A stretch of DNA of 64,000 nt from Clostridia bacterium (GTDB lineage Bacteria; Bacillota; Clostridia; TANB77; UBA1234), in NCBI GenBank assembly GCA_017521465.1, contig JAFXCN010000001.1, forward strand, positions 68,762 through 132,761. The letters are read 5' to 3'. Shown piece after piece: positions 1 through 64,000 of the stretch. The notes beneath the pieces are model-generated. The model saw only the letters and a program-made list of their open reading frames with translations. It made no database searches and had not been told where the DNA came from. Position 1 is the stretch's first letter, and every line of letters begins with the position of its first letter. Made by a program: the position numbers and the translations under genes.

Positions 1-578
1 TCTTTTAATCTGTTTTCTAACTTTTTCTTATATTCTTCAACTAGTCCAGATGATTTTTCTTCTACAAACAAAATGTTATTTTCTATAACGATTAGTCTTT
101 TCTCTATATCATTTTTTAGTCGTTCCCCTTCTATTTTTCTAGCTTCGACTATATTATCAATAGCAACATCTGTTGCTTTTTTTAATTCTTCCCAATATAA
201 TGATTCATCCGCTTCATTTTCGATAGATAATATATCTGGCATTCTCATTACTGATGTAGCAGTAATATCATCAGTTATATTATATTCATCAACTAAAGCT
301 TTCATTTCCTCTATATATTTTTTAGCTAATTGCCTATCTACTTTAATACTTTTCCCTTTATCACTCATGTTAACTAACGATATATATACATCCGTTTTAC
401 CTCTAGGGATTGACTGTATGATGTACTGTCTTAATTTATCTTCTAAAAAGACTAAGTATCTTGGCATTTTTATAGTTACATCACTATACCTATGATTAAC
501 AGTTTTTATTTCTATAGTATATTCTCTTCCGTCATTTTCGTACTTTCCACTACCATAGCCTGTCATACTTTTTATCAT
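1..578 (-). CDS. yicC: YicC/YloC family endoribonuclease, C-terminus cut by window edge
   Basis: The reverse strand reads from an ATG at 578 without a stop to base 1. The protein opens with MIKSMTGYG, the hallmark N-terminus of the YicC/YloC family, followed by EIKTVNHRYSDV, also typical. Members are described as endoribonucleases acting on structured RNA. A coiled, charged stretch (EELKKATDVAIDNIVEARKIEGE) lies near residue 125 onward. Only about 192 residues are present; a complete member has roughly 290, so the C-terminal third is outside the window. It is the last visible gene of the minus-strand block that starts with the heat-shock operon. Confidence 0.9.
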   Translation of the reverse strand, partial: MIKSMTGYGSGKYENDGREYTIEIKTVNHRYSDVTIKMPRYLVFLEDKLRQYIIQSIPRGKTDVYISLVNMSDKGKSIKVDRQLAKKYIEEMKALVDEYNITDDITATSVMRMPDILSIENEADESLYWEELKKATDVAIDNIVEARKIEGERLKNDIEKRLIVIENNILFVEEKSSGLVEEYKKKLENRLK

Positions 579-602
579 ATTTTATATTCTCTTTTCTATA
601 AT

Positions 603-1025
603 TTATTTTTTCTTTCTTGAACTGCTATTTTTATTAGCTTTTATTATAACATAGATTGCTTTTCCAACATAATACACAAAGAATGGTATCCATACATGTC
701 TAACTGGTATGCTTTTAATAAAATCTGATTTAGCAAACGCGTAAACGTGCACTATAAAAGGAACAGTAAATGCCAATGCTACAAATTCTGTAGCCCACAC
801 TGCTTTTGAACCTGAACTTTTTTTGTATGCAAATACATATAACACAATCGCAATCAATAAAAATACTGCTCCAACAGCACAACTAATAGTTTTCATAGTT
901 ATTCTGTCATACATTGCATTAATACACATAGTTTGTATCATGCTTATACAAATTTCTACAAATATAAGCATTATACCAACACCACATAATTTATCTGCCA
1001 ATTTATTTTTTTCTTTGTAATTCAT
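603..1025 (-). CDS. Small four-helix membrane protein of unknown function
   Basis: A 140-residue protein with about four hydrophobic segments (near residues 11-33, 45-66, 78-98 and 107-128) and a basic Ser/Lys-rich C-terminus ending SSSRKKK. I do not recognise a named family. It sits 25 bp upstream of yicC and 21 bp downstream of rsmE on the same strand, so it is probably co-transcribed with them. The even spacing of its helices and intact frame argue for a real gene; nothing in the sequence gives a substrate or partner. Confidence 0.75.
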   Translation of the reverse strand: MNYKEKNKLADKLCGVGIMLIFVEICISMIQTMCINAMYDRITMKTISCAVGAVFLLIAIVLYVFAYKKSSGSKAVWATEFVALAFTVPFIVHVYAFAKSDFIKSIPVRHVWIPFFVYYVGKAIYVIIKANKNSSSRKKK

Positions 1026-1046
1026 TTTTCTTACCTTTCCTTACTT

Positions 1047-1787
1047 CTATAGCTCTAACTCATAATTAACCATAGATACTGTTGCAATTGCTGCCGTTTC
1101 CGTTCTAAGTATCCTTTGGCCAAGAGTACATATCTGGGCACCATTTTCTTTTAATAAATTAATTTCCTCATCAGAAAATCCACCTTCTGGTCCGATTACT
1201 ATAGCTATACTTGCAATATTTCTTTTTAGCCCTTTCAATATCTGCTTAATACTTATGTTTTCTTCACTTTCATATGGCACTAATACTATATCATATTTTG
1301 AAATATTTTCAATGATATTTTCAAAAATAATTACATTGTTAACTACTGGTATTTTCTGTCTACCACACTGTTTTGATGCTTCAGTAGCTATTTTATTCCA
1401 TCTATCAAGTTTCTTGCCACCTTTTTCATCACTAATTTTAGCAACAGATCTTGCCATTTGTACAGGTATAACACTAGTCACGCCTAGTTCTGTACATTTT
1501 TGAATAACTGTTTCTAATTTATCACTTTTCGGCAATCCTTGATATAAATCTAATTTATATGGCACTTCAGCGTTTTTTTCACTAATTTTATTTATTTTGC
1601 ACAGAATTTCATCATTGGCAGTATATTCACATATTTGAGCTTCATAAGTTACACCATTTTCATTACAAATCTCTATAGGATCATCTATATTATATCTTAG
1701 AACCTTTTTTATATGTTTTACATCATCACCAATAATTCTTATATTTTTTCCATCAATTTGATTATTTTTAATATAAAAAGTTGACAT
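1047..1787 (-). CDS. rsmE: 16S rRNA (uracil(1498)-N(3))-methyltransferase RsmE
   Basis: A 246-residue SPOUT-class methyltransferase that modifies U1498 of 16S rRNA using S-adenosylmethionine. The knot signature is complete: GPEGGFSDEEI near residue 199 and LGQRILRTETA near 222. The internal motif KSDKLETVIQKCTELGV (from about residue 88) is also characteristic. Length matches the family. It begins 11 bp after dnaJ, behind a GGGGGG-rich ribosome binding site, the usual hrcA-grpE-dnaK-dnaJ-rsmE order in Clostridia, so it is probably read from the heat-shock promoter. Confidence 0.95.
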   Translation of the reverse strand: MSTFYIKNNQIDGKNIRIIGDDVKHIKKVLRYNIDDPIEICNENGVTYEAQICEYTANDEILCKINKISEKNAEVPYKLDLYQGLPKSDKLETVIQKCTELGVTSVIPVQMARSVAKISDEKGGKKLDRWNKIATEASKQCGRQKIPVVNNVIIFENIIENISKYDIVLVPYESEENISIKQILKGLKRNIASIAIVIGPEGGFSDEEINLLKENGAQICTLGQRILRTETAAIATVSMVNYELEL

Positions 1788-1798
1788 TTTGCCCCCCT

Positions 1799-2941
1799 TT
1801 ATTTAAAAAAGCTTCTTTTCTTAGTTTCTTCGACGCTTTCACCTGTAGCTTCAGCAAACTTTCTTAACAAGTCTTTTTGTGCATTATTTAATTTTTTTGG
1901 AACATCTACAACCACTGTAAAATACAAATCTCCTGTAGTTCTTCCATTTATATTTTTAATTCCTTTTCCTCTTAATGTAAATATAGAACCTGTTTGTGTT
2001 CCCTCGGCTAGCTCATAGTCCATATCGCCATTCAAAGTTGGAACTTTTATTGTAGCACCCAAAGTAGCTTGTGCAAAAGAAACATGTACATTACAAAAGA
2101 TACTATCGCCTTTTCTTGTAAATATAGAATGTTGTTTCACATAAACCGTAATATATAAATCGCCCGCTGGACCACCACGCAAACCTGGTTCACCTTCACC
2201 ACGCAACGAAATTACTTGTCCACTATCAATTCCTGCTGGTATTGCTACTTTAATTTTTCTTTGTTTTCTAGTTGTTCCTCTTCCTTTACATTCTGGGCAA
2301 GGATTTGTTGTTACTTTACCTTCTCCACCACAATGATCACAAGTTCTAACTGATGAGAATGATCCTAGTATTGTGTTTTGAACAGTTTTTACTTGACCAC
2401 TTCCGCCACAAACTTTACAAGTTTCCTTTGACGTTCCGGCTTTACTTCCAGAACCTTTACAAGAGTCACATTGCTCATTTCTATTTACAACAATTTCTTT
2501 AGTTATACCAAATGCAGCTTCTTCAAATGCTATATCTACGCGTACTTGTATATCTCTTCCTTTAAGCGGTCCGTTTCTCCTTTGGGTTCTTCCTCCGCCA
2601 CCAAAAAATGATGAAAAGATATCTCCAAGGTCAACATCAAATCCGCCACCACCAAATCCAGAGAAACCGTCAAAACCGCTGAAGCCACTAAAGTCACTAC
2701 TATAACCATTTGGACCACTATGTCCAAATTGATCATACATATTTCTTTTTTGCTTATCAGATAAAACTTCATAAGCTTCATTTACTTCTTTAAATTTCTT
2801 TTCAGCTTCTTCTTTATTATTAGGATTAGCGTCAGGATGATATTGCTTTGCAAGCTTTCTAAAAGCTTTCTTTAATTCATCATCAGTTGCATTTTTTTGC
2901 ACACCTAAAACTTCATAATAATCTCTTTTTGATTCTGCCAT
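1799..2941 (-). CDS. dnaJ: Chaperone DnaJ (Hsp40)
   Basis: A 380-residue type I DnaJ that stimulates DnaK ATPase and delivers substrates. An N-terminal J domain carries HPD at residues 35-37, then a Gly/Phe-rich linker, then four zinc-binding CxxCxGxG repeats ([32 protein letters not shown]) and the C-terminal substrate domain. The start is unusual: no ribosome binding site lies just before the ATG at 2941. The nearest strong one (AAGGAGG, 3003-3009) is separated from it by a long hairpin (see 2952-2999). It is 374 bp from dnaK, and that gap is filled with repeats. Confidence 0.97.
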
Positions 2942-2951
2942 TGTATCATCA

Positions 2952-2999
2952 AAATGAACGAAAACAGAAAAGATAGATCTTTGTTGTTTCCGTTCATTT
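2952..2999 (-). promoter_or_regulatory. Hairpin between the dnaJ ribosome binding site and start codon
   Basis: On the minus strand, AAGGAGG (3009-3003) is followed after 3 nt by a hairpin of about 20 bp: AAATGAACG pairs with CGTTCATTT, followed by G(A)3CA/TG(T)3T, a 2x2 internal loop, then AAAGA/TCTTT closed by a short loop. The dnaJ ATG lies 10 nt beyond. If the hairpin folds, the binding site and the ATG come within about 13 nt of each other. The binding site also serves an ATG at 2997 that opens a 30-codon ORF (to 2905) overlapping dnaJ out of frame. Pairing is read directly; a role in translation is inferred. Confidence 0.6.
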
Positions 3000-3013
3000 A
3001 TACCTCCTTAAAA

Positions 3014-3116
3014 GAATAATTAATAGTGAATAGTGAATAGTGAATAGTTATTTCCTAATTTTAACTCAGATAACCATTCATTCTTCACTATTCATTATTC
3101 ACTTTTCACTATATTT
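3014..3116. repeat. TTCACTATTCACTA-type palindromic intergenic repeat
   Basis: Tandem 7-mers GTGAATA on one side (about 3022-3050) face ATTCACT/ATTATTCAC runs on the other (about 3076-3110), forming a long imperfect inverted repeat. A near copy lies at 25170-25260 and a fragment at 45416-45440. Confidence 0.75.
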
Positions 3117-3117
3117 C

Positions 3118-3168
3118 GCACCGTTTGAATCGTTCAACGCAGCGAGATGCCGTTTTTCATGCGAATTT
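3118..3168. repeat. 51-bp direct repeat, copy 1 (dnaK-dnaJ gap)
   Basis: Fifty of 51 bases match copy 2 at 3263-3313, offset by 145 bp. The unit begins GCACCGTT, contains TCGTTCAACGCAGCGAGATG and ends near GCGAATTT. It resembles the GTAACGCAGTTCG elements found elsewhere in the window. Confidence 0.9.
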
Positions 3169-3214
3169 CTTATTATTTTTCGCACCAAATTCGCAGCAAA
3201 AATGTGTATATCGC

Positions 3215-3262
3215 AAGGCGAACGACTCGATAAGGAGCGGAGGCGTGCTAGATGCACGTTGA
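3215..3262. repeat. Stem-loop element between the two 51-bp repeats
   Basis: Contains GGAGGCGTGC, a 5-nt loop and GCACGTTGAGC; CGTGC pairs with GCACG. A related element lies between hydB and hydA (32528-32612), where the same stem reads CGTAC/GTACG, a compensatory change. Confidence 0.6.
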
Positions 3263-3313
3263 GCACCGTTCGAATCGTTCAACGCAGCGAGATGCCGTTT
3301 TTCATGCGAATTT
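3263..3313. repeat. 51-bp direct repeat, copy 2, ending next to the dnaK stop codon
   Basis: Identical to copy 1 except one C/T difference at the ninth base. It stops 2 bp before the dnaK stop codon (3316-3318). Confidence 0.9.
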
Positions 3314-3315
3314 TA

Positions 3316-5175
<1,860 letters not shown>

Positions 5176-5215
5176 TTACTTTTAAAACTTTATATTAAAA
5201 TAAATTTAAAATCTG

Positions 5216-5737
5216 CTAGTTTGCTACTTTAACCATTGCAGGTCTAATTACTCTATCTTTTATTTTGTAGCCTCTTTTCAATTCTTCAACAACTGTTTGT
5301 TCATCATATTCTTCACTTTCAATATGCATTACTGCATCATGAAATTCAGGATTAAATTTTTCATTAACAGTTGGAATTACTTCAACATTAAGAGAATTCA
5401 TTACATCTAATATTTGTCTATATATTAAATTAATTCCTTCTTTCATGCTTTCGTCCATACCTTGAACATTAACACCTTTTTCTAAACTATCAACAACTGT
5501 TATATATTTTGCAACAACATCGCCAACAGCTAATTGATAAATATTTTCTTTTTCTTTGCTAACTCTTTTTTTGTAATTATCAAACTCTGCTGCTGTTCTT
5601 TGAAGATGCTCATAATATTTGTCATTCTCTTTTTTTAGTTTTTCAATTTCTGCTTCAAGTTCATCTACTGTTTTTTCAGTCATGACTTCGTTTTCTTGCA
5701 TTTCCACTTCCTCATTCTTCTCCATCGTCTCTGACAT
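5216..5737 (-). CDS. grpE: Nucleotide exchange factor GrpE
   Basis: A 173-residue protein that releases ADP from DnaK. The first 60 residues are acidic and coiled-coil forming (VDELEAEIEKLKKENDKYYEHL), followed by the conserved RTAAEFDNYKKRV and a C-terminal beta domain ending KIKDRVIRPAMVKVA. The start overlaps the end of hrcA by 26 bp in another frame, which suggests translational coupling. Its ribosome binding site (GAAAGGAAG) lies inside hrcA. Confidence 0.96.
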   Translation of the reverse strand: MSETMEKNEEVEMQENEVMTEKTVDELEAEIEKLKKENDKYYEHLQRTAAEFDNYKKRVSKEKENIYQLAVGDVVAKYITVVDSLEKGVNVQGMDESMKEGINLIYRQILDVMNSLNVEVIPTVNEKFNPEFHDAVMHIESEEYDEQTVVEELKRGYKIKDRVIRPAMVKVAN

Positions 5738-6767
5738 CTTTCTTTCCTCCTTGATTTATTTTTTGCTGTATTGCTTCTCCTAAATATTTTATAGTTGGAA
5801 TTACTTTCTTGTAATCCATTCTTTTGGGACCTATAATTCCAATAGTTCCAACTTCTTTATCATTTAAAGATTGTTTATATGTAATAATAGTAAAATCTTT
5901 CAAATCATCAAATGCCGTTTCTTGTCCTATATAAACATTAATGTTACCATCATATCCACTCTTCATAAGTTCTTTGATAGCATCTTTAGTCTCAATAATG
6001 TTCAAAAAATTTTTCAAAGTATCAACTTTTTTTAGTTCTGGAAGTGCAAGCATATTTGTAGCTCCTTCCATATATACTTTTGAATTTCCATCAACTAATA
6101 AATTGTTTATCTCAACCATAAGTGGCACAATATTGTTACTTATGTTATATAATTCATTTTCAACATACGAATTTATATTTTCATATATCTCTCTAAAATT
6201 TCTACCTTTTAATTTATAATTCAAAAAGTTATTAAAGATTTCTATATTTTCTTCTGGAATAACACCGTCATAATTTACTAACGATTCTTTTATAATTCCG
6301 TTATCAGCTAATATAACAATCATTAATCTATTATTACCAATTTTTACAAGTTTTATTTCTTCAACACTGCAATTTTCTATTTCTGGCCCCATTGCAATTG
6401 AAGCATAATTAGTAAGTCTTGATAATATATTAGTAGCTTCGTGAATTAAATTTTCAATTTTTGTTATATCATTTTGAAGTATTTCATCAATTACAGCTTT
6501 TTCTTTTGCAGTTAGATTTTTTTCCTTCATAATGTTGTCTATATATAGTCTATACCCCTTACTAGAAGGAACTCTTCCCGCTGAAGTATGAGGTTGTTCA
6601 AGATACCCTAACTCCTCAAGACTTGCCATTTCATTTCTAATTGTAGCTGGACTAAAACCTAAATTGTAGTCATTAGCAATCTTTGTTGAACCTACCGGTT
6701 CAGCTGTATTATTGTATTCTTCAATTATAGCCTCTAAAATTCGCTTTTTTCTGTCATCTAGAAGCAA
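5712..6767 (-). CDS. hrcA: Heat-inducible transcription repressor HrcA
   Basis: A 351-residue repressor of the class I heat-shock genes. An N-terminal winged helix (MLLDDRKKRILEAIIEEY, then GFSPATIRNEMASLEELGYL and QPHTSAGRVPSSKGYR) is followed by the GAF-like core. It binds CIRCE, and two CIRCE copies lie directly upstream (6785-6811 and 6832-6870), so it represses its own operon. The start at 6767 follows an AAGGTGA-type site. It is the first gene of hrcA-grpE-dnaK-dnaJ. Confidence 0.97.
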   Translation of the reverse strand: MLLDDRKKRILEAIIEEYNNTAEPVGSTKIANDYNLGFSPATIRNEMASLEELGYLEQPHTSAGRVPSSKGYRLYIDNIMKEKNLTAKEKAVIDEILQNDITKIENLIHEATNILSRLTNYASIAMGPEIENCSVEEIKLVKIGNNRLMIVILADNGIIKESLVNYDGVIPEENIEIFNNFLNYKLKGRNFREIYENINSYVENELYNISNNIVPLMVEINNLLVDGNSKVYMEGATNMLALPELKKVDTLKNFLNIIETKDAIKELMKSGYDGNINVYIGQETAFDDLKDFTIITYKQSLNDKEVGTIGIIGPKRMDYKKVIPTIKYLGEAIQQKINQGGKKDVRDDGEE

Positions 6768-6784
6768 TTCTTATCACCTTCCTT

Positions 6785-6811
6785 TTAGCACTTCTTTCGT
6801 TCGAGTGCTAA
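6785..6811 (-). promoter_or_regulatory. CIRCE operator 1 (leader position)
   Basis: Perfect 9-9-9 inverted repeat: TTAGCACTT, nine bases, GAGTGCTAA. It lies 18 bp before the hrcA start codon, in the transcribed leader downstream of the -10. HrcA binding here would block RNA polymerase passage. Confidence 0.97.
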
Positions 6812-6822
6812 ATACAGTAATA

Positions 6823-6851
6823 AAAATATCACTAAGTTTAGCACTTGTCAA
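6823..6851 (-). promoter_or_regulatory. Sigma-A promoter of the hrcA operon
   Basis: On the minus strand TTGACA (6851-6846), a 17-bp spacer and TATTTT (6828-6823). The -35 lies inside CIRCE operator 2 and CIRCE operator 1 is just downstream, so HrcA can occlude both ends. Confidence 0.88.
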
Positions 6852-6870
6852 GTATAAGTGCTAAACTTAG
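6832..6870 (-). promoter_or_regulatory. CIRCE operator 2, overlapping the -35
   Basis: TTAGCACTT, nine bases, AAGTGCTAA, with arms extended to 15 bp each (CTAAGTTTAGCACTT and its complement). Its centre is 53 bp from that of operator 1. The loop holds the TTGACA -35 box. Confidence 0.95.
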
Positions 6871-6931
6871 CGATATTATTTTTTCTATTATTTATATATT
6901 CTCTAGTTATACTATTTTCAATGGTTTTACG

Positions 6932-7960
6932 TTATATAACAAAATCCGCATACATATATAAATCTGTATCTGAATTTAAAAATTGATTTATCTCTTCTTT
7001 AAGTTCTAAAGACACTCTAGATATTCTAACATATCCGCCTTTTAGTTTTACTAAAGGATCTATATACCTAGCTTCAACATTTACTTTTACACAGAATTTA
7101 TCATCAACAGGATTAAATTTTGTATAAAATTTTTCTATTTCTTTTAGTTTTTGCCATCCTTCGCTTATTCTTCTATCACTACTGTTTATTCCCATTTCAT
7201 AAATTGCTTTATCAGCATATTTATACAAATCTTCATTGTTAATTTCTTCTCTTTTCAACATAAGCTCTAAAAGAGTAGCGACAATTTTCATTGATATTTT
7301 TGACTCGTAAGAACGATGCTTTCGAGCAACTTCGATGCTTAACTTACAGAATTTTTCCGCTACACTATAGTTATCAAATGCAAATTCAAATATTCCCTCT
7401 TCATTCTTCGTTACTGTTATATCTTCATAAATTGTTTTTAATTCTTTTAAATTTATATTTCCCAAAAGATATGAAATTCTTAATACATTTTCTATCGATT
7501 CAGCATCAAGTTTAGTTCCATTTGATTTAGCTAATGGATATTTCGAATAGTCACAAATATCTTTTAAATCAATATTATTATTTAAAAAATATTCAAACAA
7601 TTTATCTGAACCAACAATAACATCATATATACTTTTTTCGTCCAATTTTTTATTCATATGTTTGGATGCCTCATTAAACGCAGGTGTATTTAACCCGTGT
7701 AATAATCCGGCTATAATTTGCTTGTCTTCATTAGTATATTTCTCCAGTATCAAAGCAACACCTATACAATGATCTAATATCGTAGATTGATTTAAGCCTC
7801 CAAAAAATTTAGTTAAGTTAATCCCAGATACTTCGCTGATATTCTCCAGTCTATTGATTTCTGGTATATCATCAAACAATTCTAAAATCTTTGTACTATT
7901 GTCATTATATATGTCGTGAATGCTTTTTATTTCATCTTTTCTAGTGTGAATATATTCCAT
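6932..7960 (-). CDS. Degenerate HD-domain protein of unknown function
   Basis: A 342-residue soluble protein. Residues 58-100 look like the start of an HD phosphohydrolase domain: ILDHCIGVALILEKY, then IIAGLLHGLNTPAFNE, where active relatives have LLHDxGHxxF. The metal-binding HD doublet is therefore HG (residues 88-89), so phosphohydrolase activity is doubtful. The remainder is helical and charged with no motif I know. It has its own promoter (7982-8010) and a GAGGTGAG ribosome binding site, and is divergent from the plus-strand gene at 8100. The HD assignment rests on the local motif only. Confidence 0.6.
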   Translation of the reverse strand: MEYIHTRKDEIKSIHDIYNDNSTKILELFDDIPEINRLENISEVSGINLTKFFGGLNQSTILDHCIGVALILEKYTNEDKQIIAGLLHGLNTPAFNEASKHMNKKLDEKSIYDVIVGSDKLFEYFLNNNIDLKDICDYSKYPLAKSNGTKLDAESIENVLRISYLLGNINLKELKTIYEDITVTKNEEGIFEFAFDNYSVAEKFCKLSIEVARKHRSYESKISMKIVATLLELMLKREEINNEDLYKYADKAIYEMGINSSDRRISEGWQKLKEIEKFYTKFNPVDDKFCVKVNVEARYIDPLVKLKGGYVRISRVSLELKEEINQFLNSDTDLYMYADFVI

Positions 7961-7981
7961 TTATTCTCACCTCGCGTAAAA

Positions 7982-8010
7982 ATTATACTACACATTATGT
8001 AATTTTTCAA
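7982..8010 (-). promoter_or_regulatory. Promoter for the HD-like gene
   Basis: Minus strand TTGAAA (8010-8005), 17 bp, TATAAT (7987-7982). Back to back with the plus-strand promoter at 8035. Confidence 0.8.
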
Positions 8011-8034
8011 TCATAATTTGTTTCTTTTTGTTTG

Positions 8035-8063
8035 TTGACTTATATTTTTTGTTTTGCTATCAT
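8035..8063 (+). promoter_or_regulatory. Promoter of the 8100 cassette
   Basis: TTGACT (8035-8040), 17 bp, TATCAT (8058-8063). The GTTGACT -35 recurs before most of the plus-strand cassettes in this window. Confidence 0.75.
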
Positions 8064-8099
8064 CTTTTTGTAAGATAACTTATAAAGGAGGTTTTCAAT

Positions 8100-8384
8100 G
8101 TGGCTAAGATTGATCGAGAGCAACAGCTCACCTTAGTGCCATTGACTGGAGAAGTAAATACTACCACCTCGCATGTTATATGCAAAGATTTTTTTGGCAA
8201 TAAGATTTCTATTGGAGATTATGTAGTCGGCATTACTGGAATACCGAAAGCTGAGAATCGCGAAGGTATTGTTACTGAATTTATTGAGCTTGATTATGGT
8301 ATTTTTATTAAAATTCAAACTTTAGGTGGCCAACTTGTCGCTCATTCTGATTATCCGCATAATTATGCTGTTGAAAAAAAGTAA
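8100..8384 (+). CDS. Small hypothetical protein, beta-rich, GTG start
   Basis: A 94-residue protein I do not recognise. It reads as a beta-rich fold (ISIGDYVVGITGIPKAENREGIVTEFIELDYGIFIKIQTLGG), with a GD-V-x-G pattern that could be an SH3-like barrel; that is inference only. The start is GTG at 8100, 8 nt after AAAGGAGG. An ATG overlaps it at 8098 but opens only a 12-codon frame. It is a single-gene cassette: own promoter (8035-8063), own terminator (8383-8410), opposite strand from its neighbours. Confidence 0.75.
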   Translation: MAKIDREQQLTLVPLTGEVNTTTSHVICKDFFGNKISIGDYVVGITGIPKAENREGIVTEFIELDYGIFIKIQTLGGQLVAHSDYPHNYAVEKK

Positions 8385-8410
8385 AAGGACGGGATTGTTC
8401 CCGTCCTTTT
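8383..8410. terminator. Bidirectional terminator
   Basis: AAAAGGACGGGA, short loop, TCCCGTCCTTTT. It serves the plus-strand 94-residue gene and the minus-strand exchanger that ends at 8425. Confidence 0.9.
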
Positions 8411-8424
8411 TGTCTTCATTTTTC

Positions 8425-9411
8425 TTATTTTCTTATTATTACATATAGTACATACGTTGCATAAATCGCTAACAAACAATATCCTTCTAATTTTGACATT
8501 TCATATTTTCCTTTGTTTCGTGCAAACATTATAAGCATAGCAGACACTACTGCAAACAAAGCAGTATCAACTAGTAGTGAATCCATAGGTAATGCTATAG
8601 GATGTATTAATGAAGATGTTCCTAAAACAAATAATATATTAAATATACTACTTCCTATTAAATTTCCAATTGCCATTTCGTTTTTATGTTTTTTCACCGC
8701 CGCTATTGAAGTAAATATTTCAGGAAGAGATGTGCCTATTGCAAGTACCATTATAGCAATAAATGTTTCAGAAATGTGTAATGCGCTAGCTAACTTTACT
8801 ACTGAATCAACAGCTATATCTCCTCCTATAAAAACCATAGCAATACCAAGCATCATAAACAATATTTTCTTAGTCAACTCATCAATATCTTTTAATTTTA
8901 GTTTTACTTCTTCTTTTGGTTTTTCATGTCTATTTTCTACATAATGATATAAAGAATAATATATAAATACTCCAAAGAATAACAAAAGAATTATTCCGTC
9001 AGCTCTATTTATTATATTTGCTCCAACACCACCATCAAAAATTCTATCTGCCATCAACACGAATAAAACTACTGTTGACAAAAGACTCATATACATATCT
9101 TTTCGTACAGTTTCTTTTAAAAATTTTATTGGTTTTATAATACACAAAATTGCCAAAATCGCACATACATTGAATATATTTGTTCCAATAATATTTCCTA
9201 TTACAACTCCATTACTTCCTGTCTGCGCACCATTTATTGCGACTATAAGCTCTGGCAAGCTAGTTCCAAAAGATACTATTGTCATTCCTAACAATATCTC
9301 ACTTATATTAAGTATCTTACCTATTCGAGACCCAGAATCCACAAAAAGGTCTGAACCTTTTATCAGCAAAATTATTCCTAATATCAATAAACCTATGTTT
9401 ATTATTATCAT
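8425..9411 (-). CDS. Calcium/sodium antiporter (CaCA family, YrbG-like)
   Basis: A 328-residue membrane exchanger with about ten helices in two homologous halves. Each half carries the alpha-repeat signature: FGTSLPELIVAI near residue 48 and IGTSLPEIFTSI near residue 225, whose acidic residues bind the cation. The two halves are joined by a charged cytoplasmic loop (ENRHEKPKEEVKLKLKDIDE) around residue 160. It exchanges Ca2+ or another cation for Na+/H+ across the cell membrane. It lies 54 bp downstream of uvrB on the same strand and is probably co-transcribed. Confidence 0.9.
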   Translation of the reverse strand: MIIINIGLLILGIILLIKGSDLFVDSGSRIGKILNISEILLGMTIVSFGTSLPELIVAINGAQTGSNGVVIGNIIGTNIFNVCAILAILCIIKPIKFLKETVRKDMYMSLLSTVVLFVLMADRIFDGGVGANIINRADGIILLLFFGVFIYYSLYHYVENRHEKPKEEVKLKLKDIDELTKKILFMMLGIAMVFIGGDIAVDSVVKLASALHISETFIAIMVLAIGTSLPEIFTSIAAVKKHKNEMAIGNLIGSSIFNILFVLGTSSLIHPIALPMDSLLVDTALFAVVSAMLIMFARNKGKYEMSKLEGYCLLAIYATYVLYVIIRK

Positions 9412-9465
9412 CTTTATCCTCCGTAAAATATATTAACATACATTATATTATCATAAGCATACTAA

Positions 9466-11415
9466 CTATTTCAACTCTTCCAATGCTTTTATTTTATCTC
9501 TTATTTCAGCAGCTTTTTCAAATTCCATTTTTTCCGCATAGCTTAACATCTCAATAGTCAATTCATCTATTATTTGATTAATATCTTTTCCTTCTGTAAT
9601 ATATTCACTATCATCATTTTCTGCAAATGTAGCTTTAATATCATCTCTAATGTCTTTCTTTATACTTTGTGGTATGATTCCATGTTTCTCGTTATATTCC
9701 ATTTGAATTTTTCTTCTTCTATTAGTTTCAGAAATAGCTTTTTCCATAGATTCCGTTAATTCATCTGCATACATTATAACTCGTCCATTTACATTTCTTG
9801 CGGCTCTTCCTATAGTTTGGATTAAAGAACGTTCACTTCGTAAGAAACCTTCTTTATCTGCATCAAGAATTGCAACTAATGCAACTTCTGGCAAGTCCAA
9901 GCCTTCTCTTAATAAATTTATTCCAACTAACACATCATGTTTTCCCTGACGTAACTCTTTTAAAATTTTCATTCTTTCTAAAGTGTCAATATCCGAGTGC
10001 ATATATGTTACTTTAATTCCAACATCTTTTAAATATGCTGTTAAATCTTCTGCCATCTTCTTAGTTAGGGTAGTAACTAAAACTCTTTCTCCATTTGCTG
10101 TTACTATATTTATTTGTTCAATCAAATCATCAATTTGATTTTCAATTGGTTTAACTTCTATCTTCGGATCAAGAAGTCCAGTTGGTCTTATAATTTGTTC
10201 AACAACATTTTGAGTATGTTTTTCTTCGTAATCAGCTGGAGTAGCACTTACAAAAACAACTTGATTAATTCTATCTTCCCACTCTTCAAATTTAAGTGGT
10301 CTATTATCATAAGCTGATGGAAGTCTAAAGCCGTACTCAACCAAGCTATCTTTTCTTGCTCTATCACCATTATACATTGCTCTTACTTGTGGAACTGTAA
10401 CATGTGATTCATCAATTATCAAAAGAAAATCATCTGGAAAATAATCTATTAAAGTGTATGGTGCACTTCCTGGTTTTCTTCCACTTATATGTCTTGAATA
10501 GTTTTCAATACCTTGGCAGAAACCTGTCTCTTGCATCATTTCAATATCAAAATTTGTTCGTTGTTCAATTCTTTGAGCTTCAATTAATTTTTTATTATCA
10601 TTAAAATATTTTATTCTTTCTTCTAATTCTTCTTCGATTGTAACAATAGCTTTTTTCATCTTCTCTTTTGATGTAGCATAATGTGAATTAGGGAAAATTA
10701 AAACATGATTTCGAAGTCCAATCTTGTGTCCTGTTATCGGATTGATTTCTGTTATCTTATCTATTTCATCTCCGAAGAATTCTATTCTAAGCGCCTTTTC
10801 AGATTCGTTAGATGGATATACTTCGACAACATCTCCTCTAACTCTAAACTTTCCTCGCTTAAATTCCATTTCATTTCTGTCATATTGTCTATCAATTAAT
10901 TCTCTTAAAAGTTTATCACGTTCAATTTGCATTCCCGGTCTTAACGAAAGAGTAAGTCCGCTATAGTCTTCTGGATCACCCAAACCATATATACACGAAA
11001 CACTCGCCACGATTATTACATCTTTTCTTTCAAACAAAGCAGCTGTTGCAGAGTGTCTTAATTTATCAATTTCTTCATTAACCGCGGAATCTTTTTCTAT
11101 ATACGTATCTGTTTGTGGCATATATGCTTCTGGTTGGTAATAGTCGTAATATGATACAAAATATTCAACTGCGTTCTCTGGGAAGAACTCTTTGAATTCA
11201 CTATATAATTGCCCTGCAAGCGTTTTATTATGGGCCAAAATCAAAGTTGGTTTTTGCACTTCTTTTATTATATTAGCCATTGTAAAAGTTTTACCAGAAC
11301 CTGTAACACCAAGTAATGTCTGAAACTTATCTCCTGATTTTATTCCATTAACTAAACTTTTTATAGCCTCTGGTTGGTCACCCGTCGGCTCAAATTTTGA
11401 ATGTAATTTAAACAT
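9466..11415 (-). CDS. uvrB: Excinuclease ABC subunit UvrB
   Basis: A 649-residue DNA-damage helicase of nucleotide excision repair that receives DNA from UvrA and recruits UvrC. Walker A is [10 protein letters not shown] near residue 39; the beta-hairpin region ([21 protein letters not shown]) is complete; the helicase core has DESHVTVPQ and the QTIGRAARN motif VI. The C-terminal UVR domain ([21 protein letters not shown]) contacts UvrC. Length is slightly under 660, normal. uvrA is not adjacent; it lies at 47920-50757. Confidence 0.98.
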
Positions 11416-11437
11416 AATCTTCTCTCCTATGGCTAGG

Positions 11438-11466
11438 ATTATACCATATAATGCAGTATTTGTTAA
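11438..11466 (-). promoter_or_regulatory. uvrB promoter
   Basis: Minus strand TTAACA (11466-11461), 17 bp, TATAAT (11443-11438). No SOS box was recognised around it. Confidence 0.8.
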
Positions 11467-11482
11467 TATGTAATACTAATAT

Positions 11483-11520
11483 AAAAAATGCCAATGGGCA
11501 GATGACCCCATTGGCATTAA
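11483..11520 (-). terminator. Terminator of the tRNA-like cluster
   Basis: Minus strand TAATGCCAATGGGG, short loop, CCCATTGGCATT followed by a T run. Its AATGCCAATGGG stem core recurs in the terminators at 11985 and 14098. Confidence 0.92.
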
Positions 11521-11524
11521 CTCG

Positions 11525-11656
11525 TACGGATAGCAGGATTTGAACCTGCATTTCTTCACTAATTATGTACTCCCAGTGGTCTGGTTGTACTCATTTGCTT
11601 TCACTCGCCGTTACTTGCAAAAAAGTGAAGTGCTTTACCTTTTAAGCTATATCCGC
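11525..11656 (-). ncRNA. tRNA-like RNA 3, anticodon loop replaced by a 63-nt insert
   Basis: Cloverleaf on the minus strand: acceptor GCGGATA (11656-11650) with TATCCGT (11532-11526, first pair G-U); T8 A9; D stem GCTT/AAGC with an eight-base loop AAAAGGTA keeping G18G19; A26; a 7-bp stem CTTCACT (11630-11624) with AGTGAAG (11560-11554); four-base variable loop; T arm GCAGG-TTCAAAT-CCTGC. Instead of a 7-nt anticodon loop there are 63 nt, holding TTTGC/GCAAA and a hairpin GTAC-AA-CCAG-ACCA-CTGG-GA-GTAC. CTTCACT could also pair with a nearer AGTGAA (about 11605-11600), so alternative folds are possible. No CCA is encoded. It cannot decode in a normal way. Confidence 0.72.
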
Positions 11657-11664
11657 TAACAAAA

Positions 11665-11739
11665 TGGTGGGTGCAAAAGGACTCGAACCTCTACTCTCGA
11701 GCATGGTCACTCGCGTCTTACCATTTAGACTATACACCC
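11665..11739 (-). tRNA. tRNA-like RNA 2, non-standard anticodon arm, encoded CCA
   Basis: Acceptor GGGTGTA with TGCACCC, T8 A9, D stem GTCT/AGAC, loop AAATGGTA with G18G19, five-base variable loop, T arm AGAGG-TTCGAGT-CCTTT, A73 and an encoded CCA (11667-11665). The anticodon arm has only 16 nt: CGAG/CTCG around TGACCATG, or five pairs around GACCAT. A standard 7-nt loop with U33 and purine 37 cannot be drawn. It may be a tRNA (GAC, Val, is the nearest reading) with a one-base deletion or a specialised RNA. Four nucleotides separate it from tRNA-like RNA 1. Confidence 0.65.
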
Positions 11740-11743
11740 ACAG

Positions 11744-11861
11744 CGTAGGAAGCAGGATTCAAACCTGCATCTTTTTGAAGCAGAGGAAGGAGTGATCAGT
11801 TCCTTCCAAATTACGCTTTAAAAGCAGCTTCAAAACGTTCTATCAATTGAACTATTCCCAC
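11744..11861 (-). ncRNA. tRNA-like RNA 1, anticodon loop replaced by a 45-nt insert
   Basis: Acceptor GTGGGAA (11861-11855) with TTCCTAC (11751-11745), including a G3:U70 pair; T8 A9; D stem GTTC/GAAC with loop AATTGATA; G26; a perfect 9-bp stem TTTTGAAGC (11835-11827) with GCTTCAAAA (11781-11773); four-base variable loop AGAT; T arm GCAGG-TTTGAAT-CCTGC; G73. The 45 nt enclosed by the 9-bp stem contain GGAAGGA-ACTGATCAC-TCCTTCC. G19 and C56 of ordinary tRNAs are both changed, to A19 and U56, which can still pair. It cannot decode normally. G3:U70 is the known alanine identity element. Confidence 0.72.
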
Positions 11862-11916
11862 ACACAGACAAAAATACTTGCCGATCACTTGATAACCTTA
11901 TCTTACGACATGGGCA

Positions 11917-11945
11917 ATTATATCACCTTTGCTAATTATTGTCAA
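11917..11945 (-). promoter_or_regulatory. Consensus promoter of the tRNA-like cluster
   Basis: Minus strand TTGACA (11945-11940), exactly 17 bp, TATAAT (11922-11917): a perfect sigma-A promoter. It is followed by a leader of about 48 nt before tRNA-like RNA 1. Together with the terminator at 11483-11520 it defines one transcript of about 420 nt. Confidence 0.93.
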
Positions 11946-11984
11946 TTGCCAAATTAAATTATGTACACAAGAGCTTCTTTTAAT

Positions 11985-12021
11985 AAAAAACGCCAATGAG
12001 TCCGCACCTCATTGGCGTTTT
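11985..12021 (-). terminator. Terminator of the serpin-like gene
   Basis: AAAAAACGCCAATGAG, loop, CTCATTGGCGTTTT. It faces the tRNA-like promoter and closes the gene ending at 12024. Confidence 0.9.
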
Positions 12022-12023
12022 AT

Positions 12024-13565
12024 TTATTTAATTTCAAATTCATTTGAGTAAAAATCAATATATCCATTGTCGTATGTATCTTTTACTATTCTAAAAGTTC
12101 CATTACCTAATTCTCCATAAAATCTAGTCCAATCTATATCTTGTTTAAATTGTCCATTTTCATCTAGTATATAAGCTATTTCTTCAAATATCATTTCAGT
12201 TTGTGGTGCCATATTATACCATTCATCAGCTATTTTTTGTTGTAATTTATAACTCTTTCCCCAACCATAAGGATTTTCATTTTTGTCTGTAATTACTATT
12301 GTCGCACCATTTCGTCTTAGAGTATCCATTAAAACTTCTATAGTAACTTTCTCTTTATCTCTATTAATTATAATTTGTTCTGTCTTTGTACCTATATCAT
12401 CTTTTGATGCAACTTGCATTCCATCTGGTATGTATGCGCTTGTGCTATTTCCTTCATTTTCTTGTGATGGTTGTTCTTTAGGATTTTCATTTATTTGCAC
12501 GTCATTTTGAACTGATGATATATCAGATATTTTAGCTGCAAAGTATGGTAATGCTTTATTTTGTTCTACTAAAAATACTGTAAATGTTTGATCCACATTA
12601 AATTTTCTTGGTTCTTGTGGTTTTGCGCTTGTTGCTCTTACTGACATTCCTGCTTCGCTCTTAATCTTTCCGCCTTTTTCATCTAACTCAAATTGTATTG
12701 TTTGTAAAGCTTTGTCTATTATATATTCATCTCCATTTGAAAAATAAAATGGTTTATTTTCAACTTCAGTTATCTCTTCTTTTAAATCAAAAGTTATATA
12801 AGGCATTTTAAATGTATCATTATTTCTTAAAAACTTTCCATCACTATAGTTTTCACTTTCACGCATAATGCTATTGTAAATATCTAAGAAGTTTTTTTCT
12901 TTATTTCCTACTGATACAATTATTTCATCGTTGCCTTTAGTTTTTATTTTCAATGCAAAATCATCTTCAGAGTTATAATATAAAACATCAATTTGTTCTC
13001 TTACTTCTTTTTTAGTTTTTCCATTAATTCCAAAGTATCTTACATTATTATATTGTCCAAATATTCCATTTTCTAATTTGCTAAATTCTTTTGGATATTC
13101 AAATTTTTTCTTTAACATTGAATACAAGAAATAATCTTTTTCTCCAGCTCCCCCCCAATTAAAATCATCTAATATATCACTTGTTTCATCAAACTTTTCT
13201 TTTATTGCTTTCTCTATTTCTGCTTTTAATTCAAGAGTTGGTCTGCCATATGTTTTATAGTAACTATCTTCTGATAAATCATTTACAGTAAATGTACCTT
13301 TGTTAAGATTATCTACAATGTTTGAATTTTTAGGGAATACTATATCTTGTTTTGCTAAATCATTTTTCAAGTCATTCCATATCAAATTAAATGTTCCACA
13401 CCAAGCAGCATTATCTGATATTTCATCTTCTAAGGAAGTAACTATTTTTATATTTTTATTATTAACATTTTTTCCAACATCTTCTGAATCAAAAGAATTT
13501 GCTGATAAATAAATTCCTGTAGCTATAAGTGCAACTACTATTATACTAATTAATATTTTTTTCAT
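12024..13565 (-). CDS. Exported protein with serpin-like region and C-terminal Ig-like domain
   Basis: A 513-residue protein. The start at 13565 is chosen because GGAGG precedes it by a normal gap; an ATG 14 codons upstream has none. Residues 1-22 form a signal/anchor helix. Residues 285-350 follow the serpin pattern: ALQTIQFELDEKGGKIKSEA (hinge and reactive-loop position), then FNVDQTFTVFLVE, matching the serpin F-x-x-D-x-P-F strand. Residues 395-513 resemble the bacterial Ig-like domain often seen in Clostridia (YGWGKSYKLQQKIADEWYNM, then DWTRFYGELGNGTFRIVK). Membership of the serpin family is inferred from local pattern and could be wrong; the Ig-like domain is firmer. Confidence 0.6.
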   Translation of the reverse strand: MKKILISIIVVALIATGIYLSANSFDSEDVGKNVNNKNIKIVTSLEDEISDNAAWCGTFNLIWNDLKNDLAKQDIVFPKNSNIVDNLNKGTFTVNDLSEDSYYKTYGRPTLELKAEIEKAIKEKFDETSDILDDFNWGGAGEKDYFLYSMLKKKFEYPKEFSKLENGIFGQYNNVRYFGINGKTKKEVREQIDVLYYNSEDDFALKIKTKGNDEIIVSVGNKEKNFLDIYNSIMRESENYSDGKFLRNNDTFKMPYITFDLKEEITEVENKPFYFSNGDEYIIDKALQTIQFELDEKGGKIKSEAGMSVRATSAKPQEPRKFNVDQTFTVFLVEQNKALPYFAAKISDISSVQNDVQINENPKEQPSQENEGNSTSAYIPDGMQVASKDDIGTKTEQIIINRDKEKVTIEVLMDTLRRNGATIVITDKNENPYGWGKSYKLQQKIADEWYNMAPQTEMIFEEIAYILDENGQFKQDIDWTRFYGELGNGTFRIVKDTYDNGYIDFYSNEFEIK

Positions 13566-13694
13566 ATTTATCGCCTCCATATAATTATTAGACAATTTCA
13601 TTTTCAAAAAGTTTCACTAATGTTCTTAAATTATACTATCATAAAATTAAATTACTATCAATTTTAATTAAATTATTTTACTGCTTAAAACAAC

Positions 13695-13729
13695 AAAAAA
13701 ACTGTGTTCTAAATTGAACACAGTTTTTA
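13695..13729 (-). terminator. Terminator after the 82-residue gene
   Basis: AAAAAACTGTGTTC, loop, GAACACAGTTTTT. Confidence 0.9.
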
Positions 13730-13737
13730 TTTTTAAA

Positions 13738-13986
13738 TCAATGTAACGGAGTCGGCACTATCCATCCTGTACAACAACCTTTAACATTTCGCCCATCAAT
13801 AAACACACTACCATCCGAAAAGAAAGTAATATTAGAATATCCACCATACTCAGCTACCAAACTTTTACGCTTTTCAAATTCTTCTCTATCTTTTGACAGA
13901 AGCATAAAAATTTGATTACTAACCTTTATATGTTTATCTCTAAGTTCCAACATTTCATAAAGTGATAACATCGTTTTCTTTGCCAT
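13738..13986 (-). CDS. Small hypothetical protein
   Basis: An 82-residue protein I do not recognise. The N-terminal half is helical and charged (LYEMLELRDKHIKVSNQIFML), the C-terminal half has a Gly/Cys-containing strand region (SDGSVFIDGRNVKGCCTGW). No signal or membrane segment. A strong GAGGAGGAG site precedes the ATG at 13986 and a terminator follows, so it is probably a single-gene unit. Confidence 0.7.
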   Translation of the reverse strand: MAKKTMLSLYEMLELRDKHIKVSNQIFMLLSKDREEFEKRKSLVAEYGGYSNITFFSDGSVFIDGRNVKGCCTGWIVPTPLH

Positions 13987-14097
13987 GACTACTCCTCCTC
14001 TTGATAAAAATTATCTACAGGTTACCTTTTTGGAATGATTCTAATAATTTATATCACATTTTATGTAAATTTACAATATATATTGCAATTTATTATG

Positions 14098-14137
14098 AAA
14101 AAACTGCCAATGAGTCCGTCCCCCATTGGCAGTTTTC
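14098..14137 (-). terminator. Terminator after the transporter lipoprotein gene
   Basis: AAAAAACTGCCAATGAG, loop, CCATTGGCAGTTTT; shares the GCCAATG stem core with those at 11483 and 11985. Confidence 0.9.
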
Positions 14138-14138
14138 A

Positions 14139-15002
14139 TTATAATTCATAAATACTCATCCAGTCGCCTATTTTATAAAATAGTTGAGCTGTTATTTCTT
14201 TATATTCTTTTATTTTCTCGTATTCCTCGTTTTTAGTTAATTCATTTACTTTAGTTCCAATTTCTTTTAATGAATTCGCCGTATTTAATAGAATTGATAC
14301 TTCATCTTGATTAAATTCTGATAAATCACTAATTACAGCATCTAAGTTTGTAAAGTCAACAATTGATCTATCATATTCATATCCATTTGCGGTATATTCA
14401 TCATAATATACATTTTCATCTACCCAATATAATGTATCCATTAATCTTGTTAAAATTTCTTTTTCTGCAAGTTTATTATACAATGTAATTTTTTCACCTA
14501 ACTCAGATGTGTCTGCTTTTTCGATTGTAACATCCACAATTCTATAATTATATGAATATCCATATTCATCAGTATATGGTTCAAGCTTTAAAGTTCCTTT
14601 TACTAATACTGCCGCTTCTGTAAAATCAATTGGTTTTCCTTTTTCAGTAAATATCGCTATAGTATTTGTTATTTTAGTATCACTTGGCAAGCAATATGGA
14701 CAAGTTTGATATGGTAAATTCATAAGATATCCAAAACTTCCATCATATCCCATTATTGGAGATAAATAGCCAAGAGCTGTTACTGTTTTATTATTGTATT
14801 CCTTTAATGCTTCTAGCTCTACCAAATCACTAAACCTTATTTGATATGAGCCATCAGACATTATTCTTGCTGCATTCAATACATTTTTTGTTTTCGTTAT
14901 ATCATTATTAGAACTTTCTGTATTGTTTGAACATCCTACAATCATAAACATAGAAATAATTATTAATAGAAAAATACTGCTTATCTTTAATTTACTTTTC
15001 AT
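14139..15002 (-). CDS. Lipoprotein of an ABC transporter operon, possibly metal binding
   Basis: A 287-residue lipoprotein. The start at 15002 follows AAAGGAG; an upstream in-frame start lacks a site. The signal ends in the lipobox SMFMIVGC, so the mature N-terminal cysteine would be lipidated. Residues 70-160 resemble the DUF3299-type pattern: LGYLSPIMGYDGSFGYLMN, then PYQTCPYCLPSD with a CxxC that could bind metal. The gene overlaps the end of the permease gene by 11 bp, so the two are coupled. With the ATPase and the His-rich permease it looks like a metal-related export or extraction system; this function is inference. Confidence 0.65.
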   Translation of the reverse strand: MKSKLKISSIFLLIIISMFMIVGCSNNTESSNNDITKTKNVLNAARIMSDGSYQIRFSDLVELEALKEYNNKTVTALGYLSPIMGYDGSFGYLMNLPYQTCPYCLPSDTKITNTIAIFTEKGKPIDFTEAAVLVKGTLKLEPYTDEYGYSYNYRIVDVTIEKADTSELGEKITLYNKLAEKEILTRLMDTLYWVDENVYYDEYTANGYEYDRSIVDFTNLDAVISDLSEFNQDEVSILLNTANSLKEIGTKVNELTKNEEYEKIKEYKEITAQLFYKIGDWMSIYEL

Positions 15003-16176
15003 TTTCCAAACTCCTTTCAAACATTTTTGCAAGACTTATCAATGTAGGTATTAAACTTACTATAACTACTATACCCATTATTAAATATTCTCCCATGTAT
15101 ACCTTTGAATAATTCATAACTATTCCAACTGCAGCAGTAATATTATTAACTAACATTAATGAGAACCTTGTAAATATAAATGCAATTACAACACCAACTA
15201 TACTTACAATAATATTTTGTATAAGAATTATTCCTGTAATATTTTTTCTTTGTAACCCTAATAATCTCATCAGTAAGACATCTTTTTTTACATCCTGCAT
15301 CATCATAAGATTTATCATATATATAATTACAAATGACATTACTCCGATTACTGCACACAATATATAAACTATATTTTTAACAAGGTCGATATTACTTAAT
15401 AAATCTCTAAGAACTGTTGATGGATTTACTGCTATAACTCCACCTTTTTTATTTAGTTCACTAATTAAATTTAACGCAACTGATGGATTGCTCGTTTTCA
15501 CTAAAATAGCTGTATATTTTTGTTCTTCGTGATTTTCATGTTCTTCGTTAGCTTCATCAGTTACTTCATCATGTTCACTATGTGTCTTCCATACACTATC
15601 TACTTTTGTGAATAATGTATTATCGTATGCTGTATGTGTTTTTTCTAATATTCCAACTACAGTATAAGGTTTGTTCTCATGTGAATGTGCACTTTCAGCT
15701 ATGCCATGACTACCTATAACTTTATCACCTACAGATAAATCATTTTCTTTTGCAACATTACTTCCTAAAACAATTTCAAAAGCATCATCAAAATATTTAC
15801 CTTCTTTTAAATTTTTAGTTGCTAAAAATGATTTCTCAGTTCCTACAATCAAACTACCTTTATAATTATCTCCAGTAGCAAATGGTACAACTTCTCGCAC
15901 ATCTCTATTATGCAACAATTCTTCATATACTTCGCCATCTATTGTATCCGAAGCAGTGCCTGTAAAGAACATTGTAGACATTACTAAATCTGTAGAGCTT
16001 CCTGGTGCTCCTACAACCAAATCATAATATGATGCTGTTGAAATTATCCCATCATTTATTTGTCCTGCAACATTAAAACTAAACATTATAATTAATGTTG
16101 ATATTATAATTGCAATAGTTGTCATTAAAAATTTTGATTTTCTTGTTAGAAGGTTTTTAATAGAAAATTTAAACAT
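14992..16176 (-). CDS. FtsX/MacB-type ABC transporter permease with His-rich loop
   Basis: A 394-residue permease with the MacB layout: one N-terminal helix (about residues 14-36), a large extracytoplasmic domain, and three C-terminal helices (about 270-385). The outer domain has an unusual His/Glu-rich segment: ESAHSHENKPYTV near residue 160 and TLFTKVDSVWKTHSEHDE running into HENHEEQKY near 215. Such stretches bind divalent metals such as zinc in other proteins. The start overlaps the ATPase stop by one base (TAATG). Substrate is not shown by the sequence. Confidence 0.85.
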   Translation of the reverse strand: MFKFSIKNLLTRKSKFLMTTIAIIISTLIIMFSFNVAGQINDGIISTASYYDLVVGAPGSSTDLVMSTMFFTGTASDTIDGEVYEELLHNRDVREVVPFATGDNYKGSLIVGTEKSFLATKNLKEGKYFDDAFEIVLGSNVAKENDLSVGDKVIGSHGIAESAHSHENKPYTVVGILEKTHTAYDNTLFTKVDSVWKTHSEHDEVTDEANEEHENHEEQKYTAILVKTSNPSVALNLISELNKKGGVIAVNPSTVLRDLLSNIDLVKNIVYILCAVIGVMSFVIIYMINLMMMQDVKKDVLLMRLLGLQRKNITGIILIQNIIVSIVGVVIAFIFTRFSLMLVNNITAAVGIVMNYSKVYMGEYLIMGIVVIVSLIPTLISLAKMFERSLENEK

Positions 16177-16823
16177 TATTTCTTACCTCCTTTTACAAGT
16201 ATGTCTTCAAAATGAATTACTTCATCAGCAAATTTAGCCATTCTATCATCATGTGTTACAAATATCATTACATGATTTGATTTTTTATGAAACTTGTCCA
16301 AAAGCTCTATTATTTCAATTCCTTTTTCATAATTCAAACTTCCTGTTGGCTCATCCGCTAATATTATCTTTGGTGATTTTATCAAAGACCTTGCAATTGC
16401 AACTCTCTGTTTTTCACCACCAGATAATTTTTTTACTTTAATTTTTCTTTTATTTTTTAATCCAACTTGTTCTAATATATTATCAATATCTATACAATCT
16501 ATTTTCTCAATTTTAAGTAAATTTAAATTGTCTTCTACTGTCATATCTTCCATCAACTTAAAATCTTGAAATATATATCCGATATTTTTCAATCTAAAAT
16601 TATCTTTTTCTTTTTGTGTAAGATTTGTTACTTCTATATCATCAACAAACACCCTACCTTCATTCGGTGTAACTATTCCAGCTATTATATTTAATAATGT
16701 GGTTTTTCCCGAACCAGAAACACCTAAAATAGCATAACTTTTTCCATCTTTAAATTCTATATTTTTTAAATGAATCTTTGTATCTTCATTAAAATCTTTT
16801 TTTACCTTTTCAACCCTTATCAT
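16176..16823 (-). CDS. ABC transporter ATP-binding protein (LolD/MacB type)
   Basis: A 215-residue ATPase. Walker A is GVSGSGKTT near residue 34, the Q-loop is YIFQDFKLM, the signature LSGGEKQRVAIARSL near 134, Walker B IILADEPTGSL near 155 and the switch His is in VTHDDRMA. Members of this subfamily drive mechanotransmission-type permeases rather than import. It is the first transporter gene of the unit ATPase-permease-lipoprotein, with TAATG coupling to the permease. Confidence 0.92.
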   Translation of the reverse strand: MIRVEKVKKDFNEDTKIHLKNIEFKDGKSYAILGVSGSGKTTLLNIIAGIVTPNEGRVFVDDIEVTNLTQKEKDNFRLKNIGYIFQDFKLMEDMTVEDNLNLLKIEKIDCIDIDNILEQVGLKNKRKIKVKKLSGGEKQRVAIARSLIKSPKIILADEPTGSLNYEKGIEIIELLDKFHKKSNHVMIFVTHDDRMAKFADEVIHFEDILVKGGKK

Positions 16824-16867
16824 ATTTCCTCCTTCAATTAAATATTATATAGTTTATGATAAGTTTA

Positions 16868-17161
16868 CTATTCATTTAATTGTACTTTCAAAAGCAAAAC
16901 ATCAAAATCAATTATATTTCTTGATATAGTTATCATTTTCAAAATTAATTCTATATGTTTAGCTATATAAATTAAACAAGTACCACAAAAAAGAGTTTCT
17001 AATATTTCTTTTGCATTTTGTATATTTAAACATTTACCGCAATTAAATTGATTACATTCAATAATATGTGAATCACATGCTGTTATATAATTACAAAAAA
17101 TAGTAAAAGTAAGTACAATGCAAAAAGAGCATAACATTAATCTATATATTGTTTTTTTCAT
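16868..17161 (-). CDS. Small Cys/His-rich membrane protein
   Basis: A 97-residue protein with an N-terminal signal/anchor helix (LMLCSFCIVLTFTIFCNYI) and probably a second hydrophobic segment (LFCGTCLIYIAKHIELIL). Between them lies CDSHIIECNQFNCGKCL, a dense Cys/His cluster that could hold a metal ion. It begins the unit that continues with the ABC transporter 45 bp downstream, which fits a metal-related role for the group. No family name recognised. Confidence 0.65.
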   Translation of the reverse strand: MKKTIYRLMLCSFCIVLTFTIFCNYITACDSHIIECNQFNCGKCLNIQNAKEILETLFCGTCLIYIAKHIELILKMITISRNIIDFDVLLLKVQLNE

Positions 17162-17181
17162 ATAATCTCACCTACTCAAAA

Positions 17182-17210
17182 ATTATATCATAATAGATTT
17201 TTTTTGTTAA
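17182..17210 (-). promoter_or_regulatory. Promoter of the Cys-rich/ABC transporter unit
   Basis: Minus strand TTAACA (17210-17205), 17 bp, TATAAT (17187-17182). Confidence 0.8.
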
Positions 17211-17244
17211 TATGAATATTTTCTATTTCGGCCTTAATATTATG

Positions 17245-17273
17245 TTGACTTTTGCTACTAACCGTGATACACT
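17245..17273 (+). promoter_or_regulatory. Promoter of the histidine phosphatase cassette
   Basis: TTGACT (17245-17250), 17 bp, TACACT (17268-17273), preceded by TTATG as at 20486. Confidence 0.75.
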
Positions 17274-17329
17274 ATCCGCGAAAACACAGATGTACTATAT
17301 CCAACTCAATTTTTGAAGGAGGACTTGTC

Positions 17330-17899
17330 ATGAAAGTTTTGCTTATTCGACACGGTGAACCTTGCTACGAAAACGTTCGAAGCCTTAATCTAGTTTCTTA
17401 TGTTGCTGAACTCACTCCTCTAGGAGTTGCTCAAGCAGAAGAAGTTGCAGATGATGTACGGTTACAAGATGCCGATTTGATTGTTTCTTCACCTTTTACT
17501 AGAGCACTTCAAACTGCTTCTATCATTTCTCGCAAAACACAAATTCCGCTTGTTGTTGAACCACAGTTCCACGAGTGGCTAGGCGATACTTCTCATATTT
17601 TTACTCTCGATCCTAAATATGGTCGTGCTGCATATCATGAATTTTACGATAATAATTTTGAACGAAATCCTGATTGTATTTACAACTGGGAATCTGCAAG
17701 CCACATCGCCGAACGCGCTTTCCGTGGTATGAAAGAATATTATAATATGGGCTATAAAAAGATTATTGTTGTTGCTCATGCAATGTTTATTCGTACCTTT
17801 GGATATGATAAGCAACAAATTCCTCACTGCAATGTGTACGAATATGAATTTAATGAAAATTCTCATTATGATGGTTTCACTCCATGGCGCGGTGAATAA
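17330..17899 (+). CDS. Histidine phosphatase superfamily protein
   Basis: A 189-residue phosphoglycerate-mutase-like phosphatase. The catalytic LIRHGEP lies at residues 5-11, SSPFTRALQTA supplies the second arginine, and the second histidine is in VVAHAMF (most relatives have a G or S after the H). The start at 17330 follows GAAGGAGGA; a longer frame upstream has no site. Substrate is unknown. It is a single-gene plus-strand cassette with its own promoter and terminator between minus-strand genes. Confidence 0.88.
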   Translation: MKVLLIRHGEPCYENVRSLNLVSYVAELTPLGVAQAEEVADDVRLQDADLIVSSPFTRALQTASIISRKTQIPLVVEPQFHEWLGDTSHIFTLDPKYGRAAYHEFYDNNFERNPDCIYNWESASHIAERAFRGMKEYYNMGYKKIIVVAHAMFIRTFGYDKQQIPHCNVYEYEFNENSHYDGFTPWRGE

Positions 17900-17901
17900 C
17901 T

Positions 17902-17940
17902 AAAAAGAACCACCAGTTTCAAACTGGTGGTTCTTTTTTT
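17902..17940. terminator. Bidirectional terminator
   Basis: AAAAAGAACCACCAGTTT, CAAACTGGTGGTTC and a T run. Confidence 0.93.
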
Positions 17941-18571
17941 ATAAATCCCATTTAATATTATTTACTGTTTCTTCAGGTTTTTCGTCTTTCTGTTCCATTT
18001 CCATTCCTGGCTGAATGTCTGATTGCACTTCTTCATTTAATACTGGTTTTTCTGGTTCATCTTGCATTAATTCATTTAACTTGTTTTTAAGCAAGATTGC
18101 TGCTGCTTCAGCCGCTACCAAATATACCACTGCAGTTATTCCCCAAATTAGTCTTGCTTCGTTAGCCGCTTCTGTCATCATAGTTTCAAATGCCTCTTCT
18201 CCTATCATAAGCTTGTACATTGAAAGTTCTGCCTCTCTTGATTTCACAATTGAATGAACACTATACAATCCATATGCAAATACTATTATTGCAACAATTA
18301 ATGGTACTATAAATATTTTTTTCCTCATATTTTGTTCATCAGATTTTTTACATTTCTTTGCTGAACTTTTTATATTAAAGAAAGTAAAAACAAATGCAAC
18401 AATTCCTACTGGTAAAAACCTTGTGAAGATTATTGATAAATCGTCAGACATAAGTGCAACTACATCTCCTATACTAATTACAATATATAATAGTATAACA
18501 TGAAATGTAATAAAGTTTTTCATAAACATACCAGGATTAAATTCTTTTTCTACTTTTTCTTTTTTACTCAT
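17939..18571 (-). CDS. Membrane protein of unknown function
   Basis: A 210-residue protein with about four hydrophobic segments (near residues 17-37, 45-62, 84-103 and 138-160) and a charged Glu/Gln-rich cytoplasmic tail (residues 165-205). The start at 18571 follows GGGAGGAA. It lies 25 bp downstream of the M48 protease and is probably co-transcribed with it. No family recognised. Confidence 0.75.
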   Translation of the reverse strand: MSKKEKVEKEFNPGMFMKNFITFHVILLYIVISIGDVVALMSDDLSIIFTRFLPVGIVAFVFTFFNIKSSAKKCKKSDEQNMRKKIFIVPLIVAIIVFAYGLYSVHSIVKSREAELSMYKLMIGEEAFETMMTEAANEARLIWGITAVVYLVAAEAAAILLKNKLNELMQDEPEKPVLNEEVQSDIQPGMEMEQKDEKPEETVNNIKWDL

Positions 18572-18596
18572 GATAATTCCTCCCTTATTTTATTAA

Positions 18597-20204
18597 TTAA
18601 ATTCCAAATGATGCAATTAACGCAAATATTGCTAATGCCATTAGTATATAACAGAATACCCTTACTGTTTTATATGTATGACATTTCTTTACTTTTCCAT
18701 CTACTTCCATCGAATATATTTCAACATATGGAACAACACCTCTTCTATACCATCCCTTTATTTTTACTTCTTTATCAAAGTTTTCTTCTGCTTTAAATAT
18801 TGCAAATAATTTTTCTAGTACATGTAAAGGTTGTGTATAATCTAAGAATATAATTCCCGTGTCATCTTTCAATACAAAATCTTCATTAAATATACATCCA
18901 GGATTTCCTCTACCTATAATTTTACCATTTAAAATACAAGGAATACTTGTAACATTTGAAACTTTTACTTCGCTTAATAAATTTGCTACATTTGTTTCAT
19001 CATATCCTTCATTTCTATGCGTATAATTTAGTTGTATGAATAATGATGCTACAAAAAGAATACCAAATATTCCTGTAACCATTAATAAATTTCCTTCTAC
19101 AAATATCACAAAGAAAATAAAGAATAAAATTAAAATTATCCAAGGTGCACTTGCTATTAATAGTTCTTTTACAAAATCATCCACATATGATTCTTGCTTT
19201 TGCTCATTAAACACAATATATCTTTCTTGATTAAATTCTTCGCATCTATCTGAAATTGCCAACAACCTATTAGATATAAGTGGATGTGTCGAATTTAGCT
19301 CTTGCAATTTAGCCCATATGTTCCATCTTTCCCATCTCATAGCTTTAACGATATTTTCTTTTGAAACACCTCCATTATTATACGAACCAATCGCAACACC
19401 TTTTGAAATCTTAGCATTACTAATTCCTAAAGCATTACCTTCCGCAACCTTACTTTTTCCTGCCTTATCACCAATTGAAAGGCCAAAACCAATTTTTACT
19501 AAAGCATTAGCAAGTGCCGTTGGATTTTTGGTTTCTTCTAGTGAAAAACTATCTGCATAATATTCTCTTGTTCTTGAAAGCCATAGAATTATGTATTGAC
19601 TAGCAATATATAAAACGTATGCTAACAGTCCGATCATTGCACCATAGTCTTTGCTATCACTATCATTACTTCTACTTGACGAATTATTTCGAGTTCCCAA
19701 TAATATTTCATACACATAGTACAATAATAATGGAACAATTTGTGCAACTGTCATAAAAATCATATCATGATGAACAGCATGTCCTAATTCGTGCGCAACA
19801 ACCGCTTTAACTTCTTCTTCATTTAAAAGATTTAAAATTCCCCTTGTTATGACCACACGAGCATCATTCTTTGTTCTACCATATGTAAAAGCATTCGGAC
19901 TTCCATCATCAATAAATCCGATTTTGGGATATTTCATGTTATGTTTTTCACAAGACTCTTTTATAAATTCTTTTAAATATTCTGGTAATTCATAATCAAA
20001 CTTTGTTTTATAGAAACATTTAAATACAAAATCATTCAAATTTGGAGCAATAAAGAATTGAATCACTATTATAACCAAACTTAATAAAATACCTGTCGAT
20101 ATTGGCAATTCTGCTATTGCAAATGCTAAAATGATTACAGCAGCCAAAACACCATATAATCCACCAAGTGTTATTAAAGATATTGCTATCAAATTCTTTT
20201 TCAT
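18597..20204 (-). CDS. M48 family membrane metalloprotease (HtpX-like)
   Basis: A 535-residue zinc protease. Two N-terminal helices (residues 6-55), then the catalytic domain with VVAHELGHAVHHD (HExxH at 138-142), a third metal ligand likely in SRTREYYADSFSLEE (about residue 210), and STHPLISNRL, typical of HtpX relatives. Two more helices follow (about 340-385), then a soluble C-terminal domain of about 150 residues that ordinary HtpX (about 290 residues) lacks. The start at 20204 gives a 6-nt gap to AAGGGGG; an ATG two codons upstream abuts the site. Role in membrane protein quality control is inferred from the family. Confidence 0.88.
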   Translation of the reverse strand: MKKNLIAISLITLGGLYGVLAAVIILAFAIAELPISTGILLSLVIIVIQFFIAPNLNDFVFKCFYKTKFDYELPEYLKEFIKESCEKHNMKYPKIGFIDDGSPNAFTYGRTKNDARVVITRGILNLLNEEEVKAVVAHELGHAVHHDMIFMTVAQIVPLLLYYVYEILLGTRNNSSSRSNDSDSKDYGAMIGLLAYVLYIASQYIILWLSRTREYYADSFSLEETKNPTALANALVKIGFGLSIGDKAGKSKVAEGNALGISNAKISKGVAIGSYNNGGVSKENIVKAMRWERWNIWAKLQELNSTHPLISNRLLAISDRCEEFNQERYIVFNEQKQESYVDDFVKELLIASAPWIILILFFIFFVIFVEGNLLMVTGIFGILFVASLFIQLNYTHRNEGYDETNVANLLSEVKVSNVTSIPCILNGKIIGRGNPGCIFNEDFVLKDDTGIIFLDYTQPLHVLEKLFAIFKAEENFDKEVKIKGWYRRGVVPYVEIYSMEVDGKVKKCHTYKTVRVFCYILMALAIFALIASFGI

Positions 20205-20490
20205 ATGCATCCCCCTTTTCTTTTGTTATACATCTTATTTAATTCGTGTACCTAACTATATTTTACCACAGCCCAACTAACCAAATCAATATTTTCTTAG
20301 AAACTCTAAGCTTACATCTTTTTTTATATTACATTTTCCTTACGGCTTATTGTTTTTGGCAACTAAAAAAATTTTTCAATAAAAAATTTTTTAGTTTTTT
20401 GTTAAAATTTCTATACTACAGTGTATACGCCGTATTTCCGTAGTCTTAAAGCGCCTTTTATCTTTGGTGACAGCGCTTTCGAAAATTATG
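20205..20490. other. Intergenic region upstream of the M48 protease
   Basis: About 285 bp without a gene. It holds a likely minus-strand -10 (TAAAAT, about 20261-20266) and an AT-rich inverted repeat AACTAAAAAAA...TTTTTTAGTT at about 20359-20396, which may be a terminator. Nothing else was recognised. Confidence 0.5.
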
Positions 20491-20519
20491 TTGACTTTGT
20501 TTTGTTAGCATGATATACT
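20491..20519 (+). promoter_or_regulatory. Promoter of the 20579-21477 cassette
   Basis: TTGACT (20491-20496), 17 bp, TATACT (20514-20519); the flanks TTATGTTGACTTT and CTAACCGCGAAA resemble those at 17241. Confidence 0.8.
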
Positions 20520-20578
20520 AACCGCGAAATTCAAAAGAAATACCATAACCTACTCAACTTTTGAAGGAGGAAATACAT

Positions 20579-20977
20579 ATGCAAAAACTACCACATATCC
20601 CACGTGTTGCAAATAAATATGCTTTAACAATTAATGATATCAAAAATTTGCGTGTTGGTAGACATGACTTAATTAATCCGAATCTTTTTTGGTGGAATAA
20701 TCTTTGTTCTGCTTGGTTTATTTTTGGAGTTGATGATTCTAAAATGGAAGATGCCAATTGCAACGAATATTGGATTACAATTTATGATGAGAAAGCACCT
20801 CGTAATGCAGGCAAATTTACCTTTAAGATTACTCGGTCTAGTGGTGTACATCCATACTCTTTTGAAGAGTTCTATAATCCGAAAGATATTGAGAGTAAGA
20901 ACGATTTGGTAATTCAAGAAAAGTTTCTTAATACAATAAATCAACTTATTGATATGGGTATCTTAGTACGAACTTAA
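20579..20977 (+). CDS. Hypothetical protein, first gene of a two-gene cassette
   Basis: A 132-residue soluble protein I do not recognise. It reads as mixed alpha/beta with several aromatic residues (LFWWNNLCSAWFIFGVDD, then NEYWITIYDEKAPR). The start at 20579 follows GAAGGAGGAAATACAT; an ATG six codons upstream overlaps the binding site. The next gene begins 14 bp later behind AAAAGGAGG, so the pair is one transcript from the promoter at 20491. Confidence 0.75.
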   Translation: MQKLPHIPRVANKYALTINDIKNLRVGRHDLINPNLFWWNNLCSAWFIFGVDDSKMEDANCNEYWITIYDEKAPRNAGKFTFKITRSSGVHPYSFEEFYNPKDIESKNDLVIQEKFLNTINQLIDMGILVRT

Positions 20978-20991
20978 AAGGAGGTCTATCT

Positions 20992-21477
20992 ATGCGGGAA
21001 AGCCGATTTGCAAAACAGCTGACCAGCGAACAAATTTGTTCATTTCTGCAAAAAGTTGGGTTTAATAACCCTATTCCTGTTACGAGAAACGATGTTCCTA
21101 CGATTTTGGCTGAATTTTATGATTTTTGTATTTCGAATAATTCATGTGATTGGAATGAAACATTCTACATTTTCTTCAAAGATAATAACATTCCCTATCT
21201 TATGATGTATACAGATTATTATTTTTCAATTAATAAAGTACTCAGACTTCAAAGTGCAGGAGAAGATATTATTCCATTCCCCCACGATCCTCAAACTCAT
21301 AAAATCGCTTGGGGTCATTTACTTTACAGCATTTTTAAGAAAGACTATGAGGTTTTTTGGTGGGAAGAAAGATACGAAAGTCGTCAAAGACTTGAAGAAT
21401 CACTCAATCAAGCACTTCGCGATTTTGATGATGAATCTGATAAAACAATTAAGAAAATTAAAAATGGTAAATATTAA
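20992..21477 (+). CDS. Hypothetical protein, second gene of a two-gene cassette
   Basis: A 161-residue soluble protein, acidic and helical at the C-terminus (RLEESLNQALRDFDDESDK), with an aromatic central part (WWEERYESRQR). No known family. It is followed directly by a terminator (21478-21513). The tight pairing with the previous gene suggests the two proteins act together. Confidence 0.75.
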   Translation: MRESRFAKQLTSEQICSFLQKVGFNNPIPVTRNDVPTILAEFYDFCISNNSCDWNETFYIFFKDNNIPYLMMYTDYYFSINKVLRLQSAGEDIIPFPHDPQTHKIAWGHLLYSIFKKDYEVFWWEERYESRQRLEESLNQALRDFDDESDKTIKKIKNGKY

Positions 21478-21513
21478 GCCAAAAGCTCTCTGTGTAATAC
21501 ACAGAGAGCTTTC
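21478..21513. terminator. Terminator of the two-gene cassette
   Basis: AAAAGCTCTCTGTGT, short loop, ACACAGAGAGCTTTC. Confidence 0.9.
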
Positions 21514-21516
21514 TTC

Positions 21517-22033
21517 TTATTCTTCTTTTAAAATATATCTCCATAATCTATTCTGATCTTTTTTTGATGCATAACCAATTCCAACTCTTTTATCTTTATA
21601 ATATTTAAACTTCTTTACATCATCTTCTAACCACAATGAACTTTTCTTTTCTACTTTTTTGGCATTCAGTTCTTTATCTATTTGCAACATTTTTGTTAGT
21701 TTGCCGTGGACCATCCGCTTCCACCGTTGCTCTTATCAATATAGCTTGTGGCTCATCAACTTTTCCGGTAACAATATTCAAAAGATAATGAATTCCATAA
21801 CACAAATAAATATAATATCTTCCAGGTTTGCCATACATTACTTCCGTTCTTTTGGTTCTTCCTTTATGAGCATGACAAGCAGTATCTTCTTCTCCTCTAT
21901 ACACTTCAACTTCAGATATACGAAGTACTATTCGTTTACCATCAATTTCTCTAACTAACAACTTACCTATTAATTCAGGCGCAATTTCTAATGCATCTCT
22001 ATTAAAGAAATCGTTTTTAATAATTATTGACAT
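21517..22033 (-). pseudogene. 3-methyladenine DNA glycosylase (MPG/AAG family), frameshifted
   Basis: The first 119 codons from 22033 match the family: FFNRDALEIAPELIGKLLVR, YRGEEDTACHAHKGRTKRTE and MYGKPGRYYIYLCYGIHYLL. The frame then runs into EADGPRQTNKNVANR and stops. The expected GPGKLTK continuation is in another frame (HGKLTKMLQIDKELNAK to the end at 21517). One extra base near 21706, between the codons for Pro and Gly, explains both. The gene is otherwise complete. It could be a genuine pseudogene or a sequence error. It closes the nadE-nadD-Nudix unit. Confidence 0.85.
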
Positions 22034-22039
22034 ATTTTT

Positions 22040-22471
22040 TTAATCCTCTATTTTTTTATAAAACAACTTCATTTTTCTTGCTTCCGGAAGCAAGTGTTCA
22101 CTTATAGAAGTTGATAATATTGTTTCGTCTTCGCCTTCTTCAAACCAATGGTATTTCAATATTTCTTCATTTGGTTTTAATTCTACATCAATTTCTTTTT
22201 TAGCAAGTAACATATGCATGTGTATCATTAAACTGTAATCAGATGCAGCATGTTCACAAAAATCTAATATCGGCTCAAAATCCTCTTCAGATATTTCAAA
22301 ACCATTTCTAATTTCTTCTTTACATTCTCGTACAGCAGCCTGCAATATCGTCTCTCCTTCTTCAATAGAGCCACCAACTAATGTAAATTTATTATTTTTT
22401 GCTGATTTAACTGATTGAGAAATCAAAAGTTTACCATCTTTAAAAAAAGCTATGCCAACTACTTCTTTCAT
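22040..22471 (-). CDS. Nudix hydrolase
   Basis: A 143-residue hydrolase of nucleoside diphosphate derivatives. The Nudix box is present near residue 34: GGSIEEGETILQAAVRECKE then EI, with the metal-binding glutamates. The substrate cannot be read from the sequence; its position after nadE and nadD might suggest NAD-related house-cleaning, an inference only. It is 9 bp from nadD. Confidence 0.88.
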   Translation of the reverse strand: MKEVVGIAFFKDGKLLISQSVKSAKNNKFTLVGGSIEEGETILQAAVRECKEEIRNGFEISEEDFEPILDFCEHAASDYSLMIHMHMLLAKKEIDVELKPNEEILKYHWFEEGEDETILSTSISEHLLPEARKMKLFYKKIED

Positions 22472-22480
22472 TTTTTTCTC

Positions 22481-23047
22481 CTAACAATATAATTTATTAT
22501 TCATTACATATTGAATAACTTCCTTATCTAAATATTGCTCAATATCCTCAAAATCTGAATTTTTTATTTTCTCTCTAATTTTTGTAGATGAAATATCCAT
22601 TTGTGGAAAATCTTTTAAAAGAACAAAACTATCGTCTTTTTCAAATTTCTTTATGTGTTCTTCCATATCTATTCCATTTCTTCCTAAGACTACAACTTTA
22701 TGCTTTAATATTTCTTCAACATTTGCCCATAAATGAAATTTAATAATATTATCTGCACCAATTATCAGATATAAATCATCATCAAAATCAGTTGTGAGTT
22801 CATCAAGTATTTGATATGTAGATCTAAAATTACTATATTTCATACTAACAATAATCTTTTCATTTTCGTATATTTTTAACATCCTATATCTATGTTCAAT
22901 ATCAACCAAATCATTCTTATCCCAATAACTTTCAGTTGGTATTAATAAAATTTTATCTATTATATTATTATCTAACAAATATTTGGCAACACCTATATGA
23001 CCTTTATGTACTGGATCAAAGCTGCCTACATACACACCAAGTCTCAT
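22481..23047 (-). CDS. nadD: Nicotinate-nucleotide adenylyltransferase NadD
   Basis: A 188-residue adenylyltransferase making deamido-NAD from nicotinate mononucleotide and ATP. The nucleotidyltransferase motif VGSFDPVHKGHIGVAKY is at residues 5-21 and the second, DISSTKIREKI (ISSTxIR), near residue 155. The start at 23047 lies one base after the nadE stop (TAAGATG), with AAAGGAG inside the end of nadE, so the two are translationally coupled. A longer frame inside nadE is not used. Confidence 0.9.
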   Translation of the reverse strand: MRLGVYVGSFDPVHKGHIGVAKYLLDNNIIDKILLIPTESYWDKNDLVDIEHRYRMLKIYENEKIIVSMKYSNFRSTYQILDELTTDFDDDLYLIIGADNIIKFHLWANVEEILKHKVVVLGRNGIDMEEHIKKFEKDDSFVLLKDFPQMDISSTKIREKIKNSDFEDIEQYLDKEVIQYVMNNKLYC

Positions 23048-23048
23048 C

Positions 23049-23804
23049 TTATTCTCCTTTTCTATATGTTGGAATTGAAAATTTGTGTCTACTTCCATTG
23101 TGTAATCTTTCAACTTTATTTTTAGTTTCTTCATCTAATTCTTCATTATTTATATACATTTCAATTGATTTATATGTCACTCCTAATTTATCTTCATCAC
23201 TCTGATTTGATAATCCATCACTAGGCACTTTATACAATACTTTCTCAGGAACTTTTAAAACTTCACCAATTTTTAAAACTTCACTAACAGTTAAATCTGC
23301 AATAGTAGCAATATCATGAACAGAATCTCCACCTTTTGTAAAATATCCTACAAAAAGTTCTGATTTATTTGAAGTTCCAGCCACCAAATATGTTTTTCCT
23401 GTAACTGCAGACATAAGTGCTGCCAAATAGTAACATGTAGACATTCTAAAACGAGGTTTAATATTTATATCACTATTTTTAGTTTGTTCTTCTGTAAAAT
23501 CTCCAATTTTTGAAATCTCATTTTTAAAGGCGTCGAAAACACTTGTTAAATCTACATTTAATAGTTTAAACCCATAATAATCACTTATAAGTTTTGCATC
23601 TTCTTTATCTTCATCTTTTGAATGACATGGTAATGTAACGCCTACAACATTTTCAGCACCTAATGCTTTAACAAACAGAGCTGCCACAACTGCAGAATCT
23701 TTTCCACCACTTATACCTAAAACAGCACCACCCAAGTTGTTCTTAGCGTAATATTCTCTAATAAATTCTACTATTTTTTCTGTTTCCTTTTCTGCATCAA
23801 ACAT
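23049..23804 (-). CDS. nadE: NH3-dependent NAD+ synthetase NadE
   Basis: A 251-residue enzyme that amidates deamido-NAD to NAD with ammonia and ATP. The PP-loop GISGGKDSAVVAALF lies near residue 34 and VAGTSNKSELFVGYFTKGGD further on. No glutaminase domain, so ammonia is used directly. The start at 23804 follows AAAGGAGG by 7 nt; the in-frame ATG eight codons upstream precedes the site. It leads the unit nadE-nadD-Nudix-glycosylase and thus completes the final two steps of NAD synthesis. Confidence 0.95.
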   Translation of the reverse strand: MFDAEKETEKIVEFIREYYAKNNLGGAVLGISGGKDSAVVAALFVKALGAENVVGVTLPCHSKDEDKEDAKLISDYYGFKLLNVDLTSVFDAFKNEISKIGDFTEEQTKNSDINIKPRFRMSTCYYLAALMSAVTGKTYLVAGTSNKSELFVGYFTKGGDSVHDIATIADLTVSEVLKIGEVLKVPEKVLYKVPSDGLSNQSDEDKLGVTYKSIEMYINNEELDEETKNKVERLHNGSRHKFSIPTYRKGE

Positions 23805-23927
23805 ACTAATACCTCCTTTTACTCTCATTAGTATAACTATTTTGCAAGCCTAATTTTCAAAATGATTATATCAGATTTTTTGTGTTTTTTAAAGATATTA
23901 TTAATAATTTCTATTAAATAAATAAAG

Positions 23928-23956
23928 TTGAATTACTTATTTTTATCTTGTACAAT
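23928..23956 (+). promoter_or_regulatory. Promoter of the 23987 gene
   Basis: TTGAAT (23928-23933), 17 bp, TACAAT (23951-23956). Confidence 0.7.
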
Positions 23957-23986
23957 ATTATTATATTATAGATTGGAGGAATTTAA

Positions 23987-24544
23987 ATGAGAAAAACATG
24001 TAACATAGTTTTTATTTCATCCATTGCATTAATTATACTATCAGCTATCGCGCCTATTATTGGCCTATCAAATCCATTAGGAATGCAAGCATCAGCGTCA
24101 ACCGCATCTGCCTTCCACCTTTTAATTATATTTTTTAGCAGCATTTTTTCTTCAATTGTTTGCTTCTCAATTTTATTTTTTGTACTTATTTTTGCTCTTA
24201 TTGGATATTTGTTAACTTTTGGTAAATATGCAAAATGGAAAATTACAAATTTTAAAGTACTAAACTCTATTTCTGATTTTTTATGGTTATTATTATTAGG
24301 AATTCATGCTATTATGGCTATGATTTCATATGGTAATTATTCATTTTTTATAACATATACATTAATTTCTTTTTTAACTCTTGCCAAAATTATTTATGAT
24401 GTATATTTAATGTTTATAAAAAAAGAGGCATTCGATAATAATAATGTTTTAGAAGAAATTGATACTGTTGAAATCAGCGAGCCAATAGAAACTGATTATC
24501 AAATATCAGAAGAAACTATTGATGATGAATCAAATTTAAATTAA
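23987..24544 (+). CDS. Membrane protein of unknown function
   Basis: A 185-residue protein with four or five hydrophobic segments (about residues 7-27, 42-76, 98-118 and 121-142) and an acidic cytoplasmic tail (EEIDTVEISEPIETDYQIS). The start follows GGAGG. I do not recognise a family. It is 80 bp upstream of the secreted low-complexity protein and may be co-transcribed. Confidence 0.7.
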   Translation: MRKTCNIVFISSIALIILSAIAPIIGLSNPLGMQASASTASAFHLLIIFFSSIFSSIVCFSILFFVLIFALIGYLLTFGKYAKWKITNFKVLNSISDFLWLLLLGIHAIMAMISYGNYSFFITYTLISFLTLAKIIYDVYLMFIKKEAFDNNNVLEEIDTVEISEPIETDYQISEETIDDESNLN

Positions 24545-24624
24545 AAAATAATATTTTGAATATTTTTTGAAAATTTATAAATAATATTCTTGAGTTCATA
24601 AGAAAAATTTTAGGAGGGTAATTT

Positions 24625-25164
24625 ATGAATAAAAGAATATTATTTTTATTTGTATTAGTTACAATACTTTCAATATGTTCATTTAGCTTTGCAACATCAG
24701 TTGCAAATAACACTATGGGAAATGCTACAAATAACGCAGGAACAGCAACAGGAAATGTTGTAACTGATATTGGCAACGGCGCTGCTGGTGTTATCGACAG
24801 CACTGGAGATGCGTTACGAAGCGTCGGTGACGCTACTAGAAATGTAGGAAACGATATTGGTAATGCAGTAAGAGATACATTCGATGGAAATAACAACACG
24901 AATAACACTAATAATAGAAATACTACAACAACTGGTATAGATAACACAGATGATACAAACAATGATACTGATAGGGGATACACAACAAGAACTACAACAA
25001 GAGATGATTATGAAACAACAAGAACAGCTGCTACAGCCGGTGACACAACAGACACAACTTTCACATGGATAGTTGTAATCGTTGCTGCAGCTGCAGTCAT
25101 AGGCTTAATATGGTACTACTTCTCACCAAGTAACGACAATCACAGAAAAAAAGACAGATACTAA
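24625..25164 (+). CDS. Secreted low-complexity protein with C-terminal membrane anchor
   Basis: A 179-residue protein with a signal peptide (residues 1-24, cleavage likely after FSFA), a segment of GN-x-x-x-x repeats (GNATNNAGTATGNVVTDIGN, then GDALRSVGDATRNVGNDIGN), a Thr/Asn/Asp-rich linker, and a C-terminal helix (TWIVVIVAAAAVIGLIWYYF) with a basic tail. The repeat segment could form an amphipathic helix. Strong AGGAGGG site. No family recognised; probably a small cell-surface protein anchored at its C-terminus. Confidence 0.7.
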   Translation: MNKRILFLFVLVTILSICSFSFATSVANNTMGNATNNAGTATGNVVTDIGNGAAGVIDSTGDALRSVGDATRNVGNDIGNAVRDTFDGNNNTNNTNNRNTTTTGIDNTDDTNNDTDRGYTTRTTTRDDYETTRTAATAGDTTDTTFTWIVVIVAAAAVIGLIWYYFSPSNDNHRKKDRY

Positions 25165-25169
25165 AAAGC

Positions 25170-25290
25170 AGTGAATAATGAATAGTTAATAGTGAATAGT
25201 AAACAGGTACTTCCTGGCTTTGAAGCTACTATTCACTATTCACCATTCACTATTCACTTACTCTGCTTTGTGTAACGGTACGAAAACATA
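25170..25290. repeat. TTCACTATTCACTA palindrome plus GTGTAACGG fragment
   Basis: AAGCAGTGAATAATGAATAG...on the left pairs with ACTATTCACTATTCAC...CTGCTT on the right, an inverted repeat of about 95 bp, followed by GTGTAACGGTACGAAAAC, which resembles the GTAACGCAGTTCG elements. It sits between the secreted-protein gene and smpB and may also act as a terminator. Confidence 0.75.
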
Positions 25291-25293
25291 ACA

Positions 25294-25322
25294 TTGCAAA
25301 TCATTCAAATTTATGATAAAAT
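25294..25322 (+). promoter_or_regulatory. smpB promoter
   Basis: TTGCAA (25294-25299), 17 bp, TAAAAT (25317-25322), 22 bp before the smpB start. Confidence 0.7.
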
Positions 25323-25344
25323 ATGGTTCGTATGGAGGTTAGTT

Positions 25345-25794
25345 ATGTCAGATAGAGTTGTTGTTGCGAATAATCCTAAGGCTCGTCACGATTATTTTAT
25401 TAATGATACTTTAGAGTGTGGGATTGTTCTCGTTGGTACTGAAGTTAAATCTATTAGAGATGGTAAAGTTAATATGAAAGATAGTTATGCGCAAATTAAA
25501 GATGGTGAGCTTTTCATTTGTAATATGCATGTTAGTCCTTATGAGCGTGGTAATATTTTTAACAAAGATCCTTTGAGAACTAGAAAATTACTTGTACATA
25601 AGAGTGAGATTAGAAAATTAGTTGGTATGATTCAACAAAAAGGTGTTACATTAATTCCACTTTCTCTCTATTTCGACAAAAATCATGTTAAAGTTGAACT
25701 CGCTATTGCTAAAGGTAAAAAGTTATATGATAAACGTCAAGATATAGCCAAGAAAGATGCTGAACGAAGAATGTTACAACACGTTGATAAATAA
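25345..25794 (+). CDS. smpB: SsrA-binding protein SmpB
   Basis: A 149-residue partner of tmRNA in trans-translation, needed to rescue stalled ribosomes. Conserved stretches: [39 protein letters not shown], and the C-terminal [20 protein letters not shown] tail that enters the mRNA channel. The start at 25345 follows GGAGG; a longer frame has none. The tmRNA gene itself was not found in this window. Confidence 0.95.
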
Positions 25795-25795
25795 T

Positions 25796-25832
25796 AAAAG
25801 AGATACAGATTTAATCCTCTGTATCTCTTTTT
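25796..25832. terminator. Bidirectional terminator after smpB
   Basis: AAAAGAGATACAGA, loop, TCTGTATCTCTTTTT. Confidence 0.88.
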
Positions 25833-26278
25833 ATTTTTTCAGGCGGAAATTCATTACTTTTCACCATCTCTAATAATTTGTTTAATTTTTTTAACGCACT
25901 TAGAACATCTTCAAATGTTATTAGATTTTGCTCGTACGCCTCTACTAATTCATCCAAATCTAATATTTCGTATGTCCCATTTTCGTATACTTTCAAGTCT
26001 ACTAATAAGTCTATAAATGTATGTGTATCCTCAGTTTGATTATAATCATAATTTATTATATCGCAGTACCAATATAAAAATTTTCCTTTGTTGTCAAAAA
26101 ATTTGCTTATCTTGTATCCTTCTTTTATATAGCTATATGATATCCCGCTTCCTATATCATTTCTTTTATTTATTGGTAACCACTTTGTTACTATTAATTC
26201 ATCATCTTGATATACAACTTCATCTTTTGATATATCTATTATTTCATTTGGAATGTATCTTTTTCTTAATAATTTCAT
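25811..26278 (-). CDS. DUF402 domain protein (nucleoside phosphatase-like)
   Basis: A 155-residue protein matching the DUF402/YgaC pattern: YKISKFFDNKGKFLYWYCDI, then FIDLLVDLKVYENGTYEILD and DELVEAYEQ. Structurally studied relatives are metal-dependent nucleoside di/triphosphatases; here activity is inferred. It is the last gene of a minus-strand unit after maf, 15 bp away. Confidence 0.8.
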   Translation of the reverse strand: MKLLRKRYIPNEIIDISKDEVVYQDDELIVTKWLPINKRNDIGSGISYSYIKEGYKISKFFDNKGKFLYWYCDIINYDYNQTEDTHTFIDLLVDLKVYENGTYEILDLDELVEAYEQNLITFEDVLSALKKLNKLLEMVKSNEFPPEKIKRDTED

Positions 26279-26293
26279 ATTTTTCCCCTCTTA

Positions 26294-26881
26294 TTATTCT
26301 ATTGTTTCAAAGTCATTTATCGAATAGCCCATATTTTTCAATTCATCATATATTCTGCTGATTGGCAATCCAACTATGTTGCTGTAATTTCCATCTATTT
26401 TATCTATGAATAGAGCCCCACATGTTTCAATAGAATATCCTGCACATTCGTATACACCTTTTTCATGGTCTATATACCAGTTTATTTCTTCATCTGTCAT
26501 TTCTTTAAAGTGTACTGCTGCAGTATCAGAAAAACTTATTTTATTATTTTTGTATTTATCAAATATTGTTACACCTGTTACCGCATAATTTACTCTTCCA
26601 GAAAGTTTCTTTAAATTTCTAAACGCTTCTTCTCTATCTTTTGGTTTTTCAAATTTTTCATTATCCATATATCCAATTGTATCTGCGGCAATTATTATTC
26701 CTCCATCTAATTTTTCAGCTACCGCTTCTGCTTTCATTTTAGATAATGTTACAACATATTCTTCTGGTGTTTCAAAGTTTATATTTTCGTCAACTGCACT
26801 AACCATTGTTTCACATTTAAAGCCAGCATCATTAATTATCTTTTTTCTCCATTTTGAATTTGAAGCTAATATCAATCTCAT
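26294..26881 (-). CDS. maf: Maf-like nucleotide pyrophosphatase
   Basis: A 195-residue Maf/HAM1-fold enzyme that hydrolyses non-canonical or excess nucleoside triphosphates (dTTP/UTP in B. subtilis Maf). The N-terminus LILASNSKWRKKIINDAGF corresponds to the family's ASxSxRR motif, altered at the arginines to KWRKK. IAADTIGYMDNEKFEKPKD supplies the catalytic Asp, and SIETCGALFIDKIDGNYSNI the later motif. The start at 26881 is one base after the ktrA stop, so it is coupled. Confidence 0.85.
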   Translation of the reverse strand: MRLILASNSKWRKKIINDAGFKCETMVSAVDENINFETPEEYVVTLSKMKAEAVAEKLDGGIIIAADTIGYMDNEKFEKPKDREEAFRNLKKLSGRVNYAVTGVTIFDKYKNNKISFSDTAAVHFKEMTDEEINWYIDHEKGVYECAGYSIETCGALFIDKIDGNYSNIVGLPISRIYDELKNMGYSINDFETIE

Positions 26882-26882
26882 A

Positions 26883-27545
26883 TTACATCCATCCCATTTT
26901 TTCAATTTCTTTATTTGGTGCAATTACCATTAAGTTATCTTCTGCTGTAATTTCGTAATCTGCTGTTGGGAATATCGTTTTATCTTCATTTGTTTTCTTT
27001 ATGCAGATTACATTTAAATTGTGCTTTTGTCTTAATGCTAAGTCGCTTAATTTTTTGCCTATCCATTTTTCTGATGCTGTTACTTCTACAATACTATAGT
27101 CTTTACTAAATTCCATTCTCTCTACTAAGTTTTTATGAATTAATCCTCTAACAAGTCTTACTGCTGAGTCTCTTTCTGGTTGAACTATTTTATCAACCCC
27201 CAACATTGTAAGTACTCTTGTATGCATGTCATCTCTTGACTTTGCTATTATGTATTTAGCACCTAATTCTTTTAATGTAAGCGCTATCATTATACTTGAT
27301 TCAATATTATCTCCAATTCCAAGAATAACTACATCAAAATTATTTACACCAATTTCTCTCAAGGCATTTGCATCTACTGCATCTACCTTTACTGCTTTAG
27401 TTACATATTGTGCAACCGCATCTACTGTTTCATATGAATTATCTATGGCCATAACTTCACAATCATAATTTGCAAGTTGTTCTGCAACTGATGTTCCAAA
27501 TTTTCCTAACCCGATTATAAGTATTTGTTGATTTACTTTATTCAT
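26883..27545 (-). CDS. ktrA: Potassium uptake regulatory subunit KtrA/TrkA
   Basis: A 220-residue RCK protein: an N-terminal Rossmann domain (LIIGLGKFGTSVAEQLA, residues 8-24, with an acidic residue at the end of beta-2 for nucleotide) and a C-terminal TrkA_C domain (VTASEKWIGKKLSDLALRQK). It forms a cytoplasmic ring gating the KtrB pore in response to ATP/ADP, with c-di-AMP binding in related proteins. It is 11 bp downstream of ktrB. Confidence 0.9.
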   Translation of the reverse strand: MNKVNQQILIIGLGKFGTSVAEQLANYDCEVMAIDNSYETVDAVAQYVTKAVKVDAVDANALREIGVNNFDVVILGIGDNIESSIMIALTLKELGAKYIIAKSRDDMHTRVLTMLGVDKIVQPERDSAVRLVRGLIHKNLVERMEFSKDYSIVEVTASEKWIGKKLSDLALRQKHNLNVICIKKTNEDKTIFPTADYEITAEDNLMVIAPNKEIEKMGWM

Positions 27546-27556
27546 AATTTATTCTC

Positions 27557-28933
27557 CTATCCTATCATTATCTCTTCTTGAGTATATCTTAATACATCAT
27601 GTTCTTTCATTCTACTTTTGAATATCGCCATCGTCATTGTTATTGTTGTCACTCTACCACTATACATTAATAGCATTATCATTATTTTTCCAATAAGTGA
27701 TAATGAAGAAGTTACCCCTGCTGATAATCCACATGTTGAAAATGCTGAAACTGATTCAAATGCTAAGTCTAATGTATCTATATTTTTCTCTGTAACAGTT
27801 AATACAATTGTTGTAAGCACAACTAATGTTAATGCTAAAAATAACAACGCAATTGCTTTTTTTATCAATTCTTCTGGTATTTCTCTCTTAAATATATTTA
27901 CATGTTTTTCATTTAAAATTACACTAAATACCGTCATTGCCAAAAGTCCAAATGTTACACATTTTATTCCACCTGCTGTGCTTCCTGGTGCACCTCCTAT
28001 AAACATTAGTATTATTGTCATTATTTTTGAGGCTGGTGATAATTCAGCTGTTGGTACAGATGTTATTCCAGTTGTCCTTGCATTTACAGATTGGAATAAC
28101 GATACATATACTTTATCACCAAAATTCATATTTGCTATTGTTTCTTCATTATTATATTCAGCAAAGAATAATCCTATAGTTCCTAAAATTATTAAAATGA
28201 ATGTCATTGTAAATACTAACTTTGTATGTACTGAATATGTTGATATCATTTTTCTAAATGATGTCCTGTTTTTCATTTTATATTCGATTTTATCTCTAAC
28301 TTCATTCCAAACTAAAAAACCAAGACCACCCAGTACTGTCAAAACCATAACTACAGTACATATTAATTTATCAGTCGCAAAATTTATCAAGCTTGTACCG
28401 CCAAACAAATCAAACCCAGCATTGCAAAAACTCGATATCGATAAAAATATCGCTCGCCATATTCCACTTTTTATTCCATACATAGGTATAGTTCTTATAG
28501 CAATTAAAATCGCTCCAATAACTTCAAGTATAACTGTATATGAAAAAACTCTTTTTGTTAAATGAACTAATCCCTTTAATGCATTACTTCCGAATGAATC
28601 ACCAAGCATAATTCGTTCTTTTAGAGTAATTCGTTTTTTAAAAAATACAAAAATTAAAGTTACAAATGTCATAAACCCAAGTCCACCAATTTGAATTAAT
28701 ATTAACATTATTAATTCACCCCAAAAAGTAAATTGTTCTGCCGCAACTATTGTTGAAAGTCCTGTTACACAAACTGATGAAACTGCTGTAAATAATGCAT
28801 CTATATATGTTATTGGTTTTTCATTGCATATTGGTAATGTAAGTAAAAATCCACCAATTAAAATCAACAATAAAAAGGATACTGCTGTTATTTGCACTGA
28901 AGTAAACTTCTTCTTTTTATTAACTTCTAGCAT
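27557..28933 (-). CDS. ktrB: Potassium uptake channel subunit KtrB/TrkH
   Basis: A 458-residue membrane channel of the SKT superfamily. The four selectivity-filter loops are visible: SVCVTGLST, SFCNAGFDL, NARTTGITS and FSTCGLSAG. The start at 28933 follows GGAGG; the longer frame opens before the site and includes it as MEEKR. It forms the K+ pathway with KtrA encoded just downstream. No riboswitch was recognised in the short gap upstream. Confidence 0.93.
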   Translation of the reverse strand: MLEVNKKKKFTSVQITAVSFLLLILIGGFLLTLPICNEKPITYIDALFTAVSSVCVTGLSTIVAAEQFTFWGELIMLILIQIGGLGFMTFVTLIFVFFKKRITLKERIMLGDSFGSNALKGLVHLTKRVFSYTVILEVIGAILIAIRTIPMYGIKSGIWRAIFLSISSFCNAGFDLFGGTSLINFATDKLICTVVMVLTVLGGLGFLVWNEVRDKIEYKMKNRTSFRKMISTYSVHTKLVFTMTFILIILGTIGLFFAEYNNEETIANMNFGDKVYVSLFQSVNARTTGITSVPTAELSPASKIMTIILMFIGGAPGSTAGGIKCVTFGLLAMTVFSVILNEKHVNIFKREIPEELIKKAIALLFLALTLVVLTTIVLTVTEKNIDTLDLAFESVSAFSTCGLSAGVTSSLSLIGKIMIMLLMYSGRVTTITMTMAIFKSRMKEHDVLRYTQEEIMIG

Positions 28934-28995
28934 TCTTTTTTCCTCCATATTTATAATAATATCATATGTTATCATAACTTAAATAATTAGTAAAT

Positions 28996-30186
28996 CTAAT
29001 TGACTAAAGAAAGTTTTTTATCAATAGCTAACGCCGCTTCTTTTCCGTTTTTGATTGCCATACAAACAGTTGATTTGTTTTGTACCAAATCTCCGCCTGC
29101 AAATACTAAATCTACATTTGTCATAAATTCTTCATTAATATTTACTAGGCCATCATCCACATATTCTATATTTCCTAACACTTCTCTATTAGGTATAGCA
29201 CCAATAGCCATTATAACTGTATCTATTTCAATTACTGAATTATCATCACATAGTACATTTTCTACACGACTTTCACCATTAATTTTAACTACATTTTTTT
29301 CAAATATAAAATTTATTTTTTCTTCCATAGCTTCATTTATTTCAATTTTATTTGCTGGCATATTTTCTAATCTTTTTCTATATACAATCGTTACTTCTTT
29401 TGCATTATTTCTTTTAGCAACTCTTGCTGCATCCATTGCAACATTACCGCCACCAATTACTATAACTTTTTTGTTTTCACAATTTATATTGTCTTTTAAA
29501 AATTCATTTGCGCCATATACACCTTCTAAATCATTTCCGGGTATATCTAAAATCTTTGATTTTTCATTTCCAATTGCAAGATAAATTGCTTTAAATCCTT
29601 TTTGAAATAATGTTTCACTAGTTTCATCAATGCCATATGTAATGCCTGTTTCAACATTTATATTATTTTTTATAATATTATCAATTATTTTATTTACCAT
29701 TTCTTTTGACAGCCTATATTCTGGAATTCCATATATTAAAATTCCACCTATATAATCATTTCTTTCAAATATGGTAACATCATATCCCATTTTTCTTAAT
29801 TCGAATGCACAAGTTATTCCTGATGGTCCACCACCTATAACTGCAATTTTTTCTTTGGTAATTTGTGGCATATTAAATTCATTTGCAAAATTTTCTAAAC
29901 CATATTCACAAACAGCTGCTTCTATTTTACCAATTTGAACTGGTTCTCCTTTTATCCCCTTTATACAATTACCTTGGCATTGTTTTTCATGAGGACAAAC
30001 AGTACCACATATATATCCCATGTAATTTTTTTCAACTATTGCTTTATATGCTTTCTCAAGTTCATTATTACATACATAATTTATAAATGTAGGTATTTCC
30101 ATATTTAACGGACATGCTTTAACACAATTAGGATTTTTACAATTTAAACACTTTTTAGCTTCATCTTTTATCTCTTGAATATTCAT
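28996..30186 (-). CDS. GltD-like FAD/NAD(P)-dependent oxidoreductase
   Basis: A 396-residue protein with the layout of glutamate synthase small subunits and NfnB/DPD relatives. An N-terminal Fe-S domain has CLNCKNPNCVKACPLNMEIP and CGTVCPHEKQCQGNCI (eight cysteines). An FAD-binding GGGPSGITCAFELRKMGY begins near residue 117 and a nucleotide-binding IGGGNVAMDAARVAKR near 245. No large subunit partner is adjacent. It may move electrons between NAD(P)H and ferredoxin or glutamate; the partner is not shown here. It has its own promoter. Confidence 0.88.
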   Translation of the reverse strand: MNIQEIKDEAKKCLNCKNPNCVKACPLNMEIPTFINYVCNNELEKAYKAIVEKNYMGYICGTVCPHEKQCQGNCIKGIKGEPVQIGKIEAAVCEYGLENFANEFNMPQITKEKIAVIGGGPSGITCAFELRKMGYDVTIFERNDYIGGILIYGIPEYRLSKEMVNKIIDNIIKNNINVETGITYGIDETSETLFQKGFKAIYLAIGNEKSKILDIPGNDLEGVYGANEFLKDNINCENKKVIVIGGGNVAMDAARVAKRNNAKEVTIVYRKRLENMPANKIEINEAMEEKINFIFEKNVVKINGESRVENVLCDDNSVIEIDTVIMAIGAIPNREVLGNIEYVDDGLVNINEEFMTNVDLVFAGGDLVQNKSTVCMAIKNGKEAALAIDKKLSLVN

Positions 30187-30208
30187 ACTCTCCCACCTTT
30201 TATCCTAT

Positions 30209-30237
30209 ATTATATTAAAAGTATTTTCCTTTTTCAA
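30209..30237 (-). promoter_or_regulatory. Promoter of the GltD-like gene
   Basis: Minus strand TTGAAA (30237-30232), 17 bp, TATAAT (30214-30209). Confidence 0.82.
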
Positions 30238-30268
30238 CTTACCATACAGAAAGTCATTGAATTATTTA

Positions 30269-30297
30269 TTGCTTTTTCAAAAACTTTATGATATTAT
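30269..30297 (+). promoter_or_regulatory. Promoter of the 30336 cassette
   Basis: TTGCTT (30269-30274), 17 bp, TATTAT (30292-30297). Confidence 0.65.
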
Positions 30298-30335
30298 GTA
30301 ACCATATTAATATCCTTGGAAAGGAGCGGGTTTCT

Positions 30336-30605
30336 TTGACCAATTCCATCAATGCAACTGAACAACTCATTTTCAATGTGTACCAGGCTGTTGAAATTGC
30401 TGTTATGAAAAAGTCCCCTGTAGTTATCGACTTTTCACCCAATAATCTCACCGTAGAAGTTGCTGAAAGAATTTCTTCCTATTTGGATGATTTGACTACT
30501 GTAAAATATAATTTTGATGCAAGACGTGCTAGATTAACTATTATTCCTAAACTTGAAAGAACGGTTTTTTTTATTGATGATACATCTACCGGAAGATTGC
30601 ATTAA
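30336..30605 (+). CDS. Small hypothetical protein, TTG start
   Basis: An 89-residue soluble protein of unknown function, mixed alpha/beta (QAVEIAVMKKSPVVIDFSPN, then VEVAERISSYLDDL). The start is TTG at 30336, 9 nt after AAAGGAG. An ATG 16 codons upstream overlaps the promoter -10 and cannot be the start. It is a plus-strand cassette with its own promoter and terminator between minus-strand genes. Confidence 0.72.
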   Translation: MTNSINATEQLIFNVYQAVEIAVMKKSPVVIDFSPNNLTVEVAERISSYLDDLTTVKYNFDARRARLTIIPKLERTVFFIDDTSTGRLH

Positions 30606-30646
30606 AAATTCCCCCACACGTTTTCGTTTCGTGTGGGGGCTTTTAT
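30605..30646. terminator. Bidirectional terminator (hydA end and 30336 cassette)
   Basis: AAAAATTCCCCCACACG, loop, CGTGTGGGGGCTTTTATTTT. Confidence 0.93.
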
Positions 30647-30647
30647 T

Positions 30648-32393
30648 TTAGTCGTTAAAATATTCTCTCTTATGATAATGTGTGTGTAACAATTCGTGAG
30701 CTTTTTCACTTCCTGGTTCACCTAAGAATTCTTCGTATAATTTCTTTATTACTGGATTTTCATGTGATTTTCTAATTGGCAAGTTTTTATCAGCATCATA
30801 TAGTGCTTTTGCTCTTAATCCTCTTATATCAACAGTCGCTCTAGTTTTTGCATCATGTATTGGTTGTCCACCACCATTTACGCATCCACCTGGGCAAGCC
30901 ATTACTTCTACGAAATGATAATCACATGTTCCTGCTTTTATGCTATCCATTACTTTTGTAGCATTTGCTAATCCATGAGCTACAGCAACTTTAACATCCA
31001 TATCTCCGATTTTTATTGTTGCTTCTTTTAATCCTTCTTCGCCACGAACTTCTTCAAAATCAATTTTTTCTAATTCTTTTCCTGTTAATATTTCTGAAAC
31101 AGTTCTTAATGCTGCTTCCATAACTCCACCTGTTGTTCCAAATATAACCGCTGCACCGGTTGCTTCTCCCATTGGATTATCAAATTCAGCATCTTCAATT
31201 GTATTTAAATCGATTCCAGCTTGTTTCATCATTCTTGCAGCTTCTCTAGTTGTTAATACGGCATCTACATCTCTAAGACCATTTACATTCATTTCTTCTC
31301 TCTTAGATTCTGCCTTTTTAGCTACGCAAGGCATTACAGAAACCACAAATATGTCTTTTGGATCTATTCCTGCTTTTTCAGCATAGTATGATTTGATAAT
31401 TGCACCAAACATTTGATGTGGTGATTTTGCAGATGATAAATGATTTAATAAATCTGGATAGCTGCTTTCTGCAAATCTTACCCATCCTGGACTACAAGAT
31501 GTTATTATAGGTAAGTTTTTATTCTCTTTTATTCTTTCGATAACTTCTGTTCCTTCTTCCATAATAGTAAGATCGGCACCAGTATTTGTATCGAATACTT
31601 TATCAAATCCTATTCTCTTAAGACCAGCTACCATTTTTCCTGTAGCAAGTGTTCCTATAGGCATACCAAACTCTTCACCAATTGCAGCTCTTACAGCAGG
31701 AGCTGTTTGAACAACAACATGTTTAGTTGGATCTTCTAAAGCTTTCCAAACTTCTTTTGTTGCATCTTTTTCAGATAAAGCTCCTGTTGGACAAACATTG
31801 ATACATTGTCCACATAAGCTACATGGAACATCGTCTAAAGATTTATCAAATGCAGTACCAACTACTGATTTGAATCCTCTATTCATTGTATCAATTGCAC
31901 CAACTTTTTGTACTTTTTTACACATTGCAACGCATCTCTTACATAAGATACATTTATTTGGATCTCTAACAATTGAAGGACACATATCATCGATTGGATG
32001 TCTTTCCATTTCTCCTTCAAATTCTAATTCGTCTATGTTCATTTTTTCAGCAAGAGTTTGTAATTCACAATTTTTATTTCTTACACATGTTAAACATTTT
32101 TTATCATGAGCTGAAAGAAGTAATTCTAAAGTTACTTTTCTTGCATCTCTAATTGCAGGTGTATTTGTTCTAACAACCATACCTTCTGCAACTGGCATAA
32201 CACATGAAGTTGCAAATCCTCTAGCACCTTCTACTTCAACGATACACATACGACATGCACCGATTTCATTTATATCTTTCAAATGGCATAATGTTGGAAT
32301 ATCGATACCAGCTTCTCTGGCAGCATCCAAAATTGTATATGTCTTTGGAACTTCCATCTCTATCCCATCAATAGTAATTTTTACTTTTTCCAT
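30648..32393 (-). CDS. hydA: [FeFe]-hydrogenase catalytic subunit (HydA/HndD)
   Basis: A 581-residue iron-only hydrogenase. N-terminal 2Fe-2S domain (CHLKDINEIGACRMCIVEV), then a His/Cys cluster region (CLTCVRNKNCELQ), two 4Fe-4S motifs (CILCKRCVAMCKK, CSLCGQCINVCP), then the H-cluster: TSCSPGWVRF, MPCVAKKAE and MACPGGCVNGGGQP. With hydB and hydC upstream it forms the trimeric NAD-linked, probably electron-bifurcating hydrogenase, making H2 from NADH and reduced ferredoxin. The C-terminus lacks an extra domain. Cytoplasmic. Confidence 0.95.
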   Translation of the reverse strand: MEKVKITIDGIEMEVPKTYTILDAAREAGIDIPTLCHLKDINEIGACRMCIVEVEGARGFATSCVMPVAEGMVVRTNTPAIRDARKVTLELLLSAHDKKCLTCVRNKNCELQTLAEKMNIDELEFEGEMERHPIDDMCPSIVRDPNKCILCKRCVAMCKKVQKVGAIDTMNRGFKSVVGTAFDKSLDDVPCSLCGQCINVCPTGALSEKDATKEVWKALEDPTKHVVVQTAPAVRAAIGEEFGMPIGTLATGKMVAGLKRIGFDKVFDTNTGADLTIMEEGTEVIERIKENKNLPIITSCSPGWVRFAESSYPDLLNHLSSAKSPHQMFGAIIKSYYAEKAGIDPKDIFVVSVMPCVAKKAESKREEMNVNGLRDVDAVLTTREAARMMKQAGIDLNTIEDAEFDNPMGEATGAAVIFGTTGGVMEAALRTVSEILTGKELEKIDFEEVRGEEGLKEATIKIGDMDVKVAVAHGLANATKVMDSIKAGTCDYHFVEVMACPGGCVNGGGQPIHDAKTRATVDIRGLRAKALYDADKNLPIRKSHENPVIKKLYEEFLGEPGSEKAHELLHTHYHKREYFND

Positions 32394-32527
32394 TGAATTT
32401 ACCTCCTATATATTTTTTCCACCGAATAAATTTTCAATATTATTATTTCTTGTAAACAAATCAAAATACAATTTTCATTTGCTTATCAAGCTCATACACT
32501 TTTTGAAAATAAATCAAAATTGGTAGG

Positions 32528-32612
32528 TTGGCGCAAAACATCGATTGCCGAGGACCGGAGTCGTACGATGGTACGTCGAGGACCGAAGATGCAATCGATT
32601 TTTGTGCCAAAG
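32528..32612. repeat. Structured inverted repeat between hydB and hydA
   Basis: TTGGCGCAAAACATCGATTGC on the left pairs with GCAATCGATTTTTGTGCCAA on the right. Inside, GGACCGGAGTCGTAC and GTACGTCGAGGACCG form a second stem related to the element at 3215-3262. It interrupts a 232-bp gap within an operon; the hydB stop lies just beyond it. Confidence 0.8.
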
Positions 32613-32625
32613 TGCCGATTTTCAT

Positions 32626-34488
32626 TTATTTTCTACTAATAGCTTTGAATGGACACTTAGCTATACAAACTCCACACTTAATACACTTATCTGGATCTAT
32701 TGAGAATGGACTCTTAAGTTCACCAGAAATTGCATTTACTGGACAGTTTTTAGCACATAAGCTACAACCTTTACATTTATCTTTATCTATTGTAACCGTT
32801 GTCATTGCTTTACATTCACCTGAAGGACATCTCTTTTCTTTAATGTGTGCTTCATATTCATCTCTGAAATATTTTAATGTGCTTAATACTGGATTTGGTG
32901 CTGTTTGACCTAATCCACATAAAGAAGAACGTTTGATATTTTTAGCTAATTCTTCTAACTTTTCAATATCTCCTTCTTTACCTTGTCCATTTGTAAGTCT
33001 ATCTAATATTTCATTCATTCTCTTTGTACCAATTCTACATGGAGGACATTTTCCGCAAGATTCATCTACCGTGAAGTCTAGGAAGAATTTTGCAATGTTA
33101 ACCATACATTTTGTATCATCCATAACAATTAATCCACCTGAACCCATCATTGAACCAATTGCTGATAAGCTTTCGTAATCGATTGGTGTATCTAAATGTT
33201 CAGCTGGGATACATCCACCTGATGGTCCACCTGTTTGTGCAGCTTTAAATTCTCTGCCACCTGGAATTCCACCACCGATATCAAATATAATTTCACGAAG
33301 TGTTGTACCCATTGGAACTTCAACAAGTCCTACGTTGTTAATGTTTCCACCAACTGCAAATACTTTTGTTCCTTTTGATTTTTCAGTTCCAATACTTCCA
33401 AACCATTCTGCTCCATTTAAAATAATTTGTGTAATATTAGCATATGTTTCAACATTGTTTAATAATGTTGGTTTTCCAAATAATCCTTTATTTGCTGGGA
33501 ATGGTGGTCTTGGTCTTGGTTCTCCTCTGTGACCTTCAACAGATTCCATAAGAGCTGTTTCTTCACCACAAACGAATGCACCAGCACCAAGTCTGATCTC
33601 TAGATCAAATTCAAATTCTGTTCCAAATATTCCTTTTCCAAGTAAACCATATTCTCTAGCTTGGTCAATTGCTCTTTGTAAACGACGAACAGCAATTGGA
33701 TATTCCGCTCTTACATATACATATCCTTTAGTTGCACCAACAGCATAGGCTGCAATAGCCATAGCTTCAACTAATGCGTGAGGATCTCCTTCTAGAACAC
33801 TTCTATCCATGAATGCTCCTGGATCTCCTTCGTCAGCATTACAAGCTACATACTTTTGATCTCCAACAGCTTTTTTAGTAAATTCCCATTTTAATCCTGT
33901 TGGGAATCCAGCACCACCTCTACCTCTTAATCCTGATGCTTTAACTTCATTTACAACATCATCTGGTGTCATAGAAGTTAATACTTTTTCTAAAGCTTTA
34001 TATCCATCGAATGCTATGTATTCGTCAATATTTTCTGGATCTATCATTCCACAATTTTTTAATACAACTCTTTTTTGTTTTTTATAGAAGTTAAGCTCAT
34101 CTAAACGTTTAACTGTATTTCCATCAATATCTTTACACAATAATCTTTCAACAATTTCACCATTTAAGATATGTTTTTCAAATATTTCTTCAACATCTTC
34201 TTCTTGCGCCATTGCATAGAAAGTATCTTCTGGTCTAATTATTATTATTGGTCCTTTTGCACAAAGTCCAAAACAACCTGTTCTGATAACACGAACATTT
34301 TCAATATTTTTTTCTTCAATAATTGCATTCATTTTGCTTATTATTTTATCTGAATGTGATGATGTACAACCTGTACCACCACAAACTAATATATGTTTTT
34401 CATTTCCTTTATAGTTAATATCTTTTCTTAAAGATATTTCACTTAAAGTCTTTTCTCTAATCTCATTAATTTCATTTATCGTTTTCAT
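32626..34488 (-). CDS. hydB: Hydrogenase NADH-binding flavin subunit (HydB/HndC, NuoF-like)
   Basis: A 620-residue subunit. The N-terminal thioredoxin-like 2Fe-2S domain (LVCGGTGCTSSHSDK, TGCFGLCAKGPI) precedes the NuoF core with GLRGRGGAGFPTGLKWEF, NADH/FMN sites, and CGKCPPCRIGTKR for a 4Fe-4S cluster. Two ferredoxin motifs close it (CKGCSLCAKNCPVNAI, CIKCGVCIAKCPFKAI). It oxidises or reduces NAD(H) and passes electrons to HydA. The order hydC-hydB-hydA is conserved in Clostridia. Confidence 0.95.
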   Translation of the reverse strand: MKTINEINEIREKTLSEISLRKDINYKGNEKHILVCGGTGCTSSHSDKIISKMNAIIEEKNIENVRVIRTGCFGLCAKGPIIIIRPEDTFYAMAQEEDVEEIFEKHILNGEIVERLLCKDIDGNTVKRLDELNFYKKQKRVVLKNCGMIDPENIDEYIAFDGYKALEKVLTSMTPDDVVNEVKASGLRGRGGAGFPTGLKWEFTKKAVGDQKYVACNADEGDPGAFMDRSVLEGDPHALVEAMAIAAYAVGATKGYVYVRAEYPIAVRRLQRAIDQAREYGLLGKGIFGTEFEFDLEIRLGAGAFVCGEETALMESVEGHRGEPRPRPPFPANKGLFGKPTLLNNVETYANITQIILNGAEWFGSIGTEKSKGTKVFAVGGNINNVGLVEVPMGTTLREIIFDIGGGIPGGREFKAAQTGGPSGGCIPAEHLDTPIDYESLSAIGSMMGSGGLIVMDDTKCMVNIAKFFLDFTVDESCGKCPPCRIGTKRMNEILDRLTNGQGKEGDIEKLEELAKNIKRSSLCGLGQTAPNPVLSTLKYFRDEYEAHIKEKRCPSGECKAMTTVTIDKDKCKGCSLCAKNCPVNAISGELKSPFSIDPDKCIKCGVCIAKCPFKAISRK

Positions 34489-34529
34489 AAGATTTTTCCT
34501 TTCCTCTAAAAGTTTTTTATACTGCTATA

Positions 34530-35036
34530 TTATTGATACTTTTCCAATATATCCTTAATCATTGAAGGGTCTAATTTTCCATAAACTTCTTCATTTATAG
34601 TCATAACTGGAGCTAATCCACAAGCACCAATACATCTAGTTGCTTCTAGTGAAAATTTTCCATCTGGTGTAATTCCACCAACGTCGATACCAAGTATTTC
34701 TTTTAATTTATCTAATATACCTTGTGAACCTTTAACGTAGCAAGCTGTACCTAAACAAACTGCAATGTTGTATTTTCCTTTTGGCTCTAATGAGAATCTA
34801 CTATAGAATGTTATAACTCCATAGATTTCAGCCATAGGAATACCAAGTTCTTCTGATATAATTTTTTGAGCTCTCATTGGTATATAACCAAATATGTTTT
34901 GTGTTTCATTTAAAATGTGCATTAATTGACTCTTGTCATAATTGCAATCTTTAATAATTTGCACTAATTTTTCTTCTCTTTCGTCTTTTCCGCCACATCC
35001 ACATTGGCATTGACATTTTTCATTATTTTCTGACAT
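34530..35036 (-). CDS. hydC: Hydrogenase 2Fe-2S subunit (HydC/HndA, NuoE-like)
   Basis: A 168-residue NuoE-type subunit. The 2Fe-2S ligands are in AVCLGTACYVKGS and ATRCIGACGLAPV. Unusually, the N-terminus has CQCQCGCGGKDERE, four cysteines within eight residues, which ordinary NuoE subunits do not have; it could hold a metal or be flexible. It leads the operon, 41 bp before hydB, with promoter at 35076-35104. Confidence 0.93.
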   Translation of the reverse strand: MSENNEKCQCQCGCGGKDEREEKLVQIIKDCNYDKSQLMHILNETQNIFGYIPMRAQKIISEELGIPMAEIYGVITFYSRFSLEPKGKYNIAVCLGTACYVKGSQGILDKLKEILGIDVGGITPDGKFSLEATRCIGACGLAPVMTINEEVYGKLDPSMIKDILEKYQ

Positions 35037-35075
35037 TTTTCTTCCTCCTTAAAATATCACTCCATACATCATCAG

Positions 35076-35104
35076 ATTATATCAAACCTATATCTACAAA
35101 GCAA
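35076..35104 (-). promoter_or_regulatory. Hydrogenase operon promoter
   Basis: Minus strand TTGCTT (35104-35099), 17 bp, TATAAT (35081-35076). Confidence 0.78.
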
Positions 35105-35134
35105 CAAGAAAATTCTACAAAATCTTACGGGTGG

Positions 35135-35163
35135 TTGACTTTTTTACCTTTTTATGTTATATT
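35135..35163 (+). promoter_or_regulatory. Promoter of the first GxxxG-tail gene
   Basis: TTGACT (35135-35140), 17 bp, TATATT (35158-35163). GTTGACTTTTTTACCTTTTT and the following ATGTTATATT are identical to the promoter at 36049. Confidence 0.85.
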
Positions 35164-35214
35164 GTATCTGCGTTTCTATACTACTAAATACTACTTGAAA
35201 CTGGAGGTAGAACT

Positions 35215-35976
35215 ATGAAAAAGACCAAAGTGTACACTGAAACTTTGAAAGAATTCATTCGCAAACGGCCTAAAAAGGCTAAAGACATTATTTCTGTAGT
35301 ATTAGCAATTATTATTTCCGTAATTTTAGTTTGCCAAATTTGTCCCGATATTCCAGATGATGCCACCATGATTGAATCTAAGCAAGTTCTTATGAATTAT
35401 ATTGAAGACCCTATTTCTAATCCTGTTGATACCCAAAAATATTCTTTGCATATTTCGAATGGTATTGTTAAACTATATATTCTAAATAGTGATGCGTTCT
35501 GCACTGCTAGCTTGCAGGAAGACAGTACATACAGCTACATTATGCACACCGGTTCCCTTGAAACCATTCTTCAAGCTATTTGGGCTACGCTCATTTTCGC
35601 GGTAATTTTCTATTTGGTTGTTTACGGACTTATTACTTTCTTCTGCTGGCTTTTCCCTATCGTAAGAAAATTCTCTAAGCACGTCGCTGATGAATACAGG
35701 GTTGCCAAAGCTAAAGCCGAATTTAACATTTCTGAACAAGAAGCACGTGAGAATCCTAAGCATATGCAACTCAAAGCAGAATTTGACCGTGCATATAAAA
35801 AGGGATATAACGAAGGCTTCACTAAAGGTCGCAAAGAAGGATTTGTCGAAGGCAAAGAAGATGCCTATGAATATGGTTATACAAATGGTTATAACGCGGC
35901 TCAAGAAAATGATGACGGCTATAAAACCTTTGAAGAAATCGAAGCATATCTCAATGATGAAAATACACCTAGTTAA
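35215..35976 (+). CDS. Membrane protein with cytoplasmic GxxxG-type repeat tail, paralogue 1
   Basis: A 253-residue protein. One helix at about 24-42, an extracytoplasmic part to about 115, a second long hydrophobic segment (about 116-150), then a charged cytoplasmic stretch and a run of four-residue repeats with Gly at every fourth position: GYNEGFTKGRKEGFVEGKED, then AYEYGYTNGYNA. The next gene is a paralogue of the same architecture. The G(Y/F)xx repeat resembles that of Yae1-like and export-associated proteins, but I assign no function. Own promoter, GGAGG site, own terminator. Confidence 0.75.
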   Translation: MKKTKVYTETLKEFIRKRPKKAKDIISVVLAIIISVILVCQICPDIPDDATMIESKQVLMNYIEDPISNPVDTQKYSLHISNGIVKLYILNSDAFCTASLQEDSTYSYIMHTGSLETILQAIWATLIFAVIFYLVVYGLITFFCWLFPIVRKFSKHVADEYRVAKAKAEFNISEQEARENPKHMQLKAEFDRAYKKGYNEGFTKGRKEGFVEGKEDAYEYGYTNGYNAAQENDDGYKTFEEIEAYLNDENTPS

Positions 35977-35983
35977 CTAATTC

Positions 35984-36018
35984 AAACCGGAGTTACCCTA
36001 TTGGGGACTCCGGTTTTT
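35984..36018 (+). terminator. Terminator of paralogue 1
   Basis: AAACCGGAGTTACCC, loop, GGGGACTCCGGTTTTT. Confidence 0.9.
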
Positions 36019-36048
36019 CGCTTTATGATTATACTCCCTTACGTATAG

Positions 36049-36077
36049 TTGACTTTTTTACCTTTTTATGTTATATT
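36049..36077 (+). promoter_or_regulatory. Promoter of the second GxxxG-tail gene
   Basis: TTGACT (36049-36054), 17 bp, TATATT (36072-36077). Identical over 30 bp to the promoter at 35135, so the duplication included the promoter or the promoter is conserved by selection. Confidence 0.85.
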
Positions 36078-36128
36078 AATACCGTTTCTACGTTTACTTT
36101 AACTACCTGAAAATGGAGGTATGTGTCT

Positions 36129-36950
36129 ATGAAGAAAGAAAACAAAGCCCGGGTCGTTGCAGTTAAGAAGTATTGTGCTACACATAGTGAAAAAGTTAGA
36201 GAGTTTATTTGTATTATGCTGGCTATTATTGTCGCATTGATATGCGCAGACGCACTAGTTAATATTCAAAATAATGATGATATGGTAGCTTGTAAAGAAG
36301 AACTTGCAAGTTATCTCGCAAGCCCTTCCAGGTATGCCATAAATACCGACAAATACACTCTTGAAATTTCTAAAAAAGGCACCGAACTTTCTATTAATAA
36401 TTCGCTTGCCGCGTGCACTGCAGTATTTGATAACTCTACAAACAGCTACAACTATACTTCTTCTCAACATCTTTTCCTCTCATGTCTTTTCATGATTATT
36501 CTCACTGCCAGCTTTTCCTTTATTTTCTACTTCATCTTTTATGGAATTATTGCAATTGTTATCGACGTATCCGAATTGATTAAGGAACAATATAAGGCAA
36601 TCCAGCGAGAATATAAGTTGAACAAGGCTGAAGCCGAACTCAATCTTACTCAAGAAGAAACTGTAGAATATGAGCATTCTATCCAGCAAAAAGAAGCATA
36701 TGACCGTGCCTACAAGCAAGGCTTTGATTCCGGTTACACCGATGGTCGTAGCAAAGGCTTCAAACAGGGGCAACATGATGCCTATGAAGAAGGTTACACC
36801 AAGGGCTATATCGATGGTCAGGATGAAGTTTCTGATGCTATCAATGCTTTTATGAATGATGAAGATTCGTCTTGCGAAGACGATGATGAAAATGTTCATA
36901 ATGAACCTTTGAATCCAATTTTTATTGATGATGATGATATTGAAGATTAA
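36129..36950 (+). CDS. Membrane protein with cytoplasmic GxxxG-type repeat tail, paralogue 2
   Basis: A 273-residue protein with the same layout as its neighbour at 35215: N-terminal helix, outer domain, second helix around 115-145, then GFDSGYTDGRSKGFKQGQHD and AYEEGYTKGYIDGQDE. The tail matches that of paralogue 1 far better than the outer domains match each other. An acidic extension (DDDENVHNEPLNPIFIDDDD) ends the protein. Start at ATG 36129, 9 nt after GGAGG; a GTG two codons upstream is closer than usual. Function unknown. Confidence 0.75.
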   Translation: MKKENKARVVAVKKYCATHSEKVREFICIMLAIIVALICADALVNIQNNDDMVACKEELASYLASPSRYAINTDKYTLEISKKGTELSINNSLAACTAVFDNSTNSYNYTSSQHLFLSCLFMIILTASFSFIFYFIFYGIIAIVIDVSELIKEQYKAIQREYKLNKAEAELNLTQEETVEYEHSIQQKEAYDRAYKQGFDSGYTDGRSKGFKQGQHDAYEEGYTKGYIDGQDEVSDAINAFMNDEDSSCEDDDENVHNEPLNPIFIDDDDIED

Positions 36951-36980
36951 GTGTAAAGATATTTCTATACACTAAAAAAG

Positions 36981-37016
36981 TAAAGGATTAACCCTAGCAA
37001 GGGTTAATCCTTTTTC
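36981..37016. terminator. Bidirectional terminator
   Basis: AAAGGATTAACCCT, short loop, AGGGTTAATCCTTTTT. It overlaps the end of the metallohydrolase gene (stop at 37004). Confidence 0.9.
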
Positions 37017-37954
37017 GTATGCAAATATGACCACGTGTCAAAAATTATTTCACCATCATTTATATACATTACGATATCACCAAGCATATCTGTTCTGAAG
37101 ATTCTAGTTCTACTATCTCGATAACGTTGTATAACCACATCATCCGGATGTCCATATGTATTATCCCATCCGCAAGAAATTACTACAAATTCTGGCTTTA
37201 CAGCATCCAAAAACTCTTGAGAACTAGATGTTTCGCTACCATGATGCGCAGATTTTAAAACATCCACATCAAGCAAAATACCTTTTTCTAGCGCCATTGT
37301 AAGAATCTCATTCTCTGCTTTTTCTTCAATATCACCAGTAAACAAAATTGACTTTCCTTCATATTCGATTATCAATGCTATAGAATAATTATTCTTGTCT
37401 TTGTACATATCTGCATTTGGCGAAAGAATTGTTACTATTGCAGAACCAAAATTAAAACTTTCCCCAATTTTGATATGTTCTTTAGGATAACTCCAGTTAA
37501 TCTCTTTCTTTTCCACAAGCTTTGCAAATTCTGTATAAAATTCAGTTGTGATATCATCTGCTTCATTGTTTGGCGCAATTACAAGTCCGACTTCAAAATT
37601 TTCAATGATAGCAGCACTTCCACCCATATGATCCTCATGAGGATGAGTGTTAATAAAAATATCAATTTTCTTTACACCTAATTGCTTAAGCTCATATACA
37701 ATATTTATATTATCTGTAATTTTTAAATCTGTATCCGCATCATTTTTATTGCCTGCATCAATTAACATAGTATGACCATCAATCCGTATAAAAGTGCAAT
37801 CAGCTTGGCCAACATCAAAGAAATACACTTCCATGCCTTTATCTAAATATTTATCATATATAACATAAACTAATGAGACAATCAAGACGAGTAAAATTAC
37901 AAAAAATGATATTTGCCAAACCAAATTACTCCGCTTCTTGTCTTCTTGGCTCAT
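37004..37954 (-). CDS. ComEC/Rec2-like metallo-beta-lactamase-fold hydrolase
   Basis: A 316-residue protein with an N-terminal membrane anchor (residues 12-33) and an external metallo-beta-lactamase domain. Start of the fold: VYFFDVGQADCTFIRIDGHT; metal ligands: NTHPHEDHMGGS (HxHxDH) near residue 108, and SAHHGSETSSS later. This is the isolated catalytic domain of ComEC, without the DNA channel, common in Clostridia. It might act as an extracytoplasmic nuclease or phosphodiesterase. No partner gene adjacent. Confidence 0.88.
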   Translation of the reverse strand: MSQEDKKRSNLVWQISFFVILLVLIVSLVYVIYDKYLDKGMEVYFFDVGQADCTFIRIDGHTMLIDAGNKNDADTDLKITDNINIVYELKQLGVKKIDIFINTHPHEDHMGGSAAIIENFEVGLVIAPNNEADDITTEFYTEFAKLVEKKEINWSYPKEHIKIGESFNFGSAIVTILSPNADMYKDKNNYSIALIIEYEGKSILFTGDIEEKAENEILTMALEKGILLDVDVLKSAHHGSETSSSQEFLDAVKPEFVVISCGWDNTYGHPDDVVIQRYRDSRTRIFRTDMLGDIVMYINDGEIIFDTWSYLHTKKD

Positions 37955-38037
37955 ATTATCCCTCCAAATTATTTTTAGGTTCCTAATCGTTCATTTGTTT
38001 GAGACATAATATCACTTTTTCGTTTGTTTTTCAACAT

Positions 38038-38748
38038 TTACAAGTTAGAAATTAAAGTAGAAGGATTAATTTGTTTATTATTTTTTATTATTTCCAAATG
38101 AAGATGTACTCCAGCATCAAGTTCAAATCCCACATCATCAGACATCATTGCAATTTGCTGTCCCACTTTGACTTTGTCACCTATTTTTAAACCATCAAGT
38201 GGCTCGACACCTGCATATTTAATAAAAAATTCTCCACTTTTCATTTCAATGACATTTCCATATTTATAATCATACTTTATATTTGCAATTTCTCCATCAC
38301 AAACTGAATTTATTATTTCTCCCTTTTTTCCACTTATATCTATACCGTTATGAATTATCCATTCTTTTAAAGTTTTGGAATATACTAAATCCTCCCCTGA
38401 AAAACTTTTAATAATTTCTCCTTCACATGGTTTTGTAAATGTAATTTCCTTTTTAGGTGTAGCAACAACTTCTCTTACCTTTTCATCTTCTTTGCTCTTA
38501 TTAACACTCTCAGTTTCTGTTTTTAGAATCTCAACTTTAGTAGCAACCTTTTTTGTCTCTCTTTCCAATGCTTCTGGATTAATTCTAATTGAAGATTCAG
38601 CTCTAACATATTCTTTTTCTGAATCAATTCGTATAGGAACTATCTCTTTTCTCTCATCTATATCATAATCATATTTTGCTAACGTAATCACAAAAGCCAC
38701 AAGTCCAGCTGATAATGCAATCATACATAAATATACTATTTTTTTCAT
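38038..38748 (-). CDS. spoIIQ: M23 peptidase-domain sporulation protein, SpoIIQ-like
   Basis: A 236-residue protein with one N-terminal helix, a charged linker and a C-terminal M23 (LytM) domain. The zinc ligands are present: WIIHNGIDISG (H, D) and HLHLE (HxH), as in clostridial SpoIIQ but unlike B. subtilis SpoIIQ. The start at 38748 follows GGAGG by 9 nt. Its position directly after spoIID supports the name; together they act in engulfment and in the channel between forespore and mother cell. Confidence 0.78.
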   Translation of the reverse strand: MKKIVYLCMIALSAGLVAFVITLAKYDYDIDERKEIVPIRIDSEKEYVRAESSIRINPEALERETKKVATKVEILKTETESVNKSKEDEKVREVVATPKKEITFTKPCEGEIIKSFSGEDLVYSKTLKEWIIHNGIDISGKKGEIINSVCDGEIANIKYDYKYGNVIEMKSGEFFIKYAGVEPLDGLKIGDKVKVGQQIAMMSDDVGFELDAGVHLHLEIIKNNKQINPSTLISNL

Positions 38749-38794
38749 AGCAATACACCTCCAAGATATTGGTATTATTGCCATAATTTTGAAA

Positions 38795-39718
38795 TTATAT
38801 ACTTACTATATCAACATCAGTATAATAATGTTTAATTATTTCCTCACAACTACTACCATTTATCGCCATATAATTTGCCCCCTCTTGACTCATACCAACA
38901 CCATGTCCATATCCATTAGTAGTAAAAATTATATTTTCATCCTCCTCTTTTACAGAAAAATATGTAGAGCGTAAGCCATAAAGTGTACGTATTTCAGTAC
39001 CCGCAAGAACTTTATTTCCTATAGTCATTTTATCAACTCTTCCACTCGGCGTTAGCCTATCAATACTATAGTTAGTGGCCGTATTATCAAAATCATTATA
39101 CTTATTTTTTACAACATCAAAAAAATCCTTTTTAGAAATAACAACTTTATCTTCATACAAATATCCCTCTTCACTTTTTACACTTTTAAGATACGGTATT
39201 TCTTCATTCCCCCAGATATATTTAACATCTTCAGTCATTCCACCACTATGAGCATGAAAAAACGCATTAATAAGATTGTCTTTATATGTAATCACTTTTC
39301 CTGAAGTAGATTTAACAGCATTTTCAAGTTTACTCCATTTAATTTTCTCTACATCATCATCCCAACATTGCATAGCATAGTCTTTAGTTTTATATGCTTG
39401 GCAATGATTAATATCATCACACATATCAGCATTTTCATGACTATCTGGAGAATTTTGTAATTTATACAAAGTATATGTTCTCGCAACAATTGCCTGTGCC
39501 TTTAGAGCTTCATCTTCATATGTAGAAGGAACCTCTCCAATTAAAACACCAATTATATAATCATCCAAAGACATCTCGATAATCTCATTAGTAGAAGTAA
39601 TCAAAAGTTTAATAGTTCTAATTTCTTCATTCTCATCTGTTAATCCAATACAGAAAAAATTTGAAATACAAAAACAAACTATCATAAAAGCAAACAATCC
39701 GAAAATAATCTTTTGCAT
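38795..39718 (-). CDS. spoIID: Stage II sporulation protein D (lytic transglycosylase)
   Basis: A 307-residue protein with an N-terminal helix and the SpoIID domain: GEVPSTYEDEALKAQAIVAR (catalytic Glu in GEVPST), FFHAHSGGMTEDVKYIWG and GYGHGVGMSQEGANYMA. It cleaves glycan strands during engulfment. The start at 39718 follows AGGAGGATGATTTT; a longer frame reading through the upstream palindrome is not used. spoIIQ follows 46 bp downstream. Confidence 0.93.
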   Translation of the reverse strand: MQKIIFGLFAFMIVCFCISNFFCIGLTDENEEIRTIKLLITSTNEIIEMSLDDYIIGVLIGEVPSTYEDEALKAQAIVARTYTLYKLQNSPDSHENADMCDDINHCQAYKTKDYAMQCWDDDVEKIKWSKLENAVKSTSGKVITYKDNLINAFFHAHSGGMTEDVKYIWGNEEIPYLKSVKSEEGYLYEDKVVISKKDFFDVVKNKYNDFDNTATNYSIDRLTPSGRVDKMTIGNKVLAGTEIRTLYGLRSTYFSVKEEDENIIFTTNGYGHGVGMSQEGANYMAINGSSCEEIIKHYYTDVDIVSI

Positions 39719-39771
39719 AAAATCATCCTCCTGCATAATTGTATGAGGACAAATCTGAATATATTCTGGTA

Positions 39772-39826
39772 TTTTTGCCCGGCCACTTTTCACCGGATTT
39801 TCCGGTGAAAAGTGGCCGGGCAAAAA
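39772..39826. repeat. Perfect 26-bp inverted repeat
   Basis: TTTTTGCCCGGCCACTTTTC plus ACCGGA, a 3-base loop TTT, then its exact complement. No mismatch over 26 bp. It is followed by ATGTAACGCAATTCG, a fragment of the GTAACGCAGTTCG element. It lies between the spoIID start and the rplT end. Confidence 0.95.
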
Positions 39827-39870
39827 CAGTGCAAATGTAACGCAATTCGATAAATCTAGTAATTAACAAC

Positions 39871-39900
39871 AAAAAAGCACACCAAAAGGTGTGCTTTTTT
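39871..39900 (-). terminator. Terminator of infC-rpmI-rplT
   Basis: AAAAAAGCACACC, loop, GGTGTGCTTTTTT, beginning 8 bp after the rplT stop on the minus strand. Confidence 0.92.
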
Positions 39901-39907
39901 CATTCAA

Positions 39908-40255
39908 CTATTTTGTTGCTGCTTTTACTAATTCTGTGAAAGCTGCTGGATCATTTACCGCCATTTCAGCTAACATTTTTCTATTTACGTTGATTTCATT
40001 TTTCTTCATTCCGTTGATTAATGTGCTGTAGTTAACTCCATTAGCTCTTGCTGCTGCGTTAATTCTAGCGATCCATAATCTTCTGAAATCTCTTTTCTTT
40101 AATTTTCTTCCTACATAAGCATATTGACCAGATTTCATAACAGCTTGTTTAGCCATTCTAAATCTGATGCTTTTTGCTCCATAGTATCCTTTAGCCATTT
40201 TTAAAACTTTTTTATGTTTTTTTCTTGTTATTATACCAGTTTTTACTCTTGCCAT
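39908..40255 (-). CDS. rplT: 50S ribosomal protein L20
   Basis: A 115-residue primary rRNA-binding protein of the large subunit, needed early in assembly. The sequence is typical: [39 protein letters not shown] and [14 protein letters not shown]. Last gene of infC-rpmI-rplT. In other Firmicutes L20 represses this operon by binding its leader; the leader here has an attenuator hairpin. Confidence 0.97.
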
Positions 40256-40283
40256 TTCTTATATTTCTCCTTTCTATTAGTTT

Positions 40284-40490
40284 CTATTTAGCATATGGTA
40301 ACATTCTCTTTACATTTGCTTCCATTGTTTTATCAACTAATGTTGATTTTCTTAAATGAGCTTTTCTCTTTGATGTTTTTGCATTTGAATTTAACAAATG
40401 TCTTTTGTTTGTTTGACTTCTTTTAACTTTTCCTGTTGCTGTGATTTTTACTCTTTTTGCTGTTCCTCTATGTGTCTTCATTTTAGGCAT
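40284..40490 (-). CDS. rpmI: 50S ribosomal protein L35
   Basis: A 68-residue basic protein, MPKMKTHRGTAKRVKITATG at the start and RKSTLVDKTMEANVKRMLPY at the end, the L35 pattern. Between infC (27 bp) and rplT (28 bp) in one transcript. Confidence 0.97.
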   Translation of the reverse strand: MPKMKTHRGTAKRVKITATGKVKRSQTNKRHLLNSNAKTSKRKAHLRKSTLVDKTMEANVKRMLPYAK

Positions 40491-40517
40491 AATTAAAACT
40501 CTCCTTCCGTTTATTTA

Positions 40518-41030
40518 TTAACTATTTTTTGGACTGATAATTAACATCATATTTCTGCCTTCTAGTTTAGGCTCTTTATCAGCTGTTCCAACGTCTTCAA
40601 GACTTTCAGCAAACTTATTCAAAACATTAGCACCAAAACTTGTATTGTTTAGTTCTCTACCTTTGAATTTTATTGTTGCTTTTACTTTGTCTCCATCCTC
40701 TAAAAATTTTCTTGCATTTTTAGCTTTAAATTCAAAATCGTGCGTATCAATTGTAGGAGATAATCTAATCTCTTTTACCTCTACTACTTTTTGTTTTTTC
40801 TTAGCTTCTTTTTCTTTTCTAGCTTGTTCATATTTGTATTTACCATAATTCATTATTTTACAAACTGTAGGATTAGCATTCGGCGCTACTTCTACCAAGT
40901 CTAGACCTTTTTCTTCAGCTACTGCTAGAGCATCAGCTACTGACATTACTCCTAGTTGTGCTCCTTCGTCGTCAATAAGTTTTACTTCTTTTGCGACGAT
41001 TTCGTCATTAATACGTAGTTCTTGTTTGAT
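40518..41030 (-). CDS. infC: Translation initiation factor IF-3, AUC start codon
   Basis: A 170-residue initiation factor that keeps ribosomal subunits apart and checks start codons. Conserved: RINDEIVAKEVKLIDDEGAQ, EVAPNANPTVCKIMNYGKY and the C-terminal IKFKGRE. The start is placed at ATC (41030-41028), 8 nt after AAGGGGG, giving IKQELRINDE, which matches the usual IF-3 N-terminus. A TTG at 41048 overlaps the binding site. Rare AUU/AUC/AUA starts are a known means of infC autoregulation. Confidence 0.9.
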   Translation of the reverse strand: MKQELRINDEIVAKEVKLIDDEGAQLGVMSVADALAVAEEKGLDLVEVAPNANPTVCKIMNYGKYKYEQARKEKEAKKKQKVVEVKEIRLSPTIDTHDFEFKAKNARKFLEDGDKVKATIKFKGRELNNTSFGANVLNKFAESLEDVGTADKEPKLEGRNMMLIISPKNS

Positions 41031-41050
41031 ATCAAAAACCCCCTTCAATT

Positions 41051-41077
41051 AAAAAAACTTGAGCCAAGCTCAAGTCA
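41051..41077 (-). promoter_or_regulatory. Attenuator hairpin in the infC leader
   Basis: Minus strand ACTTGAG, CTTGG loop, CTCAAGT followed by seven T, ending just before the infC ribosome binding site. An intrinsic terminator inside a leader implies premature termination control, as in L20-type leaders. A second stem (AGAAGT...ACTTCT, about 41153-41170) lies upstream. Confidence 0.78.
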
Positions 41078-41185
41078 TTCCACACAATTATAAATATATT
41101 TAATCACTGAAAATTAATTATATTTAACCAACGCTCATTCATATGGCGAGGTGAGAAGTGGATGACTTCTTCTTGAACGGACTTT

Positions 41186-41214
41186 AGTATAATACATTTT
41201 TTTATACATGTCAA
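41186..41214 (-). promoter_or_regulatory. infC operon promoter
   Basis: Minus strand TTGACA (41214-41209), 17 bp, TATACT (41191-41186). It gives a leader of about 150 nt. Confidence 0.88.
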
Positions 41215-41277
41215 TATGATTTTAGCAAAATTATTAGAAAAAATTGCTATTTTTCCTTATTATTTTTAGTTTTTTTG

Positions 41278-41306
41278 TTGACATTTTTAGTCATTTGTAT
41301 TAAAAT
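41278..41306 (+). promoter_or_regulatory. rplM-rpsI promoter
   Basis: TTGACA (41278-41283), 17 bp, TAAAAT (41301-41306). Confidence 0.85.
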
Positions 41307-41310
41307 TATT

Positions 41311-41352
41311 GCGCATGAGTTGTTAGGTAGCCCGGAAATCCCTAGCGCTCAA
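41311..41352 (+). promoter_or_regulatory. Putative L13-type leader structure
   Basis: GCGC at 41311-41314 and TAGG near 41324 can pair with CCTA and GCGC at 41340-41348 around GTAGCCCGGAAATC. Position (start of the rplM transcript) and shape fit the L13 leader known from low-GC Gram-positive bacteria; a covariance search would confirm it. Confidence 0.6.
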
Positions 41353-41397
41353 TATATTAGATGAATTATATTGTGAAATGGAGGTTTAAGTATTACC

Positions 41398-41823
41398 ATG
41401 AATAATACTACATATAGCGTTAAAGCTAGCGAAATTGAAAGAAAATGGTATCTTATCGATGCTGACGGAAAAGTTCTTGGAAGACTTGCAACAGAAGTTG
41501 CTAAATTATTAAAAGGAAAACACAAACCAACTTACTCTACTCATATGGATGTTGGTGACCATGTAATTGTTATTAACACAGAAAAAATGGTTTTAACAGG
41601 AAACAAAGAAACAGACAAAATATATAGAAGACATACAGGATACATTGGTAACATGAAAGAAGTTCAAGCCAAAGATATGGATCCAAACAAAATGCTTATG
41701 CTTGCAGTAAAAGGCATGCTTCCTAAAAATACATTAGGAAGAAAAATGTTAACAAAATTAAGAGTATATGCTGGTAGCGAACATGAAAATGCAGCTCAAA
41801 AACCAGAAACATATAACTTTTAG
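41398..41823 (+). CDS. rplM: 50S ribosomal protein L13
   Basis: A 141-residue protein with [40 protein letters not shown] and [20 protein letters not shown], all typical of L13. The start follows TGGAGG. rpsI follows 17 bp downstream, the usual pair. Confidence 0.97.
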
Positions 41824-41840
41824 GAAGGAGAAATACGAAA

Positions 41841-42245
41841 ATGGCTAATAAAAATTCAAATACAACTTTCTATGGTACAGGTAGAAGAAAAAGTTCAGTA
41901 GCTAGAGTTAGAATTTTACCAGGTAAAGGTGAAATCACTATAAACGGAAAAACTCTTGATGAATATGCTACAACTGATGTTACAAAAATAATAATCAAAC
42001 AACCTCTTGTTGCTACAAACAATGAAGGAAAATTTGATATGATCGTTAAAGTTATCGGTGGAGGATTATCAGGTCAAGCTGGAGCTATCAGACATGGTTT
42101 AGCTAGAGCATTAGTTAAAGCTAATGAAGAAAACAAACCTGCTCTTAAAGCTGCTGGATTCTTAACAAGAGACCCAAGAATGAAAGAAAGAAAGAAACCA
42201 GGATTAAAGAAAGCAAGAAAATCACCACAATTCTCAAAGAGATAA
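41841..42245 (+). CDS. rpsI: 30S ribosomal protein S9
   Basis: A 134-residue protein: [20 protein letters not shown] at the start, [19 protein letters not shown] in the middle and the basic tail ending [12 protein letters not shown] that reaches the P-site tRNA. Second gene of rplM-rpsI, closed by a terminator at 42251. Confidence 0.97.
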
Positions 42246-42250
42246 TATTT

Positions 42251-42284
42251 TGGAAACCTACTTCGGTAGGTTTCTTTTTTTTTG
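42251..42284 (+). terminator. rplM-rpsI terminator
   Basis: GGAAACCTACTTCGGTAGGT, TTC and a run of nine T; UUCG tetraloop. Confidence 0.93.
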
Positions 42285-42301
42285 CTCTCTTTTTGATTAT
42301 G

Positions 42302-42330
42302 TTGACTTTTCTTGCAAAATATGGTATTAT
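42302..42330 (+). promoter_or_regulatory. Promoter of the GC-rich mini-operon
   Basis: TTGACT (42302-42307), 17 bp, TATTAT (42325-42330), preceded by TTATG as in two other cassettes. Confidence 0.78.
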
Positions 42331-42372
42331 GTTAATTGGTAATCCCATTATATATATAGGAGGTTTTACACC

Positions 42373-42552
42373 ATGAAGGAATCTGTCCAGAACACCACGA
42401 ACCACCACAACAACAAGCCTAAGGAGGCAACTGCCCCCACCTCTGCTACTTCCGCCCCCAAGCCCCGTCCCTTCAGAGACCGCTCTGAATACTACCGTTA
42501 TGTCTCCGTCCCTACGAATGAATACGGTGGCGCCATCGGCAACGACCGCTAA
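42373..42552 (+). CDS. Small GC-rich ORF, 59 residues, Pro/Thr/Ala-rich
   Basis: ATG at 42373 follows ATAGGAGG. The product starts MKESVQNTTNHHNNKPKEAT, has a Pro/Ala/Ser middle and ends NEYGGAIGNDR. It appears disordered. Codons such as GCC, CCC, AAG and ACC dominate, unlike every gene around it. No family recognised. A second small gene follows 22 bp later. Confidence 0.7.
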   Translation: MKESVQNTTNHHNNKPKEATAPTSATSAPKPRPFRDRSEYYRYVSVPTNEYGGAIGNDR

Positions 42553-42574
42553 GATAAAGGAAGAAAGGAAGAAA

Positions 42575-42739
42575 ATGATGAATAACGAAAAGACTATCAG
42601 ATGCGCGCTCCTTATTGGTATCCTCTGGACTCTCCTGCACGTGTATGTGCTCCAGAGGTTTCTCCCCGTTGGCGTCTGGGGGGGGGTGACCGGTTTTATC
42701 ATTTTGCCCTTGCTCCCCAAGTGGTTGGCTAAAAAATGA
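42575..42739 (+). CDS. Small GC-rich membrane peptide, 54 residues
   Basis: Two adjacent ATGs (42575 and 42578) follow AAAGGAAG; the second has the better spacing. The peptide MNNEKTIRCALLIGILWTLL continues through a second hydrophobic segment (GVWGGVTGFIILPLLPKWLA) and ends AKK, so one or two membrane helices. Codon use is GC-rich like the preceding gene (CTC, CTG, CCC, GTC). UGA stop. A terminator follows at once. Confidence 0.7.
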   Translation: MMNNEKTIRCALLIGILWTLLHVYVLQRFLPVGVWGGVTGFIILPLLPKWLAKK

Positions 42740-42740
42740 T

Positions 42741-42780
42741 AAAAAACTGTGCTCGGCATTTGCCGGGTACAGTTTTTTTT
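42741..42780 (+). terminator. Terminator of the GC-rich mini-operon
   Basis: AAAAAACTGTGCTCGGCA, loop, TGCCGGGTACAGTTTTTTTT. Confidence 0.9.
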
Positions 42781-42796
42781 GTTACAATTTGCTTTT

Positions 42797-42873
42797 GTGA
42801 ATCATTTTTACGTCGGGCACTTTCCGATTCACCTTCGGTGAATCAGCTAGTGGGCCGACGAAAAACGATTCAG
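42797..42873. repeat. Nested inverted repeat (cruciform-like)
   Basis: Outer arms TGAATCATTTTT and AAAAACGATTCA, middle arms CGTCGG and CCGACG, and an inner hairpin GATTCACC-TTC-GGTGAATC. Nothing coding is visible in it. Confidence 0.8.
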
Positions 42874-42889
42874 TTCGATACAAACAGTC

Positions 42890-42958
42890 GCATGTAAAAA
42901 GGAAGTGCGACTAAATAGATATAAAAATCTATTTCGTTTCACCTCCTGTTTTACATGC
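42890..42958. repeat. Long imperfect hairpin
   Basis: GCATGTAAAA and TTTTACATGC form the outer stem; AAATAGAT and ATCTATTT an inner one. It directly follows the cruciform at 42797. Confidence 0.8.
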
Positions 42959-42971
42959 CTTCACCAATTTA

Positions 42972-43056
42972 GTGTAACGCAGTTCGTTTTCCCAGGGCGC
43001 CGCTGCGCGGGCGAAAACATTTTTTCGCCCTGGAAAAAAGCTTTCTTCGAAAGCTA
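42972..43056. repeat. GTAACGCAGTTCG structured element, copy A
   Basis: GTGTAACGCAGTTCGTTTTC, then CCAGGGCG...CGCCCTGG, then hairpin GCTTTC-TTC-GAAAGC. Copy B at 61811 keeps the shape with a different final stem (GTTTCC-TAC-GGAAAC). The 3' end runs into the yunB stop region. Confidence 0.85.
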
Positions 43057-43749
43057 CTCTTCCCAAAGGTTCAAGCTATCGTCAACTATATTGTCTACTC
43101 CCTCTAAATTATAAAAACTATTTGGCACATCGCCTACTAATACCGTTTCAGCAACATTTACATTATTTACTACTTCTATTGTTTTAGTAGTTAGTGGTGC
43201 TACTACTCTTACCTTTGAAACTATTTCTAAATATATTCTATGTCTTGTTTGATTAATTCCTGTTGATATAAATTCTGTTTTAAAATCTGTACTTACTGTT
43301 CCAGCTGGAATAATTCTTACTATTATATTAGGTCCTCTACCAGCAAGAAGTGTATTTCCTGTAAAATTTCCTATAGGTATTTTTACATATGCATCATTTA
43401 TTTGACTATACAATTCTTGCATTTTTGTTGCAATTTGCGATGAAAGTTGATTCATTTCTATTACTTTCGCCTGAAGAGCTATTATTTTTCCATTATTATC
43501 CCTTTCTAATGTAACTAAATCTTTATACTCAATATCATTCATAACTTCCTTTACTGCAGTACTCGAAATACTAACACCTATACTAGTTGCTCTGATCTGA
43601 CAAAGAGCCATTATACTTGGTTCTATAAGTAATGTTATTCCTTCAAATACAACAATCGGAAGTAATAAGCATACAAAAAATATTACAAATCTTTGATTTT
43701 TTATTTTTCTTCTTGTTACCCACTTTCTTTTTAAACCTAGCCTTTCCAT
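43054..43749 (-). CDS. yunB: Sporulation protein YunB
   Basis: A 231-residue protein with one N-terminal helix (about residues 22-43) and an extracytoplasmic domain containing VRIIPAGTVSTDFKTEFIST and GINQTRHRIYLEI, characteristic of YunB. In B. subtilis the gene is sigma-E controlled and needed for efficient spore formation. The stop of sipL lies at 43751, one base from the yunB start, so the two are translationally coupled. Confidence 0.92.
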   Translation of the reverse strand: MERLGLKRKWVTRRKIKNQRFVIFFVCLLLPIVVFEGITLLIEPSIMALCQIRATSIGVSISSTAVKEVMNDIEYKDLVTLERDNNGKIIALQAKVIEMNQLSSQIATKMQELYSQINDAYVKIPIGNFTGNTLLAGRGPNIIVRIIPAGTVSTDFKTEFISTGINQTRHRIYLEIVSKVRVVAPLTTKTIEVVNNVNVAETVLVGDVPNSFYNLEGVDNIVDDSLNLWEE

Positions 43750-43750
43750 A

Positions 43751-45319
43751 TTAGCTAATCGCGTCTAGCGACACTCTATAAACTTTTTTAGGAATTATTA
43801 ATTGTTGACCAGGATATACTTTGTCATCTTTCAAATCATTTACTTGCATTATTGATTCAATCGTACTTCTATATTCTTTTGCAATTTTCCACAAAGTATC
43901 GCCAGGTTTTACATAGTAAATCACAACACTAGCAACTGGCATCATTTCTTCATCTGTCTGTATAATATTATTTATTGTATTAAATTCAACATTATCCAAG
44001 TCAAAAACATCTATTGCAAATTGTGATTCAAATTGTAATTGTCCTGAACTTTGCAAATCGTATTTTGCATACTCAATACACAAGCTTATACTTACATCAT
44101 TTTCATTTACTTTCTTATTTAACTTTATCGATTGTTTAAAAGGTAACTCTATTTTCTTTGTTTCTACTATATTTTTATCTCTATTATAATATGATATGTC
44201 TAAATCCAAACTTCCATTTAGTGAAAGCTTATCGTCCATAAAATGTTTATCAGTTATTACTGGCTTTACATTCAAATCAAGAAGGGTACTATTCATTAAT
44301 TCAGGTACTGTTACCAATTGATCTATTTTTACTTTTTCAGATGCTAATTTATTTTTACATTTCATATCATTACATTCTATATCATACTTTATCTCATGTT
44401 CTGGATTATAGACATCAGCAACAACTTCTAATGTTCTTGAATCATAAGCTCTAGCACAAAATTCTAATTCACCTTCAATTGATATAGAGTTTGCTTTTAA
44501 ATCTTGATATACAGGCTTCAAATATAAATATGAAAGATTGTAATCTACATCAAATCTCATTTGTTCGCTAATTCCATTTAAATCTATAAAACCTGTCACT
44601 GGAATCCTTGTTTCAAAAGCTTCTATCTCTCCTTTTTCTGTGTCTGCAATATATACAACTCGAACTTTCATATCGCATTTAGCTAGCAATTTATTATAAC
44701 TTACTTTGAAATCTTTATCTTCTAAAGAACCACAGACTCTTAATATTTCACCTATAGGAGGTAAGTCATTTGGTATTGTTGCTGTTTCTTTTACTGATAC
44801 ATTTTCAAAACCAGATGCAACTAATTCATTAAATGTAAGCTTCTTAGTTTGCTTTTGAATGCTATTAGCTCCCTCTAAATCTTTTATCACTTCTATATTT
44901 TTATTTTCTGTTATTCCTACTGTAATATCTACTGGACACTTAACTGATATTTTTCTTCCATTAACAATTTTGTGTTCTATATTCCCAAGAGAATAATTCA
45001 AGCTAACGTCCATATTATTATTTAGTTCAGGCATATCCAAATTTTCATTAAAGTTTAAGACTGTATTTATTCCTTTTATTTGATTTGTCTCATTATCTGC
45101 AACGTATAAAACGTATGTATCAATAATTCCATCAATTTTCAGGCTTCCATCTTGTATTTCTTTTTTCGTAATATATACATTCCCATCTACTCTACTCAAT
45201 TTTAAAATATCTGGTTTTATATCTGGAACAATAATATCTCCCTCTACGATTTCTACAATGTTTTCATTTTTAACAAACCTACTTATTTGTACCTTCTCAT
45301 TTATTGTATTAATATCCAT
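43751..45319 (-). CDS. sipL: SipL-like spore coat morphogenetic protein (DUF3794 plus LysM)
   Basis: A 522-residue protein made of DUF3794 repeats (for example VKCPVDITVGITE and VRVVYIADTEKGEIEAFET) and a C-terminal LysM domain (YYVKPGDTLWKIAKEYRSTI, LIIPKKV). In C. difficile SipL binds SpoIVA through LysM and directs coat assembly in the mother cell. The start at 45319 follows AGGAGG; the longer frame lacks a site. Coupled to yunB downstream. Confidence 0.9.
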   Translation of the reverse strand: MDINTINEKVQISRFVKNENIVEIVEGDIIVPDIKPDILKLSRVDGNVYITKKEIQDGSLKIDGIIDTYVLYVADNETNQIKGINTVLNFNENLDMPELNNNMDVSLNYSLGNIEHKIVNGRKISVKCPVDITVGITENKNIEVIKDLEGANSIQKQTKKLTFNELVASGFENVSVKETATIPNDLPPIGEILRVCGSLEDKDFKVSYNKLLAKCDMKVRVVYIADTEKGEIEAFETRIPVTGFIDLNGISEQMRFDVDYNLSYLYLKPVYQDLKANSISIEGELEFCARAYDSRTLEVVADVYNPEHEIKYDIECNDMKCKNKLASEKVKIDQLVTVPELMNSTLLDLNVKPVITDKHFMDDKLSLNGSLDLDISYYNRDKNIVETKKIELPFKQSIKLNKKVNENDVSISLCIEYAKYDLQSSGQLQFESQFAIDVFDLDNVEFNTINNIIQTDEEMMPVASVVIYYVKPGDTLWKIAKEYRSTIESIMQVNDLKDDKVYPGQQLIIPKKVYRVSLDAIS

Positions 45320-45440
45320 AATATACCTCCTATACCATTTGTTAGTATATTTATATGAGAGACGTGAAAAAAGTATTACTAAAATATATATTTTGTAGCA
45401 CACATAAGATAGTGAAAAACTAATAGTGAAGAGTGAAAAG

Positions 45441-45531
45441 TATCTATTTTGTAGTACCTATTTTCCCACACCAAATATCGATTTTGCAGCACCTGGAAAA
45501 ACCACACGAAATATCGATTTTTTCGCACCAC
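45441..45531. repeat. Tandem TATCGATTTT units, right-hand set
   Basis: Three units of about 35 bp: TATCTATTTTGTAGTACCTA..., TATCGATTTTGCAGCACCTG..., TATCGATTTTTTCGCACCAC. The last 56 bp (45476-45531) match 47255-47310 in 46 of 47 conserved positions with a variable 9-bp middle. These sets flank the prepilin-like gene. Confidence 0.85.
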
Positions 45532-45532
45532 A

Positions 45533-45575
45533 AAAAAAAAGAAAGAATAAATTTCTTTATTCTTTCTTTTTTACT
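45533..45575. terminator. Terminator of the prepilin-like gene
   Basis: AAAGAAAGAATAAA, loop, TTTATTCTTTCTTT. It lies just downstream of the stop on the minus strand. Confidence 0.85.
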
Positions 45576-45580
45576 ATTTA

Positions 45581-47176
45581 TTATTTTTTTTCTAAATTCC
45601 ATGGAGTTGCTGAACTTCCATCTCCAGGATTACCTGAAGCAATTTTAAAAGCAGATGCATCTAAAGAAATTATAGGAAGAACTCCTACATTAGTTGCACT
45701 TGCATAAGGTCCTGTTGCTTTTAACAATGCTTTATTCCCAACTCTAGATTTAGAAACATAGAATATACCAAAATTTGCATTTTCAGTATAATTGTCCCCT
45801 CCATCAAAGCAGTAAACAGCTCTTTCTGGCAAATACGCATCAGTTGTAGATAATATATCACCATAAGTAAGTGTAGAACCCTCGTACAATGTTTCCCAAC
45901 TTGGCGAATTCAAATGATATGCTGTTTGTTTTAGTTTTATTGGATATGTTTCACTCGCTGCAGTGAAGGTTGGAAGAAATTCATTTTCGCCTGTCCCTTC
46001 ATTATATTCTTGTATATAATATTTACCTGTTCCTTCTCTATTTACAAAAGTCTTCACCGTACCATATCTTACACCACTTTCAGTATAATTAGCTAAAAAT
46101 TCATCTAAATTAGAAATCTTTTCCTCTACATCAGATAATGTTAAACTTTTTATATTAGCTGATGTTACTCCTAAAGAACTTGATGTGTATTGTTTACATA
46201 GTTCTTCTATACGTGATGGTAAATTTGTATAGTCATCTAAACATTTAGCAAGTTTTTGAGCAGTAGGATCCGAATAGCTATTATACCCGATTGTTATTTT
46301 TCCAACTGGAGCTGTCGGTATTATTAATACATTATTTCCCTCTTTGCCCCATACTCTCCACTGTATGCTACTATCTATATCTGCAGTATATGCAACAAAC
46401 TCACCTGCTTTTATAGTTGCCACTATACTTTCTTCTGTTGGTTCTTCATCTGGTGTTTCTCCTCCTGGTGTTTCTCCTCCTGGTGTCTCTCCTCCTGGTG
46501 TTCCATTATTATCTACAGTTCCACCATTTACTACTGTCCCTATTCCTGGTTCACTTGTTGTAATATCAGCTATATCTGAATATCCTTCGTCAGTCACATA
46601 GTATAATTCTGTTGTTACATACATTCTGTTTTCACCATCTACTTCTCTTGGATATCCTGGTACTGTAAAAACATCGCCATTTTGTGTTACATAGTGTTTT
46701 TCGTCACCTAAGTTATTTCCATAAAATTCATGATCATCCTTATATCCTTTTACATTTGAATCTGTTATTGGATAACATTGTGTTGCTTTTCTGATTATAT
46801 TTCCATCTGCATCAGTTTCTTCTAACGTTAACAATGTTTGATCTGGAAATCTAACTTTTAATGCAACTACTAAATTATTAAACTCTTCTCCTGCTGGAAT
46901 TATATGTCCTGATGGTGCTGCATTTTTTGTTGCTGCTTCGTAATTCATTTGTGCTGTTGTAAGCACATTTCCGTCAACAGCATTATTCTCTTTTATTTTC
47001 CCAACTGTATTCGATTCAAAATTTATTGCGTAATCACCAAATTCTTGTTCAAATTTTGCGAATTGTGCTCCTCCCGTTGCATCATCAAATCCGATAAATG
47101 CTATTGCTGCCAATATTATGATAACTATTATTGTTATTATTAATGTTATCATTGATACACCTTTATTGCTTCTCAT
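45581..47176 (-). CDS. Large prepilin-like secreted protein
   Basis: A 531-residue protein with a type IV prepilin-like N-terminus: NKGVSMITLIITIIVIIILA, a short basic leader, then a hydrophobic helix with the Gly before it as cleavage site. The rest is far larger than a normal pilin (about 150 residues) and has a PGGET/GETPG repeat linker near residue 230 (15-bp DNA repeat units at 46452-46500) followed by a second domain ending SGNPGDGSSATPWNLEKK. No pilus assembly gene is adjacent. It may be a minor pilin or pseudopilin with an exposed domain. It is flanked by TATCGATTTT repeats. Confidence 0.72.
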   Translation of the reverse strand: MRSNKGVSMITLIITIIVIIILAAIAFIGFDDATGGAQFAKFEQEFGDYAINFESNTVGKIKENNAVDGNVLTTAQMNYEAATKNAAPSGHIIPAGEEFNNLVVALKVRFPDQTLLTLEETDADGNIIRKATQCYPITDSNVKGYKDDHEFYGNNLGDEKHYVTQNGDVFTVPGYPREVDGENRMYVTTELYYVTDEGYSDIADITTSEPGIGTVVNGGTVDNNGTPGGETPGGETPGGETPDEEPTEESIVATIKAGEFVAYTADIDSSIQWRVWGKEGNNVLIIPTAPVGKITIGYNSYSDPTAQKLAKCLDDYTNLPSRIEELCKQYTSSSLGVTSANIKSLTLSDVEEKISNLDEFLANYTESGVRYGTVKTFVNREGTGKYYIQEYNEGTGENEFLPTFTAASETYPIKLKQTAYHLNSPSWETLYEGSTLTYGDILSTTDAYLPERAVYCFDGGDNYTENANFGIFYVSKSRVGNKALLKATGPYASATNVGVLPIISLDASAFKIASGNPGDGSSATPWNLEKK

Positions 47177-47254
47177 ATTTTTCCTCCCCTTCTTTTGTAG
47201 CTTTCTACATATATTTTTATTCTACCAATACTTATTTGTAAACACAAGTATTTG

Positions 47255-47310
47255 TATCGATTTTTCAGCACCTGCTTTTACTGCACGAAATATCGATTTT
47301 TTCGCACCAC
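47255..47310. repeat. TATCGATTTT units, left-hand set
   Basis: TATCGATTTTTCAGCACCTG, nine variable bases, CACGAAATATCGATTTTTTC and GCACCAC; direct repeat of 45476-45531. It continues into the GTAACGCAGTTCG element at 47334. Confidence 0.85.
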
Positions 47311-47333
47311 ACATTCGAATCATTTTTCCATCT

Positions 47334-47460
47334 GGTGTAACGCAGTTCGTTTCCGCAAACCAAATTAAGCCTTTTTTTCCCAGGTCGTCCGTCTCACATC
47401 TTCGATGTGAAGCCGTGGCTTCGCCTTTTCGCCCTGGGCAAAAAAAGGTGGCGAACTAAT
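47334..47460. repeat. GTAACGCAGTTCG structured element, copy C
   Basis: GTGTAACGCAGTTCGTTTCC, then TTTTTTTCCCAGG...CCCTGGGCAAAAAAA as outer stem and TCACATC-TTC-GATGTGA inside. A separate hairpin GGTGGCGAACTA/TAGTTCGCCACC (47448-47472) follows and probably terminates the veg transcript. No gene is visible in 47177-47486. Confidence 0.8.
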
Positions 47461-47486
47461 AGTTCGCCACCTAATCGTGTCTGATA

Positions 47487-47771
47487 TTAAAATGTAATTT
47501 CTGGATTCATTGAATCTAATATTGAATTATAACTTCCGTTAACATCAACTCCTAGTTCAACTGATTTTGTTAAAACATCAGTATAACTATAAGTAACGTT
47601 TCTTTGGCTATCATCCATTTTTACTACAAAAATATTGGGATATGTATTAACTAAAGTTCCTTCTTTTTCGAATGACTTATTTCTACCAAGACTACCACGA
47701 AGTAACACTTTTTGGCCAACACAACCTTCTATATTTTTCTTTACTTCATTAATGTTCTTTTTTTCTATCAT
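47487..47771 (-). CDS. veg: Veg family protein
   Basis: A 94-residue protein: INEVKKNIEGCVGQKVLLRG, then SLGRNKSFEKEGTLVNTYPN and FVVKMDDSQRNVTYSYTDVL, the Veg pattern. In B. subtilis Veg stimulates biofilm gene expression and is highly expressed; the role in Clostridia is not established. The start at 47771 follows AGGGGTGGG; an upstream in-frame ATG is unsupported. Confidence 0.9.
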   Translation of the reverse strand: MIEKKNINEVKKNIEGCVGQKVLLRGSLGRNKSFEKEGTLVNTYPNIFVVKMDDSQRNVTYSYTDVLTKSVELGVDVNGSYNSILDSMNPEITF

Positions 47772-47919
47772 ACAACCCACCCCTATATTCAGACTATGCT
47801 TGAAGTATAACACAAAAATCACATTTTGTCAAAATATTTTGTGACGTGTAACCATACTGCGCCAACGTTTTTGAAGCGTGGTTATGTGAACTTTTTATTT
47901 ATGGTTTTATGTATATTTA

Positions 47920-50757
47920 TTATTGTTTACCCTTGTTTTTTAGATATTTTTTTAAAAATTGTCCTGTATATGATTCTTCACACTTTGCAACTTCTTCCGG
48001 TGTGCCAGTAACAACTATAGTACCACCTCTTATTCCACCTTCTGGTCCTAAATCTATTATGTAGTCTGCATTCTTTATAACATCTAAATTATGTTCTATT
48101 ATAACAACAGTATTTCCTGTATCTGTCAATCGATTTAGTATATCAATTAATCTGTGTACATCTGCCATATGAAGTCCCGTTGTTGGTTCATCTAGAATGT
48201 ATAATGTTTTTCCTGTAGCTTTTTTGGATAGTTCGGTTGCTAACTTTACTCTTTGCGCTTCGCCACCTGATAACGTCGTTGATGATTGACCAAGTTTTAT
48301 ATATCCTAATCCAACATCATACAATGCTTGCATCTTTGATTTTATTTTTGGTATATTTGCAAAAAATTCTAATGCTTCTTCTACTGTCATATCCAATACT
48401 TCTGATATATTCTTGCCTTTATATTTTACTTCAAGAGTTTCTCTATTATATCGTTTCCCATTACACACATCACAAGGTACGTACACATCAGATAAGAAAT
48501 GCATTTCTATTTTTACTATTCCATCACCTTCACAAGATTCACATCTTCCACCACTTACATTGAAGCTAAATCTTCCTTTAGAGTAACCTCTCATTTTAGC
48601 TTCATTTGTTTCCGCAAACAGGTCTCTTATTGCATCAAACACACCTGTATATGTTGCTGGGTTTGAACGAGGTGTTCTTCCTATTGGTGATTGGTCAATT
48701 GCAATTACTTTATCTAAGTTTTCTATTCCTTTAATTTGTTTGCACTTACCAACTTTTCCACTTGCTCTATTTAAATCTTTAGATAACTTTCTACAAATTA
48801 CTTCATTAACTAATGATGACTTTCCAGAACCAGATACACCAGTTACTAACGTCATAACTCCTAGTGGAATTTTTACATTTACATCTTGTAAATTATTTTC
48901 AGAAGCACCTATTACTTCTAAATGTTTTCCATTTCCTTTTCTTCGCTTCTTTGGAACTTCTATTTTAAGCTCACCACTTAAATATTTTCCTGTAATTGAA
49001 TTTGGATTTTTCATGATATCTTCTGCAGTTCCTGTTGCAACAACTTCACCACCATGCACACCAGCACCTGGTCCTATATCTACAATGTAGTCCGCTGCAC
49101 GCATTGTATCTTCATCATGCTCTACAACTAATAAAGTGTTTCCAAGTTTTTTTAGTTTGTCTAAGGTAGCCAATAATTTTTCATTATCACGTTGATGTAA
49201 TCCTATACTTGGCTCATCTAGTATATACAAGACTCCCATAAGTCCAGAACCAATTTGAGTTGCAAGACGTATTCTTTGAGCCTCACCACCAGATAATGTT
49301 CCCGCACTTCTTGAAAGTGTCAAGTAATCCAATCCAACATCTATTAAAAATGTTAATCTTGCATTTAATTCTTTTATTATTTGTTCTGCAATTATTTTCT
49401 CTTTTGGTGTAAGTTTTAACTTGTTTATATATTCTTTTATTTCAACAACAGACATTGCTGTTAATTCATAAATATTTTTCTTTCCAACAGTCACAGCTAG
49501 TGATTCTTTTCTCAATCTTGCACCATCACATTCACTACAGTGCGATGATGACATATACATTTCATAGAATTCTCTCATACCGTTTGATGTAGTTTCTCTA
49601 TATCTTCTCTCAAGTGTATTTATAACTCCTTCGAATGGCGATGTAAATGTTCTTGTACCTGTACTACCTTCGTATTTGAAAGTAATTTTTTCATTTCCTG
49701 TTCCGTATAAAACTTTATTAATAAAATCTTTTGGTAGTTCTTTAATTGGTTTAGTAACATCAACACCATAATGATTTCCTAAAGATTGAATGTACATTGT
49801 ACCCATTCCGTCTTTTTCCATGTTCCACCCCATACCTTTAATTCCACCATTCAAAAGTGTCTTATCAGTATCTGCCATTACAAGTTCTGGATCCATTTTC
49901 ATAAGATGTCCTAAACCACTACATGATGGACAAGCTCCATATGGATTATTAAACGAAAACATTCTTGGTGACAATTCTTCAATACTAATATTGCAATCCG
50001 GACAAGCATAGTTTTGTGAGAATAACATTTCTTCTTTTCCTACAACATCAACAAGGACTAACTTGTTAGCGTATTTAAGTGCCGTTTCCACTGAGTCTGT
50101 TAATCTGTTTCTAATATCTTCTTTTATAATAAGTCTATCTACAACAATTTCTATATTGTGCTTTTTCTTTTTATCAATAGTTATTTCATCTTCACCTAAT
50201 TCATATATTGTTCCATCAACTCTTGCTCTGACAAACCCATCTTTATGAGCATCTTCTAAAAGTTTTGCATATTCACCTTTTCTACCACGAATAATAGGCG
50301 CTAAAATTTGAATTTTAGTACCTTCTTCTAATTCTAAAATTGCATCTATAATTTGATCAATTGATTGTTGTTTAATTATTTTTCCACACTTTGGACAATG
50401 TGGTACACCAATTCTCGCATATAACAAACGTAAGTAATCATATATTTCGGTAACTGTCCCCACTGTTGAACGAGGATTTTTAGAAGTCGTTTTTTGGTCA
50501 ATAGATATTGCAGGCGACAACCCTTCAATATAATCAACATCCGGTTTATCTTTGATACCTAAAAACTGTCTTGCATAAGAAGATAAACTTTCTACATATC
50601 TTCTTTGTCCTTCCGCATAAATCGTATCAAAAGCAAGTGAAGATTTTCCCGAACCACTAAGTCCAGTAATAACAACAAGTTTATCTCTGGGAATCTTCAA
50701 ATCAATATTCTTAAGATTATTTACTCTAGCACCCTTTATATATATATTATCTAACAT
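47920..50757 (-). CDS. uvrA: Excinuclease ABC subunit UvrA
   Basis: A 945-residue damage-sensing ATPase with two ABC modules. Walker A motifs are [20 protein letters not shown] near residue 31 and [14 protein letters not shown] near 640; signature sequences are [14 protein letters not shown] and [14 protein letters not shown]. Zinc fingers [18 protein letters not shown] and [16 protein letters not shown] are present. The start at 50757 follows AAAGGAGA. uvrB is distant (9466), so the excinuclease genes are not linked here. Confidence 0.98.
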
Positions 50758-50817
50758 ATCATTCTCTCCTTTTTGCATACAGTTTATTATATCACGAAAA
50801 TATGTTCGATACAATAA

Positions 50818-50857
50818 CAAAAAAGAATGGCAAACAATTTGTTTGCCATTCTTTTTT
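50818..50857 (-). terminator. Terminator of the CofE-like gene
   Basis: AAAAAAGAATGGCAAACA, loop, TGTTTGCCATTCTTTTTT form. Confidence 0.9.
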
Positions 50858-50859
50858 GG

Positions 50860-52065
50860 TTATTTTGTATAATTATCAAAGTATCCTTTTACCCATACGA
50901 TTGGGGTGCCTTTGTCGCCACTGCCTGATGTTAAGTCACATAGTGAACCTACTAAGTCTGTGATTCTTCTTGGAGTTGTTCCTTGTGATGCCATACTACC
51001 AACTAAATTATCGCCTTTTGCTTTAATCTCTTCTGTAATTGCTTTCTTTAGTTCGTCACCGCTTAAGTTTGCATATTTTCCATCAGCCAAAGCCTTCAAT
51101 TTAAGTTCATTTGGTTGACCTAACAATCCATCAGTATGTGCTGGTGATACTACAGGGTCTGCAAGTTCCCATATCTTTCCTACAGGATCTTTGAATGCTC
51201 CATCACCATATACCATTACTTCTACATGTTTTCCTGTAGCTTCTTTCACAAGTTCTTGGATTTTTAATACAAGTTCATTTCCGCCTCTTGGGAACAATTT
51301 TAATCTTTCTTCATTTGCCTTATTGCTTCCAAGAAGTCCATAATCTGGATTATATCCACTACCATCAATTGATTCAGTACAAATATCATCTAATCCATAA
51401 ACTACCTTTTCTAATCCACCAGTATATTGTTTCAAATATTTTTTAGTTGAATGTCTTGTATGTATATCACAACACAAATAGTTTGTACCTAATGAGCTAA
51501 CTTGATGATTTTCATTTGCAAATACAATTTCGACTTCACAATTTTCTTCTTTAACCAAACTTGAATAATATTCTACGTAATCAACACCTGTAAATTGATG
51601 TTTTGCATATCCAAATGCTTCTCTATATTCTTCTTCGTTAATCATACGCGAATTATCTAGAAAACCAGCTTTTTCAAATTCTTCATCGCTTACCAATTTG
51701 TTTCCAACTTCATCAGATGGATATCTTAATACTATTATAAGTTTTTTAGCAGCTCTTGCAATTCCTTTAAGGCACATTGCAAATCTATTTCTGCTCATTA
51801 TTGGGTATACCAAAACAATTTCAGCATCTTTTCCAAACTTTCTTTCAATATCGTAAGCAACGTTATCAACTGTTACATAGTTTCCTTCCGCTCTAGCAAC
51901 GATTGATTCTGTGATTGCAATTATATCTTTATCGTCAATACTAATTTTATGGTTACGACTCGCATTTATAACACTGTCTGCAACAATCTGCGCAAGATTA
52001 TCCCCTTCTCTTATAATTGGAGCTCTAACCCCCATAGAAATTGTACCTAGTAATCTTTCTTCCAT
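50860..52065 (-). CDS. CofE-like (F420-0:L-glutamate ligase family) protein
   Basis: A 401-residue protein of the F420 ligase family: an N-terminal stretch [20 protein letters not shown] and [20 protein letters not shown], and a C-terminal [20 protein letters not shown]. In methanogens CofE adds glutamates to F420. No other F420 gene is seen here and Clostridia usually lack the cofactor, so the substrate is probably different (a glutamyl ligation to another acceptor). Start follows AAGGAGGAATTAGT. Confidence 0.82.
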
Positions 52066-52150
52066 ACTAATTCCTCCTTACTTATTATAGTCATGAGGTC
52101 TTCCTATAACTGTCGAACACGAAAACATTTTAACTTTTGTGTTGATATTT

Positions 52151-52179
52151 GTCAATATTATTGGAATATGATATAATTT
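52151..52179 (+). promoter_or_regulatory. Promoter of the YiiX-like gene
   Basis: TTGTCA (52151-52156), 17 bp, TATAAT (52174-52179). Confidence 0.8.
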
Positions 52180-52207
52180 AAATATAATTTCTAATTTAGG
52201 AGTACTT

Positions 52208-52753
52208 ATGAAAAATGTATATTTAATATTAACTCAATCTGGAACACTTTTATCAAAGCTAATACGTTTCTTTTCACACAAACCATATAATCATGCTTCT
52301 ATTGCACTTGATAAATCATTAGACAAGTTTTATTCTTTTGGTAGATTAAAACCACATAATGCTTTTATTGGTGGATTTGTAATTGAACGTAAAGATGCTG
52401 GTGTTTTTAAAATTTTTAAAAATGCACCTTCATTAGTTGTTGAACTTTCAATAACAGATGAACAATATGATACTATTAGTAATACAATAAAAGTTTTCGA
52501 GCAAAATAAAGAAGAATATAAATACGATTTTGTTAATCTTACCATTTTCTTTACAAAATATCGTATTCCAAGGAAGAAAAGATTTTTTTGTTCGCAGTTC
52601 GTCTCATATATTTTAAATAATGCTGGCATAAAAACACCAAACCCACCTGAACATACGCAAGCAACTGATTTTTTAAGTTTAGAAAATTCTCGAGTAATAT
52701 ATAATGGATTTATTCAAGAATATAATATAGAAAAAACCACCAGTATAACTTAA
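52208..52753 (+). CDS. YiiX/NlpC-P60 superfamily protein (permuted papain-like)
   Basis: A 181-residue protein with the order of permuted NlpC/P60 enzymes: an early His in PYNHASIAL (near residue 28) and the Cys in FFCSQFVSYIL (near residue 128). Relatives are amidases or peptidases of lipids or peptides, often membrane associated. No signal peptide is evident. A plus-strand gene with its own promoter, ending in a terminator shared with rpoC. Confidence 0.8.
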   Translation: MKNVYLILTQSGTLLSKLIRFFSHKPYNHASIALDKSLDKFYSFGRLKPHNAFIGGFVIERKDAGVFKIFKNAPSLVVELSITDEQYDTISNTIKVFEQNKEEYKYDFVNLTIFFTKYRIPRKKRFFCSQFVSYILNNAGIKTPNPPEHTQATDFLSLENSRVIYNGFIQEYNIEKTTSIT

Positions 52754-52767
52754 CTGGTGGTTTTTCA
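52731..52767. terminator. Bidirectional terminator (YiiX-like gene and rpoC)
   Basis: AAAAAACCACCAGT, loop, ACTGGTGGTTTTT. Confidence 0.9.
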
Positions 52768-52776
52768 TATTTCTTA

Positions 52777-55700
52777 TTAATCTTCTACAGGTTCTTGCGG
52801 TGGAACAGTATTTGCTGTTGGCTCTCCTGTTTCAACTGAAACTGGTTGCATTTCTCTATATCTCATTAATCCTGTTCCGGCTGGTATTAATTTACCAATA
52901 ATTACGTTTTCTTTTAATCCAACCAATGGATCAATCTTTCCTTTTATTGCAGCTTCTGTTAATACTCTTGTTGTTTCTTGGAATGATGCTGCTGACAAGA
53001 AAGAATCTGTTGCAAGAGAAGCTTTTGTTATTCCAAGTAATAATCTCTTACCTTCTGCTGGTCTTAATCCTGCTTCTACTGCTGCTTTGTTTTCTTTTTC
53101 GAATACCATTACATCAACCATTGTACCTGGAAGTAGTTTAGTATCTCCAGGATCTTCAATTCTAACTTTCTTAAGCATTTGTCTAATTATTGCTTCAATA
53201 TGTCTGTCATTTATATCAACACCTTGACCTCTATAAACTTTTTGTACTTCTGAAACAATGTATCTTTGAACGCCTTCTGCACCTTTAATTCTCATAATAT
53301 CTTGTGGATATATTGAACCTTCTGTGATTTCGTCACCAGCTTCAATTTCATCTCCATCTCTAACTATTAATCTTGAACCGAATGGAATTAAATATGTTTT
53401 AGAATCTTCGTTTGAAGTTACTATTACTTCTCTCTTCTTCTTAGTATCACTAATTGTTACTTTACCTGCGATATCTGAAATAATTGCAAGTCCCTTTGGT
53501 TTTCTAGCTTCAAATAATTCTTCAACTCTAGGAAGACCTTGTGTGATGTCTCCACCAGCAAGTCCACCCATGTGGAATGTTCTCATTGTAAGCTGTGTAC
53601 CTGGTTCACCGATTGATTGAGCAGCGATAATACCAACTGCTTCACCGATGTTAACTTCGCGTTTTCCAGCCAAGTCATTTCCATAACATTTAGCGCAAAC
53701 ACCTTTTTCTGCTTTACATGTTAGAAGTGTTCTTATCTTAACCTTTGTTACACCTGCTGCAACTATTTGATCAGCTAATTTTTCTGTCATATATGTATTC
53801 TTTTCAGCAATGATTTCACCTGTTTCAGGATGTTTAACATCTTCCGCAGTATATCTTCCAGCTAATCTTTCAGATAAGCTTTCGATTAATTCATTACCAT
53901 TTTTAATATCTGTTACATAAACTCCTTCGTTTGTTCCACAATCTTCTTCTCTAACGATGATATCTTGTGATACGTCAACAAGCCTTCTTGTTAAGTAACC
54001 AGAGTCAGCTGTTCTAAGAGCTGTATCAACCAGACCTTTTCTAGCACCATGGGCAGATACGAAATATTCTAGAACATCCATACCTTCTCTAAAACAAGAA
54101 CGAATTGGAATCTCGACTGTCTTACCAGATGTATCAGCCATAAGACCTCTCATTGCGGCAAGCTGTCTAATTTGTTTCATATTACCACGGGCTCCTGATG
54201 TAGCCATCATATAGATTGGATTCAATTCATCGAAGTTTGCAATCATGGCATCTGTAATATCGTTTGTTGTTTTATCCCAAACTTTAATTACAGAGTTATA
54301 TCTTTCTTCGTCTGATATTAATCCTCTCTTATATTGTTTTGTTATTTCATCAACTTTTGCTTCTGCTTGTGCTAACATATCTTTTTTGCTTTCAGGAACT
54401 ATAACGTCTGAAATAGATACTGTTATAGCAGCTTGTGTTGAATATTTATAACCTAATGCCTTAATGTTATCTAATAATTCTGCTGTGTCTGATAGTCCAT
54501 GAGCTTTAATTGATTTTGAAATTATTTTTCCAATTGTTTTCTTTGTTACTGGGAAGTTTATTTCAAGTTCAAACATTTCTTCTGGATCTTCTCTATTTAC
54601 AAATCCTAAGTCTTGAGGAATTGATTGGTTAAATATTACTTTACCAATTGTTGTATCAACAATCTTATATTTCATTTCACCATCAACTTCTCTGCTCATT
54701 CTTATTTTTATTTTAGCATGTATTGAAATGTCTTTATTTATATATGCCATCATAGCTTCGTCGATATCTTTAAATACCATTCCTTCGCCTTTAGCACCAT
54801 TTTCTTCTATTGTTAAATAATATGAACCAAGAATCATATCTTGTGTTGGTACTGCAACTGGTTTTCCATCTTGTGGTTTTAACAAGTTGTTTGCAGATAA
54901 CATTAAGTATCTTGCTTCTGCTTGAGCTTCTGGCGTTAATGGCAAGTGAACAGCCATTTGGTCTCCGTCAAAGTCAGCATTGAAGGCTGTACATACTAAT
55001 GGATGTAGTTTTATAGCTCTACCTTCTATTAGTACTGGTTCGAATGCTTGAATACCAAGTCTGTGAAGTGTAGGAGCACGGTTTAGCATAACTGGGTGAT
55101 CTTTGATAACATATTCTAATACATCCCATACTTCTGGTCTCAATCTTTCTACCATTCTCTTAGCATTTTTAATGTTGTGAGCAAGTCCTCTTTCAACTAA
55201 TTCTTTCATTACGAATGGCTTAAACAATTCAACTGCCATTTCTTTTGGAAGTCCACATTGATAGATTTTCAATTCTGGACCAACAACGATAACTGAACGT
55301 CCAGAGTAGTCAACTCTCTTACCAAGTAAGTTTTGTCTAAATCTACCTTGTTTTCCTTTTAACAAGTCTGATAATGATTTTAATGCTCTATTACCAGGTC
55401 CTGTAACTGGTCTTCCTCTTCTTCCATTATCGATTAAGCTATCTACCGCTTCTTGAAGCATTCTCTTTTCGTTTCTAACGATAATGTCTGGCGCTCCAAG
55501 TTCAAGTAATCTTTTTAATCTATTATTTCTATTAATAATTCTTCTATATAAATCATTTATATCAGAAGTAGCAAATCTACCACCATCTAATTGAACCATT
55601 GGTCTTAAATCTGGTGGAATAACTGGTAATACATCTAATATCATCCATTCTGGTTTATTTCCTGAAAGTCTAAAACTATCAACTGTTTCTAATCTTTTGA

Positions 55701-56322
55701 TTAGTTTAGCTTTCTTTTGGCCAGTTGCATTTTCAAGTTCTGCTTTTAAATCATCTGCAAGTTTTGCAACATCTATTTCTTGTAATAATTCTTTAATTGT
55801 TTCAGCTCCCATACCAACTTTGAAAGCGTCTTCACCGTATTTATCAACAAATTCTCTATATTCTTTTTCAGATAATACTTGATATTTTACAAGTGATGTA
55901 TCTCCTGCATCTGTAACGATATATGATGCAAAGTATAATACTTTTTCAAGTGATCTTGGAGAGATATCCAACATAAGGCTTAGTCTACTTGGAATTCCTT
56001 TAAAGTACCAAATGTGTGATACTGGAGTTGCAAGTTCAATATGCCCCATTCTTTCTCTTCTAACTTTTGATTTTGTTACTTCAACACCACATCTATCACA
56101 GACAATTCCTTTATATCTAGCTCTTTTATATTTACCACAATGACATTCCCAATCTTTTGTAGGTCCAAAAATCTTTTCACAGAACAATCCATCTCTTTCT
56201 GGTTTTAATGTTCTATAGTTAATTGTTTCAGGTTTTTTTACCTCACCTTTAGACCATTCTCTTATTTTCTCAGGAGATGCCAATCCAATTTTTATTCTGT
56301 CAAAAACTTCTAAATCAACCAT
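52777..56322 (-). CDS. rpoC: DNA-directed RNA polymerase subunit beta'
   Basis: A 1181-residue catalytic subunit. N-terminal zinc ligands [20 protein letters not shown], active-centre [12 protein letters not shown] with the Mg-binding aspartates, trigger-loop region [20 protein letters not shown], and the second zinc cluster [13 protein letters not shown]. Length is normal for a Firmicute without large insertions. It follows rpoB by 30 bp in the same transcript. Confidence 0.98.
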
Positions 56323-56352
56323 CTTTTTTCTCCTTCCTACATTCTATATAAT

Positions 56353-59300
56353 CTACATTTCTTCATCTTCAAAAGTATCATCATCTAAAAAGCTGTCATC
56401 AAATAATTGTTCATCATCTTCATCGATGTCTTCTAAAACCTCGCCATCTTCATCTTCAATAATCATACCATCGCCTATATCATCTGGCTCAATAGATGGT
56501 GAAACAATATTTAATGTCATGTCGTCATCATCATCGCCAACATCTTCTTTTAATTCTACTTCGTTTTCATCACTTTGATTATATAATTTGATATCCAATC
56601 CTAAACTTTGTAATTCTTTTACAAGAACTTTAAAGCTTTCTGGAATACCAGGTTCAGGAATGTTTTCGCCTTTTACAATCGATTCGTAAGTTTTTACTCT
56701 TCCAACAACGTCATCTGATTTTACTGTTAATATTTCTTGTAGTGTATACGCAGCTCCATATGCTTCAAGTGCCCAAACTTCCATTTCACCGAATCTTTGT
56801 CCACCGAATTGAGCTTTACCTCCTAAAGGTTGTTGTGTAACAAGTGCGTATGGTCCAGTAGAACGAGCATGTATCTTATCATCAACTAAGTGATGTAGTT
56901 TTAACATATACATTATACCAACTGTAACTTCGTTATCAAAAGGTTCACCAGTTCTTCCATCATATAGTACTGTTTTTCCTGATTCAGGAAGACCTGCTTG
57001 TTTAAATAATTCTTTAAAGTCTCCATCTTTTGCGCCATCAAATACTGGTGTTGCAACTTTAAATCCTAAAGCTTTAGCAACATATCCCAAGTGAACTTCT
57101 AGCACCTGTCCAATATTCATACGTGATGGAACTCCAAGTGGATTTAATACGATTTCAAGTGGTGTACCATCTGGTAAGAATGGCATATCTTCTTCTGGAA
57201 GAATTCTTGAAATAACACCTTTGTTACCGTGACGTCCAGCCATCTTATCTCCAACAGAGATTTTTCTCTTTTGAGCTATATATACTCTTATTACTTCATT
57301 TACACCTGTTCCAAGTTCATCAGAATTTTCTTTTGTAAATATCTTAACATCTACAATTATTCCGGCTTCACCATGTGGGCAACGAAGTGAAGTGTCTCTA
57401 ACTTCTCTTGCTTTCTCACCAAAGATTGCTCTTAATAATCTTTCTTCGGCTGTTAATTCTGTTTCACCTTTTGGTGTAACTTTACCAACTAATATATCAC
57501 CTGAACGAACTTCAGCACCGATTCTGATTATTCCTCTGTCATCTAAGTCTTTTAATGCATCTTCACCAACGTTTGGAATGTCTCTAGTAATTTCTTCAGG
57601 TCCTAATTTTGTATCTCTACATTCACAATCATATTCTTCAATATGAATAGAAGTTAATACGTCTTCTTTAACAAGTCTTTCATTAATCAAGATAGCATCT
57701 TCGTAGTTGTAACCTTCCCAGTTCATAAATCCTATTAAGATATTTCGTCCTAATGCTAATTCACCTTGATCTGTTGAAGGTCCATCAGCAAGAGTTTGAC
57801 CTGCTTTTATTTTTTCGCCAACACTTACGATTGGTCTTTGATTTGAACACGTTCCTTGGTTTGAACGTTTAAATTTCAATACGTTATATGTATCTTTTCC
57901 TTTTTTAGTTTTTACAATGATTTGATCTGCAGTTACTTTTTCAACTACACCATCATTTTCAGCTATAATACAAACACCTGAGTCTTTTGCAGCTCTGTAT
58001 TCTATACCTGTTCCAACAATTGGAGAATCAGTTTTTAATAGTGGCACTGCTTGACGTTGCATGTTTGCACCCATTAGAGCACGTTTTGCGTCATCGCTCT
58101 CTAAGAATGGAATTAATGCGGCACCAACTGATACTAATTGTTTTGGTGATACATCCATCAAATCAACTTGATTTGGAGCAACTTCCATAAGTTCTTCTCT
58201 AAATCTTACTTTTATTTTTTGATTTAAGAATTTACCTTTTTTATCTAATGGTTCATTTGCTTGCGCAACAATATATTTATCTTCTTCTACAGCAGTAAAG
58301 TATCTAATTTCATCAGTTACTACACCTTTTTTCTTATCAACAATTCTATATGGTGTTTCGATAAATCCATATTTGTTGATAATAGCATATGTAGAAAGTG
58401 AACCAATAAGTCCAACGTTTGGTCCTTCTGGGCTTTCTATAGGACATAATCTTCCATAGTGTGAGTGGTGAATATCTCTAACTTCTACACCAGCTCTTTC
58501 TCTTGATAAACCACCAGGTCCTAAAGTAGAAATTCTTCTCTTGTGAGTAAGCTCTGTTAATGGATTGTTTTGATCCATGAATTGTGATAATTGGCTGCTT
58601 CCAAAGAATTCTCTAATTGCAGAAACTATTGGTTTAATATTTATTAATGATTGTGGTGTTATTACATCTAAGTCTTGAATAGCCATTCTTTCTCTAACAA
58701 CTCTTTCAAGTCTTGTTATACCAATTCTAAATTGGTTTTGTAATAATTCACCAACGCATCTAACTCTTCTATTTCCTAGATGGTCAATATCATCTGTATC
58801 GCCAAGACCATATGCTAAAGTATTTAGATAGTTTACTGATGCTATCATATCTTCTTTAGTTATGTGATTTGGTAATAATCTGTCTATATTACTTTCTAAA
58901 GCTTTATATAATTCTTTTTCTGGAGTGTTATCCAATATTTCTTTTAATACTGCATAATTAACTCTTTCATCTATTCCTAGTTCTTCAGCATCAACATCAA
59001 CAAAACTATTTATCCACACTGTTCCATTTCCAATAACTTTTACTAACTTATCTTCAACTTTTACAGTTACGATATTTATACCTGCTTCTTGGATTGCTTC
59101 AGCAGTTTCTTCAGATATAACTTTATCTTTAGAAACAAGTAATTCTCCTGTTTCTGGATTTACAATTTTTTCTGCTGATATTTGTCCAGCAATTCTTCTT
59201 GCTAAAGAAAGCTTATCGTTGTATTTATAACGACCAACTTTTGTTAAATCATATCTTCTTGGATCAAAGAATAATGCTGTAAATAAACTTCTTGCAGCTT

Positions 59301-60042
59301 CAATAGAAGGCATTTCTCCAGGTCTTAATTTTTTATAAATTTCAATTAAAGCCTCTTCTTCTGTCTTTATTGGATCCTTTGCAAGTGTTGCAACTATTCT
59401 TTCATCTTCACCGAACAATTCTAATATTTGGCTATCTGACGCAATACCAATAGCTCTTAAAATTAAAGTTACAGGTAATTTTCTCGCTTTATCAATTCTA
59501 ACATAGTAAATATCATTAGAATCAGTTTCAAGTTCTAACCAAGCTCCACGGTTTGGCATAATTGTTGCTGCATAAAGTTTTTTACCTAACTTATCATAAG
59601 TTCTATCATAGTAACATCCTGGTGAACGAACTAATTGAGAAACGATAACTCTTTCTGCACCATTGATTATGAATGTACCATAGTCAGTCATAACAGGGAA
59701 ATCACCCATAAAGATTTCTTGTTCTTTAACTTCTCCTGTTTCTCTGTTAATCAATCTTACTTTCACTTGCAATCTTGTAGCATAAGTAGTATTTCTAGAT
59801 TTTGCTTCTTCGATTGTGTACTTCGTTTCTTCGCTAAAATGGTAATCAACAAATTCAAGTATTAATTTACCAGAATAATCCGTAATTGGTGAACATTCAA
59901 CAAAGACTTCTTTTAAACCTTTCTTAATAAACCAATCATACGAATCTTTCTGTACTTGAATTAGGTTTGGCATCTCAACAACATCTTCAATGTTGCCAAA
60001 ATACATTCTGCTAGTTTTTTCGTTTTTTACTTCACGTATCAA
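56353..60042 (-). CDS. rpoB: DNA-directed RNA polymerase subunit beta, TTG start
   Basis: A 1229-residue subunit with the rifampicin region ([40 protein letters not shown]), the lobe and flap domains, and [19 protein letters not shown] near the active centre. The C-terminus has an acidic tail rich in Asp and Glu of about 80 residues. The start is TTG at 60042 after GAGGTGA; no ATG fits. The usual rplJ-rplL genes are not upstream; rpoB has its own promoter at 60215. Confidence 0.98.
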
Positions 60043-60291
60043 ATTTAATCACCTCAGTATAAATTTTTTTACTTCTTCCCTAGCCACCACGCAATTAATC
60101 ATTAACCCAAACTACATTCAAGATGCTACGCGAATGTCTTATTTATTTCTTCCGTACGAATACTATATACATAACAAATTTCGTATAATTCGCCATATAT
60201 ACACTATCCACAGAATTATATCAGCTTTTTTCTTACGGGTCAACGTTTTTCAGGCATTTTTTTCATATTTTTAAAACGTTTTAAGTTCTAG
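60043..60291. other. rpoB leader and divergent promoter region
   Basis: About 170 nt of leader precede rpoB. The interval holds the minus-strand promoter and, just outside, the plus-strand promoter of the FtsH-like gene. No conserved RNA structure was recognised in the leader. Confidence 0.6.
60215..60243 (-). promoter_or_regulatory. rpoBC promoter
   Basis: Minus strand TTGACC (60243-60238), 17 bp, TATAAT (60220-60215). Confidence 0.83.
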
Positions 60292-60320
60292 TTGACTTTT
60301 TCACATTTCCTAGATATAAT
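60292..60320 (+). promoter_or_regulatory. Promoter of the FtsH-like gene
   Basis: TTGACT (60292-60297), 17 bp, TATAAT (60315-60320), with CTAG before the -35 as at 61945. Confidence 0.85.
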
Positions 60321-60369
60321 TCGACATGCAAGATTACGTGAAAAATATGTCATAAGGAGGACTTCCATT

Positions 60370-61755
60370 ATGAAAAATACTACCAACTTCATTTCCAAGC
60401 TTTTCTCGAAGCCGTCTGAAGTTACGGTATATAATCCTGATGAAATCGAAATTACTTTCGATGGACTTATTGGTCTTGAAAATGCTAAAGACGATTTGAA
60501 AGATGTTGTAACTTACATTAAGGATCCTACTTCATTTGATAAACTCGGTATTCGGCCGCATATGCACTACTTGATCCAAGGCCCTCCCGGCAGTGGCAAG
60601 ACATCTCTTGCTTATGCAGTTGCGCGCGAAGCAAATATTCCTATTGTTGTTGTAAATTGCAAAGCTTTTGCAGACGAAAAAGCTCGTTCTTTCAAATTGC
60701 TGAAAACAGCTTTTGCGACAGCCGCTTCTAATAAACATGCTGTTCTGCTCTTTAAGAATTTTGAAGGTTTTTTCCAAGTAAATGACTCTTTTAAGGTAAT
60801 TTTCCTTGGTAAGCTTTTGGAATTGATGCGTAGTTGCGAAAATGTTATTGTTATCTCTACACTCTCTACCACACTCGCTATTAGCGGTGGTGATTATCTT
60901 TTTGATGAGGATGCTTTTAGTAAAACTATTGATATTTTGTATCCTGACTTGAAAACTCGTGAAGCAATGTATGAACTTTTTTGCGCTAATATTCCTGTAG
61001 ATAAAAATGTTTCTTTTGCACGGCTTGCCCGTGATTCGTATGAAATGACTGCTCAAGATATTAAGCAGATTATTAAAAACTCTGCTCTGCTCGCTATCCG
61101 TAATGGTTCTGAGACTGTTACTCGTGAGCACTTTGACGAAATGATTTCTCTTGAGCTTCTTGGACAAGAGCGCAAAAAGATGACTGATAAAGAGCGGCAG
61201 TGCACAGCTTATCACGAAGCTGGCCACGTTATCGCCCACTACTTTAGTGATCCCAACTATAAACTCTCAAAGGTTGAAGTTGCATATCGTACTAAGAGTC
61301 TGGGTGTTACGATGGAAGAAGTCGATGAAGATAAGCTGAGTCTCTTTAAGGCTGATTGGGAGAATCGCATTATTGGCTGTTTCGGTGGCATGGCGGCTGA
61401 ACGCGTTATCTTTGGTTCCAACACGTCTGGTGTTGTACAAGATCTTGCGATGGCTACTTTCTATGCCAAGCTTATGGTCTCTGCTTTCGGTATGTGCGAT
61501 GAATTTGGACCTATTTCTATTTGCGAAGTTTATTCTTCTGACGATGATGAGTCTGCCTTCAAATTCTCTGAGTATATTCTCGAAGAAAGCGATAAGTATG
61601 TTCTTAAGATTCTTCAAGACTTGTATAATTGTGCATATCAGACTGTTCAGGAACATCGTGCTGAACTCGAAGCTTTGACTGAAGCTCTGCTCGAAAAAGA
61701 AGTTGTTTATGGTAACGAAATTAAGGAAATTTTCGATAAGATTTCTAAGAAGTAA
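60370..61755 (+). CDS. Soluble FtsH-like AAA/M41 protein with degenerate ATPase centre
   Basis: A 461-residue protein, start after AAGGAGG. Unlike FtsH (about 610 residues or more) it has no N-terminal membrane segments. The AAA domain has Walker A GPPGSGKT (71-78), but the Walker B position reads VLLFKNFEGFF (125-135) where FtsH has FIDEID, so the Mg-coordinating acidic pair is absent. The RPGRFDR arginine-finger motif is also missing (DEDAFSKTIDILYPD). The M41 protease is intact: YHEAGHVIAHYF (HEAGH, 282-286) and NTSGVVQDLAMA with the third ligand Asp near 358. So it is probably an ATP-binding or ATP-independent protease. Plus-strand cassette. Confidence 0.85.
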   Translation: MKNTTNFISKLFSKPSEVTVYNPDEIEITFDGLIGLENAKDDLKDVVTYIKDPTSFDKLGIRPHMHYLIQGPPGSGKTSLAYAVAREANIPIVVVNCKAFADEKARSFKLLKTAFATAASNKHAVLLFKNFEGFFQVNDSFKVIFLGKLLELMRSCENVIVISTLSTTLAISGGDYLFDEDAFSKTIDILYPDLKTREAMYELFCANIPVDKNVSFARLARDSYEMTAQDIKQIIKNSALLAIRNGSETVTREHFDEMISLELLGQERKKMTDKERQCTAYHEAGHVIAHYFSDPNYKLSKVEVAYRTKSLGVTMEEVDEDKLSLFKADWENRIIGCFGGMAAERVIFGSNTSGVVQDLAMATFYAKLMVSAFGMCDEFGPISICEVYSSDDDESAFKFSEYILEESDKYVLKILQDLYNCAYQTVQEHRAELEALTEALLEKEVVYGNEIKEIFDKISKK

Positions 61756-61793
61756 AAAAATGACCGCATGTTTTCCATGCGGTCATTTTTTTG
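61754..61793 (+). terminator. Terminator of the FtsH-like gene
   Basis: AAAAAAATGACCGCATG, loop, CATGCGGTCATTTTTTT. Confidence 0.93.
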
Positions 61794-61810
61794 TGTTCTA
61801 CACAAATTAA

Positions 61811-61935
61811 ATGTAACGCAGTTCGTTTTCACAGAGCGTCGCTGCGCGGGCAAAGCCATTTTTTCGCCCTGGAAAAATGTTTCCTACGGAAACTAAGTAG
61901 CGAAAAATAGTTACGTTCTCATTTACAGGTGCTGG
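61811..61935. repeat. GTAACGCAGTTCG structured element, copy B
   Basis: ATGTAACGCAGTTCGTTTTC, then GCTGCGCGGG and CCATTTTTTCGCCCTGG, then hairpin GTTTCC-TAC-GGAAAC. Its last stem differs from copy A at several bases while keeping pairing. It fills most of the gap between the FtsH-like gene and the 62054 promoter. Confidence 0.85.
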
Positions 61936-61948
61936 AAAGGAGATCTAG

Positions 61949-61977
61949 TTGACATTTTGAATACATCTTGATATTAT
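61949..61977 (+). promoter_or_regulatory. Promoter of the 62054 cassette
   Basis: TTGACA (61949-61954), 17 bp, TATTAT (61972-61977). Confidence 0.8.
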
Positions 61978-62053
61978 GTCGATGCAAATGCTATATTTTC
62001 CTATTTGATTACTTATTTGTTAATTAAAATAACATTCAAAAGGAGGACACATC

Positions 62054-63133
62054 ATGTTGATTCACGAACGGCTTTCTCTTACACCATGTTGCGCTAATCA
62101 AAAATCGTATGGACTAATTCGATTGTCTTTTCCTGCTAATCCATCTACTGTAAAAGTTAGTTATATGGGCATGCCGGTATATCCCGAAAGTTTTACTTTA
62201 TCCGGCTATCCTATTTTTTCTGAAGAGATGACAGATCTTTACCTTTGGAAAGATTATCAAAGGCTCCATCACGATATTGATGATGATAATGATGCTACTA
62301 TTTTTGATGTAATGTATGAGAAAATGGAATTTAATATTCCTAAATATATGTTCGATTCTACTGATGGTATTCGAAAATCTTTAAAAAGTCTCGCAGCATT
62401 TCATGAAATGCTTAACCATAGAAAGCTTTGGACTCTGAATAATAAAGAAAAAAAGCTGAAAGAATTTGTTGTTTATGGAAAATATATTCTTGACTCTCTT
62501 GGACAAATTTTACTTATTAAGTATTTTGATTGCGAATACACCATGCCTGATGTTTGTACACTTGAATATTTCAGAGAAAACGTTAAGACTTTTGGTACAA
62601 CGTATCATCCGCCAATTCCTAAATCTAATAGCGCTTGCCCTTGTTGTGGCAAAAAGTTTAGTATTTCCGATTTGAAGAAAACTGACTTTGGTTTAGTTAA
62701 TGGTAAAATTGCTCACGAATCTTGTCGAAAGACATATTATCATGCAAAAGAAATCAACGAAATGACTTCAAAACTTGTAGACAGAGTATATGGAGATTGT
62801 CCTGATTTTGACTTGCTTCCCAATGGATATTGTAACCAAAATTGCTGTGCTCATATTCCGTGGTTCCGATTCCATACTTCTGATGGCGACATCATTATTG
62901 GTTGCCGTAAACGCGTAATTTCTATTGAATGGCAAGAAGATTTCAAGCCTTTTGATATGGCTATTTTTAATGGTGAGAATGTCACTAAATGGTGTGAGAA
63001 TTTTAGTCATATTCCTACATCTATCAACCACGGAGTGCTTACTACTACAGGTAAGCGAGGTATTCATGCCTGGGGTCGCGAAAATGCCATTAAATATCTT
63101 AAGAAAGTGCATAATGCAGTAGCGAAAAAGTAA
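62054..63133 (+). CDS. Hypothetical protein with zinc-finger-like motif
   Basis: A 359-residue protein I do not recognise, behind AAAAGGAGGACACATC. Residues around 200 hold ACPCCGKKFSISDLKK and, 20 residues later, IAHESCRKTYYHA, a CxxC...HxxxC arrangement that could bind zinc. Later there is DCPDFDLLPNGYCNQNCCAH with several cysteines. No signal or membrane segment. A plus-strand cassette closed by its own terminator. The zinc site is inferred. Confidence 0.72.
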   Translation: MLIHERLSLTPCCANQKSYGLIRLSFPANPSTVKVSYMGMPVYPESFTLSGYPIFSEEMTDLYLWKDYQRLHHDIDDDNDATIFDVMYEKMEFNIPKYMFDSTDGIRKSLKSLAAFHEMLNHRKLWTLNNKEKKLKEFVVYGKYILDSLGQILLIKYFDCEYTMPDVCTLEYFRENVKTFGTTYHPPIPKSNSACPCCGKKFSISDLKKTDFGLVNGKIAHESCRKTYYHAKEINEMTSKLVDRVYGDCPDFDLLPNGYCNQNCCAHIPWFRFHTSDGDIIIGCRKRVISIEWQEDFKPFDMAIFNGENVTKWCENFSHIPTSINHGVLTTTGKRGIHAWGRENAIKYLKKVHNAVAKK

Positions 63134-63228
63134 ATTTCTTATAATTAAGTTAAATTTGACATATAATATAAATGATGCTATACTAATTATAGCTTAAGCA
63201 ATAATAATGTTTTTTATTTGTATGTATC

Positions 63229-63264
63229 AAAAAAGCTACCAAGTGCGAATTGGTAGCTTTTTTG
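63229..63264. terminator. Terminator of the 62054 cassette
   Basis: AAAAAGCTACCAAGTGC, loop, AATTGGTAGCTTTTTTG; it lies next to the small minus-strand ORF. Confidence 0.88.
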
Positions 63265-63269
63265 TTTTA

Positions 63270-63344
63270 CTAGTAAACAACTTTTTCAAACACAAATAGT
63301 ATAATCAAAATCATTACTAGTATTTTAATAATGTTTTTTATCAT
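63270..63344 (-). CDS. 24-residue hydrophobic peptide
   Basis: ATG at 63344 follows AAGGAGG (63361-63355) by 10 nt. The peptide MIKNIIKILVMILIILFVFE then KVVY is a single membrane helix with a basic N-terminus. TAG stop at 63270. The strong binding site and clean hydrophobic design support translation, but a 25-codon frame is weak evidence. A partial duplicate of its start region (AATAATGTTTTTTAT then TTGTATGTATC) lies at 63201-63227. It could be a toxin-like or regulatory membrane peptide. Confidence 0.5.
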   Translation of the reverse strand: MIKNIIKILVMILIILFVFEKVVY

Positions 63345-63381
63345 TTGTATGTATCCTCCTTCCCTCAACATTTCTTTTCAT

Positions 63382-63410
63382 TTGCTTCTCTACATAATTT
63401 ATGATATAAT
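63382..63410 (+). promoter_or_regulatory. engB promoter
   Basis: TTGCTT (63382-63387), 17 bp, TATAAT (63405-63410). Confidence 0.75.
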
Positions 63411-63443
63411 TCATCCAACAAATTAATTAAGGAGTTAATTATT

Positions 63444-64000
63444 ATGCTTATTAAAAATCCAAAATTTGAAATATCTGTTATGAATAAATCACAATATCCA
63501 AAAGGCAAAACACCTGAAATTGTTCTTGCTGGAAAATCTAATGTTGGCAAGTCATCTTTTATAAATGCTTTAACTAATAGAAAGTCACTTGCTAGAACTA
63601 GTAGCATGCCAGGCAAAACTCGTCAATTAAACTTTTATAATATGGATGACAAATTTTACTTTGTTGACTTACCAGGTTACGGTTATTCACAAATGTCAAA
63701 AAATGAACAACAAAAGGTTGGTACTTCTACTGAAGCATATTTGAAAAATCGAATTAATATAAATTTAATCATATTACTTGTTGATATTCGTCATAAACCA
63801 GGCGAAAACGATCGCATGATGATGGACTATATTAAATCAACAGGTCGTAGATACATTGTTGTTACTTCTAAATCAGACAAGATTGCTAAAACAAAAGTAC
63901 AATCATATGTTGATGATATTGCAAAAGAATTAAATGTTCCAGAAGATTTGATATTCCCATTCTCATCTGAAACAAAATTTAATCTTGAAACAATCTGGGA
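63444..64000 (+). CDS. engB: Ribosome biogenesis GTP-binding protein EngB/YsxC, 3' end cut by window
   Basis: About 185 residues of a 200-residue GTPase needed for 50S assembly. G1 is LAGKSNVGKSSFINAL (most relatives have GRSNVGKSS), then PGKTRQLNFYN, G3 VDLPGYGYSQMSKNEQQ, G4 VTSKSDKI and G5 PFSSETK. Only the last residues are missing. The start at 63444 follows AAGGAG. Own promoter. Confidence 0.95.
   Translation, partial: MLIKNPKFEISVMNKSQYPKGKTPEIVLAGKSNVGKSSFINALTNRKSLARTSSMPGKTRQLNFYNMDDKFYFVDLPGYGYSQMSKNEQQKVGTSTEAYLKNRININLIILLVDIRHKPGENDRMMMDYIKSTGRRYIVVTSKSDKIAKTKVQSYVDDIAKELNVPEDLIFPFSSETKFNLETIW

Follow-up and report, generated by a model that had tools for sequence, protein, structure and literature searches.

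What is a tRNA body for when the arm that should read the codon has been rebuilt? The question is raised by a small gut bacterium of an uncultured Clostridia family, whose genome (G000) encodes three tRNA-like RNAs (RNA1, RNA2 and RNA3) head to tail on the minus strand of the 64 000-nucleotide stretch of DNA analysed here (the window, Table 1).

Architecture of the RNA unit

All three RNAs match the Rfam tRNA model (RF00005) over its full length (model positions 1–71, E-values 7e-11 to 6e-7). Their unconstrained minimum free energy folds are cloverleaves with a 7-bp acceptor stem, a 4-bp D stem with an 8-nt loop and a 5-bp T arm. The sequences place an A15-U48 pair in each RNA, a G3-U70 pair in RNA1 and a G1-U72 pair in RNA3. 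The 7-bp acceptor, the D arm, the 5-bp T arm and the elbow contacts are those of a decoding tRNA. The anticodon arms are not. Among the 13 arms of the window and family RNAs (see below), none has, unspliced, a 5-bp anticodon stem, a 7-nt loop and U33. ARAGORN recognizes RNA2 alone, as ‘tRNA-???’ with a 4-nt anticodon and no assigned identity. Within the RNA1 insert there is a 7-bp hairpin with a 9-nt loop.

Table 1. Features of the RNA unit in window coordinates (fold z-scores are against dinucleotide shuffles).
Feature	Position	Strand	Evidence
Sigma-70 type promoter, TTGACA-17-TATAAT	11917..11945	-	12/12 consensus matches; TTGACA and 17-nt spacer also in five other units
Leader, ~50 nt; its end UUUUUGUCUGUGUGUG is similar to leaders of the operons in G001 and G009	11862..11911	-	Leader sequence comparison; 55 nt from the -10 element to the start of RNA1
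RNA1, tRNA-like RNA, 118 nt, no encoded CCA	11744..11861	-	Rfam tRNA 47.3 bits; fold z -4.65; 38/50 core identity to tRNA-Gly(GCC)
RNA1 anticodon-arm replacement, 9-bp stem UUUUGAAGC/GCUUCAAAA, 45 nt enclosed	11773..11835	-	Fold; zero intron-excision options
RNA2, tRNA-like RNA, 72 nt to discriminator	11668..11739	-	Rfam tRNA 52.2 bits; fold z -2.28
RNA2 16-nt arm, 5 bp CGAGU/GCUCG, 6-nt loop GACCAU, no U33	11698..11713	-	Fold; same 5-bp/6-nt arm in G001c and G009b
RNA2 encoded CCA (ACCA)	11665..11667	-	Sequence
RNA3, tRNA-like RNA, 132 nt, no encoded CCA, G1-U72	11525..11656	-	Rfam tRNA 61.4 bits; fold z -4.29
RNA3 anticodon-arm replacement, 7-bp stem CUUCACU/AGUGAAG, 63 nt enclosed	11554..11630	-	Fold
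Intrinsic terminator	11487..11518	-	12-bp stem, then T run

A preliminary description of the locus had proposed three altered anticodon arms on normal tRNA bodies, RNAs that cannot decode as they stand, and a perfect promoter and a terminator around them; Rfam, the folds and the flanking signals in Table 1 bear out each of these points. As modelled, the window RNAs are tRNA bodies that would be unable to decode as they stand. On a purely structural reading they combine a tRNA fold with the lack of a decoding role, as expected of a non-translational pseudo-tRNA.

The flanking signals recur in the relatives. In all six units, TTGACA, a 17-nt spacer and a -10 element lie upstream, with the RNA start 47–58 nt downstream, and terminators close all five operon units. 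The end of the leader (GUCUG..UGUG) and the body of the first RNA are visibly homologous in G000, G001 and G009, despite the different loci. We regard the window unit as a complete predicted transcription unit, its expression being a prediction from promoter and terminator. Its upstream neighbour (window 12024–13607) encodes a predicted surface protein that contains a Big_14 domain and weakly matches serpin.

Excision of the inserts

Like intron-containing tRNAs, RNA1 and RNA3 carry an insert in the anticodon arm, and they might be ordinary tRNA genes from which an intron is removed. To explore this, every 5′/3′ join that yields a 5-bp stem, a 7-nt loop, U33 and a purine at position 37 was listed. 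Phage tRNA genes with inserts do splice in silico to perfect arms (see below), and for RNA3, G012a and G002 there are formal joins that give U33 and a purine at position 37. However, there are no options at all for RNA1 and its homologues G001a and G009a, and whether or not anything is excised, no valid arm results for RNA2 (which has no insert), G001c, G009b, G011 or the G001 solo element. The few formal options of RNA3, G012a, G012b and G002 do not include the usual YU...AA loop, of which G001b offers a single marginal case; those of RNA3, G012a and G002 arise from the extended helix, which runs through positions 32–38. The CAGCAA motif of the phage inserts is absent from the window RNAs. 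Thus, in contrast to intron-containing tRNAs, excision restores no canonical arm for most members and only non-ideal ones for RNA3. Excision to ordinary tRNAs had been named at the outset as a finding that would speak against a non-decoding unit; for RNA1 and its two homologues it yields none, RNA2 has no insert to lose, and we consider removable introns highly improbable.

Related units in the family

A covariance model built from RNA1 and RNA3 was run on 13 genomes of the family, all genomes being metagenome assemblies. This search of relatives, suggested in the preliminary description, detected two genomes with long-armed RNAs, G012 (an RNA of 121 nt) and G002 (165 nt). G001 came from a class-wide pattern search, and scanning the family genomes with Rfam yielded G009 and, in G011, a solo element; for G007 and G008 the Rfam tRNA results are those among the matches listed, and ordinary-length odd RNAs of other genomes were examined where scores stood out. 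Operon units thus occur in at least five of the 13 family genomes (the host and four other species, G001, G009, G012 and G002), in addition to the G011 solo element. In G001, three RNAs lie between gltX and the T-box of ileS; G009 has two at the same gltX–ileS site, syntenic with the G001 operon. In both, the first RNA is homologous to RNA1 in its body and flanking leader, and the last has the 5-bp/6-nt arm of RNA2. G012 has two RNAs near rplT and G002 has one after a macrodomain/Sir2 pair. G006, which belongs to the same genus, has gltX, a T-box-like leader and ileS, but no tRNA-like RNAs at this site.

Several features lie beside these units. A solo element in G001 (L305 102–179, G001:C13) has its own promoter and encodes CCA; its arm is 20 nt long, with 6 bp and an 8-nt loop. 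The G011 element (L259 1768–1842, G011:C29), between prfA and rpsL, shares this 6-bp/8-nt arm geometry. Strong hairpins are found between the tRNA-like RNAs and the terminator in G002 (L198 6050–6215) and G012 (L197 ∼ 4540–4690, minus strand), and given these hairpins the two units may carry additional structured RNAs.

Order- and class-wide searches were pattern-based, and such patterns miss divergent members. Within that scope, no window-type match was found outside the family in the order: the remaining matches were tandem tRNAs, tRNA-Tyr with introns of group I size, tRNAs with long variable arms, or chance. Class-wide matches outside the family were, by the look of their sequence, adjacent ordinary tRNAs. 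A model with N inserts (R2) failed to tell long-armed RNAs apart from ordinary tRNAs; one of its seeds lacked two variable-loop bases because the alignment was ungapped, and no conclusion rests on R2.

Selection on the stems

The cores of 11 RNAs from six family species were aligned. All pair cells form (187/187), comprising 176 stem pairs and the tertiary 19–56 contact, which is G-C, A-U or G-U throughout. Both sides change in 15 of the 17 pairs, and sliding the partners by one to three columns as a control reduced pairing to 36–49%. Much of this covariation could have been inherited from different parent tRNAs, an ambiguity that comparisons between orthologs alone escape. Between G001c and G009b, differences are found at 1 of 42 paired and 9 of 31 unpaired positions (p = 0.0014); the apical loop is 6 nt long in both, but its sequence differs (UGGAUC against AAGUUC). 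Between G001a and G009a, three core pairs are changed on both sides and one switches between wobble and Watson–Crick, with pairing kept throughout, while the arm inserts of these two RNAs (164 and 104 nt, respectively) are unrelated in sequence. For comparison, fourfold-site differences between the two genomes are 0.19 in gltX, 0.17 in ileS and 0.36 in the RNase J gene. The ortholog comparisons indicate that the body and the length class of the arm are kept and that loop and insert sequences are not. A kept body with a changing decoding end is the reverse of the decoding-tRNA pattern.

These data bear on whether the unit could be made up of decaying tRNA pseudogenes or be the remnant of a phage tRNA array. 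The distribution in the family is patchy, RNA1 resembles tRNA-Gly(GCC), and phage-like contigs of the family do bear tRNA arrays (G007, G008, G009:C21). Yet the 176 stem pairs of the 11 RNAs contain no mismatch, promoters and terminators are kept, an orthologous operon shows selection on its stems, and the neighbours are chromosomal housekeeping genes (uvrB, gltX, ileS, rplT, prfA, rpsL) rather than phage genes. By DNA similarity, one weak 42-nt tRNA match was found in phages and none in plasmids. A decaying remnant absent from close relatives had been put forward as a possible refutation. Its second half holds, in that the region upstream of uvrB lacks a tRNA at the 18 nearest uvrB loci and the units are patchy; its first half does not, as homologous operons elsewhere keep every stem. 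Decay or a phage remnant is very unlikely.

Canonical tRNAs, CCA and charging

The Rfam scan of the host assembly returned 31 tRNA-like genes including RNA1–RNA3. The other 28 tRNAs are ordinary and all of them (28/28) encode CCA, as do the 32 distinct canonical tRNAs of G002 (32/32). The tRNA closest to the RNA1 body is tRNA-Gly(GCC) of the same genome (Table 1). Between the two, compensatory changes are seen at pairs 2–71 (CG to UA), 11–24 (CG to UA) and 51–63 (GC to AU), and the Levitt pair, read from the sequences, is G15-C48 in tRNA-Gly(GCC) where RNA1 has A15-U48.

It had been suggested at first that the RNAs are charged adaptors for a non-ribosomal use, decoys or regulators. As charged adaptors they would serve as aminoacyl donors for cell wall, lipid or peptide, kept off the ribosome by the disabled anticodon arm. 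The acceptor/T half is indeed intact, CCA is encoded in RNA2, G001b, G009a, G009b, G011 and the G001 solo element, and RNA1 has G3-U70, which is the alanine identity pair. However, 7 of the 13 members (RNA1, RNA3, G001a, G001c, G012a, G012b and G002) lack the encoded CCA that all the canonical tRNAs counted above possess. The discriminators and the 1–72 to 3–70 pairs vary from member to member, so that no single synthetase identity fits, and no common amino-acid identity was found in the acceptor stems and discriminators of the members. With no common identity and with CCA encoded in only part of the members, the RNAs are unlikely to share a role as charged donors; aminoacylation of the window RNAs is doubtful, and the adaptor proposal, which fares poorly on these data, seems to us decidedly unlikely.

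In the regions fetched, G002 has 35 canonical tRNAs that cover all amino acids except Ala and Ile. Ala and Ile tRNAs are often linked to rRNA and lost from such metagenome assemblies. The idea that the tRNA-like RNAs are needed as extra decoders was discarded, as the formal splice options of the G002 RNA would not supply Ala or Ile.

Comparison with known RNAs

No described class of such RNAs was found in Rfam 15 or in the open-access literature searched, and we know of no such class of non-decoding tRNA-bodied RNAs; the preliminary description likewise knew of none. Several known systems share parts of the architecture. tmRNA also has a non-tRNA domain where the anticodon arm would be, joined to a tRNA-like half, but the window RNAs have a complete D arm and inserts of only 45–63 nt, and neither Rfam nor ARAGORN detects a tmRNA in the window. 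Species 1 and 2 of phage T4 (rnaC, rnaD) are stable RNAs of 119–139 nt in a tRNA cluster, and rnaC has a T arm; they differ in having no full cloverleaf, and neither matches the Rfam tRNA model. In a partial comparison, the rnaC region scored 16 bits with model R1 and rnaD gave no match.

In engineered tRNA scaffolds, foreign RNA takes the place of the anticodon loop and the rest of the tRNA is left intact. By the same logic, the tRNA body here might be a scaffold for processing and stability, with the variable insert as the functional part (an antisense or protein-binding RNA). The inserts are placed exactly as engineered cargo is, and their folds are stable, as in the RNA1 hairpin. A natural precedent is tRNA-Other of Bacillus cereus, an expressed tRNA-like RNA without a role in translation that forms a tRNA-like element of a larger regulatory RNA (PMC3399842). 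It resembles the window RNAs, whose expression is predicted only, in being a tRNA-like RNA outside translation, but it has a Trp anticodon and acts in a T-box context, whereas the window RNAs have no anticodon loop, are encoded in operons and have large arm replacements. Unlike engineered scaffolds, the present RNAs are natural, are grouped in operons, change their inserts fast and include members without any insert (RNA2, G001c, G009b and G012b). The turnover of the inserts, unrelated even between the orthologs G001a and G009a, and the insert-less members weaken the case for the insert as the active part, and we regard it as unlikely.

The bacterial Y RNA YrlA has a tRNA-like module and mimics tRNA outside translation (PMC8394870). 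Its D, T and acceptor-like arms are joined to a long helix, as in the window RNAs, but its 5′ and 3′ ends lie in a long stem that binds Rsr/Ro60, whereas a window RNA ends in its acceptor stem. No TROVE/Ro60 protein was found in the 13 family genomes (control: rings in Deinobacterium), and the YrlA model reaches 17.2 bits in the window, below its gathering score of 69, with no match above noise. With Ro60 absent, YrlA below gathering and no 5′–3′ terminal stem enclosing an internal tRNA-like module, identity with Y RNA was dropped. Judged by analogy, YrlA is nevertheless the nearest functional analogue. A sub-threshold YrlA match (35.3 bits, E 2.6e-4) was noted in a phage-like tRNA array contig of the family (L195 1117–1228, G008:C41).

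A model for the function of the unit

We consider it on balance probable that the unit is an operon whose RNAs are non-decoding tRNA mimics, a new family that acts via a tRNA-body-binding protein, with expression, processing and partner all predicted. This reading is based on the architecture, the conservation of the body rather than of the arm sequence, the homologous operons and the lack of a splice solution for most members; the patchy distribution in the family weighs against it. In our model, the strong housekeeping promoter would drive transcription of the unit, and the tRNA processing enzymes (RNase P, RNase Z or exonucleases) would cut the transcript into single RNAs. Each would fold into an L shape whose decoding end is blocked, either because the anticodon stem is extended to 6–9 bp and capped by other structure or because the loop is shortened to 6 nt. 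Since the conserved part is the acceptor/T/D elbow, the RNAs would act through the elbow and not through the anticodon. By analogy with the tRNA-like module of Y RNA, the likeliest mode would be to bind and occupy, or to recruit, a protein that recognizes tRNA bodies (as a sponge, decoy or tether).

More tentatively, and with a confidence somewhat short of even, we speculate that these RNAs represent a new class of regulatory RNAs with tRNA bodies. Their anticodon arm would have been replaced, they would be made from dedicated operons and they would act on a tRNA-body-binding protein as its decoys or tethers, for instance to counter tRNA-targeting toxins or phage functions, and their decoding end would turn over fast. 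If the tRNA-mimic reading is true, bacteria repurpose tRNA genes by rebuilding only the decoding arm and keeping the body needed for processing and recognition, a natural counterpart of the engineered scaffold. With its own promoters, operons and clean absence in relatives, the family would be a tractable system for non-decoding roles of tRNA bodies. Annotation pipelines at present overlook such genes or label them as odd tRNAs.

Inserts in phage tRNA genes

The searches also brought up phage tRNA genes with inserts of ∼ 40–64 nt early in the anticodon stem (viral contigs L208 (10900–11137), L224, L234, L241 and L315–L360). In silico excision gives perfect arms for 36 of 45 distinct inserts, mostly with CUNNNAA loops such as CUUUUAA and CUUGUAA. 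These inserts share a hairpin and the CAGCAA motif, which 49 viral contigs match compared with none for a scrambled motif. From their sequences they look like an undescribed class of mini-introns. The window RNAs have the extended helix at the place of the phage insert, and the insert-bearing phage tRNAs are a different phenomenon. In the phage-like tRNA array contig mentioned above, a long-armed tRNA with an encoded CCA carries the variant motif CUGCAA (L195 1780–1900, G008:C41). Finally, two genomes of the order contain tRNA-Tyr genes with introns of ∼ 220 nt, the size of group I introns, after the anticodon (L177 177–483 and L184 1304–1611).
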